Assembly: GCF_000499845.2 (NCBI RefSeq)
Contig: NC_023759.2
Span: 40,922,672 to 40,986,671, forward strand
Source: Phaseolus vulgaris
Taxonomy: Eukaryota; Streptophyta; Magnoliopsida; Fabales; Fabaceae
DNA: 64,000 nt
Direction: 5' to 3'
The position numbers were made by a program, and so were the translations under genes. Position 1 is the stretch's first letter. Every line of letters starts with the position of its first letter. Positions 1 to 64,000 of the stretch are shown in pieces. The notes beneath the pieces are model-generated. The model searched no databases and was not told the DNA's origin. It saw nothing but the letters and a program-made list of their open reading frames with translations.

Positions 1-1497
1 GGACAGCTTTTTCACATTACCTTTCATTCCAGGATTATATCCTAAACCATTTTTATTGAAAACAACATTATGTGAACCTAATAAGGTTTCAAGATTTTCT
101 CTTCCCTTAGTGAAATTTGAAAGTGTTTTTAACAAATACTCAACCTGTTTTTCCAACTTTTTGCAATTATCACAAGTTTTAATTGATGCATGCAAACATG
201 TCAATTCAAGACTAATTAATTCAGTTTTAGCTTTGTGCAGTTCTTCTTCAAGAACTTTAACCTTTGGTTCAAGTACCCTATTTACTCTATTCAATCTGTT
301 GCACATTATAGCCAACCTGTTTGCTTCATCATGTGTTTCCTTAAAGGCTAATAGCAGTTGATCATAGTTTTCAGAATCAGTGGAGAAATTACTTACTGAA
401 TCAGAGTTGGATCCCTCATCATTCACCATGAAGCAAAGATTTGCTTCTTCACTTTCAGTTGAAGAATTACTAGATGAGGATACATCATTTTCTTCCCATG
501 AGATATATGCTCTTCTACCTTTCCCTTTATCACTCCTCTTGCTTGCTGATTTTTCTTTACTTTGATTGTTTGGACAATAAGCTTTTATATGACCTGGTTT
601 ACCACATCCAAAGCACGTGTAATTGGAAGAATTTAAATCAATAGGTTGTTTGGAATACCTCTTTCTTTGCTGAGTTCTGTCACGGTTTTTCTTTCTAAGA
701 AATCTGCTGAATTTTCTGGTGAGCAGACTCACAGTCTCATCATGTTCTGGATCACCTTCTTCCTCACTTGTATCATGTTCTATGGTAGTTTTCAGAGCAA
801 TTCCTTTGGCCTTCTTCTCCACTGTTTCTTGTTCTTTCAATCTTTTCAGCTCAATTTCATGTTCTATCAGCTTTCCAAAAAATGCAGCAGTGGACATCTT
901 GGATAAATCTCTGGATTCTGAGATTGCTGTTACCTTAGGCTGCCAGCTCCTATCAAGACATTTTAGTACCTTTATGTTAAGCTCTTCCTTGTCAAAGACT
1001 TTACCAAGGCCAGTGAGGTGATTTACAATGTGTGTAAATCGTTTCTGCACATCTGCAATACTTTCTTCAGATTGCATTCTGAACAGCTCGTACTCCTGAA
1101 TTAGTGAGTGCTTCCTTGCCCGTTTCACATCATCAGTTCCTTCATGAGTCACCTCTAGTACATCCCACATCTCCTTTGCTGAGTTACATTGAGAGACTCT
1201 AAAGAACTCATCCATATTCAGTGCAGAGGTGATAATATTCTTGGCTAAAGAGTCATATTGGGCCTTCTTCTTCTCAGTTTCACTCCATTCAGACCAAGGC
1301 TTCTTTATTGTTTCATCTTTGACAACCTGCATAGGTATAAAAGGTCCACTGACCACTGCATCCCAGATTCCAATGTCAATAGATTCCATAAAGATCTTCA
1401 TCCTGATTTTCCAGAAAGCATAGTTAACACCACCAAACATAGAAGGTCTATTAATAGACGCACCTTCAGCAAAAGGCATTTTAAACTCAGACATCAT
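1..1497 (-). CDS. Ty1/copia retrotransposon gag (5' part of gag-pol), runs off the window edge
   Basis: Reading the minus strand from 1497 gives an open frame of 499 codons with no stop down to base 1, so the polyprotein continues outside the window. The start is the first of two adjacent ATGs (1497, 1494), about 30 bases after the primer site. The N-terminal third has the copia gag pattern (FGGVNYAFWKIRM near residue 22) and an acidic, helical middle. A CCHC zinc knuckle, CFGCGKPGHIKAYC, lies at 574-615 (about residues 295-308); such knuckles bind the element's RNA during particle assembly. A second helical, coiled-coil-like stretch follows. The frame is fully open and sits next to a complete LTR, so the copy may be fairly young. 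The long LTR would fit the SIRE/Maximus lineage, but this is inference. Confidence 0.93.
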   Translation of the reverse strand, partial: MMSEFKMPFAEGASINRPSMFGGVNYAFWKIRMKIFMESIDIGIWDAVVSGPFIPMQVVKDETIKKPWSEWSETEKKKAQYDSLAKNIITSALNMDEFFRVSQCNSAKEMWDVLEVTHEGTDDVKRARKHSLIQEYELFRMQSEESIADVQKRFTHIVNHLTGLGKVFDKEELNIKVLKCLDRSWQPKVTAISESRDLSKMSTAAFFGKLIEHEIELKRLKEQETVEKKAKGIALKTTIEHDTSEEEGDPEHDETVSLLTRKFSRFLRKKNRDRTQQRKRYSKQPIDLNSSNYTCFGCGKPGHIKAYCPNNQSKEKSASKRSDKGKGRRAYISWEENDVSSSSNSSTESEEANLCFMVNDEGSNSDSVSNFSTDSENYDQLLLAFKETHDEANRLAIMCNRLNRVNRVLEPKVKVLEEELHKAKTELISLELTCLHASIKTCDNCKKLEKQVEYLLKTLSNFTKGRENLETLLGSHNVVFNKNGLGYNPGMKGNVKKLS

Positions 1498-1526
1498 ACA
1501 CACACTTGAGCAAAATACAAGCCCTA

Positions 1527-1539
1527 GCTCTTGATACCA
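1527..1539 (-). other. Primer binding site of the copia element
   Basis: The minus strand reads TGGTATCAAGAGC two bases inside the LTR edge. This is close to the plant initiator-methionine tRNA primer site (TGGTATCAGAGC) used by most copia elements, with one inserted A. It fixes the element's orientation and the inner end of the 5' LTR. Confidence 0.85.
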
Positions 1540-1541
1540 AT

Positions 1542-3129
1542 TGTTGGGTCTATTAGTGTCTAAGTTCAAGAGGGGAGGGGTGAATTGAGCTTAAAAAATT
1601 TTCGCAAGAACACACAATTTTTCAGTATTCCAGTGGCAAAAAGAACAGATTGTTTTTACATGAAACATATTGATTCTTCAGAGCAGTCTTGGGACAATTT
1701 GAATTTATTCAATGTAAAATTGTGATCAACAGAGAATTATAACAAAATCAGATCAGCTTAATATTGTGAGGATGTAGAATACAACTATGCTTGGAAATCA
1801 ACCAAAAATACTCAACACAAGGTTTTTAGAGGAAAGATCCTTTCTCAGGTTTTAATGAATGGACAGTTTGTTCACAAAACACTTAAACCATTATATGCAG
1901 CAACCTTGTTTATAATCAGAAAACTTTAACAAATCAGGAAGAACAGTTTTCACTTAAACCCAGAATTAACAGATTCAATTTCAAAAGAACAGATTTAGTT
2001 CTTGACAGAATTAAGCAAAAACCAGAAATGAGTGCAGGGATGAGAATACAAGGTACACACGTTTTTATACTGGTTCACTCATACAGAGCTACATCCAGTC
2101 TCACCTTACCCCAAGGTGGAATTCACTAAAAACAATACCAATCACTTACAAAACCAACAGTTCTTGAACACTACAAGAACAACACACACAATGCTGAAAA
2201 AACCCTATTTCAGCACACCTTGCACTCCAAGAAACCCTATCAAGGAGTGACTAACACTTACACCTTTACACAACAGCATAAAGGAAAGATTACACCTGAA
2301 AAGAAGATGCAAGAACTCAAAACCAGTAGTTCAATTTGCTGCAGAACTGCACCAGCACCTTCACCAAGATCAAAGGTTTCCTAGAACAAGCACACTTGAA
2401 AATCTCTTTGGAAAACCTTTCAAAAACTCTTTCAATCCTTCTTCTCACATGGAAATTGTTTGATCTCTGTCAAAAAAGTAATTCCTCAGCACTAATTCAT
2501 GTGAGAGAGACTTTTCTTTATATAGAAAACAGTTTCTAACTTCTTTTCAAAAAACAGTTGAAAAGCAGTTATGAAAACAACAGATTCATTTTTGAATTTA
2601 ACAGATTTATTTTGTGAAAACTGCCAACTCAGCTAACAGAAATAACTGTCTGAGTTGTACCTTTGGTGCCCTAACTAACTTGTGAAAAACCTTTCAGCAG
2701 ACCAAAGAATAAACCTGTTCTTTCACAGTAAAACAGATTAAAGTATAACAAACAGGTCAGCTCAGCTTAACTGAAATAACGAACTGAGCTTTCCCTTGGT
2801 GCCCTAACAGAAATTTAGAAAATCCTTTTAACAGAGAAGAAATAAACAGATTCTTTCTCCATAAAACAGATTTATTTGTGTACTGATTTAAAACTTTTAA
2901 AATCATTTTAAAAGGCTTTTCAAAAACCATTTAACCACATCATGTGCTTGATCTAGACTTGGTTAGGCATCTAGGATAGGTTATACAGCAAAAGACAATC
3001 ATACACACTTACAAGCCTAATTACAAATGAATCCAAAAACCTATTACAATCTTCAAAGCACTCAAGCCATTTTCTTCATCAAACACACATCAAGCCTTGG
3101 TAGGGAAGAAGCTTCCTCCAGCTTCAACA
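1542..3129 (-). mobile_element. 5' LTR of the minus-strand copia element (about 1,588 bp)
   Basis: The LTR starts TGTTG at 1542 and ends CAACA at 3129 on the plus strand, a 5-bp inverted terminal repeat of TG..CA type. The inner edge abuts the primer site. The outer edge abuts Ty3/gypsy pol sequence that begins at once at 3130. The partner 3' LTR lies outside the window, so neither LTR divergence nor target duplication can be measured. The first five outer bases (AATAG, 3130-3134) should be the target duplication. Short open frames inside it are not genes. Confidence 0.85.
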
Positions 3130-5230
3130 AATAGATCGTTCTAAAATGAAGGTTGTACTTCAGTGGGAACATCGTAAAACTGTTATAGAAATTAGAAGCT
3201 TTGTGGGGTTAACAGGATATTGTAGAAGATTTTCTAAAATAGTAGCTCCTTTAACCCAATTGACTTGAAAGGATCATCCTTTTGCATGGACTGAACAATG
3301 TGAGAGAAACTTTGAAGAGTTGAAAATAAGGTTTACTAACGCTCTTGTATTGACAATCCTCGATACCAATCAGTCTTTTGAAGTTTTCTGTGATGCTTCC
3401 TATCAGGGATTGGGTTGCAAAATAAGAAAGTTGTTGCCTACGTTTCTCGTTAGTTAAAGGTGCATGAAAGAAATTATCAAACTCATGATCTAGAATTGGC
3501 AATAATTGTCTTTGCTTTAAAAATATGGAGACATTTTCCTTATGAATTTAGTTTTAATGTGTTCAGTGATTGTAAAAGTTTGAAGTATTTGTTTTATCAA
3601 AAGGAGCTTAATATGAGGCAGAAGAGGTGGATTGAATTTTTGAAAGACTAACAATTTCCAGCTAATATACCATCCTAGAAAGACAAATGTTATTGCAGCA
3701 ACATGTCGTTGCTTATGATTAGAGAGTTAGCATTGATTGAAGATTTCAGGAGTATGAATTTGGAGGTTTCCATGTCTTTAAATTGCATTAGTTGTAATAC
3801 ACTTGTTATAACTAATTAATTTCTAGAGAAGGTGAAGGAGAAGTAGTTGGAAGATTCAAAATTGAAGAACTTCATAGGCTTATTAAATATTGACAAATCT
3901 AAAGAGTTCTCTTTAGGAGTGGATGGTATTTTGATATTCAAAAATAGAATATGCATACCAAAGGATAATGAACTATAGCAAACAGTGTCATCTGAAGGTC
4001 ATAAAAGCAAACTCAATTTACATCCATGAATGACTAAGATGTATCAAGATCTCAAAAAGTCTTATTGGTGGCATGGCATGAAGAATGATGTAGCCAAGTC
4101 AGAAATCAAAGATTGAACATCAACGAATTGGAGGCATATTAACTCAGTTAGACATTCCAATGTGAGAGTGGGACAATATTTCAATGGATTTTGTTACCCA
4201 CTTATCATGTACTTTGCAGAAGCATGACTCTGTTTGGGTCATAATGGAGGGGTTGACAAAGACGACACACTTCCTACCTATAAATTTGAGAATCTCTATG
4301 CGGAAGTTGGCCCAAATTTACATAGATGAAATAGTCAGATTGCATGGTGTACTCTCCAGCATAATATCATATAGAGATCCCAAATTCACCTCCAGATTTT
4401 TAGCAAACACTTCAAGAAGCTTTGAGGACTAAACTCATACTTAGTTCAGCATACCATCCTCAGACTAATGAACAATCAGAGAGAATTATCCTGTCCTTAG
4501 AGGATTTTCTTAGGACTTGTGTGTTAGATCATTTGGGAAATTGGGATGAAATTCTACCTTTGGTAGAGTTCACTAACAATAACAGTTACTGAGCTAGCAG
4601 AGGAATGACTCCTTTCGAAGCATTGTATGGAAGAAAGTGCAGGACACCTTTGTGTTGGTTTCAAGATGGTGAAAGTGTGTTAATTGGACCAAAATTAATA
4701 CAAAAAACCAATAAGAAGGTCAAAACGATTCAGGAAAGATTGAAAACATCTCTTAGTAGGAAAAAATCTTATGCAGATCAAAGAAGAAGACCTTTAGAAT
4801 TCTCTATGTGTGAGCATGTCTTTTTGAGAGTTACACCGTTCACTAGTGTAGGAAAAGCACTCAAATCCAAGAAGTTGACTCCTAAGTTCATAGGACCTTA
4901 TCAAATTCTCAGGAGAATGGGTCATACGGCTTATGAAGTTGCTTTGCCTCCTCCCTTAGCTAACATTCACAATATTTTCCATGTATCCCAACTAAGAAAG
5001 TACATATCTCATCCTAGCCACATTCTAGAGTATGATTCAATCCAGGTGAAAGAAAATTTGTGGTTTGAAGTGAAGCCAATCAGAATTTTAGATTCACAAG
5101 TGAAACAACTCCGTGGAAGAAGTATTCCATGGTGAAAGTATTGTGGGATCTCATCTTTGAAGATTCCACTTGGGAAATTGAAGAGGAGATACAAGCATCA
5201 TACTCTAATCTCTTTATTCATAAGTTCATT
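3130..5230 (+). pseudogene. Ty3/gypsy pol remnant: RT end, RNase H, integrase, C-terminal domain
   Basis: Translated pieces in shifting frames follow the order of a gypsy polyprotein. First is the RT-RNase H link (RSFVGLTGYCRRFSKIVAPL, 3200-3265). RNase H is at 3380-3650 (FEVFCDAS; ETHDLELA-like block read as HERNYQTHDLELA). Integrase core pieces are at 4180-4430 (DSVWVIMEGLTKTTHFLPI) and 4600-4650 (MTPFEALYGRKCRTPL). A chromovirus-like C-terminal part is at 4850-5210 (PKFIGPYQILRRMGHTAYEV, then NIFHVSQLRKY). Several stops and frameshifts separate them, so the copy is dead. The left half of pol is missing because the copia LTR interrupts it at 3129/3130; the rest presumably lies beyond the copia element to the left. 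Confidence 0.92.
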
Positions 5231-6480
5231 TTCAAGGACAAATTTGTTAAACCAACACCCCCCCCCCCCTCCATGCACGGTTCCTTTTTCTTTCTTCCCT
5301 CTCTCTCTCTTCTCTCTTCATTTCTCATTCCATACATAATCTATTTAGAATCTGATTGCACCACGTTGTAGTTGAGGAGTTAAGGAACATTTCTACCCGA
5401 TCATATTTTAAAACAGAGTAAGTTCATTTTTACTCTAAAGATCCCTTATTCAATGTTTTTCTCTATGATTTAGTTATCAATCTTAGTGGGGTCAGTTGAG
5501 AAAAGTGGTCCTCTCAACTTATTTTACTATATACTGAATTTTTGTTTTGTTTGGATAACTTGCATTAGACCCTTAAATCTTGAAGCTTATCCAAACTGAT
5601 AGGATAAAATTCTAGAAGTTTCTTGGAAAACAAGCAATTAAGGTAAGGAAAGTTAACTTTATTTTTTTAATAGTACCATAGGCCAAAAGATCTGAATGTG
5701 AACGGGACGTGGTTCCAATATTCAATTTATCTTGCAGGGATGTTGTTTGTTTATATATTATTTGAAACTTGTAGAAATATTATATTTTTATGGTTTAGTA
5801 TTTAAGTGTTTTTTTTTTGTTAAATAAGATTTTGGATGTTGTGGATTGCATTTTGAATGATATTGTATGATAAAAATGGTATGAAATTGAATTCAGACAT
5901 TTGAGATAATGTATGGACAGATGTTTGTTAGTGTATTAAGTATTGATGTCTATGTGGTAACAAAGATCTCTGAGTTTCACTAATGATCTAAGTCACAAAG
6001 ACTAAGATATCAGGTGGTGAAAAACTGATTGAGGAGTTCATGCACACGGTGACATACGAGATACACGACTTGAATTGTATGGAACTTACCTTGATCCTTA
6101 CTCTTGGATTCGCTGGTAATCTTTGAATCAGGTGCTAGTTTTTTGTAGGACTGACTTAATACGGGTCTTCTGGAAACTGTTAGTTGTTATATGTTTGTTG
6201 AATATCCTGGATGTGTAGATCCATGTGAGATCTATGTGATCGTTTTATGTTGGGATTTGAAGAAGATTGAATAATTGAGAAATTAATTGTTTTTCTCTTT
6301 TTGATTGAATTGTGTATATTATAAAATTTTATTCTTACTAGCTCACCCTTGTTTTTCTTGTTGTGTTGTGAATTGCGATGACTGTATTATGTACACGAGC
6401 AGATAAAATTTGTATTGTAATAATTATATATTATTTTCTCGGGTTGTTAGAGCGTATGACTAACAACTGAAGTTATTATC
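5231..6480 (+). mobile_element. Probable 3' untranslated region and LTR of the gypsy remnant
   Basis: No gene is visible. The stretch directly follows the gypsy pol end and includes a C13-like run (about 5259-5271), pyrimidine-rich tracts, and a block near 6330-6360 (TACTAGCTCACCCTTGTTTT) of the kind seen in plant gypsy LTR 3' ends. No second LTR is present for comparison, so the borders are not resolved. The assignment rests mainly on position. Confidence 0.45.
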
Positions 6481-7687
6481 ATTTCATTCCAGATTGAAAA
6501 TGATTGTGAAACTCTCTTATCAATCTTACGTTATAATGGCCATACACTAAAAAAAACTTATGGCTGTGGTTCATTTATTAGGTTATGATTCATTTTTGAC
6601 AAACATAGGGTGACCTGATTCCCTTTTTCTATCAAAATATCCAATAAGCAAGATATTTGAGATATGGAGAGTTACAGGTTCCAAATACACAAAAGCATTG
6701 GCGTTCCGTGGTTCTGCTTTTGCGTTGTTATTTGAAGACTCTACTCACATGGGGGCCGAAAAGACAACGCTTCTCCAGTGTCTAACAGCACATGCCACTC
6801 ATTATCCACAAATCACATCTCCAAACAAAATAAAACCCACCACCCTTTCCCTCCAAATATGCATCTATCATTAATTGGTACCTTAGAAATGAAATTTTAT
6901 TAGTTTCATTCCACAATTTCATTATTAAGGACCTGTTTGTGGGTACAATTCGCTTTTGCCAAAGCAAAAAAAATCCACTACACTGCTACCATTTAAAGTA
7001 TTTGCAGAAGGAAACAACCCAAGTATATCAGGAGCACAGCATCTTCTAGGCATACCATTATTGATTGGTCTAGCAACCCTTACTATTTTACTCAAAAAAG
7101 AAAAAAAATGACATACCAAACATGTTCCAAAGTAACCTCCTATCACTATTCAACTAGTATATACCTAGCTAGAATGTGTCATCCAGATGTTGGAAAAGGA
7201 TAAACTGTAAGAATATAATCCTTGGAAGGTTGAATTGACAAAGTTAAATTCGGATGAAACTGAATGGGACATTGGTTACAAACTGAAATGCATGTAACCT
7301 TTAATAATAGAAACTAAAAAGCTATCTACATTTACACTTTATAGAAAGAATTCTTACCCAACAACAACAACATGAATGACCTATTACAATGCAAAGAGCA
7401 TATCAAAATCAACCACCAAAGTATACACCGAAATTGGAACTAAAAATAACTTTCGCTATACTTTACAAACCAGTCCTAGTAAAACACATTAAGCAAAAGA
7501 AGAGAAAAGTTGAATTCACGAAGAGCCAGAAAGAATACATATATAACATAACCTTTCGGACTGGTTCGGTTAAAAATGCATGAACATTGATTTCACTGTA
7601 CCAAAATGCTCAAAAGTCAAAACCAAAAAACATGGTATAGTATTAATGTAAAAATGTTTCCATAAAATCAATGAATGCAAGAGTGAC
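6481..7687. other. Spacer including the 3' flank of the PRA1 gene
   Basis: No gene is recognised. The part from about 7330 to 7687 probably holds the PRA1 3' untranslated region. At about 6990-7110 the plus strand has a 40-codon open stretch with a hydrophobic end (LLGIPLLIGLATLTILLKK) preceded by a possible TTGCAG splice acceptor. It may be a stray exon fragment, but I cannot name a family. Confidence 0.5.
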
Positions 7688-8302
7688 CTATACTGAGGTG
7701 TACCCTCCCGTTCGTTTTGTAGGGGTACCCCCAACCACCGAAAGTAACCCACCATCGTAACCCTCGTGTTCATCCATGTATAAATCTTCACTGCTTCTAA
7801 AAGCAGCGTGCAACACCACCAGCGCAACCCCGACGACAATCGAAACCACCACGTTCACCCACACGCTGGTGAACACTAAGGCCACGACGGTCACCGCCGC
7901 AAGGGCTGCCGCCACAGCCCTATCGTCCACCGCGGAGCCGAACACCACTACCGGCTCGTCCCGGAAGAAGTAGAGAAAGAACCACGCGACCAGCGCCACC
8001 AAAAACACGATCATCGAGAGCGGGTGCCAGAGGAGACTGAGAAAGAGAACAAACAGCACCATCATGAAGTAGTTGACGCGGAAGTGGTTGAGGTTGCGTC
8101 TGACGCGCATGGTAGCTTCGGGGATGGAGTAGGGACGCGTGAAAGAGTAGAGCGCGAATACCTCTTCCCATGGTCTGCGCGTGGCAAACGCGGCGCGTGC
8201 GGATGTGGCGGCGCGTGTGATGAAGTAAGGGCCAGTGGTGGTGGATGATGAGGGCGAGGGGAAAGAACTGTAATGTGGCGCCGAGGAAGAGGTAGATGAC
8301 AT
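7688..8302 (-). CDS. PRA1 family protein (prenylated Rab acceptor), subgroup D/E-like
   Basis: Single-exon gene of 204 residues. PRA1 proteins are small four-helix membrane proteins of the ER, Golgi and endosomes that bind prenylated Rab GTPases and act in vesicle traffic. The N-terminus is Ser/Thr/Pro-rich (1-25). The PRA1 domain begins with RPWEEVF at 43-49, followed by the typical basic linker ([14 protein letters not shown], 65-78). Two hydrophobic pairs follow: 79-94 with 96-113, and about 128-145 with 148-167, separated by [16 protein letters not shown], the conserved PRA1 loop. The acidic tail ([13 protein letters not shown]) resembles trafficking signals of PRA1 members. Length and lack of introns fit plant PRA1 genes. 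The region is GC-rich compared with its surroundings, as expected for a live gene. The start is the only ATG upstream of the domain in frame. Subgroup placement is by memory of family patterns. Confidence 0.95.
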
Positions 8303-9056
8303 GGCATCTAAAATGATTAAAATCCGAAAGTTCGAAAGATTAACGTTAATCGGACGATGAAATTATAGATCCAGAGAGAGTATTGTGTTTTTTTGACGAT
8401 GAAGGAGAAGAAGATTGAGGGGAAAGTTTTACATGTGCGTGTGTTGCGTTGGACATGAACGGTGTCGTTTAGGTGTTGTTATAATAATAAAAAGGAAAGG
8501 ATGTGTTTGGCTGTCGTTTAGTTCATGATCAGCGATGCCAGCGAGTCCATGAAATCCCGTGGGGGCACTCGAGTGATGTGGGTCCCACGCAGCAGAAACA
8601 TGACAAGTTGACAACTAACCATCGGGTGTCTATGCATAATTGTGAGTATTATAGGATTTTTGTTTTTGTTTTTATCCTAAAACTATGAATCGGTCAAGTA
8701 AGAAAAGGAGCATTGTTTGGCGTTTTGGGGTTTTGACTGCGTGTTGGGTTCAGGTTGTGACAATTAGTTGGAAGCTACAACGCAGAATATGAAGATCTTC
8801 TCAATTGTTTTTCAGATGAAAGGAGAGAGATAGGTTTTTGAACACTTTTCAGAAATACTTAATTATATAAGAATTTATCATAATAGAACTAAGCAAAGGA
8901 ATCCATTGTTCATAGAACCACCAATATGAAAAAGGTAGATCTTCGGGTCGGGGACAATCCCAGAATTCGATATCGGATATCAATTGATCAATTACGAAAT
9001 GTGATAAGATGAAAAGGATAATGAGATTAGATTGTATGAAAAATTAAGTAATACAC
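8303..9056. other. Upstream region of the PRA1 gene
   Basis: No further gene is visible. The minus strand has a CTCTCT pyrimidine patch near 8370-8380, typical of plant promoters, and a TTATTATAA-like AT stretch near 8480-8495 that might serve as a TATA element. Both are weak calls. Short open frames here overlap the antisense of the promoter and look random. Confidence 0.4.
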
Positions 9057-9190
9057 TTTTAATTAAGATTATGCATATTATTTATGACTGAATAGTAACA
9101 AGATCTATTATAATTACTTTATATTTTAATTAAGATTATGCATATTATTTATGACTGAATAGTAACAAGATCTATTATAATTACTTTATA
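9057..9190. repeat. Perfect tandem duplication, 67 bp x 2
   Basis: The unit beginning TTTTAATTAAGATTATGCAT occurs at 9057-9123 and again at 9124-9190 without a visible mismatch. Exact identity suggests a recent duplication or an assembly artefact. It contains no gene. Confidence 0.95.
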
Positions 9191-9269
9191 TAGACACAAC
9201 ACACAAAATAAAGATTCTAATAATATTATTAGTCGGATAATCTTTTATAAATACATTTTTTTATAAAAA

Positions 9270-10080
9270 AAATTAAAATATGGTTTTTCGGTTAGGTTGG
9301 ACAATGTTGTTTTCAATACCATTTTAGAGACTGACAAGAAGATATTGATTGGTGAATTTCTTAAATAAGAAATTAGGGTAGGTGTTTGGAGTTGTGATAG
9401 TTTAAAAAGTCATGTCCCCAATGATTTTAACTTGGTTTTTTAAAGTTTAACTGAGATATTATTAAAAAGGATGTGGTGTTGGCGGTGAATGATTTCGCGA
9501 CCAACGGTAAATGGTCCAGGGAATCTAATGCGTCATTTTTATGCCTAATCCCAAAAGTTGTCAATCCTCAACAGCTCAACGAGTTTATACCCATTTCGTT
9601 ATTTGGTTGCTTATATAAAATTATTTCAAAAGCGTTGTTTTTACGTTTGAAGAAGATGATTAGCAAAGTTATTGACCTTAGATAGTCGACTTTTTTTGAA
9701 TGAAGGGATTTGCTGGATAGTGTGTTAGTAGCCAATGAGATTTTGGAAGAAGTAAAAAGTGAGAAGAAGAGTTGTGTTTTTTTCAAAGTTGATTATGAGA
9801 AGGCTTACGACTCAGTCAGTTGGGAGTTTATTTCTTATATGCTAGAAAGGTTAGGTTTCTGTGGTAAATGAATTTTTTGGATAAATGGTTGCTTAAAATA
9901 TGCTTCTGTGTCAGTGCTCGTGAATGAAAATCCTACTAAGGAATTTTTTCCTAAGAAGGGGCTACGTTAAGGTGATTCGTTAACTTCGATTTTGTTTCTT
10001 ATAGTGGCAGAAGGATTGGCAAGGGTCTCAAGATTGATAAGGTGATTCGTTAGCTCCAATTTTGTTTATATAGTTTTTCA
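9270..10080 (+). pseudogene. LINE (L1-type) reverse transcriptase remnant
   Basis: Pieces in changing frames match the L1-type plant LINE reverse transcriptase: a VWSCDSLKSHVPNDFN block near 9385-9425; LCLIPKVVNPQQLNEFIPIS at about 9540-9600; KIISKALFLRLKKMI; the catalytic-region block FKVDYEKAYDSVSWEF near 9783-9830; and GDSLTSILFLIVAEGLAR near 9970-10030. Stops and frameshifts interrupt it and neither the 5' endonuclease part nor the 3' end is present. A 30-bp stretch covering the GDSL..ILF motif is repeated 70 bp downstream (9968-9997 and 10038-10067, 27 of 30 matching). Confidence 0.9.
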
Positions 10081-10919
10081 GTGACCATACCAACTTAAGT
10101 GTGTAACTTCATTCAATATTATTCCGTGATATTTATACAAAGATATGAAAATAATATAAATTACTATTAGAAAATTATTAAATAAAAATTAATTTTAAAG
10201 ATAAAAAAATAAAAAATTATTATATTAATTAAATTAAATATTATTTTAAAGATTAAAAATATTATTAATATTTAAATTAGTTTTTATTATTAATAAATAA
10301 TTTCTAAATTAATATTTAACTACTAAAATTTTAGTTATTAGTCTTTATATTTATCATTTGTGAAATATTTAATATACTATTAATATTAAATTAAAAAAAA
10401 AATATTTATTGTATTTTAACTATAAAAGATATAAACAAATGAATCACATTAAATTCAACCCATACTTGTTAAGTTTTATAATTAAAATTTGGCATAATTA
10501 TTATATCTCTTATTAAATTTTTGTATATATAAATATTATAAATAGTTTATATATAAATAAATATTTAAAATCAAATAAACTAATATTTTAAAAGTTATAA
10601 ACAATGTTAAAATACATTAAAAGTTATAATAAAACATATAACTATATATTTGATATACATATAAAACATTACACTAATTAATATATATATATATATATAT
10701 TATAATCATGTGACACTTCTAAGTTGGCGTTGAATTATTAAAATATTTTAAAAATAAAATTTTATTATATGTCTGAAAAATAAGAACAAACACAAGATAT
10801 GATATGACAGTGGAATTGTGTTTTTAAAAATATTTGTTTTTCACAATCACATACGATGAATTCATATCTTAATTAACAAAATGAAAGATTTATAATTTTT
10901 GCAACTTTAGTTCTAACAA
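10081..10919. other. Very AT-rich spacer with a TA microsatellite
   Basis: No gene is seen. The sequence is almost pure A/T with many short self-complementary ATTAATATT-type words and a TA run of about 20 bp at 10681-10700. It resembles decayed MITE or subterminal transposon DNA, but no termini can be fixed. Confidence 0.6.
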
Positions 10920-11600
10920 TTCATCATTTGTGCAAATAACACGCAATATATAGAGATAAAGGAGAAGGTTTACATAATACTTTTATATTGGTTCATCTAT
11001 TGTAATAAACCATGTCTAGTTCTTGATTAATCAGTTCCACTAAGCATAATACCACTCTGAAGTATAGATGATTACTCTTTGATTAAGTCACTCCTAGCCA
11101 ACACTTCCTATTCTTGACATCAGGTAGTGTTGGTTCAACTAAGTATTCTTGACAGAAGTTACTCCTGATTTAACTAAGTATTCTTAACACAAGTCACTCT
11201 TCACTTAACCACTAAATATTTTTTTCACAATTCACTCATGGTTTAAGAATATTACAAAGTCTAAGTGATCAATAGATCACTGTCTTTTGCTCATTAAAGA
11301 GTGTAACATCTTTCAACATATACAAAGATTTAAATTTTCTCTACTAGTATATATGTTGTGGGAATGAACACATACAATGTTTTTAGAAAGCTTTAGGGTG
11401 CATAATACTTTTACATAGTTTCAACACTTGCAAATTGTGACTCACTTCTTTATTCTTCTCTTATTAGCATGTCTTCTTACATGCTTGAAAAAAGTTGTTG
11501 TTATATTCCCTTTTCTGCCTGTTGAGAAACTTTGCATGTGTTCTTCTTTTTTATATCGTCTGATGAACTTTTATGTTGAAAAGCATTAAATGCAAGACAT
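10920..11600. repeat. Possible decayed copia LTR
   Basis: A block with AAGGAGAAGGTTTACATAAT, TATATTGGTTCATC, and repeated 'AACTAAGTATTCTTGACA..AGTCACTC' phrases resembles the R-region part of the copia LTR at 2040-2110 (ACACGTTTTTATACTGGTTCACTC). No ends, primer site or duplication were found, so this is only a resemblance. No gene is seen here. Confidence 0.25.
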
Positions 11601-11639
11601 GCAATATTAATATCTCTTCTCTTCTTCTGATATGACCTA

Positions 11640-12148
11640 ACTTTACAAGAAGCTGACCACGAACCTAAAGGACTATTAAAGGCTAGTCAAACATCTCAGT
11701 GAAGACACATGGCCCCACTATCCATCAGAAGATCCTCAGGAGAAGAACAACCGGCCATGGGCCAGAGTATCAATTATTTTTCTTCTAGTATTTTTAAGAC
11801 AAGTTTAATTTGTAATCAATTAGGGTCACATTCGCCCAATTAGAAGAAGAATAAGCTAGCTTAGGTTTCTATAAACCCTAGTTTATAAAAGATCACCCAT
11901 GTGTTCACCTTTAACCTAAATTCTAGAAGAATCTCCCATGTGCTCACATTTGACCTAGTTTCTAGAAGCTTGTAGTTGTTTACGCTCCTACCCTTCCTCT
12001 CTTCCTCTCCAAGGTACTCATACAATAAATAGGGTGTCTTCCCTATTGTAAATCACATTGAATTTTGAAGTAAAGAAACTCTTTTTGAGTGAGTCTAGAG
12101 TGTTCCTATATTTTCTTTGAGTCTTATCTTGGCAGAGATAGTTGCAAG
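11640..12148 (+). mobile_element. Probable Ty3/gypsy (Ogre/Tat-like) LTR remnant
   Basis: The segment has the look of a legume gypsy LTR: a promoter-like ACAATAAATAGGGTGTCTTC at about 12024, then a region reading CATTGAATTTTGAAGTAAAG and GAGTGAGTC, ending directly before a tRNA-Arg-type primer site at 12149. The TG start of the LTR was not identified and the element body does not follow. Family placement is inference from the primer type. Confidence 0.45.
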
Positions 12149-12158
12149 TGGCGACTCC
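12149..12158 (+). other. Truncated primer binding site of tRNA-Arg type
   Basis: TGGCGACTCC matches the start of the tRNA-Arg primer site used by Ogre/Tat gypsy elements. The expected continuation is lost, since ATCCTCACTC follows. It supports the LTR call to its left. Confidence 0.4.
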
Positions 12159-13131
12159 ATCCTCACTCATCTTGGAGCTTCCTCCTCTAAATGTCGTGAT
12201 TCCTCTTCATTTCTTTCCACTTCCTGAGCTTCCTCTACTCTTTACTCTTTTCTCGTCCATTCCGCCATTACTATTCATTTATTTTGTTCATTATCTCTTT
12301 AATTGTTCTGCCATTTTATCTTCCTTTTCATTCTGATTTATTCATTCCTTTGTCTTGCTTTAATTTTTTCAATCATCATCATCATCTTAGTAATTGTGTT
12401 TCTCTTTGGCATTTTTTAAGAGAACTTTCACACTTACTTAACCACTTGGTTAAGTTCATGTCCATTGGCAATCTTCACTGAGTTTCACCTATCATTGGTA
12501 ATCAAAATCATAATCTAAGCAAAAACATCTAAAATGTGCAATTCTAAAATCAACTCACATCATGTGGTATTCTGAGCATGGTTATTTTGTGCTTAAATTT
12601 TTTTGAGTTGATTTCTATTTTACAATTTCAGCACATTTCAATTATGTCTTTATTTTCTAACACTTTAAATTCTTTGTCATTTCAATTCAGCCTTTAAATT
12701 CCCTGTCATTTCAATTTAGTCTTTAAATTCCTTATCGTTTACAATTCAACTTTTTATTCATTAAGCAATTTAAATTATGCTTTTGAATTCTTTGTGTCAT
12801 TTAAATTTTTCATTTCTTTTTTCTTGAGTCATTTTATTCTTAGTGTTTTAGGAGTCTTAATTTCATTCGGCTTATTTTGATTTTAATTGTGAATAACTAA
12901 AAACAAATTAGAAGTTGTTTGAGTAGTGGTTGATTTAATTCCAAACATAGAATGCAAGTGTTCATATGAATTGAATCCCAATCAATGATCACTTTCAAAT
13001 TGAAAAGGGAATTAAAAATAAGCAATAAAGAAAGAATACGAAAATTTTGAATCCATAAAAACAATGAAAAGTTAAGTGCATTCACATTTCAAAATTCAAA
13101 TTGCTATTCTATTTGTGTGGTAATTTTTTTT
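12159..13131. other. Spacer with low-complexity pyrimidine-rich sequence
   Basis: No gene is recognised. The first 300 bases are C/T-rich on the plus strand, and the open frames there are composition artefacts. The short tandem array at 12663-12750 is listed separately. Confidence 0.55.
12663..12750. repeat. 29-bp tandem repeat, three copies
   Basis: Units start CTTTAAATTCYYTGTCATTT at 12663, 12692 and 12721. The third is diverged and one base longer. Weaker related copies continue to about 12810. Confidence 0.85.
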
Positions 13132-13459
13132 ACACACCCCCTCACGCTGAGGCTACCAACTCGTGCGTGGAGATATATGTTATGGGTGGTCCGATAACGG
13201 TCCGATAGCGGGTGGCCTGATAAACCCAACCAATTCTCGCTAAGATGGGCTCAAAAATGGTTCTGCAATCTCCGTGGATCCAATGCTATGTCAGGGCCGA
13301 GTAACCGTGAGGTATATCAATCATATGCCGAATGGGAAAACACCCTGTGGGCTTTAAGCCTAACTTAATCTCATAAAATTGACTTATAAGGTGAGGTTTG
13401 CACCCACTTATATACAATGAAATGTCATCATTTCTAGTCGATGTGGGATCTCTCCAACA
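13132..13459 (-). mobile_element. TRIM-like element relic, internal part plus one LTR
   Basis: The internal part (CACACCCCCTCACGCTGAGG, then TGGGTGGTCCGATAACGG) is followed by a 110-120 bp LTR-like block with GGGCTTTAAGCCTAACTTAA, CTTATATACAATGAAATGTC and GATGTGGGATCTC, ending CCAACA at 13459. The same LTR block occurs alone at 46525 and 48468 and with an internal part at 23402. In the better-kept copies the primer site reads on the minus strand, so that is the assigned orientation. Here the primer region and LTR start are rearranged and the left LTR is missing. No protein is encoded. Confidence 0.75.
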
Positions 13460-16400
13460 TATCCTTCTTGCTTTGACAATTTCTAAAACATAAAATTTCA
13501 TAGTTAAAGTCTAAGTAAGTGTCTTTGAGTCTTAAAAATACTTTTGTTGTTTGTCTTGTTTAAAGTTTTGTCTTCTTATTGATTCAACTTTTGTTTAACT
13601 TTCTTTCTTTAATTTTTTTCTTCCTTATTTTTAAATTTTCTTAAATTGTATGGAGTCATTTTTGAGTGAGTGATTAGAGTTTTCACAAGCTTTTGAAACC
13701 TTCATTTTGAGTGAACTTAATCTTATTTCATCTTTTTCTCAAAATTATGTTTATATATTAAATTTTATTCTATAATTATAAATTTTATAGAATTACATAT
13801 AACTCGAGTAATTTGAGTGATAAGTTTTAATTTTAGATTCTAATTTCCATTTATTTTAAAAATTACGCTTTTATACAACCACCAAATCCCCTAAATCAAC
13901 ACCTCAACCATAATCAAAATTCTGACTTTCAAATCTGCACTTCCGCATTGCTCAAAACCTCGTGCTGAACCAGTTTCCTCACACCAGTAAACTTCTCCAT
14001 TAAACTTTAGAAATCTAAATAATCTTTTCAATTCACATTCTCTTCTGTTTTACTCTAATTTTCTTCTTTTTGTATTTTATCTGGAGTTAGTATAACCAGA
14101 TATCAAATAATTTAAACATGAACTTGTTTTTAAACCTTTAGATTAAATCTTATATTAATTCTTTATTCGTAGTGAAATATCTTTTCCCGTGGTCACATAT
14201 CTTTAAACCATGCTATTGCTGATCGAAAAAAAAAAAATCTTTAAACCATGCTAACATTGATTTCATGTATTTGTCAAATCATGTTCAACACGGATCCTAG
14301 AAGACAAAGCTGAAATTATTCCTATTTTGATTTCAAATTTCTGCATTATTAACTCCATAATTTGTATTAATTATGGCTATTTGTTGGTTTTAATTATGTT
14401 TCTTATCCAATTCGCATTATTAGTAACACTTTTAATTAATAATGCATACAAATTAAAATAATTTGTCTATTCTTTTAATAAAATTTTAGCTCATTAAAGT
14501 AATCAAAATGACTTTGATAATAATAAATTGGGAAGAGTATTGATTACTAAATGTCGGTCGTATGCGACTAAAATTAGTTTCATCCATTAATTGATTTGCG
14601 ATTAGGTTTTTTACCACAAAATGAATTGGTCTTTTTCGGACCAATTTATTTATTTATTTTGCGACTGTAATTTTTGGTCTTTAAATTGAATTTTCTTTTT
14701 TCTTTTTTCATGACCCCTATAAAATAATAATGAATAAATTTTTCGAAAATCCTGATAAAGAAAGTGTAGAATTTGGTTACCAGCCTGGAAACCATAAAGC
14801 AAAAGTCATTCTTTTTCTTCATTTTACTATAAATTGTTCAAGCATTTTGTAACGTGGCTACGACTTATGTCATTGCATCATGATGATAATAAACAATAAA
14901 CTTGTTATTTCTATAATTTTTTGAGAAAAATAGTTTTAGTGTCAATATTGTGGGTCTATGCTGGATGAAGTAAAATAAATTAGAAGATAATGGAATAAAT
15001 TGAAATAGATTAAAAGTATCGTTTTGTTGTTTAGTCTATAGAAAACATTTTTTTTACAATGTTGCTCTGTTGCACTTCAAATTAAGAGAAGAGTTATCGT
15101 AGGTTAATAATCCAACAATAAATTGTTTCAAATTATAAATGTTAAAAGTAAAAAATACATTTTACTGAAATGTAGATTCATCTAGCAAGATAATTTTTTT
15201 TTTAAGTTGAAAACTGATATGTTTTAAATTATAGAGTCCTTCAAGTAATTTTTTATCTTTAAAAAAATAAAAATAAAAATAAAAACTCAACTTAACAATG
15301 AATGGGGTGGATCATCTTTTACCTTTTTTAAAGACAAATAATAAATCAACTTTGTCATCTGTGTAAAGAAAAAGTCAACGACATGGACCCTATTGAAGTA
15401 GAAGCAGACACTGTTCACCCAAGGCGCAAGATAGGGTAAAGGCCTGGCAGTAGTCAAAGCACTTTGGTACAAGTTTTACACTTGGCGATAATTCATTGGT
15501 CTATCTTACTACCAACGGCTACATTGTGTCTGCGTGGGCCCACCTCTTCAACCGTTCCAACAACCACAAAATTATTGACCATCACTTTTGTGTCACTTTC
15601 TCCAGAATACACAAAAATACTAATGTTTACTTAATTTAAGTAATATTTATGTTTTTTTCAAATTACATGCTATCAATTATATATCAGGTCGAATAAGTGC
15701 ATTTGAAAATTAAATGAAAACAAAGTCACAAAAAGTTATCTTAATGTTTTGTTTCCGTGTTTCTTATAAAAATAGATAAAGATTGATAATATGTTGAGAA
15801 GAGAGAAACAATTTTAACTATATGAAATTTTTTAAAATTGTATTGATAACAGTAATGATATAGTTTATTTTAATTTTTAGTTTTCAAAGTAATATTTTTA
15901 ATAAATAAATAAATAGTTTTTTTCGTAAAAGAAACTTTTAGAATTTATAAAAAATATTCTAACTCGCTTAGTCCGGCTCCATATATGCCAACACGGTGAG
16001 GTGAGTTGACTCGCTGGTCTGCATAAATAAAAAGATAATTATTTTTTTTTTCTGTTTAAAAAATCATTCCTTACCTATCCATTATTACAGTGACATTTAT
16101 TTTATTTTATTTTAAAAAATTGAATTTAATACTTAAAAAAAGAAATATTTTATTTTAATCATCTAAAAAAAGTTAATATTGTGACAATGAATTTAATTTT
16201 AAGTAAAATTTTAATTTTAAAATTTGTTAATAAAAAATAATATAAAGAAAAAATTTTAATAAGATAAAAGATTAGTCATCTTCCTTATAATATTTTGTAA
16301 CAAAACTTTGATAAGATATTCTGATAATTTTTTTTTTTATATATATATATATATATAAATATACAAAATAAAACTTTAATTATTTTTAATGAAGCCTTCT

Positions 16401-16809
16401 AACAACCCATACTTAAATTTTATTATATATTTTTTTATTAAATGAATTAAAACACAAATTAAATATTAATTTTTCAACAGCAAACTGTCTCCTATATGGA
16501 ACAACGAAAAGTAAAATAAACTCGCATTCCTTTTATGCGCAGGCCAACCCAAGTCACATTTTGTGAAAATGGGAGAGTCCACATTGTCACCCTACTTAGT
16601 TGTAATAAAAAAATAATAATATTCAATGCCAAAGAAGCTATAAGAAAATAATATCAAATCCAAAGTGGTGCAATGCCAGTGGTTACTTAACTGCTTGAGT
16701 CTATTGGGTTAGAATTTCATTCTTTTTGTCTTATTAGTTTAGGGAATTTCTTTTCACACCACACGGTTTCCTCCTCTTACCTCATAAATATTAAAATATG
16801 TTCTTATAG
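13460..16809. other. Long AT-rich spacer without recognised genes
   Basis: I see no gene. There is a small palindrome (AATTGGTC / GACCAATT, about 14625-14650), a poly-A run at about 14226, an AT run near 16338-16359, and a less AT-rich patch at about 15340-15560 (GCGTGGGCCCACC) that could be regulatory but carries no clear frame. Confidence 0.55.
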
Positions 16810-17700
16810 TTGGAAGGCTTGAGCAATCTGGAATGAGCTTTCAGGTTTGAAGGTCACTTCTAAATTCAACAATTTGAAATGAATTTTTGAAAAAACTTCA
16901 AATTATAAAATTAATCAAAAATTGACTTTTAAATAGTACAATATAAAATAGATTTTTAGAATAATTTCTGGATTGTTACCATTAGAAGTGACTTCTAGAT
17001 CTAAAAAATTATTTCAGATTACACAGTCAAAAATTATTATAAAAATATATTTTGAATTATATAATTTGAATTTTTTTTTAAAATTAACTTTTAAATTATA
17101 TAATAAAAATAGTTTTAAATCCGAAAGTCACTTTCAGATTCGATAATTTATAAACTATCCTTCTCAAATGAATTCTACTATTCAGGAAATTATCAGATCA
17201 TGTAATCTGGAAGAGAGAACAACTGAGACAAGGAAAGTTAATACATAAGGTTAATTTTGTCTTTTAAACACCTCCACTAGGTGCAGGAGAAAAGCATGGG
17301 GTAAAAAAGAAATTCCCTATAGCGTATCTCCATAGTCTCTGTACACAAAAAGGGCCTAGCCCAAAATTGAAAGCCTAGAATAGAAAGAAACGAGACAATT
17401 GCTTCCTGCACCATATCACTACACCCAATCATAGGAGAAAAAACGAAAATACCCTTAAAAAAAATGGGGTACATATAAAATTACATTCCAAACCCCCTTT
17501 TCTTGAACACAATAATCTCTTCCAGATAAATTTTTCCGGAATATATTATTTTTCAATTCCAAATTTTTTTATCCGGAATGGGATTTTGATTTTTTTTTCC
17601 AGATTTTTATATCCAGACCACAAAAATCTCTTCCATATCTATTTTTCTGGAATGCATTATTTTCAATTCTGGATTTTCATTTCTGAAATAAAGGATATTT
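16810..17700. repeat. Degenerate array of TCCGGAAT / TCTGGAAT-type words
   Basis: The motif AATCTGGAA / TTCCAGA / TCCGGAAT recurs many times in both orientations (for example near 16828, 17205, 17520, 17538, 17570, 17600, 17650), mixed with AAGTGACTTC / GAAAGTCACTTTC. Such subterminal word arrays occur in non-autonomous DNA transposons, but no termini were found. Open frames inside it are not genes. Confidence 0.5.
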
Positions 17701-18479
17701 TTGGAATTTTTGAAATAATTTTGGGTTGGGTGCAGTGAGCATTTGCCAAGAAAGGATTGGAGATATGTTTTATCTTGAAAAAAATGAAAGCACTTTCTTT
17801 GTCAATAATATTTTCAAAAAACGCATTTAAAACAAACAGAATTATTATTAGAAGACTACATAGCAATCTTTCTTTGTAACTATTTTTAGTAAGGTATTCT
17901 CTTTTAACTATTTTTCTCGTCTATAATATCCAATGTCACTTGGATCATACATACGATAAATGTTCTTTGCAGAGACTTTGCGAAAATTAACTTAAACATA
18001 ACAATAAATATTATGTTTGAAACCTAATTGATTCTACAGATTCAAGATTTTAGATTCGACCATTTTCCTAGCTTGAATCCCATTCATTGTACAATAACAT
18101 GTACGTGAAAGAAAACTAAGGAAACAACCGTAAAAGCTTTTTCTCTTTTTTAAAAAGAGTAAATGTATACTAGAAAGGTCAATGGAAGATTAGATCTGAC
18201 CTCACGACTCCTTAAAACATATTTGTTTCATCATTGATTTTTTTTATATTGATGGTATGTTCTTCTATCTCGACGTTTGTTTAATTATACTTTGATATTT
18301 GTTGACTTGTGTTTATGAACATATATTGACGTTCGTCAATCTTGAAAATGGCAAAGCCTATTTCAATAAATTAAGGTTGAAGTAATAGACTGAGGTCAAG
18401 AAAAAAATTGGCAAGAAAGTTGTTAAGAACTTGTGTCGGTTCAAGCTATCTTGGTTGCTCACTTGTTTCCCTTAACAAA
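17701..18479. other. Spacer without recognised gene
   Basis: Nothing with a clear identity. It is AT-rich, with several short unlinked open frames. Confidence 0.5.
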
Positions 18480-19420
18480 TCCTAAGAAAAACTGAAAGGA
18501 TAAAGTCCGAGTGAATTTGACCCATTTGCACTCAGACAAGTTGTCTTCCAGTCGCTCCCCGAAAAAGATTTATTGGACTTCCGACATCGGTGCAAGTTCC
18601 ACCGGTTACGATTTCTGAGGCCACGACATGCATTTGGCCAAGAGAGTCTTAGTCAGTTTGAACGTTATTCGGGGGGGCATGCTTCTATGGGTCTTTCCAG
18701 CTACAATGTTTACAGATTGGATCGCCTGCATGTGTCTCTTCTGGGAAGAGCACATTATCCCTCCTGCAAATCCACCTGAGATAATGTTGATAACACCATT
18801 TAAGGGTGCGCCTTGGTCGTGGTCTCGGCTACCTTCTCTATGCTTGAGGCACCTCCTTTAATGATCTTCCCAATTGTTGGGTACCCTTGACGGGGAATGC
18901 GGCTCTCTTTCATAATCTCTTATGACGAATCAATGAAGGTGCCTACTTATACTAGCTCTTCTATCTTGTCCAGGACCACACATTCTTTTGTGGAATGACC
19001 ATAGTTACAGTGATAGCAATAATGCTTTGTATGATTGGCATTAGTTGGTGTATGAGTCTTCCTCAAGAACTCATGCCCAATCCGTATTTAACGGTGTGTA
19101 TTGTATGAAACATTGAGGTTAAGGTAGCTCTTTCTATCTTCGTGGAGGTGGAAGCGCCTTCCTTCTCCAACAACCTATCGCCGTTGTCGTCTAGTATTCT
19201 TACCTTGTTACGAAACTCCTTAGCTCTTAGCTCTTTGGGTTGCATAAACTTAGCAGAGCGGCGACCATGTGGTAAGAACAGTTGGGAAGAATACCGGAAC
19301 TGCCCAAAAAGTGTCTCGGGGTTCCTCGAAGGATACTACAACTGTCCTGTTGCTCTTGAGATTTTATCTCATTTCAACATTTTACATCCTCAAAGTATTT
19401 ATCTCCTCCACATTCTTTCT
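18480..19420 (-). pseudogene. Ty3/gypsy (Tat-like) gag-protease remnant
   Basis: On the minus strand a zinc knuckle reads CYHCNYGHSTKEC (about 18978-19020) and is followed, in shifted frames, by the conserved link seen in Tat-type elements: ISGGFAGG near 18770-18790, then QAIQSVNIVAGK and MPPRITF near 18660-18740. A degraded protease-like stretch (CTDVGSPINLF, near 18570-18600) corresponds to the DQGSS..D motif of the aspartic protease. Stops and frame changes are frequent. No RT or integrase follows. The plus-strand open frames here are shadows. Confidence 0.8.
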
Positions 19421-20620
19421 CTTAAGTGCTTTTAGCTCTTTCTAAATTATAGCATCGTTGATCTAACTGGATCATCTTGATGGTTCTCGACTTCTTTCGA
19501 AATGTCTCTGTCATTACCTATCAAGTTTAGTGTGGTTATCATTTGGGTTATTCGAAAGGTCTTCTCCAACCCTTCCGACTCCACAGTAGTCACCAAAATG
19601 TTTACACTATGCTGCTTTTATTTTTTTGGTTTTCTAAATTTTTTATTAATATGTAGAATATATATTAAAGGTTAAAGATTAATTATCTTTTAATTTTTTA
19701 TGCTTTTATATTTACAATTTATAGTGATTGCATTATTAGATGTGTGAATTACTATAATAGACCGAAATAAGCATGTGTTCTCTTAATTTTGATTTTAGTG
19801 TATCTTACTTATTATTTAAGTATAATACTTATTAATAATGTGATTGTATTGTCGAAAGGCCGATCTTGACATCTCGAATACTGAAATAGTACATTGAACC
19901 TCAGACGCGACTAAAGTACATACTTGAGAAAAGACGATCAGTATTTAAAAGAAAAATATATTTCTTTTGCTATGCGAAGTGTTGGAGTCTCGTACAATAT
20001 GCCATTTCTTTGCAACGGCGACATGTGTTGTCAGTCCCGTACAGTTTCCTTTTATTTTTTATTTTTCCATTTTTCTGAAAATGTTCTGCCTGCCCATGTT
20101 TATAAGTTATTACCTTAATTGGATTTTGAGAAAAACCAAAGCAGCTTTCACTTAATTTACCGTTCCTCACACAGAATGAACCAAAGTCATGTGACTGAAA
20201 AACAACTGATACGCAGCTTTCTGCAACAAAATTCATTCATGCACAATGACTCTCCACCCATTGTGTAAATCAGAAGTGATTAATTTCAAGGCTTACGGTG
20301 CTGAAAGAAGGACCCAAAAAGCTTAGACTTTAAAGTTCGATATACCATATAACCTGGAATAGCATATGCAACTGTACGTATTAACATAAGTTTCCAAGGA
20401 TGCAACAGACGACAAACAAACAGTAAAATCAACGTTAAACATATCCCCAGCTGGTTTCTACCGCAATAATCAAAATGTTGCTCAAAAACCTATAACCTGA
20501 ACTGTACAACATCACAACAATGGCCATGTAGCACCCAAAATAATTCATAAAAAAAATCAAAAGAAAATATATAAACGAAAAACACTAGGCCATAGTCGCC
20601 AACATCATCCGCCGGCAGCT
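19421..20620. other. Spacer, probably ending with the ERF 3' flank
   Basis: No gene is recognised. The last 200-300 bases before 20621 probably include the 3' untranslated region of the ERF gene, which is read from the right. Overlapping open frames at 19924-20236 on both strands lack domain signals. Confidence 0.5.
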
Positions 20621-21097
20621 TTAGAAGAGTGGCGCCGGCAGATTAAGGTCGAACAAAAACGGCTTCTTATCCTCCTCCTTGGTAACCACAAAACCCGCAA
20701 TGTTCTCCAACTTGTAACCCTTGTACTCCGACCTCACCGGCGCTCCGGAAGCTGCTTCCGTAGTGAAAAACAAAGGCAGACCCCAGAACTCGACCGGTCT
20801 GGCGAGTCGGTCATGGGCTTGGGCCTGGGACTCAGGGGCAGCGAGCACCGGGGGAGCAACAACGTAGGTGAAGTTGGTTTTGGCCTTGGGACCTCGGAGC
20901 GTTCTGGCTGCGGTGTCGTAGGCCCTGGCGGCTTCCTCGGCGGTGTCGAAGGTTCCGAGCCACTTTCGGGTCTTTTTCCAAGGATCGCGGATCTCGGCGG
21001 CGAAACGGCCCCAGGGACGCTTGCGAACGCCTCTGAAATGGACCTCTCTGGGCGGCGGCGGAGAGTGTTTGTGGATTGGAAGCGCGTGGGCAGGCAT
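20621..21097 (-). CDS. AP2/ERF transcription factor with C-terminal EAR repression motif
   Basis: Single-exon gene of 158 residues. ERF proteins bind GCC-box promoters in the nucleus. Subgroup VIII members with an EAR motif repress transcription, often in ethylene, stress or developmental signalling. The AP2 domain spans about 20-77: [20 protein letters not shown], then [19 protein letters not shown], ending KAKTNF. The alanine in AAEIRD and aspartate in TFDTAEEA are ERF-type, not DREB-type, residues. The C-terminus carries FDLNLPAP (149-156), an EAR motif of the DLNxxP class, placed almost at the end as in ERF3/ERF4-type repressors. The protein is shorter than ERF4. A TATA box lies about 50 bases before the ATG. 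The gene is GC-rich relative to its surroundings. The minus-strand frame at 20832-21242 starts upstream of the TATA box and is a shadow. Confidence 0.95.
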
Positions 21098-21145
21098 TGG
21101 AGAGGAGTGAGTGGGTGAGAATGGGACGAGATGGAAAGAACTTTG

Positions 21146-21155
21146 TATATAAATA
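21146..21155 (-). promoter_or_regulatory. TATA box of the ERF gene
   Basis: The minus strand reads CTATTTATATAC here, ending about 50 bases before the ATG at 21097. A transcription start some 30 bases downstream would leave a leader of only about 20 bases. Confidence 0.6.
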
Positions 21156-21242
21156 GGAGTGGGGACAGTCTGGGGTTTCGCCGACAGCTTTACGTTCTAT
21201 TGCTATTATCTTCTGCTTCCTAAATTTGGAACCTCCTTTCAT

Positions 21243-22358
21243 TTTTTTTATCTCCTCCCCCTCACTTTCTAATTTATTATTTTATTTTCCTATTATTAAT
21301 GGAAAACTCATATAAAATTAAATTTAATGAAGTTTAAATACTTTATATATTTTTATTTTATTGAATATTTCAAATATTTTATATAAGTACTTTGATTTGA
21401 CATTTGTTTAATCTTTCTATTAGCTTATTTTTTTCTTCAAATTTTTAATTTGACATTTGTTTAATCTATATATTAACATTTTTTTTCTTCAAAATTTTCT
21501 AGTTGGTAGTTAACTTATTTTTGAAGAGAGAAAGAGAAAATTCACATGTGAACTAGACAACACTTGAAGGGGAAAAAAACTAGTTGACGAGCAAGATAGA
21601 GATAAAAAAAATAAAAAAAAAATTATATAATTTTACTGCCAAGAAAAATCAAACGAAAAAAATAGTTAAACAGAAAAAAATTATTTTGAATTTAGGAAAG
21701 ACTCAGTTAAACATATTTAATTTTTTAGAATACTTAAATTTAATTAATTGAAAATTTTATATTATTGTAAACAAAAATTGTATTCTGTATAATTTTTAAA
21801 GCAATTACAATCAAAAAAGAAATTAACTTATAAAAATATTAACTGCGAGACCACACACTAAATTCGTACCAGATATAAATTAAATTATCTGAGGGACACA
21901 ATTTAAAACATGACCGAGTCTTTCATGAACAATAATTCTTATACTTGACAAAAAAGAATACCACGAAATTCTATCATATAACCGAAGACTATAAGTAGGA
22001 TGAAATGGGGAAGTTAACGAGTAACTCTTTTGTGACTTTTGGGACTTTTATTAGATTGAGAAAAGGGAAAGATCGCATCCTTTTCACATTTAAGTAGTAA
22101 CTTATTTTTTACTTCAACATTAGAAAAAGAAAGTTGATATATAGGTTATAACTTCTTATTAATAGTCTGAAAACCTTATTAATAGTCTAAAAACCTACGT
22201 GTAATATCTGAAAAATTGTTTAGAGATTTCATATTAATTAATTAAAAATAAAGACATTTAATAATATATAATGGATTGTAAATTTTACTTTATAAACATT
22301 TTTTATAAAATTCAATTATCTTTAAAGTTCACTTTTTAATCAAAATCATTTAAATTCA
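21243..22358. other. AT-rich spacer
   Basis: No gene is seen. A phrase TTTGACATTTGTTTAATCT occurs twice (about 21397 and 21450), and AACCTTATTAATAGTCT-like words are repeated near 22160-22190. Confidence 0.55.
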
Positions 22359-22492
22359 TGTTGGGTCTATCAGGTCACTATCAGACTATTTATAAATATA
22401 TTTAGTAACGTATTTGGAGGTCTCAACATTAGTGGAGTGTGTTGGAATTTGCCATGAGAGACCTGATAGCTCGACCCCTGGGAGACCCAACA
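22359..22492. repeat. 134-bp unit with 10-bp inverted ends (LTR- or MITE-like)
   Basis: TGTTGGGTCT at 22359 is matched by AGACCCAACA ending at 22492, and further inverted matches lie inside (ATCAGGTC / GACCTGAT). Ends of TG..CA type suggest a short solo LTR. The flanks ATTCA and TCTCA agree at only three of five bases, so a target duplication is not shown. Confidence 0.5.
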
Positions 22493-22855
22493 TCTCAACC
22501 CTTAGAAGATCCGGCAACTTGGTTGTGAGAAGACCCGAATCTCAACTATATTCATCGAATAACAATCCACTAATACCGAAATTCTAGCAAAAACTCACAA
22601 CTAATGCCCCAAATTATAATCAATTTCTTTTATTGTTACGTGAATTTTCCAGATTTTATTCTTGAATCATCTATAAAAACATCATTAAAATAAAATAAGA
22701 ATCAAATTTTATTGGACTGATTTAAACGAAAAATTAATCAGTCTATAACCTAAAGAAAAAAAAATATAAGCGAGAACACTTACTAATAGTGTTCCTAATA
22801 GTTTTATAAGTAATATTTGAAGGTATTTATTGTGAACAAATGATATATCTTTATT

Positions 22856-23400
22856 TCACTGTTGTTTTTTAAATAAGAATATAATCTCTATAAATAGTTT
22901 TTTAATAGACTTTTCAATATGCTTACTCCTTTCATGATGGATTGGATTATTTATCAATTCAATAGTTGATTTGTTGTCAACTTGTTGCAAATTTAAATTA
23001 CATAATAAATTTCTGAACCAAATCGCGTGACACACACTAAGATGCTGCAACATATTCCACCTCACATGTTGACAAAATTATTGGCGACTTCTTCGAGAGC
23101 CATGTGGATATTGTATTCCCTATGTAAAACATGTATCTTGCTACACTTTTATTGTAGACTTCGTATTAGACTACGGTACTCACTTGGTATCTTCCCTCAA
23201 ATTTAGAGAGTTTATACCGAGCTCCATTGGTGTTGTTATCGGATTACAATCTTCCATCTTGTTTTTCTTTAAAATATCCTTTGCATATGCTTCTTGTGAC
23301 ACAAAAAATTCAAATCTCCTCTTCTAATCTCAGGGTCAAGAAAATACTTCATCAATCTTAAGTTTGTCATTTCAAATTCTTGTTATGATAGATTTCGAAT
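22856..23400 (-). pseudogene. Ty1/copia RT-RNase H remnant
   Basis: Minus-strand pieces match the C-terminal end of copia pol: FEMTNLRLMKYFLDPEIRR (near 23330-23390), a degraded AYAKDIL-like block near 23270, MEDCNPI..TPMELG near 23210-23250, then VEYVAAS-like and NLL..LNLQQVDNKSTIELINNP, IHHERSKHIEK (22890-23060), which is the RNase H tail. Several stops and frameshifts make it a relic. It ends at 23400, where TRIM-like sequence begins. Confidence 0.85.
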
Positions 23401-23401
23401 G

Positions 23402-23640
23402 ACTTTGATACCAAATCGAAAAGTGGACTTTAAGCCTAACTCATAAAACTGACTTACAAGGTGATATTTGCATCTACTTATATACTATGAAATATTCTAA
23501 TTTCTAGTTGATATGGAATCTCACACCTACCTCATGCCGAGACTACCAACTCATGCGTGAAATTATATATTTATGGGTGGTCGAAAACCATCTGATAGAA
23601 CAACAAACTTTCATTAAGATAAAATTTAAATTACTTTATC
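23402..23640 (-). mobile_element. TRIM-like element relic, LTR plus internal start
   Basis: A primer-site-like TTTGATACCA (23404-23413) stands next to an LTR-like block (AGTGGACTTTAAGCCTAACT, CTTATATACTATGAAATATT, GATATGGAATCTC). Internal sequence follows (ACCTCATGCCGAGACTACCA, TGGGTGGTCGAAAACC). The same internal words precede the LTR at 13132-13459, giving the unit order LTR, internal, primer site, LTR. It is strongly diverged and non-coding. Confidence 0.7.
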
Positions 23641-26630
23641 TGATACTAATTTGTGAATAGAAAATATATCTTTATTTCAAATAAAAATATAATTTTCTAA
23701 ATAGTAGACTTATCAAATTTTCCCTTTAATAAAAATTATATTATAAATTATATTTAAAATTATAATGTAAAGAATATTCAAAATTAAAATTAAAAATAAC
23801 AATTATTAACTATCTAAATTTTAAAATAAAATTGATGACATTTTGAGTTTAATGATAGTCTTCTGCAATGAATAGGATGAAATAAAAGTAGTTCCTTGTG
23901 GTGTGCATGAGTGGGAAAAGAGGAGGTAAAGAAAGTCTTTTGTGTGTGGAGAAGAGAAGTGGTTGTGTGTGAAGGAGAGAGAAGTTGGGAATGATTAGGC
24001 AAAAGAAGGAGAGTGAGAGGGTTGATTTGATATGACGGGAGGGGAGAAAAGAGAGCAGTAAAATTCAGGAGTAACATGATGAAATGATGAGGTGGAGAAG
24101 GGTGATATGGAAGACTCGCCGCTGCCACTCTTTATTGCGGTCTTACCAAAACAAGACACCTCATAAATGCAATACACTCTCACACACATACACATTCACA
24201 TTCACTCACTCACTCATCCGGACTCAAGAATTCAGAATATGTAACCCAAAGGGTAGCTGCTGCTACCTATGCCTACTGCTATGTGTGCCCTCCCTCCATT
24301 GCGTCAAAACTCCAATTTCTTGGCCCCACCACACACTACCTAAAAACCCTATTCCTAAGGATGCCATGCATTAATTAATATCAAAGCTACTATGATCAGA
24401 TGAGAGATACAACCAAAACTAATCGCTCGTCAACATTCATTCAAAAGTATGGAAGAGTTCGGAAGGTGGAAGACAATTTATGAGAGATAACAAGGACAGC
24501 GATCAGTCAAATCCAAATCTCATAAGTGAAAGGAAAACATTTAACTATTACATAAGAATTTTTTCTTATAATTATTATAGAGTAGTGTCGAGTATTGGAA
24601 TGATATTCTCGCTATCTCGGTCATTTGGCATGTCTATGAATCATGTCAAGAGAGGATTCGGTTTTCATATACAATGACATAAATCAGTATAAATAATTAA
24701 CCACTCTTTAAATAGAATCAGGAAAGTATTACATTTTTATGGGTTTGGGATAGTCTTCATGTCTCTAAGAGTACTATAAATAAAATAAAACTTAAAAGAA
24801 AAAAATAATAATTTTTTTACTATAATATTTGAGATTTATATATATTTACCGTTGATTTGAATATGAAAATGTTTTTACAGATATCCATCCCTAAAATATC
24901 TAAAGATAAAGAGTTGAAAAATCGAATAATCGAAAAGACTAAAAACTTGATAGAGAAAATCTAACATTGTTCAACGGTGGTGTAAGAATACTTGTTAATA
25001 TTAATTTTATTAATAATAATAATAGTAATAATTAATGTTATTTATAAAACTGAACTTACTTTGTCGGGTACCTTGACTTCTCGTGATCAAAAGAAAGAAA
25101 AATATGATATATATATATATAATTTTTTATAAAATTAGGTGAAAATGAAAGCTGAAAATTTATTTAATAAATAAAAGTTGATAACTATAAGTAGCAAGTT
25201 AACTACTAATTAGTAATGAGAAGTTATTAAATTAATTTATTAAATTACAAGTATTTGATGAAATTATCAGTTAAAGTAGATAAATAAATATAAAATGGTA
25301 TATTTACGTGTTTATATATATATATATATTAATTTGATTGATAAAATATATTTTGAATTAAAATTTTTATAACTATTATTTATAGATAATTTTTTTATTT
25401 TTATATATTTCTTCATATTGTATATTTACCATGAATCTCATATCTTACAATACTTCTATTCGCATTCAAAATAAAACAAAAATACATGTTTAAAAATGGA
25501 CGAATACATTCATTATTAGTTTAGTTAATGTAAGAGTTAAAATATCCTAAAATATAACGTTTAAAATAATATAAAAATGTCCTGATTAAACTACATGATA
25601 TAATATAAAAAAAAAACAAGTCAGTTTACCAATATTAATATATCGAATTATAAGTTTGAAATAGTAAAATAAATATTATAAATAATATAATAATCAAAAT
25701 GAAAATATAATATAAAATTATCCAAATAATAATAAAAAATACTTTTTTTTTTCATTTTTAATATCTTATTTGGTAAAAAAAGAAAAGAATATCTACTGAT
25801 CTATGTAAAAAAGTAAAAATGGTAAAGTCATAAAGAAGTAATATACTAAAATCTTGGCTTATAAGATTAAAATTAAAACTTAATATAAAAGGTACCTGTT
25901 ATAGGCTAAAATTGTAAAAGAAAACGCGTTACAAATTACTTAATAAAACTTGTAAAATCAAACAATAAAATAAAAAAGTTATAAACTAGTTAAACAACAT
26001 GCCAAACCTAACCTAAATAATACAAAATATTTTTAAGTGAATAGAATATTTTCAAAAATCACTTTCAGTTCCTTTTATTTTTTCTCAAAAAATAATTGAA
26101 TTATTTGAATTTTAAAGAGGTTATTGAATTATTTGAATCTATCTTTTTGACCCATTTTTTTTTAAAAAAAACTTCTGAATGTGAACATCCGGCTGCTGAG
26201 CCCAGACTTTGAACTTGTTTTGGTTTCCATTAAGTTTGGTTTAGGACTTTGGCCTTGTGTGGGCCACGCTAATAACTGTCATGTTACTTAACCCACACTC
26301 ATACCGATTAACGTTAAAAAAATATTTTTTAAATATATATTTTATTTGGAAAAAATGATTCATTTTGAAATTATATTTTGTCATATCACAATTATAAATA
26401 TATTTTTTATTGTACATTATTTGAACTATCCACATTATTGAATAACATAAAGACTTATATCTTAACATATTTTGGTATTTATATTCCATGAGAGGAGATG
26501 TAATAATTGTGCCAAATATGTAACCTCTCGGTAACTTTTATAATTGAAGAAAATCAACCTTCATCAAAATTAAAACTTACAATATAATTTCTAACTAATT
26601 TGTATGTATTACCTTTTATTCTTTTATTAT
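23641..26630. other. Spacer, with a less AT-rich patch at 23860-24370
   Basis: No gene can be named. The 23860-24370 patch has CA/CT-rich tracts on the plus strand (CACACACATACACATTCACA near 24180) and may be a transcribed leader or promoter, but its open frames show no domains. The part from 24680 to 26630 is strongly AT-rich, with TA runs near 25107 and 25313. Confidence 0.45.
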
Positions 26631-26633
26631 TTA

Positions 26634-27248
26634 TGGTGTGTTTGGATTGGGGAGGGGATTTGAGGGAAAAGATTTAAAATGATTTGAAAGGAAAATGAGG
26701 TTGTTTAGATTGGAGTATATTAGAGTAGATTTGTGATAAAACTTTATTGAAGTTTATAATTGATGTGATATTGATTTTTTTTTTTAATTTTTTAAAATGT
26801 ATAAAATGTAAGTTTACAAATTTGATAAATAATAAATTTAAAAAGAAATTATTAAAAAATTTATTATAAAAGAATTTAAAAATATATATTAGAATTAAAA
26901 TAATTTAAAATAAAATATTAAATAAAATAAAAGTATGTCTTAATAATTAAAATTAATATTTTATTTATTATTTATTTTATTATAATATGAAAATTAATAT
27001 TAATAATTAATAAAAGTGTTATATATATTAAAATATAGTTTACATTGATAATCATATATAATTTATTAATTTAAAAAAAATAATGTCAAGTCATCTTTCT
27101 CTACAAATCTTCTCATAGAAAAAGAAAAAAATTTAAAACATAAAAATTGCATTGTTTTTCGTATTTTTACTTTTTTTCTTTTCGTTTTTCCAACTTTCTC
27201 TGCTCTCCTCCATTCTTCGTTTTTCTGCGTCTCGATACAAACAGACCC
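26634..27248. mobile_element. TIR element with TTA duplication (Tourist/PIF-Harbinger-like)
   Basis: The left end TGGTGTGTTTGGATTGGGG and the reverse of the right end (GGGTCTGTTTGTATCGAGA) are imperfect inverted repeats, and TTA stands on both sides (26631-26633, 27249-27251). A TTA duplication with GGNCTGTTTGG-type ends is the Tourist/PIF-Harbinger pattern. At 615 bp and with no frame, it would be non-autonomous. Related ends occur at 28858, 28862 and 63752. Confidence 0.5.
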
Positions 27249-27268
27249 TTAAGTACCGTTTGCTTCTA

Positions 27269-27311
27269 GGGGTGGTACTGTTTGCGACGACGGAAGTCAC
27301 AGTACCACCCC
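27269..27311. repeat. Perfect 13-bp hairpin inside a direct repeat
   Basis: GGGGTGGTACTGT (27269-27281) and its exact reverse complement (27299-27311) enclose a 17-base loop. The 14-bp phrase CCGTTTGCTTCTAG flanks the structure as a direct repeat (27256-27269 and 27310-27323). Confidence 0.85.
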
Positions 27312-28639
27312 GTTTGCTTCTAGTTATGTATGTGGGTGAGGGAGAGACTGCAGGTAAAGTGGAGGACATATTGCATCTTCTCCAAAATAAAGAGAAAGGA
27401 GAGAGTGCATAGCAAGTGCCACATCAGATGTAAAATATTACTTTTCTACCCTTCTTTTCTCTTTTCTCCTACATGCCACCATAAATGCCACCATAAATCA
27501 CAGGGTCTCCATTCTATTCAGGTTTTTTAATTATTTATTTATTTATTTTAATGTTATAGTAATTTTAATGTTAAAAAGGCAAAAAAGTTTAGAGAAAAAA
27601 ATTTGAATTTCTAATAATAAATGTAGATAGTTATTAGTTTTTAAAAATTAAATTGTTTTATAAAAGTAAATTTTTATTTCTAAATAATATTTTTACAGTA
27701 CGGAAATAAAAATTTATAATGTTTAGTTAATTTTTTTTTTAGATTTGACATAAATTATTAATGTTATCATTAAAAACATTAAAAAAATGTTGTAGTCATT
27801 TTTTTATAACATTTAATTATTTATAAGAAAAAAATTTATTTATTTAAACTGAATATTTTTACAACTGCAAATAGAAATTTGTAATGGGTAGGATTTTTAT
27901 AAATTAATATTATAAATTACAAAATCAAAATAAATGTTTTAGTAAGTTAAGAAAGCAGAAAAAGTTTAGATAAGAAATTTCAATTTATATTAATAAATGT
28001 AGATAACTATTATCTTTTAAAATGAATATGTTTACATAATGGAATTAAAAATGAATATGTTTACAGAATGGAATTAAAAATTTGTAGGATTTTTTTATAT
28101 CTGACATAAATTGTTCATGTTATAATTAAAAACTTTATAAAAAATGTTGTATTAATTAAAAAAATAGTCAAACTTTTGAAAAGAAATCTGATTTTTTAAT
28201 AATAAATGTAGAAAGTAATTATTTTTAAAAAAATGAATTGTTTATAAAAAATAGAAATTTTTATTTAAAAAATTTATTTTGACAAAATGGAATTCAAAAT
28301 TTATAATGTTTAGGATTTTAATTTTTGTAGATTTAACATAATTTATTAATGTTAAAATTAAAAAAATTATAAAAAATATTGTAATAATTTGCATAATTTC
28401 AAATTAACATGTATTTATCTCTCTCTACATCAAATGCAATAACTTTATATATTTTTGCAACTAATTAATGTTCATGACATATTTTCTTAAATTATATTAA
28501 TGTTATTATTAATAGTAATCAAAATCAAAATTAATAAAAATTATATATTTATATAACATAAAATTTATTAAATAATCATTAATAATATTAAAATTATCTA
28601 CTAACAAAAATTTAACATTAATATTTCATTTTCCTATTT

Positions 28640-29080
28640 ATTTATATACAAGGGTAAATTTGTAATCTTACAATTTACACTATTCAAAATATATTAAAAT
28701 ACTCCCACAACTATCACATCATTCACATTTTTCAATAAACTTTCTTCACATATCCACTCTAACATCTCCCAATCCAAACACCCTCAACTTTTTCCACACT
28801 TCCACTCACCCACACCCTCAACTTTCCACTCACCCACAACCTCTAATCCAAACAAAGTCTTAGGCTCTGTTTGGATTAGAGAGAGAATGTGTGAAGATTT
28901 GAGGGAGTGGATGTGTGAGGAAAGTGTGAGTGTTTGGATTGTGGTATGTTAGGGTGGATGTGTGAGGAAAGTTTATAGGAGTTTGTGAGTGATGTGATGG
29001 TTGTGAGAGGATTTTAATTTTTTTTAAAGGTGTGAAATGTTACTTTACAGATTTACCCTTGTCAATTAAAAAAATTAATA
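28640..29080. repeat. About 200-bp inverted repeat of two GTTTGGATTAGAG ends, back to back
   Basis: The reverse complement of about 28640-28858 matches about 28862-29080 over its length. Shared parts are TGTTTGGATTAGAG, GGATGTGTGA/GGATATGTGA, AAAGTTTAT, GATGTGATGGTTGTG/GATGTGATAGTTGTG and TTTACCCTTGT. TTA (28859-28861) lies between the arms. It looks like two copies of one TIR family meeting head to head around a TTA target. Confidence 0.75.
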
Positions 29081-30316
29081 ATAAAATGAGTTGTTTTTGT
29101 TTAAAAATAATAACTTTCACATATTTCGTAGATTTAAAAATTATAAATAGAAAAAAAATATATGTTAAATGTAAATATGTATAATATAAAAATTATAATT
29201 AGAAAAAAATATGTATTCAACAAATTGAATAAAAACAGAACTTCAAGTAATTTCTTTAAAATATTAAACATGTGCTATAAAATTGAAAAATAAATCAAAT
29301 CTTATATAAATAAAAAATATTATTTTTTAAAAGTAAAAACCATGTAGTAATGAAAAATAAAAAATGCTAAAAAAATATAACATAATTAACAATAGAAAAA
29401 AATCATAAAAATTATGATAAATAAATTATAACTCATAAACATAATAACCATACACAGAAATATATTAATATAAATACTACAAAAAATTAAATAAAAATAT
29501 AACTTCAAATAATTTCTTTAAATATTAAACATATACTATAAAATTAGAAAATAAATCACATTTTATATCAATAGAAAGTTACTATTTTTTAATATTAAAA
29601 AATCTCACAATAAAGCAATCTAAAAAATACTACAACAACAAAAATATACCTTAATTAACCATAGAAAAATATTTCATAAAAAATTAGAATAAAAAATAAA
29701 GATAAAGATAAAATAAAATGAAAAATGCTTAGTATTGGTGATGCTCATGATCCAATCCATGTAATATTTTCAATGTTAATTAGATATAGTATATTCTTTT
29801 CTTTAAACAAAACTAAATCCAACCACATTTAATAAAATATCTTATTAGAACTTGAAAAATATGTATAACTTAATTTACTCTAATAACTAATATATAAATG
29901 GAAGATTTTATTTAACTATAATTTTTTTTATATTGGTTTATCATTATTTACATAATTTATATTTTATAAAATAATAAACAAACTTAAAACTTCCTTAAAA
30001 TTTATGATGATTTGTTTCTTTTTTTTTTAAATATTACATATATATATATATTTTAAACATTGTACAATAAAAAAAATTAAATACTAATACATTCAAATGA
30101 AGCATTGTGACACATTTAAACGAGGGTAAATTTGGAAATAAGGGATGCTGACATGACTTTCCCTCTACATCTCTTCATTTTGAGAGGAGAGGATATTTAC
30201 TCTTCACAGGTATGTCCTCTCCCTCTCTTCCTCACACAACCATAGATCCAAATAGCTGATATTCCCTCACTTCTTTGCCTGTGAACAGTACATCCATAGA
30301 AGCAAACAGGGGATTA

Positions 30317-30770
30317 GTGATTTCAAAATTTGAACAACTTTCAATCAAAGTATTTTTTGGTTTTCACCTTTATATTATTTATATTTTAATTACTATAAAA
30401 TAATATAACAATATTTAACTTAAAATTAATCATTTACTTCATCCCATTAAATTTAATAACCAATATTAATTTATTTAACAAATATTAGAACATTTATTTA
30501 TTATGTGATTATATAAGTTATTTTTACGTGACTCTATAGGTTCAAAAACTAAGTTAGCAATATATTAATTAAATTAATATATTTATCAAGGTATAAATTT
30601 ATCAATATTCTTCAACATTAAAAAAATGTGAATTTTACACTTTCAAGAACATTAGAGAAATAATATAATATTTTTTGTCATCCTTGAGAGCTCTTAATTA
30701 ACTCTAAATTGTTATAGACATCAAACTCCAATAGTATAACTATCTATATATTATTCTTCATTCTTTTTTT
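30317..30770. other. AT-rich spacer
   Basis: Nothing recognisable apart from A/T-rich sequence. Confidence 0.6.
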
Positions 30771-31371
30771 CTCGTCTTTGTCTTCGTTTTGCGTTCGCAC
30801 TCTAAGTTCGTCTTCTTCTACTGCATCTGCATTCCATTTGTGTCAATGTAAGTTTCTTGAGCTCTCTTTCTTCCTCTTCATCTTCACAAATATATGCATA
30901 GATGTTTTCGTTTTTCTAATATATGTTTTTTTTCCTTGCATTGGTGGTCTCGAAGCACTGTTTCGTTGGCTGACATTCGTTTTTCTTACATTGTTTGGTT
31001 TCTTGCATTGCTCAATACTCTTTCATTGTCTTCGTGGGTTCTTGTGGGTTTTTTGGTTTGCTTCGTCGCTGCTTCCCTGTCCGTCGCCGCTTTTGCTGTC
31101 GCCGCCGTTGTTGGCGCTCCCGTGACTCGTCATCAACGTTGCCTTCACACAAGATTGACGATGTTTTAAAATTTTTAATTTTTTTTAATGATTTGGCATA
31201 TACAAATGCGGCTAAAACAAATAGCTGCACTTGTAAATTGTATTTATAAATGCGACTATATAGCCGCATTTGTATTTCTTGATTTACAAGTGCGTGTTGA
31301 TCAAATGCGGCTATAAAACCGCATTTATAAATTCGAAATAGCCGCACTTGTTTTATGTTTCTGCACCAGTG
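30771..31371 (+). mobile_element. Right end of a CACTA-type element with GCGGC subterminal repeats
   Basis: The end CTGCACCAGTG at 31361-31371 is the reverse of CACTGGTGCAG, a CACTA terminus. The last 175 bases hold repeated AAATGCGGCTA / TAGCCGCATTT words in both orientations (for example 31206, 31247, 31262, 31302, 31318, 31340), which is the subterminal pattern bound by CACTA transposases. A G/C-rich patch at 31040-31140 with a coding look (repeated CGCCG) may be captured host sequence, but I cannot identify it. The left terminus was not found. Confidence 0.6.
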
Positions 31372-31759
31372 TATATTGAGTGACTTGAAAATATCTTTCT
31401 TCCTTTATTTGATATATTATTGCCAATGTTTTAATTTTACTGTAATGATACTTTGACACCCAAAAAAATAAAAGTGTCGATTTTTTTAACATTTGATTGA
31501 TAAAGTCAAATTGAAGCTAACATCTTGAAAAGTTAAATCTCTTAGTATGATGAGTCAGATTCAGTTTGTGAATATGATGATTAATGGATTTCTAGCTTAT
31601 AGCTTTAATATATATAAATGGTATGTTTCACTTTTTAAGCAAGTTGAGCAATACGAGTTTATAATGGTTTATAAATCCTCATCTTTTTGGTCAGGAATTA
31701 ATTAGTTTTGAATCTGTATGTAATAATTTGTATGTAAATAACAAATTTTTTGTATTGTT
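31372..31759. other. Spacer
   Basis: No gene is visible between the CACTA end and the RNase H relic. Confidence 0.5.
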
Positions 31760-32040
31760 TCCTTCATCAGGCTGGGTTAAAATTAACACTGATGAGGCTG
31801 CTGGGATATCTCGTCTTGCTACTTGTGGAGGTATTTTCCGTGGGAGTATGGAAGAATTTATTGGTGTTTTCTTTGCGTTTTAAGTTCAAACTGCTATGGT
31901 TGTTGAATTTTATGGAGTTATACATGCTATGGAGAAACTCAAAAGATAGGGCTTACTAATGTCTGACTTAAATGTGATTTTGTCTTGGTTTGTGTTGCGT
32001 TTACTAGTAGGACTAATGTTCCGTTGATGTTTCGTTATCA
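31760..32040 (+). pseudogene. RNase H-like domain relic of a LINE
   Basis: In frame from about 31777 the sequence reads GWVKINTDEAAGIS, then CGGIFRGSMEEFIGVF, and after a stop VVEFYGVIHAMEKLK. This is the plant LINE-type RNase H domain (usual start WVKINTDGA, with the first catalytic Asp kept). A stop and a frameshift break it. It probably derives from the tail of a LINE. Confidence 0.8.
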
Positions 32041-32045
32041 ATGAA

Positions 32046-32185
32046 CACTACAAGACAAACATGAAATAGAAACCAATTTTAGAGACAAAAAATAATTAGT
32101 TGTTATAGTAACTAAATTAGATATCATTTAACTATTTAACAAAATAATATAATTTATAAACTAATTTAGAACTTCAACACATCGC
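32046..32185. mobile_element. Truncated end of a CACTACAAG-type element
   Basis: CACTACAAGACAAACATGAA at 32046, followed by ATAATTAGTTGTTATAGTAA, closely matches the inverted right arm of the MITE at 42371-42738. Only this end is present. The young copia element lies about 100 bases further on. Confidence 0.65.
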
Positions 32186-32283
32186 AGAATAAAATTTCTA
32201 AAGCAAATTTGCTTTAAGGTGGAGAGAATGTGAACTCAAACCACTTTTTCCTTTGACTTTGAAGGTAAGTGCAACATCGATTT

Positions 32284-32528
32284 TATTAAGGAAATAATAA
32301 TTATAAAATTATATGCAATTATTGTATGCAATATTTGACGATATTGTACCAATTATATGCAATTAATTTAATAATTATAGAATCTCATGATTAGTATCCT
32401 ACCTAATTACATTGTAATTTGGGAGAGAGAAACTCCCTATATATTTCCTATACATGATTGATGTAATATACACATAAGAGAATAAGAAACATCTTTTCTT
32501 CTTACCATTTTTTTATCATTTTCTTATA
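32284..32528 (+). repeat. 5' LTR, 245 bp
   Basis: Begins TATTAAGGAAATAATAATTA and ends TTTTCTTATA directly before the primer site. It carries TATATATTTCC as a possible TATA region. Confidence 0.95.
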
Positions 32529-32540
32529 TGGTATCAGAGC
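32529..32540 (+). other. Primer binding site TGGTATCAGAGC
   Basis: Exact match to the initiator-methionine tRNA primer site of plant copia elements, with no gap after the LTR. Confidence 0.95.
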
Positions 32541-32594
32541 ACCGATCTTGGTGCCCGGACAGCCTCTCCATTTTTATCCCCTAAATAAAAAATC

Positions 32595-35500
32595 ATGTCT
32601 GGCAAAGAAGGCATCAGTAACGAGTCCGATAGAAACCTCGTACAACACTTCAGTGCCGAACAAATTCAACAATTGGCAAGGGCTATTTACTCGCTCAACA
32701 ATAACGGTAAAAGTGACACGTTTGTTAGCTCTGCAGGTCTGCTTGCCCATAACTCCTCTTCTAATTCTGCTTTTACGAAACCATGGATTTTGGATAGCGG
32801 AGCAACCCATCACATTGCATCTGATTCACAATTTTTCACACACACTTCATCATCATTTATTTCAAATGTTAATCTGCCCACAGGCTCAACTGCGCCCATC
32901 TCATCTACAGGCACAATTAAATTCAATGACAAAATCACTCTCAAAGATGTTCTTTGTGTTCCTTCTTTTAATTTAAATCTCATGTCCATTAGTAAGATAA
33001 CCAGTTCACTAAATTGTTGTGTCGTTTTTACTCCACATGGTTGCGTTTTACAGGACTTGGCTACAGGGAGGATGATTGGCTCGGGTAAACAACACGCAGG
33101 CTTATACTACATGTCCCCTCTTCCAAACCAAGCCCACGCATCTCAAATATCGACCGATCCTGATTTATGGCATAAGCGCCTTGGAAATCCTTCTCCAGCG
33201 TGTCTACAACTTGTATCTTCCCTACTACCTATCCCTATCAGTAAAAATCTCATTCCCATTCATAATCATTGTAGTATTTGTCCCAAAGCTAAACAGACAA
33301 GGCTACCCTTTCCTTTAAGCACAATAAAATCTCATTCTCCATTTAATCTATTGCATTGTGACATTTGGGGTCCTCATAAAACCCCAACTCATTTTGGAAA
33401 ACGTTTTTTTCTCACTATAGTCGATGACTATACTAGATGTACTTGGCTATTTCTTATGAATCACAAATCTGAAACCCAACATCTCTTAGAGTCATTCATT
33501 ACATTTGCACAAAATCAATTTCAGGCATCTATTAAAACCATCCGTGTTGACAACGGACTGGAATTTATTTCAATGTATGATTTTTTTCTCAAAAAAGGTA
33601 TTGAATGTCAACGCACTTGCGTTTACACTCCTCAACAAAATGGGGTAGTAGAACGCAAACATAGACATGTTTTAAACACACCACGAGCCCTCCTATTTCA
33701 GTCCAATTTACCATTAGAATTTTGGGGAGAATGCGTTTTAACCGCCACATATATCATTAATCGCTTGCCATCACCTTTACTAAAAAATAAATCACCTTTT
33801 GAGCTACTATATAATCAACCACCTTCACTTTCTCACCTAAAAACTTTTGGTTGCCTTTGTTACGCAACTGTTGTTTCACCTAAGCAAAAATTTGATCCGC
33901 GTGCCCGACAATGCATCTTCATTGGTTATCCTCACAGTCAAAAAGCATACAAATTATTTGATATAGATGCAGGCACTTTTTTTACAAGTCGGGATGTCAT
34001 CTTCCATGAAAGTGTTTTCCCATTCTGCCAACAGTCACAGACACAATCCTCACCTCCATTACAAGGTATTTTGCCCACTATTGACATTGACTTACCCACT
34101 CCTGTCCAACATTCACTCGATCAACCTTCTTCTCTTACTCATCACAATGCACCTGAACCTCCATCAAACCAACCTTTTTCTCCTACTCGTCACAATACAC
34201 CTGAACCTCCATCAAACCAACCCTCTTCTCCTACTCGTCACAATGCACCTGAACCTCCATCAAACCAACCTTCTTCTCCTACTCGTCATAATACACCTGA
34301 ACCTCCAGTAGACCAACCTTCTTCTCCCATGCCAAGAAGTTTAACACCCATTACCAAACCTTCTCCAACCGACCTTCCTGTTCGACGATCCAGTCGCACA
34401 TCAACCCAACCTTCCTGGCTTCAAGACTACGTAACGGGATCCCAAACCAATCATTCGACCACTGCCCAAGACCGACAGAATGGAACCAGGTATCCTATGC
34501 ATCATTTTCTTTCTAATTCACGATTTTCTTCTACACATAGTGCATATCTTGCTAACATCACAGCCACCAAAGAACCTCACACTTATGCTCAAGCTATCCT
34601 TGATCCAAATTGGCAAAAAGCAATGGACGAAGAGCTTTCCGCCTTGCAGCTAAATCAAACGTGGACCTTGACATCGTTACCCGCTGGACAGAAACCCATC
34701 GGATGCAAATGGGTTTATAAAATAAAGTACAACTCAGATGGTAGCGTCGACAGATATAAGGCGCGCCTTGTCGCAAAGGGGTACACTCAGATTGAAGGTG
34801 TCGACTATTCTGAAACTTTTTCACCAACAGCAAAATTAACAACTTTGAGGTGTCTCCTCACCATTGCAGCAGCCAGAAATTGGTTTACTCACCAGCTAGA
34901 TGTGCAAAATGCCTTCTTACATGGCACATTGCATGAAATTATTTACATGGACTTGCCACCCGGACATCATCGACAGGGGGAGAACATTGTATGTCGACTC
35001 AACAAATCCCTTTATGGTCTCAAACAAGCATCTCGAACATGGTTTTCAACATTTTCTCATGTGATTAAATCTGTAGGATTTCAACAGTCCAAGACAGATT
35101 ACTCTCTATTCACAAGACAAAATAACTCATCATTTACTGCCCTTTTGATTTATGTGGATGATATTCTTCTGACAGGAAATGATTTGACAGAAATTCAGCG
35201 TGTTAAAGATTGTTTATTACAACAATTTCGCATTAAAGATCTTGGAGACCTAAAATATTTTCTAGGGATTGAATTTTCCCGTTCCAAAGCTGGTATTTAC
35301 ATGTCCCAAAGAAAATATGCGCTTGATATTTTGCAGGATACGGGACTCACAGGTGCTCGTCCAGACAAATTTCCAATGGAACAATACCTAAAACTCACAC
35401 CAGACGATGGAGAGTTATTAAAGGATCCAGTCAAATACAGGCGACTCGTGGGACGACTGATATACCTCACGGTTACTCGGCCTGACATAGTATTTTCGGT

Positions 35501-36107
35501 TCGGACCCTAAGTCAATATATACAGGATCCACGGAAACCTCATTGGGATGCCGCAATTCGAGTCCTAAAGTACATCAAAGGATCACCAGGACAAGGATTG
35601 TTATTGCCATCCGAAAACAATCTGACATTGACAGCTTATTGCGACTCAGACTGGGGAGGTTGTCAGACAACTCGGAGATCAGTATCTGGATATTGCATTT
35701 TTCTTGGTTCATCTATTATCTCATGGAAGTCAAAAAAACAGACAAACGTATCAAGATCATCAGCGGAAGCAGAATACCGCGCAATGGCCAATACTTGTTT
35801 GGAGATAGTTTGGTTGCGATATCTGTTGCAGGATTTAAAGGTGTCATGTAACTTGCCAGTTCAACTTTTCTGTGACAATCAAGCGGCATTACATATAGCA
35901 GCAAACCCAGTATTTCATGAACGCACAAAACACATTGAGATAGACTGCCACATTGTGCGAGAAAAATTACAAGCTGGGATAATCAGTCCTTCATATGTAC
36001 CGACACAGTATCAGCTCGCAGATATTTTTACGAAGGCATTGGGCAAGGAACGATTTTTGACGCTACGACACAAGTTGGGGGTTCTTGATCTTCACCTACC
36101 AACTTGA
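32595..36107 (+). CDS. Copia pol polyprotein (protease, integrase, RT, RNase H), intact frame
   Basis: 1,170 residues without a stop. The first 60 residues resemble only the tail of gag (FSAEQIQQLARAI). Aspartic protease: WILDSGATHH, catalytic DSGA at 67-70. Integrase zinc region: H193..N198..C226..C229; the second histidine of the usual HHCC is asparagine (LWHKRLGNPS for LGHPS). Integrase core D256 (CDIWG), D319 (VDNG), E353 (VVERKH). A Pro/Ser-rich linker with four 16-residue repeats lies at 516-579. Reverse transcriptase: ARLVAKGYTQIEGVDYSETF, LDVQNAFLHG, and YVDD at 853-856. RNase H: YCDSDWGG at 1015-1022 and SSAEAEYRA. All other catalytic residues looked for are present. The start is the first ATG in frame after the primer site. 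Confidence 0.95.
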   Translation: MSGKEGISNESDRNLVQHFSAEQIQQLARAIYSLNNNGKSDTFVSSAGLLAHNSSSNSAFTKPWILDSGATHHIASDSQFFTHTSSSFISNVNLPTGSTAPISSTGTIKFNDKITLKDVLCVPSFNLNLMSISKITSSLNCCVVFTPHGCVLQDLATGRMIGSGKQHAGLYYMSPLPNQAHASQISTDPDLWHKRLGNPSPACLQLVSSLLPIPISKNLIPIHNHCSICPKAKQTRLPFPLSTIKSHSPFNLLHCDIWGPHKTPTHFGKRFFLTIVDDYTRCTWLFLMNHKSETQHLLESFITFAQNQFQASIKTIRVDNGLEFISMYDFFLKKGIECQRTCVYTPQQNGVVERKHRHVLNTPRALLFQSNLPLEFWGECVLTATYIINRLPSPLLKNKSPFELLYNQPPSLSHLKTFGCLCYATVVSPKQKFDPRARQCIFIGYPHSQKAYKLFDIDAGTFFTSRDVIFHESVFPFCQQSQTQSSPPLQGILPTIDIDLPTPVQHSLDQPSSLTHHNAPEPPSNQPFSPTRHNTPEPPSNQPSSPTRHNAPEPPSNQPSSPTRHNTPEPPVDQPSSPMPRSLTPITKPSPTDLPVRRSSRTSTQPSWLQDYVTGSQTNHSTTAQDRQNGTRYPMHHFLSNSRFSSTHSAYLANITATKEPHTYAQAILDPNWQKAMDEELSALQLNQTWTLTSLPAGQKPIGCKWVYKIKYNSDGSVDRYKARLVAKGYTQIEGVDYSETFSPTAKLTTLRCLLTIAAARNWFTHQLDVQNAFLHGTLHEIIYMDLPPGHHRQGENIVCRLNKSLYGLKQASRTWFSTFSHVIKSVGFQQSKTDYSLFTRQNNSSFTALLIYVDDILLTGNDLTEIQRVKDCLLQQFRIKDLGDLKYFLGIEFSRSKAGIYMSQRKYALDILQDTGLTGARPDKFPMEQYLKLTPDDGELLKDPVKYRRLVGRLIYLTVTRPDIVFSVRTLSQYIQDPRKPHWDAAIRVLKYIKGSPGQGLLLPSENNLTLTAYCDSDWGGCQTTRRSVSGYCIFLGSSIISWKSKKQTNVSRSSAEAEYRAMANTCLEIVWLRYLLQDLKVSCNLPVQLFCDNQAALHIAANPVFHERTKHIEIDCHIVREKLQAGIISPSYVPTQYQLADIFTKALGKERFLTLRHKLGVLDLHLPT
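34140..34331 (+). repeat. 48-bp tandem repeat inside pol, four copies
   Basis: Units start at 34140, 34188, 34236 and 34284 and encode HNxPEPPSNQPSSPTR-like 16-residue blocks, so the frame is kept. The last copy is diverged (PPVDQPSSP). It lies between the integrase and RT domains, a tolerant linker. Confidence 0.9.
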
Positions 36108-36114
36108 GGGGGAG
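36106..36114 (+). other. Polypurine tract
   Basis: GAGGGGGAG directly before the 3' LTR, the usual plus-strand primer site. It overlaps the stop codon of pol. Confidence 0.85.
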
Positions 36115-36359
36115 TATTAAGGAAATAATAATTATAAAATTATATGCAATTATTGTATGCAATATTTGACGATATTGTACCAATTATATGCAATTAATTT
36201 AATAATTATAGAATCTCATGATTAGTATCCTACCTAATTAGATTGTAATTTGGGAGAGAGAAACTCCCTATATATTTCCTATACATGACTGATGTAATAT
36301 ACACATAAGAGAATAAGAAACATCTTTTCTTCTTACCATTTTTTTATCATTTTCTTATA
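36115..36359 (+). repeat. 3' LTR, 245 bp
   Basis: Same length as the 5' LTR with two visible differences. It is followed by the GATTT target duplication. Confidence 0.95.
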
Positions 36360-36714
36360 GATTTTACATTTCAAATTTTCTAAATTTGTTTTCAGAATAC
36401 ATTTTGACCTCTTCCCTCCCCGTATTAGCTCTCTTTTTTCAATTAATCATTGAGTAAAAAAACCTCATTAAAATCCATTTTTTTTTCTTCTAGACTTTCT
36501 AGAAAAAAAATAATCTTTAATTATTTAGTGAAAAAACCTGGTATTCAAATTCCCATCATCTTTCTTCATTCATTTTTGTCTATTTTCTTTTTATATTTTG
36601 TGTTTCAGATAAAGCATCAGAATAGAGATCTATTTTGCTAACTATTAATAATAAATTTGAGTTTTTCTAAGTTTATTAATGATTTATTTGGATATACTTC
36701 TTTATAAGAACTTA

Positions 36715-37062
36715 TGTTAGATCGTGAGCCTCATGTTTGATTATTAATTTATCGATAGTTTGTGTATCTAATTTTATGAGGGAGTACAAGTCAAAGGATC
36801 TCAATCAATTAGACTTAATCATCTTTAATGACTTAATTAAGACAGAATCATGACTAAAGGTAAAGAGGTTACAATTCAGTCTATATATACCTGATTATAC
36901 TCTACATAAAAGAACATCATCTAATATGATTATCTAATCATCATCTAATAAACACAGAGTACTCTCAACTCCTATTTTTATTATACTAGAGCTTGAAGGG
37001 AGACCACTAGGAGCTCATCCGAATGTCGACCGACCTCAATTTGACTAGAACAACTTCTAACA
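36715..37062. mobile_element. Candidate solo LTR (348 bp)
   Basis: TGTTAG at 36715 and CTAACA ending at 37062 are perfect 6-bp inverted ends of TG..CA type. The inside has a promoter-like CTATATATACC (about 36880) and a body resembling a gypsy LTR (GAGCTTGAAGGGAGACCAC). AAGAA follows the right end and also occurs 4 bases before the left end, so the target duplication is unclear. Confidence 0.45.
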
Positions 37063-37561
37063 AAGAAAAATAGAACTCTTCCATAAATTTAAAACTGATT
37101 TAAACATAAATTAAAATAATTTAAAATATATATAATTTTCTTTTTACAAATTAACTTTATTAGTAACTATTATATCCATATGAAAACCACGTGTTCTAGT
37201 TTTTGAAAATATTTTCAAATCCAGTAAAATAAAAGGGTCTAAAAGCACAATAATGATTCACTCTCAACTATAAAAGAATCCCCCCCAAAAGGGTATTTGA
37301 ATTATCATTTTGATCATTAAGTTGTATCTGAACATTAATTGCATCTTAGGAAATGTCTGTTCCAATTTCCTGTTTGACAATTAAATTAAAATATCCTGTA
37401 AGATTAACACTAAGGCTATTTGTTTATACATGTAAAGTAATCAAGGATGCTAGAACATGAAGTCTTTGCAGTCACAGATTTTAGAAACTTTTCTTGCCTA
37501 TTCTTTGTTGGTTCATCTGGCGAACCTCATCTTAAAGCCTAAGGTTGAGGAATTTCATCTG
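37063..37561. other. Spacer and probable 3' flank of the NADKc-like gene
   Basis: No gene. The 100-200 bases before 37562 probably include the 3' untranslated region of the minus-strand gene. Confidence 0.5.
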
Positions 37562-40500
37562 TTACTCAAGGGTGAAGTTATATTTCACTCTTTCAATTTT
37601 TTGGATTGAATACTTGAGCTCCTGTTGGATGTTCAACCTTGAAGGAGATAATACGATGTCTTTCCATACTGATCCAGCATCACAAGCTGGGTTGGGGTGC
37701 TTGTAAAGTTCATAGATGGAGTTGGCCTTTTCGTTCAACTTGGCAAGCCTCTTCAAACAGTCGAATTCATCTGGATCAACGAGTAGTGTCTTGTCTCTAT
37801 CTTTCCATCCTATCAACTTTACAACAATTATGAGGTCAGTAACACTAACAGATGTTGAAGACACACTAAATTAGCATCCATAAAGACCTTATTAATGAAA
37901 TGATCTTCCAAATTTTGACTTAATCTCCATAAGAAGAGGGAAATGTGTACCTTGGCTGGACCTTCCAATGCGTTTGTGAAGTATAGTCGTGCATTATCTA
38001 CTAGTTGACAGTAAGTCATAAATGCCTCAGCAAATCTCTTGTGTGATTTCAACTGTGAGTTTACTCTCACTGCTCTTCTGCACATGATAGCTCTCCTGTT
38101 TACATTCAAATTTAGTTGTTAATCTCAAAACTGAAACATTTTTCAATTGTTATTGGTAAGAATGTGAAATTGAAAAGTTGAATATGACCTTATTCCTCTA
38201 ACGACTGCAAGATAAGCATCACATACTACACCAACCAGCTCTATCCTATATGGTTTTCGCTTTTTGCCTTCAACTTGTTCAGGCTCTACGCCCTGAATTC
38301 TTTCCCAATAGTTTTCAATTACAGTTCCATCATCCTTTACCCTATAGCCAGCTCCCATGCGGTAACGGCGACGGTGAACATTCCTAGCCATTGTAATTGT
38401 CTGCACAACAAATGGCACCCAGGAGAGTGTGCCGTCCATAATCACGTCTCGTCCTTCATTTAATGCTGTAACTAGGAGTGATGAGGCGGCATCTGTGGAT
38501 GATTGGTGTACCTGTTTGGAAAAAATCAAACAATCCAACACAAATGTGAAGTGGTGCTAGCTAGATTCAATCATTTTGGACTTAAAACAGTCACCATTTC
38601 GTAAGAGTTGGAATTGAATAATGCTACACTAATATCTACTAATTCCTACTCATCGAGCTACAAAATTAATGAGTCTCAACCAGTTCTGCTGTTTGAATCA
38701 TGTCATGGTGACCTCTTGAGCTAAGGGCCTTGTAGATGACATCTGATTCTTTGAAGGCATCTGCCTCAATGACTACGGCATTCCCAGCTGCTCCTGCCCA
38801 AAAAGGTCTGTTCAAAATTCATTTACAAAGAAACGTCATTAGGTCATTCTCGTTTATTCATATGAATTAAAACCTACTGGTAGCACAAATTATGGTAGAA
38901 ACAGGTAAACAAACATATACACGCACTTCATTTATCATATTTTTATGAACACATACCTCATTTACCTAGATAACCATGTTTATGGACTTACTCTTTAAAC
39001 GCATGGATGTGCACTGAAGTTCAAAATATTGGTGGTTTTCTTCAATATAAAGAATTAAAGCTCGTTTAATTATTTTCTCACTCTTTTTTGTTTTGTTTTC
39101 AAGATTGGTTTCTAAATTACACGATTGAGAATCTGTTTCTCTATTAACATATATTCACTCCAATTCAAGACTATCCGAATAGAACAACGAATCGAGGAGT
39201 TCGATGGTCTTTAACTATATCTTGATTTTAACAAAAAAAAATTCTGCGAAGTTTTGGCAATTATTTCCAAAGCAAGTTCAAAATCTCGGAAACAAAATCA
39301 GTTAGAAAATGTTTTTCTTAGAGTACTTTGTTCATGAGCAAATTTTTGAGAAGCAGAATGTGCTCAATATATATACAAACATTTTCAAATTTGCCTAGGG
39401 CACAAGCATTTTAGAAAGAAAACAAAATTGTTTCTGAAACACTAAACAAACAAGGTCTTACACTTACTCTTTGAGAATATCCTTGAGCACGGTGCTCTTG
39501 CCAGCTCCCATGCCTCCACCCATTAGAAGGAGCACTGGACTCCTATCGCTATGAGCTACTGGTGCCATCACCTCTGTACATTGAGAGTCATCAGTTGTAG
39601 CAATTCCCATCGCTTTCATTTCTTCCACTAATGTATTAAAAACTCTAGCCACCTTCAGATTCTTGGCAAGTCTCTCGAACCTTTGTTCCCTGTATAATTG
39701 AGCAATATTTTCCTGAGAAAAAATTTAAGCTGAAGCAACCCTTTTGAAGATAATTGCAGGTTCTCTAAAAACAATGATAATTGTAAATCATTTAACTATC
39801 AAATATCCATCTCTGGAACTACTAAGCGACACCAATATTTAAGGGGATAGAGAATAAAATCTTCTTGTTTCATTAACTTATAAAATTTAACTCTGTAATT
39901 TGCATCACTGCATAAGATGAATGTATGAATTCATGAAAAAGGTGAGGTCACAAGAAACGGAGAGTTCATGACAAGTAAATTCTGAGTATATCGGTTCCTG
40001 TTCCAAAACACACGATCCCAATCTCATTTTCAAGTGGTTTATCTAGTGTTCTTAGAAAACAATCCCAATAATACACACCTAGTTGCTGCCATAACTATGC
40101 TCTTGAGCCTCTTTTTTGGCTCATTTTCCGAGCTCAACACCTGCATATTAAGCAAAAGAAGAACATGGTTTTACCGAGTATTGTACACACAAGCCACTTT
40201 AGATTAATTATTAAATGACTTAGCACCCCAATACCTGACTCATAATTGTGTCACCGTAGTTCCAATGGAATGCTAAGTAACTAAGAATGCATCTCTCAAA
40301 CTCCTCTACCAGCTTCACATAAAGTGAATCGGCATCTGGTTCATTCTCAAAAAAGGCGTATATATCATCTTCAAATCCCTCGTATTTCCTTATGTATTCA
40401 GAAGCTAATCTACATAGATGGGGACAAAATCTTCTGTCATTGAACCCCATTTGCCTAGCTGCACCACATCAGAGAACCTTGAATAAGGAAAATGCTGAAT

Positions 40501-40851
40501 ATAGTTGGAAACTGTTTGCATTAAACCATACCATGTGCATAATAAAGCATATTTCATTCAAGCCCGTTGTTATTGCTTTAGAAAACAACATAACATTTGC
40601 AACATAATTTCAAAATGATACATGTTTGTGGATCCATGTATATAACGGAAAAGAAATTGAAAAACATATATTATTACCTACGTAATGGGAGAATCTTTCA
40701 AGCTTTGGGACGTGACTTGCGCGTGACAATCTTATACGTGGGATGATCTTTCGATCTCTAGTTTGTTTCAGACGATAATGAAAAACCACGATAAACAACA
40801 ACCCAACAGAAAGGGCTACGATGATTTGTGTAAATCTGGGTTCGACATCAT
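37562..40851 (-). CDS. NADKc-like P-loop kinase gene, eight exons, apparent one-base deletion in exon 1
   Basis: Exons in reading order: 40851-40678, 40458-40235, 40140-40079, 39689-39468, 38807-38681, 38511-38189, 38095-37951, 37816-37562. All internal borders fit GT..AG. The product matches the plant family of calmodulin-dependent NAD kinase NADKc (Arabidopsis At1g04280), with a zeta-toxin-like kinase fold; that family makes NADP from NAD at organelle membranes. Visible parts: a hydrophobic helix in exon 1 (IIVALSVGLLFIVVF), VPKLERFSHYV, the Walker A motif MGGGMGAGKST in exon 4, VIEADAFKESDVIYKAL in exon 5, DAASSLLVTALNEGRDVIMDG in exon 6 split around SSLL, and LIGWKDRDKTLLVDPDE in exon 8. 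Exon lengths sum to 1,532 bases, one short of a multiple of three. ATGATGTCGAACCC at 40851 is out of frame with the rest by one base near 40837-40844. It is either a deletion that breaks the N-terminus or a sequence error. Confidence 0.9.
40837..40844 (-). other. Site of the apparent frameshift in the NADKc-like gene
   Basis: From the ATGs at 40851/40848 the frame runs MMSNP and then hits a stop after about 22 codons. Shifting by one base within the AACCCAGA stretch gives RFTQIIVALSVG and the whole downstream protein. No ATG in the correct frame lies upstream before a stop (TAA just before the AAT TAC GAT codons), so one A is probably missing here. Confidence 0.75.
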
Positions 40852-40914
40852 AATCTGAACAAGTTTGAGGTGGGTGAAAACCATCGTAATTTTATTCACA
40901 TTGCATCAGGAATA

Positions 40915-40922
40915 TTTTTATA
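40915..40922 (-). promoter_or_regulatory. Possible TATA box of the NADKc-like gene
   Basis: The minus strand reads CTATAAAAATA about 65-70 bases before the ATG, a suitable place for a core promoter. Confidence 0.4.
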
Positions 40923-42370
40923 GATAAACAGTGATAAAAGTATATAAAACAAATCAACTACAAGATGCGCATGAGACTTTAGTTTTTTTCTTTTATTTTT
41001 TGAGTTTACCTTTCTGCATATCTCCCATAAATCAAAGACCCAGAGACCACAGAGCTGCGATGAAGGAGAGTTTTTGTGTCTTTTGACTTTATCTTTTTCT
41101 GAAGATTGTATTCTGTAGTTGTTTGATGAACTTCTTCATTTCTCTGGCCTTTGTCATTGGACATTAATAGTTATACACAACATATTTTTTCAACACACAT
41201 CTTTAAATATAAGTTTATAAAAAACTCATGAAATTATCCAAATTAAAATTTTATATAATAAGTTTTATTCATAATTCTACAAGTTTTAATAAATATTAAT
41301 TAAAAACAAAAATGCCGTCAAAATTGTCTTGTTATCCTGTTCATGATTATATTGTTTGGAATAGATAATAAAATTGACATGTGAAAGCAAAATTGTCTAT
41401 GGGTCATGCGCATAAAAGAAAAATGTTTCCTCCTTATTGGACTAATATAAAAAGTTATCTTAATTTTCATACAGATACAAAAAATTTAGGTTAATTCCTA
41501 TATATATATATATCATATATCATATAATGAAAAGCTAATTAACTCATATCTACTTTAAAAGATAATCAAAACTCGGTCTCTAAGAACTAAAATATATCAT
41601 ATATGCCCCTTTTTTTCATAATAAAAGGGTAACACTATTTGAGCAGTTTAATTTTCATATATGATATTTTAATACAAAAATTAATCCTAAAGATTTTGTT
41701 TAATGGATTCACACTTTCATATTTTTTTCGACTTAGGCTTAGCTTTGTAATGATATAATTTAAAAGAAAATACACACATGCAAAATATACACGAACAGAC
41801 ACAAATTTTAAAGTAATTAAGAAATTAATATATTTGACGTAAATAATTTGAGAATATATATAAAGCACATTAATATGCATGTGAGTGTCAGCTTTTCTGC
41901 TTCCGGAGAAGCCATTTTCCTCAAGTGTACGTTGTTATTATGTAAAAGCAACTTGCTTCGCATTCAATCTGATTTTGTGACCATTGGAGCTTGCTTTTGG
42001 ATAACCGTACAAACTTCTTTCCTTTTCATTTGTACCAAAAGAAAACGATGAAACAGATGAATCCAATAGGGATTTGATCTACTGCAACCACGTAAGGCCA
42101 TGAATCAAGTTTTGATCAACATATGGTTCCTAATATCACCATAACTTCGATTACATTCAATGTATACAATGAACTTGTACTCAAGAGTCTGGGGTAATGC
42201 GAATTGATTTATCGGTTTATTTTTATTTAAAACCACAAAGTTATACAAAATATTTTTTTTCATTCTTTCTTGTAAAAAATATAAATATATATTAGTATTT
42301 TAATTTAAATCACAAATACTCGTAAATTAAATTCTAAATTATTGATTGCAGTGAAATAATTTAATATATA
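40923..42370. other. Upstream spacer of the NADKc-like gene
   Basis: No gene is seen. AT-rich, with a TATATATATATATCATATATC stretch near 41502. The open frames at 41635-42051 have no domains. Confidence 0.5.
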
Positions 42371-42738
42371 CACTACAAGAAAATCATAAAATAAAAACTA
42401 ATTTTTAGAAAAAAATAATAATTAATTATTATAGTGACTAAATTAGAGACCATTTTAGAGATTAAAAAAATTTTGGTTTTTAAATTAGTTTCTATTATTA
42501 AATGGTTTCTAGATTGATGTGTAATTAGCAACCAAGGTTTTTGCTACCAATTAAATTTGGTAGCAAAAACCTTGGTTGCTAATTAGATACCAATTTAAAA
42601 ATCATTTAACAATAATAGAAACTAATTTAAAAACCAAAAAATTGTTTAGTCTCTAAAATGGTTTTTAATTTAGTCACTATAACAACTAATTATTTTTTTA
42701 TCTAAAATTGATTTGTATTTCATGATTTTCTTGTAGTG
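42371..42738. mobile_element. Palindromic CACTA-type MITE (368 bp)
   Basis: Ends are CACTACAAGAAAATCA and its exact reverse TGATTTTCTTGTAGTG. Almost the whole element folds on itself; the centre has 28-bp perfect arms (42523-42550 and 42557-42584, TAGCAACCAAGGTTTTTGCT) around a 6-base loop. The flanks ATA and ATT agree at two of three bases, so the 3-bp target duplication is imperfect. No coding capacity. It shares its terminus with the large element at 53614-57673. Confidence 0.85.
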
Positions 42739-42799
42739 ATTCAAATAATATTGATTGTGATAAAACATTCGAAATAGAACACAATTTACTGTAATAATT

Positions 42800-43190
42800 A
42801 ATTTAAAGAAGAAAAAAAATTAGTCTGAATAAATTATATATTATTTTATAAACTAAAAAATTATTAATATTTAAAAAATTTCTATTAATAATAAAAAAAA
42901 TTATAAAATAGTTTCTAAATTAATATTAAGGATGAAGTATCAATATTTTAACTATTAACATTTTATATACTAAATTAATTTTAAATTTTAAATTTTAAAT
43001 TAAAAAAATTTAATTTAGAGTTAAAAATATTTGTAGCTAAAATATTAATAGTTAATATTAAATTTAAAAACTATTTTATAATTTTTTATTAATAATAAGA
43101 ACTATTTTAAATAATCATAATTTTTTAGTTTATAAAATAATATTTAACCAGATTAATTATTTTTTATTTTTAAAATTAATTATTATTAAA
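42800..43190. repeat. Second imperfect AT-rich palindrome beside the MITE
   Basis: The left arm (TATTATTTTATAAACTAAAA, TTCTATTAATAATAAAAA, ATTATAAAATAGTTTC) reappears inverted on the right (GAACTATTTTATAATTTTTTA-type words and TTTTTAGTTTATAAAATAAT). The centre is near 42990. Ends and duplication are not clear. Confidence 0.6.
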
Positions 43191-44578
43191 TTATTTTTTT
43201 TAGTAATTCCTCATCATTTGAAAGATAAAGAATTTACGAAGCTAAGGCGAGTATAGGCCAAAATAAATTATCAATGTAAAATTTGATAATAATTGGCTAT
43301 AACCACGTTGCTATTTTCTTTTTCTAATCCAATACCTAATAAGGCATATGTAACCATTTCAATATTAATGGCTTTTTTATTAGAAAAAAACTTTCAATCT
43401 TAATCCCTAAACTATTTTATATTAATATTCTAATTGAATTTTCTTGTAACATCTATTGTAGTGGCATCCTTCATTCTTATTCAGATTGGAATTGCGACTG
43501 TGTTCTTGCAAAGGGTTAAGAAACTGTTCTCATTTCAGCAAAATGTGTAGACTTTTCAGATTCTCTGGCTTCTCGGTCTCTATTATCTGGTTGGTCTTTT
43601 GGTCCACTTCTTTGACTTTATGTTGGGCTAAATGACAAACTCACTTGATTGGGCTGGATCCACTAAATCTCTTAGCTTCTCCACTCTATCTCTTTTCATG
43701 GTTGGGTGTGTGTACCTGCAAGGCGCTCCAATGCGAAAGTCAGAATCAGTTTTATATAATTATCAGATAAATTCACTCTACCTCTTAGATTGATGACCTA
43801 TTTATAGTGTTCTATTATTGGGTCCAAAACCTATTTAGGCTTTTCTTTTTGTACCTAATATTTTTTAAATACACACTTGTTAATTTAGACCATGTTATTA
43901 TGGATTTTGCTATATTAACCAATTATAATTTTATTTATTTACATTTTTTACACCCAACCTTTCGGCCTACTCTTTCGGTTGATCATTCGGCCCAGCAGTA
44001 CAACAACCTTTAGGTTTACCATTGTCATCTTGAAGGTGTAATTTGTCCTTCCATTTTCATTTGCTCCTTGATGAATTTCTTAGTTGTGTACCAGCTTCCA
44101 CCTCTCCATCCAAAGCCATACATGTATATCTGTTAAAGTGAGAACTTATATATAAGAGGAAATTAAAATGTTTAAATACACTTATCGCAAAAGAAAATTT
44201 GGATCATCAAAAAATAATTAATATTAAAAAATATGGTGTGTGATAAAATATTTTTTGGGTTGTTCAGACCAGTTGTTTCTCTCTTGGTTTTCTTTTGTTT
44301 TTTGGGACTTGCCTTAGTTTAAGAGGCTCATATATTTTTCTCACTCATGAAGCTCTTTTTAATAAATGTTGTAATGTTGAACCTTATAGATGAATGAATA
44401 TAGGTTTTCTATTGTTTCTACTCTTTTTCTTCCTACTCTGCCCTATTCTGGGTTTTGCATGTCTAAAAATATGGGCTTCTTCTTCTACGACTTTTCTTAT
44501 TACACTATGCAAGTTTCTCTTTTGTCAGTTTCGATCATAGTGAAAGCTTCGTCAATCAATTCACCATTTTTTATAATA
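43191..44578. other. Spacer with LTR-like repeats at about 43440-44040 and 44230-44578
   Basis: No gene. The phrase GTGTACCTGCAAGGCGCTCC followed by AATGCGAAAGTCAG (43712-43745) is typical of a dispersed legume gypsy repeat. The last 350 bases precede a copia primer site and are probably its decayed LTR, but its start was not found. Confidence 0.4.
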
Positions 44579-46400
44579 TGGTATCAAAGTTTTTTATTGA
44601 AGAACTCTATTGTGCACTATGATATTTTCTCCATCGTCTTATGGTTCTTTCTTGTTTTAAGAATCTAACTTTTCTTTCTTTCGTTTCTTTCATATACGGG
44701 AGAGAAACAATCATATAAAACATACATTTCTCTACTTCTTAATGAGAATCATGCGGTTTTCTACGTCTCGTTGGTCCTTGATCCTACCAACTATCATTCT
44801 TGGAGCAAATTAGTGATGCCAACTTTGAGCATGAAAAATAAAATAGAGTTTATTCTTGGCACACATGTCTGACCGAGAAACATCCAACCTTTTCGGCGTG
44901 AAATTGTGCAACAATATGGTTGTATCTTGGCTAGTACACTCTGTCCTTATTCCTATTATGCAAAGTATTATATGGGTGATTTTGGCTACAAATATTGGGA
45001 ATGACCTAAAAAACAAGGTATTCTCAAGACGATCTTTCTAAAAATTTTGATCTGCAAATGGAAGTGGCCATTTTGAGTCAGGCAGATCAAGTTGTTGCTG
45101 AGTACAAAACTTAGAATAATTTGAGATGAGATAGAGAAATTTATACCCAATTGTGCTTGTACTTGTAAAACAAAATGTTCTTATTTTGTTGCGTCTACTA
45201 TTAGTCAGAGAAAACGTGAGGACCAAACTATGCAGTTTCTTCGAGGTTAAATGATCAATATCATAATATATAATCTCATGTACTTCTTATGAAACCCATA
45301 CCACCTATAACAAAGATTTTCCCCTTATGGCTCAATAAAAACGTCAATTGGTAAGTAATGTGTTGATCACTAATGTTAATAGTTGTAATTCCACTTTTGT
45401 TACTTGCACTTTTTGTGAAAAAGTTGGTCACACTGAGAATGTTTTCTATCGGAAGAAGGGTTTTCCTAGTAAAGATAGTAGGTCTTATAAGTCTAACAAT
45501 ATAATAAAAAAATTGTACTCATTTTGGGATGAGTGACATACCATATAACATTGTTACAAAAAGAGTGGGTATCCCGGATTATAAATTATGTAATGGTAAA
45601 TCCACTCAAGTAAATAATGTTGTTGCCATTAATGAAATCTTTTCTGAAAAATGCAAAAGGGCAGGAAGATGGAGATATTTGTCTCTCACACCTTTACAAT
45701 ATCAAATTCTTTTGGATATCAAACAGAATGTGAACAACAACGCCACGGGTAACATTCTTACTTTGAATAATTTAAAACATGCTAAAAAAATTTGGATTTT
45801 AGATTAGAAACAACTAATCATGTTTAGCTTTCCGTATCTAAATTTATCTCTTATAATTTTATTAAAATTGTTCTTATAAACTTACCCAATGAACATAATG
45901 TGTTTGTTAATTTGTTTGGAATGGTTGTTTTCAATCATAAATTCTATCTCAATGCATGTTAGCTCACAATCTTTAATGCTTGCATATCGATATTACTTCA
46001 TATTGCAAAAGGTTTTAAATCCTACATTCATGTCCACCCTCCATATGGCCTAATTTCCTCTGTCTAAACTCTAAACTGTGTATGGAAAATGTGATTCATA
46101 TTGTATATTCTTGTCATGTTTTTCTCAGCTGTAGAATGGTATGTTTGAGGATATGTCCATTACATTTTGTTGATATATGTTTGATGCTTCTGATTTTGCA
46201 TATTCTTTTTAATATCCCCTCATTATTTCTTTCCTTAGTATTTTCTTCTCATGCAAACAAATATGCAATATTCGTTCTTGCAAAATGTCAAAACCCACTC
46301 AGTCAAAGTAATAAAGTGTGTATGGGTGTGGTCCATATCCCAAATCTTTTCATGTTTTTCAAAGTTGTAGAGTGTAGTGTCTACTACAAAAGTTTTACAT
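44579..46400 (+). pseudogene. Ty1/copia gag-protease-integrase relic
   Basis: A primer-site relic TGGTATCAAAG (44579-44589) is followed by gag pieces: LDPTNYHSWSKLVMPTLSMK (about 44775-44835), NNMVVSWLVHSV (44910-44945), LQMEVAIL-like and VIWDEIEKF (45110-45145), QRKREDQTMQFLRG (45200-45245). The zinc knuckle reads CTFCEKVGHTENVF (45405-45446); the last cysteine is now phenylalanine. A protease relic (KKIWILD) is near 45785, then SKFISYNFIK / VLINLPNEHNVF-like pieces (45830-45910) and an integrase zinc-region relic near 46240-46300. Many stops and frameshifts are present. The RT half is absent. Confidence 0.85.
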
Positions 46401-46524
46401 AGAAAAAAAAAATCAAATCTAAATTCGGGGTAGGTAAAGTTATATATAAAACCAAATCCGTTAGAAAATTACTATACCACACCAATTTATTTATTATTAT
46501 GTTTATTATTATTTACATTATTAT

Positions 46525-46645
46525 TGTTAGAAAGTGGACTTTAAGCCTAACTCAACCCCATAAAACCGGTTCATAGGGTTGAGGTTTGCACCCATTTATA
46601 TACAATGAAAAACTCTAATCTCTAGTCGATGTGGGATCTCCAACA
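46525..46645 (-). mobile_element. TRIM-like solo LTR (121 bp) with 5-bp duplication
   Basis: TGTTAGAAAGTGGACTTTAA starts at 46525 and GTGGGATCTCCAACA ends at 46645. ATTAT stands on both sides (46520-46524, 46646-46650). TG..CA ends plus a 5-bp duplication mark a solo LTR. It shares the CTTTAAGCCTAACTCAACCC, TATATACAATGAAA and CGATGTGGGATCTC blocks with the copies at 13132, 23402 and 48468. Confidence 0.88.
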
Positions 46646-46650
46646 ATTAT

Positions 46651-48467
46651 TGTTATTGTTCTTACCGAAAATTGACTGAGAGAAGTCCAATGTGAAAAAT
46701 GATGACTACTCTTTAAACAGAGCTGACATATGTTTGTCAGGTTAGTAAGAGAGTAGAGAAATTTACCTACGAAAGACTCTTTGATATTTATGTTAAGAAG
46801 AATATGTTTGAGTATATAGTATGTAAATGAAAAAGTGTGTATACTCCCTAATAATTATTCCTATTTATAGATCTTTATATGGTGGTATTTAAACATTGTT
46901 TTAGATGACTAGTTATAGTCATTGATTAGCCGTTTGCTATTAGTTGCTTAACCAATAATAAAGAGTTTTCATTGTTTCATTATTTTAATTAGAGCTCGAT
47001 TATCTATAGGAGATATAGCAATCCCCAGTTATATATTGTCATCATTTGAAACAGGTATACCTTCGAGATAGATACAGTTATTATTGATAATATTATTATT
47101 ATTATAAATATTTTAATTATTAATATTATTATTATAAGTATTATTAAAAATAATAATAATATGAATACTAATAAAAATATTTTTAGTATTAATATTAATA
47201 TTAATATAAACTAATAATAATAAAAGTAATATTAAAACTATTAATATTAATAGTATTATTAATTAATATTATTATTAATATTAATATTACTTTTATTAGT
47301 AATATTAATAACAAGACTAATAATAATAATATTAATGTTAATATTAATAATAATAAAAAATAATAATATTTTTAATAATAATAATCGTGATAATAATAAT
47401 AATATAAAAAATTTACATGTGAAAATATTTATGAAATATTTGTATATAATGAGTAGGTATATTACCTATGGTGTGGTAATGTATATATAATACTGAATTA
47501 GATATATAAAAAATTCATATATAATACTGAGATTTTGTGCAGTAGTGACTGAAAATGGGTCAATTGGTCTTTCTTGAGATATCTTTATTGTTTCTTGATG
47601 TCATGGTTCTTTCCTCTGTTTTCCTGAAAAAAAACATCACCTTTCTACCTTTGTTTCCGACCCCTGACTGTATCTCCCCATACACTTACTCATTCAGTTA
47701 TCTACAGTCTGATGCAATTTTAATATTAAATTAAAAGTACATTGTCATTCTATTTGCTTTTTTCATTTGCCCATAAATCTAGGAAGATTACTTTTTAATC
47801 ACTTTTTTTTGTATTTTTCTTGAAGCATCAGTTCTTTTGACAGAGTCAAAATATTAAAAAGTAATTTATTTATATTTATTATAGAGTTGGCTACCCAATT
47901 TCAATAATGTCTATTTTTATCAACGTTATATTTCGACGGCTAATCTCAACTAAATTTGTACGGTTAGTTTAAGGTTAACGAAATCAGAATAAATTAGAAT
48001 TAATTGTGTAAATATAAGTGTTTGATATTTTTTTTCTTAATATGCTAACTATGAAATAAAAAGAAATGTAAAATTGCTAATTATATTATACAAGATAGTA
48101 TTCACATATGATTATTGTAAGTACATGGTATATAAAATTTTATTAATAAAAAATAAATAAATAAGAATTACACTATTTTAGGATGATGTAACTCTTACAA
48201 AATTGTATAAAAACGAATAATTCCTCCTTCCGTGAGTTTCTTTATTGATTTTGTAATATATCCAAACAATTACTTACATCCCCATAAACTTCCCATAGAA
48301 GAAAAAGACTTCCCATAGAAGAAAAAGGACATTAGTAGCTCGATAGGTAATTTATATGGATAAGAAGATGAATTGTTTTCACCTAAATTTTGGATTTTAG
48401 CATGAAGATACTTTGACTTTTGTTTGAAACTTTTCGTTTGAAAAATAAAACAAGGTTTTGAACGTGA
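46651..48467. other. AT-rich spacer
   Basis: No gene. It holds the A/T array at 47080-47410 (listed separately) and a 20-bp tandem duplication of ACTTCCCATAGAAGAAAAAG at 48288-48327. Confidence 0.55.
47080..47410. repeat. Degenerate (ATT/TAA)n array, about 330 bp
   Basis: Nearly every base is A or T in TAATAATAT, TTATTATTA and ATTAATATT words on both strands. It can fold on itself and is probably an expanded trinucleotide repeat. Confidence 0.85.
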
Positions 48468-48587
48468 TGTATTACAAAGTGAACTTTAAGTCTAACTCAA
48501 TCCCATAAAACCGGTTTATGGAGTGAGATTTGCACTCACTTATATACAATGAAATGTCCTCATCTCTAGTTGATGTGAATCTCCGAC
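48468..48587 (-). mobile_element. TRIM-like solo LTR, diverged
   Basis: Shares AAGTGAACTTTAAGTCTAAC, CCCATAAAACCGGTTTATGG, CTTATATACAATGAAATGTC and GATGTGAATCTCCGAC with the solo LTR at 46525. Terminal bases are changed and no duplication is clear. Confidence 0.75.
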
Positions 48588-49266
48588 TTGATATAATATC
48601 TTTAGGAAATATTGTATTTATAGATTGTGATAGAGGATTTATCTATTTATGATGTTTTATTGAGTTGAACAAGTAAAAGTATGTGATATTTATTTTAGGG
48701 TGCCGTAAAGGATTGGAAAAACCTAAAATATTCTCAATTATTATTTTATATTTCTTGCTAATAAAAAAAAAGTAAAAAAAAAGTGATTTCCAAGTATAGA
48801 ATAAGATTATTTGATTATGAACATCAAATTTCCATTTAACTTTTCCAAACCACAATACAACTTCACAAATAAAGAAAATGTAAATTTAATATTTTAACTA
48901 AATATATGTCTCTCTTGTAAATGTAAATGCAATCTCAAATATTAACAATACAAACAAAAGTCTTATTCTATTAAATCATCACCTCTGACAGATACATAAA
49001 CAATATATATACAAAAGAAAAAAAAGATAAAACTAATGTATGACAATATAATAAACATAGATTAGAACTTATACTGTTCAATCAAAAACCAAAAAGAAAA
49101 CAGTGGTAACATCATAATTGTTCCGAGATATAGGAGCCATGGTAGAAGCATGCTCATCTAATATAACCTAACCATTATAACAACATCCAATGGACAAGAT
49201 GGCTAACTGAGATGACACATGCAAAAAAAATTGTCCAAAATAGTAATAGTAAGAGGAGAGACTCAC
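48588..49266. other. Spacer left of the UBC fragment
   Basis: I searched here by eye, on the minus strand, for the next RAD6 exon (TFKLTLQFSEDYPN) and did not find it. Confidence 0.5.
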
Positions 49267-49536
49267 CTCCATTCCAAGGAGTATCATCAGACAAGAAAGC
49301 AAAAATTTCTTATCCATTCATACTTTAAAAAAGTGGGGAGGAAAATTAAATAAAATGTAGTGACTATCTTATATAAGGAAAAGGCACAGTGCATCTTCTA
49401 TCCAATTCAACTCACCCAAATATGATAGCATTCCACAACAGTTGTTATGTTGAGGGGCACCATTGATTTCTTCAAGTGGGTCCTGTTGCAGCCTCTTCAA
49501 ATCTCTCATCAGCCTCTTTCTAGCAGGAGTCCACAT
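49267..49536 (-). pseudogene. RAD6/UBC2-type ubiquitin-conjugating enzyme gene fragment, first two exons
   Basis: Exon 1 (49536-49416) reads [20 protein letters not shown] and GAPQHNN, close to plant UBC1/2/3 (RAD6 type, a nuclear E2 that ubiquitinates histone H2B); the usual start is [16 protein letters not shown]. After GAPQHNN about four bases are missing, and the expected LWNAVIFG follows in another frame before a good GTGAGT donor. Exon 2 (about 49267-49300) reads SDDTPWNG with a GTGAGT donor, but its acceptor AG seems lost. The catalytic-cysteine exons are not found. The piece is therefore a truncated copy, with introns kept, so it arose by DNA duplication, not retroposition. Confidence 0.82.
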
Positions 49537-50716
49537 TGCAACCACCAAGAAAAACTAACTGCCACCAGAGAAAACATAAAAGACTTCAGTTTTCTTTTCA
49601 GCAACAACAAAAAGTGGAGGTAAAACATAGTTCACCACTATATATATGCATTTGAATATATAATTCGACAATATAAGTGGCAAAATTTTCACAATCATTC
49701 CCACGACAACAACTAATTCTAACTACCATTATAAAAAATTAAATTCTCACTGGTCCCATATTAGACCTTGATCTGAAATATAACAGCAAATCCAAAATTT
49801 AAAAAAATGGGAATTTTGAAGGAATATTGAAAGGGGACTGATGAATATCCACATTCTGTACCAAACATCTACTGTTTACGCCATAACAAACGCAAATTAA
49901 AACTAAGAAGATAATGAAATGATTAAAAAGCGAAGTAATTGAAAGTGGAGGACAAAGGATAAGAAATTAAGTTACCCGATGTGTGTGAATGAGTCAGAAT
50001 GATGGTGCGATAGAAAAAGCAAGAGCAGTGAAAGGATGGTGGGTTATGGGATGTGGGATCCACGCCAGTTGCTTAGTTACACACAATCTTTTGAGGTTTT
50101 TCTTTAGGGGTGGCTGAGGAAGCCTTTCAGAATGTCCTATACCAAAATCTTTCATATATATTAAGAAAGAAGTCCACAAGTCAAATTTAATGTAAAACGT
50201 GTTTAGGCTGTATGAGTTGAACTACCTCTGCTACTTCATTTACTTTATACATTTTTTATTGTTCATAATAAAAAAAAACTACTGTCGACGACAATGAAAA
50301 CGTTTGGCTAGGGTTCAAGCAAAATGTGCACTACATTAATCAAAGTTTATAAAATGATGAGCAACTAAGAGCTTGAAACAGAAACTGTTGTCCTCGATGA
50401 ATTTTGAACCCATAAAAATATAAACTGATTTTGTATAAACACTTCTTTTTCCAACAGCTGTAAATCAAAGTCACTGATAACCCCATATTGGAGGACATAA
50501 ATCCAAGCAAGCATGTGATAATCACATTTGCAGAGAATAAGAGAAAGAAAGAGTTGAATAATTACACACAAATTAAGGACGTGTATTCGTGACTTGAGTA
50601 TGCCTACCTGCTAGTGCTAGCTGATCCAATTCTCAACCAATTCAACATAGCTGTTTGTTGCAATCCCAGTTATTGATTTACTTGAGGATCTGTGCTACAA
50701 ATGAACAAAGTAGGTT
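49537..50716. other. Spacer between the UBC fragment and MIR166
   Basis: No protein gene is seen. Part of it lies downstream of the MIR166 hairpin and may belong to its primary transcript. Confidence 0.5.
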
Positions 50717-50860
50717 GGAGGGAGATTGATGAGCATGCAGCTCGGGGGAATGAAGCCTGGTCCGAAATCACTCGGAAAAAGTCTGTGTTTGAGATGGATT
50801 AGAATGAATGAATGATCTCGAACCAGATGACATTCCCCTGAACTTTTGATGAATGCGAAT
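50717..50860 (-). ncRNA. MIR166: MIR166 microRNA precursor
   Basis: The minus strand at 50765-50745 is the complete 21-nt miR166 (starts TCGGACCAGG, ends CATTCCCC) with no mismatch to the conserved plant sequence as I know it. About 50 bases upstream on the same strand, at about 50838-50817, lies the complementary star arm (GGGGAATGTCATCTGGTTCG). The two arms pair with the few bulges usual for this family, around a loop of about 51 bases (50766-50816). The mature RNA is on the 3' arm, as in all MIR166 genes. miR166 guides cleavage of class III HD-ZIP mRNAs (REV, PHB, PHV types), which set leaf polarity, meristem and vascular patterning. Outer hairpin limits are estimates. The loop sequence should identify the MIR166 paralogue. 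Confidence 0.95.
50745..50765 (-). ncRNA. MIR166: Mature miR166 (3' arm)
   Basis: 21 nt starting with U, as AGO1/AGO10-loaded miR166 does. Five G residues on the plus strand (50744-50748) mark its 3' end. Confidence 0.95.
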
Positions 50861-50943
50861 GCATGATAAAGAGGGTGGAGAAGGAGAGAAATTGGTATAG
50901 TTTTTTACATGATCATGCCATGCATTATTTTAGCTGTGGATGT

Positions 50944-50951
50944 CCTTTATA
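50944..50951 (-). promoter_or_regulatory. Possible TATA box of MIR166
   Basis: The minus strand reads GTATAAAGGAC about 100 bases upstream of the star arm. A start some 30 bases downstream would place the hairpin close to the 5' end of the primary transcript. Confidence 0.4.
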
Positions 50952-53610
50952 CACGTAAATTTCAGACCAGATTCTTTCCGGGGCCATGTGATGTGATTAT
51001 TTGGAGTCCACTTTCTACACTCCTGTTTCTTGCTTTCACGCGCACCACTTTCGTTAACAACAACACTTGTTTCCTCAAAATTAAATCATTTTCTATTCCA
51101 ACGAAGTTAAAACTTTCTCTCCAATATTTATCTGTTACTGCTAGTCCCATCAACCTTCACCATCTACATTGGATTTTTTTTTAAAGGTAATTTAATTTTA
51201 CAAAGTAATAAAAGTATTTCATAACAAAACATGTTGTATAGGAAATAAACTTTAATTGAAAATAAGAATTACATTTTTTTAATATTTTCAAATTTAGGTG
51301 TCTTTTGTTCATATTATATTCTCAACTTAATTTTGATTGGACGAAATTATTAACATTGAGATATTATTGGAATGATTATTTTTTATTATTGTTAACCATT
51401 TTTTATATACTAATGTTGATAAGACAATTTTTTTTATTTAAATTATTAAGATTATTTTTGCTATTATTATAAATCATTGTTGTCATTTCTTGTATGGTTC
51501 TCTCATTCTATGTCCAAAAATGTTTTTTTACGGGAACTAGATTTATTTTATTTGTTATTCTTTTGTTGATATATACCGTGAATATTTTTATTATTGATAC
51601 CAATATTATTTTCTGTCAATAGTTTATTAGAATTATTTTTCTATTGCTAACTAGGAAAGTTTTCAATCAATATTAAAAAAAGAAATTTTGAAAATATTTT
51701 TTAATTAATATTGATCGAGTTATTGAAAAAAAAAACTCCAACCAACAATGTTGAATAAATAATCTCGATTGCTGTTAACTTAAATAATTATGATCAATAT
51801 TATCAGAAAACAATCTCAATCGACATTGAGAAAAAAAATTGTCAATATCATTAAAAAAATGAGCTTTAACCTAAAAAAACATCAACCAAGATTCATTGAA
51901 TAGATTCATCAATATTTATATTTTTTAATTATTAATAATTATTTAATACTTAAAAATAATTTTATTTGATGATAATTGAAATATTTTATATCAACTAAAA
52001 AATTAAAATTATTTTATTCAAACATAATATTTAATATAAAATAAGATCAATTTAAATTTAATATATTTAAATATGTCATCTTATCCAAATCCTGTCCGTC
52101 CCCATGTAAAAAGATTTCAGTTTTGCATTTAAGAGCTATTTGGTAGAATCAATAATCACTACGAAGATTAGTTTTTCTGGTATATTTTTCTAGCTGTATA
52201 CAAAGCAAGGCGATTATAAAGAATAAAGTTAATTAATCATACCATTTGAACTAATTATCCACCTTGGAAACTACATTATCGAATAAAATAGTACCTAATT
52301 TATTGGGTTTGATGGGATACCCGAGTTTAAAATTTAAATAGAGGTCTCCCTAGACTCAAAAAAATTGCTTTGGAAGTTAAGTATCATTCCATTAATTTAA
52401 TGATATTTTGTAATGCCTTGAGATTCTATGTTTTTAAGGGTTTTGACCTTCCTTTATTCTCCCCTCTCAAGTAAAGGAATTCACTTTTGCTTGCCACTAA
52501 TGTGAATAGAAGATTGTGAATATGCCAAGTTTGGAACACACAAGTTTAATAAAGATTGGTTTAAAAGTGTATATAATATATGTGTGTGTGTAAAAAGGGG
52601 AGAGTAACAGTGTATGGAGGAAGAAATAGAGCATGAAAAGTTGCAAAGAATTAATTAAATAATGGATAAACTAGTGGTTAACAAGACATAACAGAAGAGG
52701 AAAAAGCAATGACTATAAGATGATTGTTCCAGCTTTAATATAGAAGCCAGTGTTCCAAACTTCAAAGCTGAGATCTTGCTGCAAGACTTGTTCAAGGTAT
52801 AAGACCTTTTATTGCTTTTTATGTGCAATTCATCTTCGATTCACCCAGTGTTGCTTCAATTTAAAATTCTTGAACACATGAGAATTAAAACCATAGTTAT
52901 TGAATATGTGAAGTGTGGTAAAAAAAAACTCTGGCTTAAAATAATACACCACGTGAACGAATAGAGAAGTAAAGTTTTGATAGGAAATTTTTGTTGGTCA
53001 AAAATGAGATTTTGTTAGTGATTGAAAGTGGGGCGACAACAGTTATCATTCATGCAATGCTTTGTAGAATAAAGCTTTTTTGATGTAATTCCAAGAGCAA
53101 TGGATAAATCTAACACCAAACTAGCCCAACAAAAGAGTTGGGGGAAAAAATCATAATCTGGTTGCATGTATGATTAGAAATCATGTTGGGAACCAACCTA
53201 AAAGTGAAAACGCACTTTAGTATGGAACTTCATTCTCACATTTCAAGGATCTTCACCTAAAAAACTGTGATCCTATTAGTAAATTCTGTCAAAGGTCCCA
53301 ATAATTGAAAACTCTGCTAAAAGAGAAATTCTTAACTTGTTAAATACTTTTTCTTATTGTATGGTACTCTTCCCATTATTATTATTATAGACTATTTTTA
53401 ACTCGGAAGTTCTTTATTTATTTTTCTTCTTTTAACTTGTAAACAGTGCAATCCAGTGTAAATAGTATGTCCTGTGAGTTACTTACTGCTAAAATGAATA
53501 CTTGTGTGGGTTTGGTTTAGGCCATGCAACCTATTCCTAAAGCATATTTATGCAGCAATCTTGACAGTGTATTGAATCTTCTTATTATGTGGTTATTGTT
53601 TATTTATAAG
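50952..53610. other. Long spacer without recognised genes
   Basis: I see no gene. The part near 51000-51170 may hold MIR166 promoter elements. The rest is AT-rich with no clear repeats. Confidence 0.5.
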
Positions 53611-54469
53611 ATTCACTACAAGAAAATGTTGTAATATAACTAATTTAGAAATTAAAAAAAAATAGTTTCTATAGAAACCAATTTAGATACTATTTTATAA
53701 ACTAAAAATTATTGGTTACTAAAAAGGTATCTATTATTAATAAAAATTATAATATAATTAGATACTATATTTTTGGTAGCTAATAATAAAAATAAAAATA
53801 AAGTTTTTTTTAGAGATATTTTTTTAATCTCGTGTTAAGATGTAATTGGAAACCATTTTTTTAGTCACTTTTAATTTAATTTAGAAACTAATTTTTGGTC
53901 TCTAAAAATAATAAAATTATACTAATTTTTTAGTTTCTAATCATCATATAATTTAGATACTTAAATTTTTAGTCACTATTATTTAAATCTAGATACTAAT
54001 TTTAGATAATTAAATTTTATAAAATTAATTATTAATTTTTAATTTATAAAATATTTTAAATTAATATGAATAAATTTACTAAACTATTATTTTTAGTATA
54101 ATATTAAAATAATTAATATTAATTTAAAATTACATTTAAAATAGTATTTTAATCTTTTAATTTTATTTAAACATAAAATTAAATTAATTATAAATTCAAA
54201 ATATTTTTTAAATTAAAAAAATTATGAATTAATTTAAATAGATATACATACTTTTTAAAAACTTATTTAATTTTTTTAAATATGAGAAAATATTCTGCAG
54301 TTTGAATTTCTAACGCTATTAGAAATAAGTACATTTTACTAATTTATTTAGAATTATTTTTCTTATAAAATATTTATAAATTTTATTTCAATAATAATTT
54401 GCAAGAAATTATTACTAAATTTGTTTTATTTAAGTTTGTATATATTTAAATGTTTTTTATATATTTTTT

Positions 54470-54970
54470 TAGAAAAAAATACTTTTTCTAAAATTCTACT
54501 TGATAAATATTTTTTTCCTCTCTTCTTCTTCTTCTTCAGTCGCAACCTTCCTTCACTCCACTCTCTGTTTCCTTCACTCCACTCTCTGTTTCCTTCCTAT
54601 TCACTCTCAATCTCAATCTCGTTCCTCTTTCTCAATATTGCTTGTTCTTGATTTCACTCTCAGTCTCATTCAATTGGTTCGTCTCACTATCTTGTTCTTT
54701 GTTCAAATCCAGGTAAGTCTCATTCTTCTTCTCCACACTGTCTCCTTCATCTACTTCACTCTCAGTTTCGTTATTCTTTATCACTGCCGTTCTCGTTCTC
54801 AATCTCGTCCAATTGGTTCATCTCACTGTCTCTTTCCTTGCTCAAGCTCAGGTAAATCATTCTCAATCTCTATATCTCGTGCTTGCGACTCGGAATATTG
54901 TCGGTGACGGTGCTCAAACGCAATATGATCTTCAGTGTCACAGGCTTCAAGTTGTTCGCACAATTAGGTA
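54470..54970 (+). other. Leader-like captured region with an internal duplication
   Basis: Pyrimidine-rich sequence resembling plant 5' leaders. A 21-bp unit (CCTTCACTCCACTCTCTGTT) is tandemly repeated at 54550-54591. A longer phrase (TCAATTGGTTCGTCTCACTA; CCAATTGGTTCATCTCACTG) occurs twice, each followed by a TCAAATCCAG/GTAAGT or TCAAGCTCAG/GTAAAT donor-like border (about 54715 and 54850). A short unidentified piece follows to 54970. The source gene is not recognised; it may be the first exon of the ZIFL or FKBP donor. Confidence 0.5.
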
Positions 54971-55083
54971 TGGTTTTTTTATTTTGATTTTATTTTTAGC
55001 AAGTTTAATGATTCTCATACTAGAGTTTCGATTGGGGAAATCTTTGCCCGTATACCTAATTACATATTGATAAAAATGTGGTA

Positions 55084-56210
55084 GGTTCTGTATTCATGCT
55101 TGGCAGATGTTTGACATCTTTGTTGTGGGGAGCTATAGTTGATCGCATTGGTCGAAAACCCGTAATACTTGCAGGGATCATTTCAGTGTAAGTATACATG
55201 TCAATGAACTGCATGCTTAGCTTTGAAGATTCCCATAATTATCAATGCTTACTTCATTTCAGTGTCATTTTCAACACACTATTTGGCCTTAGCAAAAGTT
55301 TTTGGATGGCTATTCTTACGAGATTTCTTCTCGGATGTTTCAATGGTTTTCTAGGACCAATGAGGGTATTATATCTTTAACTCCTACTATTTCACACTTT
55401 CTTGTTTTTTCCACCAGTACTTGGATACAAATTTTGAATGCATGTGTTGATTATAACTTCATTCTCTTTCAAACTTTCATTTCTACATTTTCTTGTCTAA
55501 CTACTTTATTTAACAAGCCTATGCCATTGAACTTTTTAGAGAAGAACACCAAGCTCTAGGACTGTCAACTGTAAGCATCACTAACTCTTTTACATTGTTA
55601 ATTCTTAGAACTGCATTTCCACAACAAGTCATGTTGTGATTGGTTTAATAATTGGCCCTTCATTGAGAGGCTATTTTGCTCAGGTACTATTCATATTCTT
55701 AGCCATCTGGAGTATAAGATAAATCTTGCATAAAGCCTTGAATTTCCATATGTTTATAAGATGAAATGTTTTGAATTGAAAGTATTCTGGTTTTCTGAGA
55801 AGGTTAACTGTTGAAATTCTGTATTTAATTGTAGCCAGTAGAGAAGTACCCAAATATTTTTCCAAAGAATTCCTTTTGGGATAAGTAAGTGGACTTTCAT
55901 ATTCAGTTTCTGTTTAAATTGCTTTATCATTTGGACCTATTTAGATAAACTTCTCCAGAAAATTAGTTTATGCCTGAATCATTTTTATAGAAGCTAGTAC
56001 AAGAAAACTTTTACAAATTAGATTAAGAATAATCTGATTTTTGCTTACTTATTATGTTTTTCTTTCTTATTTTATCTTCCTATAAGTACTCATGGAGAAC
56101 TTTATCCAAATAAAATCTTAATGATGTGCTGATTTTTATTTTCCAAACATAAATCATTTTGTAGGTTTCCATAGTTCTTGCCCAACCTCATAACATCAGT
56201 ATTTGCATTG
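55084..56210 (+). pseudogene. Captured ZIFL-type major facilitator transporter exons
   Basis: Six exon-like blocks, in gene order and bounded by AG..GT, match Zinc-Induced Facilitator-Like MFS proteins. They are: 55084-55187 (GSVFMLGRCLTSLLWGAIVD then RIGRKPVI, the MFS signature loop); 55263-55365 (VIFNTLFGLSKSFWMAIL, RFLLGCFNGFLGPMR); 55519-55571 (AYAIELFREEHQALGLST); 55610-55683 (IGLIIGPSLRGYFAQ); 55835-55884 (PVEKYPNIFPKNSFWD); 56165-56210 (RFP, stop, FLPNLITSVFAL). Introns are kept, so capture was from genomic DNA. A stop codon and a truncated C-terminal half show it makes no transporter. ZIFL proteins are vacuolar or plasma-membrane carriers linked to zinc, potassium and auxin transport. 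Confidence 0.88.
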
Positions 56211-56744
56211 TTAAAACCATGAAGAAGGGAGAGAAAGTGATTTTAAGTGTGAAGCCTCAATGTAAGTTGTCTGCTGATGAATTTAAGTGTAAATGCTTGT
56301 AATTCTTAATGTGGATGATAACCTTGTCATTTTATGGATTTAAAACATGGTTCTGATGTTTCCTTACCTGTTTTTGCATTCTTGTAGTGAAAGTAATTGG
56401 TAAGCTACAAGATGGTACTTTGTTTTTGAAGAAGGGTCATGATGATGAAGGGGAGCTGTTTGAATTCAAAACTGATAAGGGTAACTTGAAAAAATGTCTC
56501 AATGTTTTTCCCGATTCCCACTAAATTATTTATTAAGCTAGCTAATGTGAGTGTTTTAGGATTGAGCATAACAAGCAATTGATGGGTTTGACAAAGCTAT
56601 TTTGATTATGAAGAAGGGTGAGGTGACATTGTTAACTGTTGTGCCCCAGTATGGTTTTGGCTCATCAGAGTCTCAACAAGAACTTGTTGTGTTCCTTCTA
56701 ACTCCACTTTGTATTATGAGGTTGAGCTAGTATCATTTGAGAAG
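56211..56744 (+). pseudogene. Captured FKBP62/ROF1-type immunophilin exons
   Basis: Directly after the ZIFL piece, within one exon-like block, the sequence becomes VKTMKKGEKVILSVKPQ (56211-56261), part of a multi-domain FKBP. Next come 56388-56480 (KVIGKLQDGTLFLKKGHDDE, FEFKTDK) and 56560-56744 (AIDGFDKAILIMKKGEVTLL-like, VVPQYGFGSSESQQELV, then NSTLYYEVELVSFEK in shifted frame), each with a donor. This corresponds to the second-to-third FK506-binding domains of FKBP62/65 co-chaperones; their tetratricopeptide and calmodulin-binding parts are absent. It has frame shifts and no start, so it is not a working gene. A further unidentified piece may follow at 56866-56930. Confidence 0.88.
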
Positions 56745-57676
56745 GTAAGTTAATAAATAATCAATGATTTACAATTCTGCACTCATCTTGTGTTTCAATT
56801 TTCATTCTTTCATTCCTTTATCCATTGTTTGCGTTTGTTTCTTACTGATTTGTAACAATCTTTCAGTTCTAGCTTCCAAGACCGTCCTTGATTTGTTCCA
56901 GCCCAGAAGCTTGTGAGCTGCAAGTAGGCACAAAAAATGTAAATTCAATCAAGATAGGAATAGACTAAACTTTCTTGTACATATAACTCATGGATATTAA
57001 CAAAAGTTGAAAGTAGATTTCAAACTACGGCGAGTATCTTGAGTTTATGTGATTATTTTCTAGTTTCTACCACAATCTTAGTTCACATTCATAATTCATA
57101 AAAAAGTTATTTTGTAAAATTTGAAAAAAAAAATTGAAAAATTTCTCATTTATAACTATATTTTGATTCTGAAAATAATTGCTTTGAGTTTATGAACTTT
57201 TAAAATTAGTGAACTTGAATCTACAAATAAATATAAAATATGAAAGAGTAAGTAGTTAAATAAATAAAAAAAGAAAAAAAGTAGATGAATAAAATAATAT
57301 TTTATAATAAATTACATTATTTAGAAACCAATATTGTGACCATTTTTTTGGTATTTATATATTTGGTCACTAAATGAGTTTTTATATATTTTGGTCACTA
57401 AATTGGTTTCAATGAAATTGGTTGTTAATTTGGTTTCTATATAATTGGTCACTAAATTAGTTTCTATATATTTGGTCACTAAGTTGGTTTTTATTTAACG
57501 GTAACTAAATTGGTTTCTAAATTAGATTCTAAATTGGTATCTAAAATTAGCGACCATGATTTTAGCCACTTAGTGTTATTAGTTTCTAAATTAGTCTCTA
57601 ATTAAGTTAGTGACTATTTTTATCATTTTAGAAACCAAAAATTTAGTTTCTAAAAGCAATTTTTCTTGTAGTGATT

Positions 57677-60180
57677 CACCCACCTATAAGATTGAAATTT
57701 ATTTTTTTTTAAAAAAACTTGTTCGAATTTCATCTTTATCAAATTTAAATATCAGTAGATATAATTCAACCGTCCACTTACTTTTTTTTATTTTTCCATT
57801 TTTAAGAATTAAATTTTACACTTTTTTTTGCATTTTGATTACTTTCTTTAATATTGTGGGAAAGAGAGATACATGTATTCAATTAAAATTAGAATTTTAA
57901 AAAATTTAAAAGATTTTCTATGAAAAAGTATTGTGATGATTTGATCAAGATTTTAAATATTAAAAAAAACTTATGATATTCAACTATTTCAAATATACGT
58001 AGATCATAGTACTAACTTGAGTTTTGGAGTGCAATCGTAGGTATTTTCATCGGACGATCGGACATCACAGTTTAAGGAATGAGACTTAAAGGAATCTGGA
58101 GACCACTGACACGTCAACAATTGTGCATCCAACTACAGGTACTATTTGAGCCCCTAGCTCATACAAGTACAGATAAATATGTCAACATCAATTGGGAAAA
58201 AGCCTGGACAATGAGAATACATATTAACTTGCTCTAGCCTACACATTGCATGTTACTAATTAATTTTCAATGCATTTTGTCACTATATAAGTTGACCCAT
58301 TTTCAACTAAATCCCTCACTAATAATTTATAGAAAAATGTTACTTTGACAACTGCATAGTCAAAGACACCACTATACAACCTTTCAAATTTCTACATTTC
58401 CTTACATATGCACATATTTTAGTAAGAGATTATTTCTCCTTCTACTTTTAGTAGTTGTAATATGGAGCAATTCAATGTTGGGTAGTCAACACATCAAAAC
58501 TCTAATTTATATTGGTCAGGCAAAAGGAACATGGGGAGACAAAAACACATGTGAGCTGATACATGGAAATAAAAGAAACAACGAGGAATAAGGGTTTGGT
58601 GAAAGATGATTATTATGATAGAAGCCAATACATAATTAAATGTTTTTATCCCGAACTCGTTTGAAGTCTATTTTTCTTTTGTTTTTACCTTTGTATGCAT
58701 AATTACAAGTATTTCATGGAGTTTCCACAATCATCCATTTATGTTATCCCTAAGTGGCAGTCTTGACTATTGCATGAAGTTGTCTCTAACGATGAGTATG
58801 GTTGCACTTAGTTGCTACATGATATCGTGGTGGCTAGTCTTTTGTAGTAGATGTCAAAGTCAGGCACTACAACCATAAGAATGAAATTATCATTCCTACT
58901 TCTTTTGTTCATTGTGTAATACACAGATATGGACGCCATACTACTTATGCAAGATGTGGTTATGGGGTATGGGGCTTTCTGTGGCTTTGTCAAAATTGAG
59001 TGTGACCATTCACAGTTACCCCGAATGATATTGCTCCATTCATCTCAAACGTGCATGTGTATAGTGAGAATGTGAGGTATATTATATTCATATGGAATAT
59101 AGTTGTATGATTTTCAAAATGCACAACAAGGATGCATGCTTGGTTTGAACAAAAAGTCATGAAACCCTTAGAATGATAAGAATGAAGGAATTATTTTTCA
59201 AGAATCATTTGGGTTCCGGAAGCATGGTATAATGTTGTCCTGAACGGGCTATTCATGAGTGGTACAAGAAATTATTTATCTATACTTACACATTCATCAT
59301 TTACAAAAAGGAACACAAACTTACATCGTGAAGGATAAAAAAAATAATACCTTGAATCTCTCTGCGAGACAACCTTTGTAACTAATATTTTCGTGTATAT
59401 ACTCTTATGTTCTCATGCCTACTTATGTAAATTGGTTATAGAGAAAAAGAAAATGGGGATAAGCAGTTGATGAAAGGTTTTTGTCTCAAAACAGAAAAAT
59501 TTGATTTTTTTTTACGTAAATGGGTACGTCTTGTTTGGGTAACACGAGTTTATTCTTAAGAAGTCATCATCCCCAAACATAACTTCAATTCAGTACAATT
59601 TTTTTTGTTAAAAGTCATTAAGGCATAATACAACTTTGGTTCAATGGAGAAGACTAGAGAAATCATACTCATTGAGCACGATTTTGTTTAAAATGAATCA
59701 ATGTTGTTAAGGTTCTTTTTTGTAAAAGATGAATTCGATAGCGGTTTGACAACTTCAGTGTAAAACTAATACACAAAAGTCGTGCATTGGGGGTAATGTT
59801 CTATATATTCTTTTTACACTAAAGTCATCATACTCTTTACTATTTCTGTTTAATTTGAATAATGTCCTACCCCACCAAAGGAAGAATGCAATGAATTGTC
59901 TAGCCTACGAAACTGAGGCACATATGAAAGATCCAATTTATGGTTGTGTTGGTGTTGAACTAGAGGTTTGAGGTTTGTTTAACTGACTGTCTAGACAAAC
60001 ATGAGGCTTAGACCTAAGTTTTGTATAACAAATTGTCTAGATACAAGCTTTATGAGAACTAGAAAATAAAACTATTATATGAAAAACAGTAAAAAAAGTG
60101 ACCAACACATTAAGGAAACACCCTAGTTCTTTATATAGAAAACTAGGAGCACCTTAAGCACAAACACAAAGTGAACATAA
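57677..60180. other. Spacer without recognised genes
   Basis: Nothing with a clear identity on either strand. The part from 57677 to 58000 is AT-rich. The rest is of more average composition but broken by stops in all frames. Confidence 0.45.
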
Positions 60181-60400
60181 ATCTTGATGTTCTAAACTGA
60201 ACATGCTATACAATCTAGATGAAACACATTAGACAATCTAAGAGAACCTAAGGCTAGACAATCTTAATGGCCTCACACTAACTATATGATCTAAGTGCAA
60301 CACCCTAAACTGTCTAGATGGAACACACTAGACAGTTTAAGCAAACCTAAGGCTAGACGATCTAAGCGCCTCCACACACTATATAGTTTCATTTGTTCTT
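60181..60400. repeat. Diverged tandem repeat, about 99 bp x 2
   Basis: CTAGATGAAACACATTAGAC at 60215 recurs as CTAGATGGAACACACTAGAC at 60314. Both are followed by AACCTAAGGCTAGACRATCT and then a CACAC-rich block and a TATATGATC / TATATAGTT stretch. GTCTAGA / CTAGACA words continue on both sides (59980-60500). Confidence 0.75.
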
Positions 60401-61902
60401 ACTACCATATAGTTTGTTGACAGGTTGTCTAGACTGTCTTGTATATAACATTGATCGAACACACAAGACAATTTCGTATAAACAAGAAAGTCTAGCTAGT
60501 ATGTCAAAAGATTAGATGATTTAGTAAAAACAAAAATACTAGATTTTTTTTGTAGATGATATTTAGAGAGTCTATAAGAACAAAAAAAGTATAGTGTCCT
60601 CTTCTTTTATGTATTAGACGATCATCATCTTCTGTGCATTAGATTTTTTATTTTTTATTAATAAATCATATTTATTTTATTGTAAACACAAGTTTATTTG
60701 AAACTACAAATATTATTTTATTATATATTTTTAATTTTTAAATATATTTAAGATAAAATAAACTACAACATTTTATTAATATTTTTTTGGAATTTTCTCA
60801 AATTAAATAAAAACATTTTTTTCTATTTTTAAATATTTAATCCGTTATTGATATATATATATATATATTAATTTTTCATTTTTTGGTATTTATTTGGTTA
60901 ATTTAATTATGCTTTATTTTATTCAACATTTGAATTATTTCAATGGGTGTTGACAACATTTACAAAAATAATAGATACTGTAATTGTCATAGAATTTCAA
61001 TTATAAGTAATTCTTTACTCATTTTTATAAGTACTTTACATTTGTAATATTTATTTAGTAATATATTTTAATATTTATGTTATTTTTTTATATTTGATAT
61101 TGAAAAAAATTAAATGTGTTATTTTGATATTGAATTCTTGATAATATAATTTATAACTTTTTTAATTAATATTTGAGACATTGAACATATGGAAGTATGA
61201 ATATAATCATTACCAAATAGAGATGATGATAAAACACAAATTTCATAGTCAACAATAATGAATATGAACTTTTACTAAATAAACGAGTATAGGCAAATTG
61301 CATAGTGTTTTCTCATTGTCATCCTTATACAATAAACCATTTTTTTTTCAAGTGAAGAATACTTTTCTCATCCTATTTTTCAAAATTAATTTTGCTTTAT
61401 GTATTATTTAGATTGATAATTTCTTGCATGAAGTTGTTTTCTTGTCTTATCATCTAAATTTTTTTATTACAATTATGAGTAATAATACTTTTTTAGGTTG
61501 CAGAAATGGATTTTGTTAACAATATTAATATTAATGAAGTTGATGATGAAAATTTGGATGTTGAGTTGAGTAGTTAAAGTCTATTTTTCCGGTAAAGAGA
61601 TTAGAATCAATTTGTTGGAGAATTTTGGAAAGGACAGCTACAATGTTGTAATAATGTGTACAAATGTTATGGCTATGTGAGTCTATGTTTGAAACGTCAT
61701 ATCCCAAGAGAAAATTCAATTTGAAGATATTGCTCAAATAATTTATAAACATGCGAGGAATATTACATGTAGCCTACTTAAACTTGTTAAATTGGTATAA
61801 AAATAACTTTTTTTTAATCAGGTTAAAATATATAACTTTATTTATTCTTTATTTACATAATATATAACTTTCTTTTATAACAATTATAACCTTGAATGTC
61901 TT
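60401..61902. other. AT-rich spacer
   Basis: An AT run is at about 60850-60868. At 61507-61560 a short open stretch (MDFVNNINI, EVDDENLDVEL) follows a possible splice acceptor, but no family can be named. Confidence 0.45.
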
Positions 61903-63016
61903 ATAACACGTGGTTGGAGAAGTTTGAGAGGAGAAGGTAATTTTAAGAGGGGCTCTCTTTGGTGGAAAGATTTGAAGGAGGTATAGGCGTCAGAGGGTTG
62001 GGGGAGAAGTTTTGAAGATGGATTCAAGTGGTATGTTGGTAATGGAAATGACATTTCTTTCTGGGAGGATAGTTGGTAGAGTTGTGGTGCTCTAAAGGGA
62101 GTTTTTCCGCGATTGTTCTCTCTTAGTTCGGCTAATGATGCAAAGGTGGTTGAGTTCGGGTATTGGGCTAATGGTGTTTGGGTGTGGCATTTTGATTGGC
62201 GTAGACCCTTTTTCGTTTGGGAGAAGTCTTTGGCAGAGCAGTTGATTCAGTCACTGCAAGGGGTGAAGTTGGTCCTGGGAGAGGCGGATAATTGGGTTTG
62301 GAAGGTTGGGGGATGTCAATCTTTTCCAGTTAACTTTGTTAAGGAGGGACTGAGTAGGGGAGTTTTCTTCAGTCTATAGCATGTTGTGGAGGTGTAAAGC
62401 CTTGCCATCTGTTTTGTTCACTGCTTGGAGGGTGATGGAGAATAAGATTGCTACCAGGGGTGGTTTGGTAAGGCGTGGGGTGGTGGTTGGAAATTCTTTA
62501 TGTTGTTTGTGTGGAAATGAGGAAGAGTCTTCCAGTCATTTATTTTTCATTTGTGACTTTGCTTGGCGAGTCTGGATTGTTTTACATGGCTTGGTGTGCC
62601 GTTTTTTTTTACAAGGATCCAAGACAAACTTTTTTTCAATTCAGGAGATGTCAGGTTTCTACTTCGGAGGAGGTTGTTTGGGATACAATTTGAGTTGGTG
62701 TAGTGAGCGAAATTTGGAAACATTGGAACTCTGTCATCTTCAATAGGGGAGTGACAGATGCAGTAAAAGTGTTTGCTTTGGCGCAAGTAAATGTTTGGTC
62801 TTGGATTTACGCAAAGTCTAGTTGTGATCTCTTTCCTTACTCAAATTGGGTTCTAAATTCTTTGGACTGTATGAGGATGATCCGTTAATGTTTGTTTGCA
62901 TTCTGGTAGGCGATTCTAGTTAGGAGAATGATAATGTTATTTATGTATAAGGATTAGATCACCCCTAAATGGTTTCCATTTATTGATTTTTTATTGTTGA
63001 TAAAAAAAATAACACG
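61903..63016 (+). pseudogene. 5'-truncated LINE with zf-RVT end, poly-A tail and probable target duplication
   Basis: From 61911 the sequence encodes the C-terminal end of a plant LINE ORF2: FKWYVGNGNDISFWEDSW (about 62020-62073), the conserved WxVG.G..I.FW block; then VWVWHFDWRRPFF; then the zinc-binding region AWRVMENKIATRGGLVRRG and CCLCGNEEESSSHLFFICDF (62420-62570). Stops and frameshifts occur. It ends in ATTGTTGATAAAAAAA at 63001-63009. ATAACACG occurs directly before (61903-61910) and after (63009-63016), a probable 8-bp target duplication of a truncated insertion. Confidence 0.88.
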
Positions 63017-63095
63017 AATAACAAGAATAAATATTCATGAATTTTTCCCAACTAGCATAGATGTAAATAAAAATTCTATGGAGAGCATTCATATT

Positions 63096-63229
63096 TAGCA
63101 CAATAATACATTTTATTTTACAAATGGCATAATTGGGTTATGAAAAATCAAATTCTAACATCTAGCACAATAATACATTTTATTGTACAAATGGCATAAT
63201 TGGGTTATGAAAAATCAAATTCTAACATC
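63096..63229. repeat. Tandem duplication, 67 bp x 2, one mismatch
   Basis: TAGCACAATAATACATTTTA starts at 63096 and again at 63163. The copies differ only at TTTTAC / TTGTAC. No gene. Confidence 0.93.
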
Positions 63230-63740
63230 CTCTTGATTGGTAACAATAAAACGTATTATGTTAGAAAAAGTAGCTTAAAAGGAATCAAATTCTGACGTTT
63301 GCGCAATAAATCGTGCTATTTAATAAATAAAGATAAGAGTGTTCTTTGTGGTAAATTTTTATGGTATCTGTTCTTCCCGAAAAAAAAAAATATTCATTTT
63401 GTCTAAGAAAATTATATTTCTTGTTTTACCTTTATAACTGTTACTATTAATTCTTTCTCAAGATCTTATTTAAATTCTCCAAATTAGTCAAATATTCTAA
63501 TAACACGCTATAACATAAACCACCGTACTGTTTATTTTAACTACTATTATTACTCTTTTATTTTTTATTTATTTTTTAAAAATATAAAGTCAAGAAAATG
63601 TCTCCTTTTCATTTATAATAATTAAATCATTCAAATAGATAAAAAAAAAATGAGGCATGATAAAAAATTATCCACTCATTTGTTTATGTTAGAGAAAAGA
63701 TACTGAATATTTTGTTTTTCCTTAGTGTTTGGATTGAGAA
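63230..63740. other. AT-rich spacer
   Basis: No recognisable feature apart from a short A run near 63380. Confidence 0.55.
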
Positions 63741-63742
63741 AT

Positions 63743-64000
63743 AATGATGTGTTTGGATTGGGGAGAAGATTTGAGAGGAAATTGAAGTTGTTTGGATTGA
63801 TGTATATTAGTGTAGATTTGTGAAATTTTTTTTATTAAAGTTTGTGAGTAATGTGATGGTTGTGTGAAAGTTTATGAGTGACTTGATAGATATAATAAAT
63901 TTAAAATAATTTAATATAAAAACTTTAAAAAATAAAATTAAAATAAATTAAAAATTAATGAATAATAATAAAAATACATATTAATAATTAAATTTTAAAT
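63743..64000 (+). mobile_element. Left end of a GTTTGGATTG-type TIR element, cut by the window edge
   Basis: ATGTGTTTGGATTGGGGAGA at about 63747, then ATTTGAG, TTGTTTGGATTGATGTATAT and GTGTAGATTTGTGA, repeats the start of the element at 26634. A second GTGTTTGGATTG stands just before it at 63726. The right end is outside the window. Confidence 0.55.

Follow-up and report, generated by a model that had tools for sequence, protein, structure and literature searches.

We conclude with considerable confidence that a 4,060-bp stretch of Phaseolus vulgaris DNA is a non-autonomous, gene-carrying CACTA transposon (a Pack-CACTA) of a Phaseolus-lineage legume, which holds fragments of a ZIFL transporter gene and an FKBP62 immunophilin gene as genomic DNA and was probably inserted as one unit. 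It lies in the 64,000-nucleotide stretch that was analysed as a whole, here called the window, to which all positions refer. This kind of element is already known in plants, and the novelty of the gene pairing is that of the specific combination only; among the titles and abstract openings listed from the open-access literature, none showed a capture of ZIFL with FKBP sequence by a transposon. New here are the fusion of two genes inside their exons without transposon-end sequence, the grouping of the captured pieces with Phaseolus and not with Vigna, and the pvCACTA1-like ends.

Boundaries and ends of the element

The element occupies positions 53614-57673 and is bounded by perfect 13-bp terminal inverted repeats (TIRs), CACTACAAGAAAA. 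Immediately outside them stand two identical triplets.

53611..53613, no strand: target-site duplication, left copy (ATT)
53614..53626, + strand: left TIR CACTACAAGAAAA, perfect, 13 bp
57661..57673, - strand: right TIR (CACTACAAGAAAA on the - strand)
57674..57676, no strand: target-site duplication, right copy (ATT)

The element has both the 5'-CACTA...TAGTG-3' TIRs (13 bp, perfect) and the 3-bp target-site duplication (ATT/ATT) typical of the CACTA superfamily. As a rule, CACTA TIRs measure 10-54 bp, according to the part of PMC4938662 used here. The 64-kb window contains four exact copies of the TIR 13-mer, whereas 100 dinucleotide shuffles averaged 0.00; the two copies that do not belong to this element form the ends of a 368-bp fold-back CACTA element at 42371-42738. 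In a scan of the window for CACTA...TAGTG pairs separated by 200-20,000 bp, with no more than 2 mismatches over the 13 bp and the same 3-bp sequence on both sides, 53614-57673 was the only one. Allowing up to 2 mismatches raises the count of the 13-mer in the window to 12, the four exact ends included; shuffles averaged 5.04, and 2 of 100 also got to 12. Two end-like 13-mers, each with 2 mismatches, fall inside the element, at 55995 in the last ZIFL intron and at 56377 at an FKBP intron acceptor.

Several other features of the window can be recorded. The small neighbouring element at 42371-42738 has unlike flanks (ATA/ATT), and a further CACTA end stands unpaired at 32046. A MIR166 precursor is found 2.8 kb to the left of the element. 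The PRA1-family protein of the window has 92% identity to a Vigna unguiculata cluster representative (clusters at 90%).

Subterminal regions and coding content

CACTA elements carry subterminal repeats near both ends and are moved by a TNP2-type transposase. Two regions of the element are relevant to the first of these properties.

53627..54213, no strand: left subterminal region, AT-rich, with TAGAAACCAA-type repeats (repeat count, composition)
57348..57519, no strand: right subterminal array in which a 27-bp unit (TTGGTTTCTATATATTTGGTCACTAAA) is repeated in tandem 6.4 times

Repeats of the TAGAAACCAA type were counted on both strands at no more than 1 mismatch. The left 600 bp (53614-54213) hold five of them, two forward and three reverse, where shuffles gave means of 0.04 and 0.03 per strand; the right 600 bp hold ten (two forward, eight reverse), and across the two ends the shuffle means were 0.03-0.08 per strand. 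At the same threshold none is present in the 2,860-bp middle (54214-57073), and the 1-kb flanks of the element contain 0 and 1. Together with the 27-bp array, these counts give the element the subterminal repeats near both ends that are expected of the CACTA superfamily. The left subterminal region can also be aligned to the ends of the 368-bp element (42371-42738). A preliminary description had proposed a 4,060-bp element with CACTA-type ends and an ATT duplication, and the perfect 13-bp TIRs, the ATT/ATT triplets and the subterminal repeats bear this out.

No transposase domain was detected in a six-frame Pfam scan of the element, in which the matches were FKBP_C and a sub-threshold DUF3954. 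Short transposase remains could escape such a scan, since the split ZIFL exons escaped it too. Within this limit for short, split remains, the element combines absence of transposase with host coding DNA inside, as is typical of a Pack-CACTA.

Captured ZIFL segment

The ZIFL segment extends from 55085 to about 56209 and consists of six consecutive exon pieces with introns. It corresponds to about residues 86-225 of the Phaseolus vulgaris protein PHAVU_011G189500, at 85-86% identity. The exon map was made by tblastn of intact relatives against the element, combined with a splice-site table.

55085..55187, + strand: ZIFL exon piece 1 (SVFMLGRCL...GIIS), TAG| acceptor, |GTAAGT donor
55263..55365, + strand: ZIFL exon piece 2 (VIFNTLFGL...GPMR), CAG| acceptor, |GTATTA donor
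55518..55570, + strand: ZIFL exon piece 3 (YAIELFREEHQALGLST), frame not continuous with piece 2 in the spliced model
55632..55683, + strand: ZIFL exon piece 4 (IGLIIGPSLRGYFAQ), eroded acceptor, start approximate
55835..55884, + strand: ZIFL exon piece 5 (PVEKYPNIFPKNSFWDK)
56165..56209, + strand: ZIFL exon piece 6, truncated (FP*FLPNLITSVFA), in-frame TAG at 56172-56174

Piece 6 matches PHAVU_011G189500 with a tblastn E of 1.1e-4, its assignment being aided by place and phase, and it was left out of the queries for Pfam and for the protein search. The hand-joined ZIFL exons match Pfam MFS_1 with an E of 6.2e-20. Among the best 120 of 1,448 protein matches, the closest by identity is PHAVU_011G189500 (85% over 100% of the query), followed by proteins of Sphenostylis (84%) and Vigna (76-78%); four proteins outrank PHAVU_011G189500 by E-value, at 58-67% identity. 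PHAVU_011G189500 is the likely donor gene of the segment.

Captured FKBP62 segment

The FKBP62 segment, at about 56210-56745, corresponds to residues 217-388 of a P. coccineus protein, minus some 65 residues.

56210..56261, + strand: FKBP62 exon piece 1 (VKTMKKGEKVILSVKPQ; end of the second FKBP domain)
56388..56480, + strand: FKBP62 exon piece 2 (LKVIGKLQDGTLFLKK...FKTDK), about 65 residues absent before it, phase kept
56560..56745, + strand: FKBP62 exon piece 3 (IDGFDKAILIMKKGEV...EVELVSFEK), damaged start, frameshift near 56691

In the numbering of the P. coccineus protein, piece 1 spans residues 217-233, and the sequence from 234 to about 298 is missing; the flanking pieces join in phase (VKPQ-LKVIGKL), as would be expected from the loss of one exon between two introns. 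The FKBP part stops at 56745, which is an exon end with GT next. Joined by hand, the FKBP exons match Pfam FKBP_C with an E of 3.9e-16. The best solved matches are 3jxv, a 70 kDa peptidyl-prolyl isomerase, with an E of 6.1e-50, and 3jym, a wheat FKBP, with an E of 7.9e-50; each is matched best over its third domain. Among the best 120 of 1,169 protein matches, the top places belong to FKBP62-type proteins of Glycine and Phaseolus: a soybean protein is first by E-value (78% over 73% of the query) and the P. coccineus protein is closest by identity (81% over 73% of the query). The FKBP queries opened with about 15 non-FKBP residues, which lowered coverage to 73%, and the matches lie within the true FKBP part. 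In the columns that the fragment covers, it has the same residue as the P. coccineus protein at 93 of 104 positions.

Taken with the exon map, the Pfam domains MFS_1 and FKBP_C and the relatives found confirm what had been proposed at the outset, a Pack-CACTA with intron-bearing fragments of ZIFL and FKBP62 genes. A retroposed origin of the gene pieces was rejected, their introns being kept.

The joint between the two genes

The two segments share the same orientation and both bear introns. Between them ZIFL piece 6 runs directly into GTTAAAACCATG of FKBP62 at about 56210, which makes the joint an exon-to-exon fusion.

56208..56212, no strand: ZIFL-FKBP62 junction, inside exons; free of TIR and subterminal-repeat sequence; GTT is a candidate microhomology

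The ordered gene blocks of the preliminary description hold with respect to orientation and introns, with three corrections: the joint is inside exons (about 56209/56210), some 65 FKBP residues are absent and the frames are broken. We also considered 56166-56209 as FKBP sequence, with the joint in an intron, and discarded this on the tblastn map, which assigns it to the next ZIFL exon. An internal TIR remnant at the joint was likewise rejected, as the match at 55995 belongs to the last ZIFL intron, about 200 bp off, and that at 56377 coincides with the acceptor of the FKBP intron.

The joint bears on how the genes were brought together. Two neighbouring CACTA copies flanking donor DNA might have moved as one, the inner ends having merely mutated since. 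This follows a published Pack-TYPE model (Catoni et al. 2019, via the passages of PMC8903248 and PMC13317346 used here). Moreover, Table 1 of PMC4938662 records a pvCACTA1 insertion within intron 11 of the ZIFL gene Phvul.011G189700, close by number to Phvul.011G189500; the likely donor region would therefore be a known target of such elements. Against mutated inner ends stand the location of the joint inside exons and the lack of any subterminal repeat at up to 1 mismatch in 54214-57073. Because there is no end sequence at the joint, the mutated-inner-ends variant described in that part of PMC8903248 is not favoured, and as the sole mechanism we judge it unlikely. Fusion of neighbours with a deletion across the inner ends is possible.

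Leader, splice signals and surroundings

Upstream of the ZIFL exons lies a stretch of different composition.

54512..54967, + strand: CT-rich 5'UTR-like stretch with internal duplication (composition shift, skew, duplicated 62-nt units)

This leader contains an ATG (54925) and, at 54968, a GT that resembles a splice donor. It is possibly a piece of a third host gene; no Pfam match was obtained in it or in the tail of the element. Splicing of the leader to ZIFL piece 1 keeps the frame, and the spliced model is open for 96 codons before a stop, a fit that lends little weight because a phase match arises by chance in 1 of 3 cases. In the exon model with the leader included, GT is found at 9/9 donors and AG at 7/8 acceptors, the exception being the start of ZIFL piece 4. 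These counts are no independent evidence, since the exon borders were hand-placed with such sites in mind. The captured exons had been said to keep their splice signals; by sequence this is so at the GT and AG sites just counted, and it does not extend to the eroded acceptor of ZIFL piece 4.

The reading frames are damaged: ZIFL piece 3 is out of frame, a TAG stands at 56172-56174 and the FKBP frame is shifted near 56691. Such frameshifts and the in-frame stop make a translated chimeric protein unlikely, and on these grounds a ZIFL-FKBP fusion protein was rejected. The element is probably inert functionally at the protein level.

To the left of the element, no Pfam domain was found at E <= 0.01 in 49001-53613. 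On the right side (57674-62502), Pfam identified only a LOB remnant, at a distance of about 2.2 kb, together with a zf-RVT match that fell short of its cut-off. On these Pfam results read-through from a host gene is not indicated, with the reservations that genes without Pfam domains would be missed and that the MIR166 precursor lies to the left.

These observations also bear on whether the element is a transcribed chimeric locus, in which an RNA would run from the leader (ATG 54925) through ZIFL to FKBP and perhaps give a short ZIFL-like peptide or siRNAs acting on the parent genes. The 9/9 donors and 7/8 acceptors (borders hand-placed) and the 96 open codons from the leader into ZIFL piece 1 are consistent with such a locus, as is the splicing of exons of the soybean element Tgm-Express1 into chimeric transcripts (PMC1947982, in the part used here). 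However, all Tgm-Express1 transcripts isolated began at the promoter of the host gene, and internal starts were judged unlikely in the same part of that paper. Here, moreover, the frame is lost at ZIFL piece 3 and interrupted at 56172-56174, the phase match has its one chance in three, and Pfam gave no domain in 49001-53613, the first one to the right being the LOB remnant. We therefore hold a transcribed locus to be quite doubtful. It is highly improbable that a ZIFL-FKBP RNA begins in the leader exon and supplies siRNAs directed at the donor ZIFL cluster and at FKBP62; if true, a zinc-facilitator-like transporter and an immunophilin would both have their dosage linked to a transposon of pvCACTA1 type.

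Origin of the captured pieces

Trees of the captured parts were built from legume proteins picked by hand out of the 120 listed in each case, 22 for ZIFL and 20 for FKBP. The P. vulgaris protein is the sister of the ZIFL piece (99/95), and the P. coccineus protein that of the FKBP piece (91/77, a moderately supported grouping that includes one Phaseolus protein only); both pieces stand apart from Vigna. The fragments also sit on longer branches than the intact Phaseolus proteins do: 0.081 vs 0.031 for ZIFL and 0.10 vs 0.0067 for FKBP. Tree placement and longer branches together point to pieces that were captured within the Phaseolus lineage and then lost constraint.

We return to the reading of the element as a gene-carrying CACTA inserted as one unit. 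From general CACTA biology, a TNP2-type transposase made elsewhere would have recognised the CACTA ends, probably aided by a protein that binds the subterminal repeats, and the 4-kb unit would have inserted here in one event. The gene pieces would have been taken up as genomic DNA, with introns kept, probably after the Phaseolus-Vigna split, and the ZIFL and FKBP62 pieces would have been joined by illegitimate end joining. This could have proceeded by repair synthesis with a template jump, or two neighbouring elements could have fused and lost their inner ends to a deletion; both routes would produce an in-exon fusion devoid of end sequence. Since capture the gene pieces have decayed, and any effect would be expected at the level of RNA, as cassette exons in a read-through transcript or as siRNAs, and not of protein. 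Whatever is said of the element's copy number, age and capture mechanism is what we infer. That gene relics came to lie between two CACTA-like ends by chance, as the decayed pieces and the unpaired end at 32046 might suggest, is scarcely credible and was rejected on the TIRs, the target-site duplication and the subterminal repeats: four exact 13-mers stand against 0.00 expected, the flanking triplets are identical in the only such pair, and the repeats occur at both ends with none between.

Comparison with known systems

The closest comparison within the genus is with pvCACTA1. In the parts of PMC4938662 used here, this family consists of small CACTA elements whose TIRs are long and whose target-site duplications have the form WWW; it is very abundant in Phaseolus and was not detected outside it, and no large autonomous or protein-coding partner was found for it. 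The six founding elements measure 330-446 bp, with TIRs of 145-158 bp, and are without coding content. Our element resembles them in its CACTA ends, WWW duplication and Phaseolus lineage, and by the primer matches its end sequence may be related to theirs. It differs in its 4,060 bp and its 13-bp perfect TIR, inward of which there is a loose local alignment over about 180 bp, and so falls outside the pvCACTA1 range of length (330-446 bp) and TIR (145-158 bp). Three of the four published pvCACTA1 primers have their best window match inside CACTA ends, with 4 mismatches each, at 32101, 42682 and 53892 (the last within this element). Composition-shuffled primers matched as well in 0/300, 0/300 and 2/300 cases, in a control for which the CACTA intervals were fixed after the matches were known and which compares primers, not the full pvCACTA1 sequence. 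The fourth primer has its best matches at 6 mismatches, outside CACTA ends. We infer that the ends are probably related to those of pvCACTA1, short of membership. The element adds a Phaseolus-lineage, gene-carrying CACTA with pvCACTA1-like ends. With its mapped exon-exon fusion and likely donor PHAVU_011G189500, it also offers a concrete case for testing how genes are picked up.

Among other legumes, Tgm-Express1 of the soybean wp allele is a 5.7-kb CACTA element with five gene fragments in an F3H1 intron (PMC1947982, in the same part). Both elements have legume CACTA ends and intron-bearing fragments of unrelated host genes with usable splice sites. Tgm-Express1 has its five fragments, a host intron around it and demonstrated transcripts, whereas the element described here has two identified genes and no surrounding host gene seen, and is known from sequence alone.

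Beyond the legumes, Pack-TYPE elements can hold coding DNA from several loci, and in maize it was the Pack-CACTAs that held the most distinct loci, according to the passages of PMC8903248 used here, in which packFinder discards singletons as possible false positives. Like the Arabidopsis and maize Pack-TYPE elements of that paper, the Phaseolus element joins TIRs and a target-site duplication to captured coding DNA, without transposase; it differs from them in the genes that it carries and in its host.

Neighbourhood of the element

The Pack-CACTA element (53614-57673) lies close to a microRNA gene in the window and to a further gene relic.

Flanking features
50740-50843, minus strand, MIR166 precursor (Rfam RF00075, 75.6 bits)
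~59852-59971, plus strand, partial LOB-domain remnant (profile positions 45-84 of 99, E 2.4e-06)

Because the left end of the element is 2,771 bp upstream of the MIR166 precursor, its insertion could have touched the MIR166 regulatory region. The LOB-domain remnant, to the right of the element, is surrounded by stops.

Sequence features within the element

The CT-rich, 5'UTR-like leader left of the ZIFL segment is itself repetitive.

Leader repeats
54548-54858, perfect tandem repeat (21 bp) and a pair of 62-nt units

The two 62-nt units are 79% alike, and close to the end of each lies a GGTAA that resembles a splice donor.

The right CACTA end (TTTTCTTGTAG/TG, 57661-57673) resembles a 3' splice site, and the acceptor of the FKBP62 intron (TTCTTGTAG/TG, 56377-56389) in turn resembles a CACTA end, with two mismatches. 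This mutual likeness is probably a coincidence.

Other CACTA sequences in the window

Additional CACTA features
32046-32200, single CACTA end CACTACAAGACAA
42371-42738, fold-back CACTA element, 368 bp, perfect 13-bp ends

No partner was found for the single end, which lies ~0.5 kb 5' of an open frame (32589-36107) that we take to be of Ty1/copia type. The fold-back element shares 86% identity with its reverse complement and has differing flanks (ATA/ATT). In size and shape, it is like pvCACTA1, a small non-autonomous CACTA family of Phaseolus.
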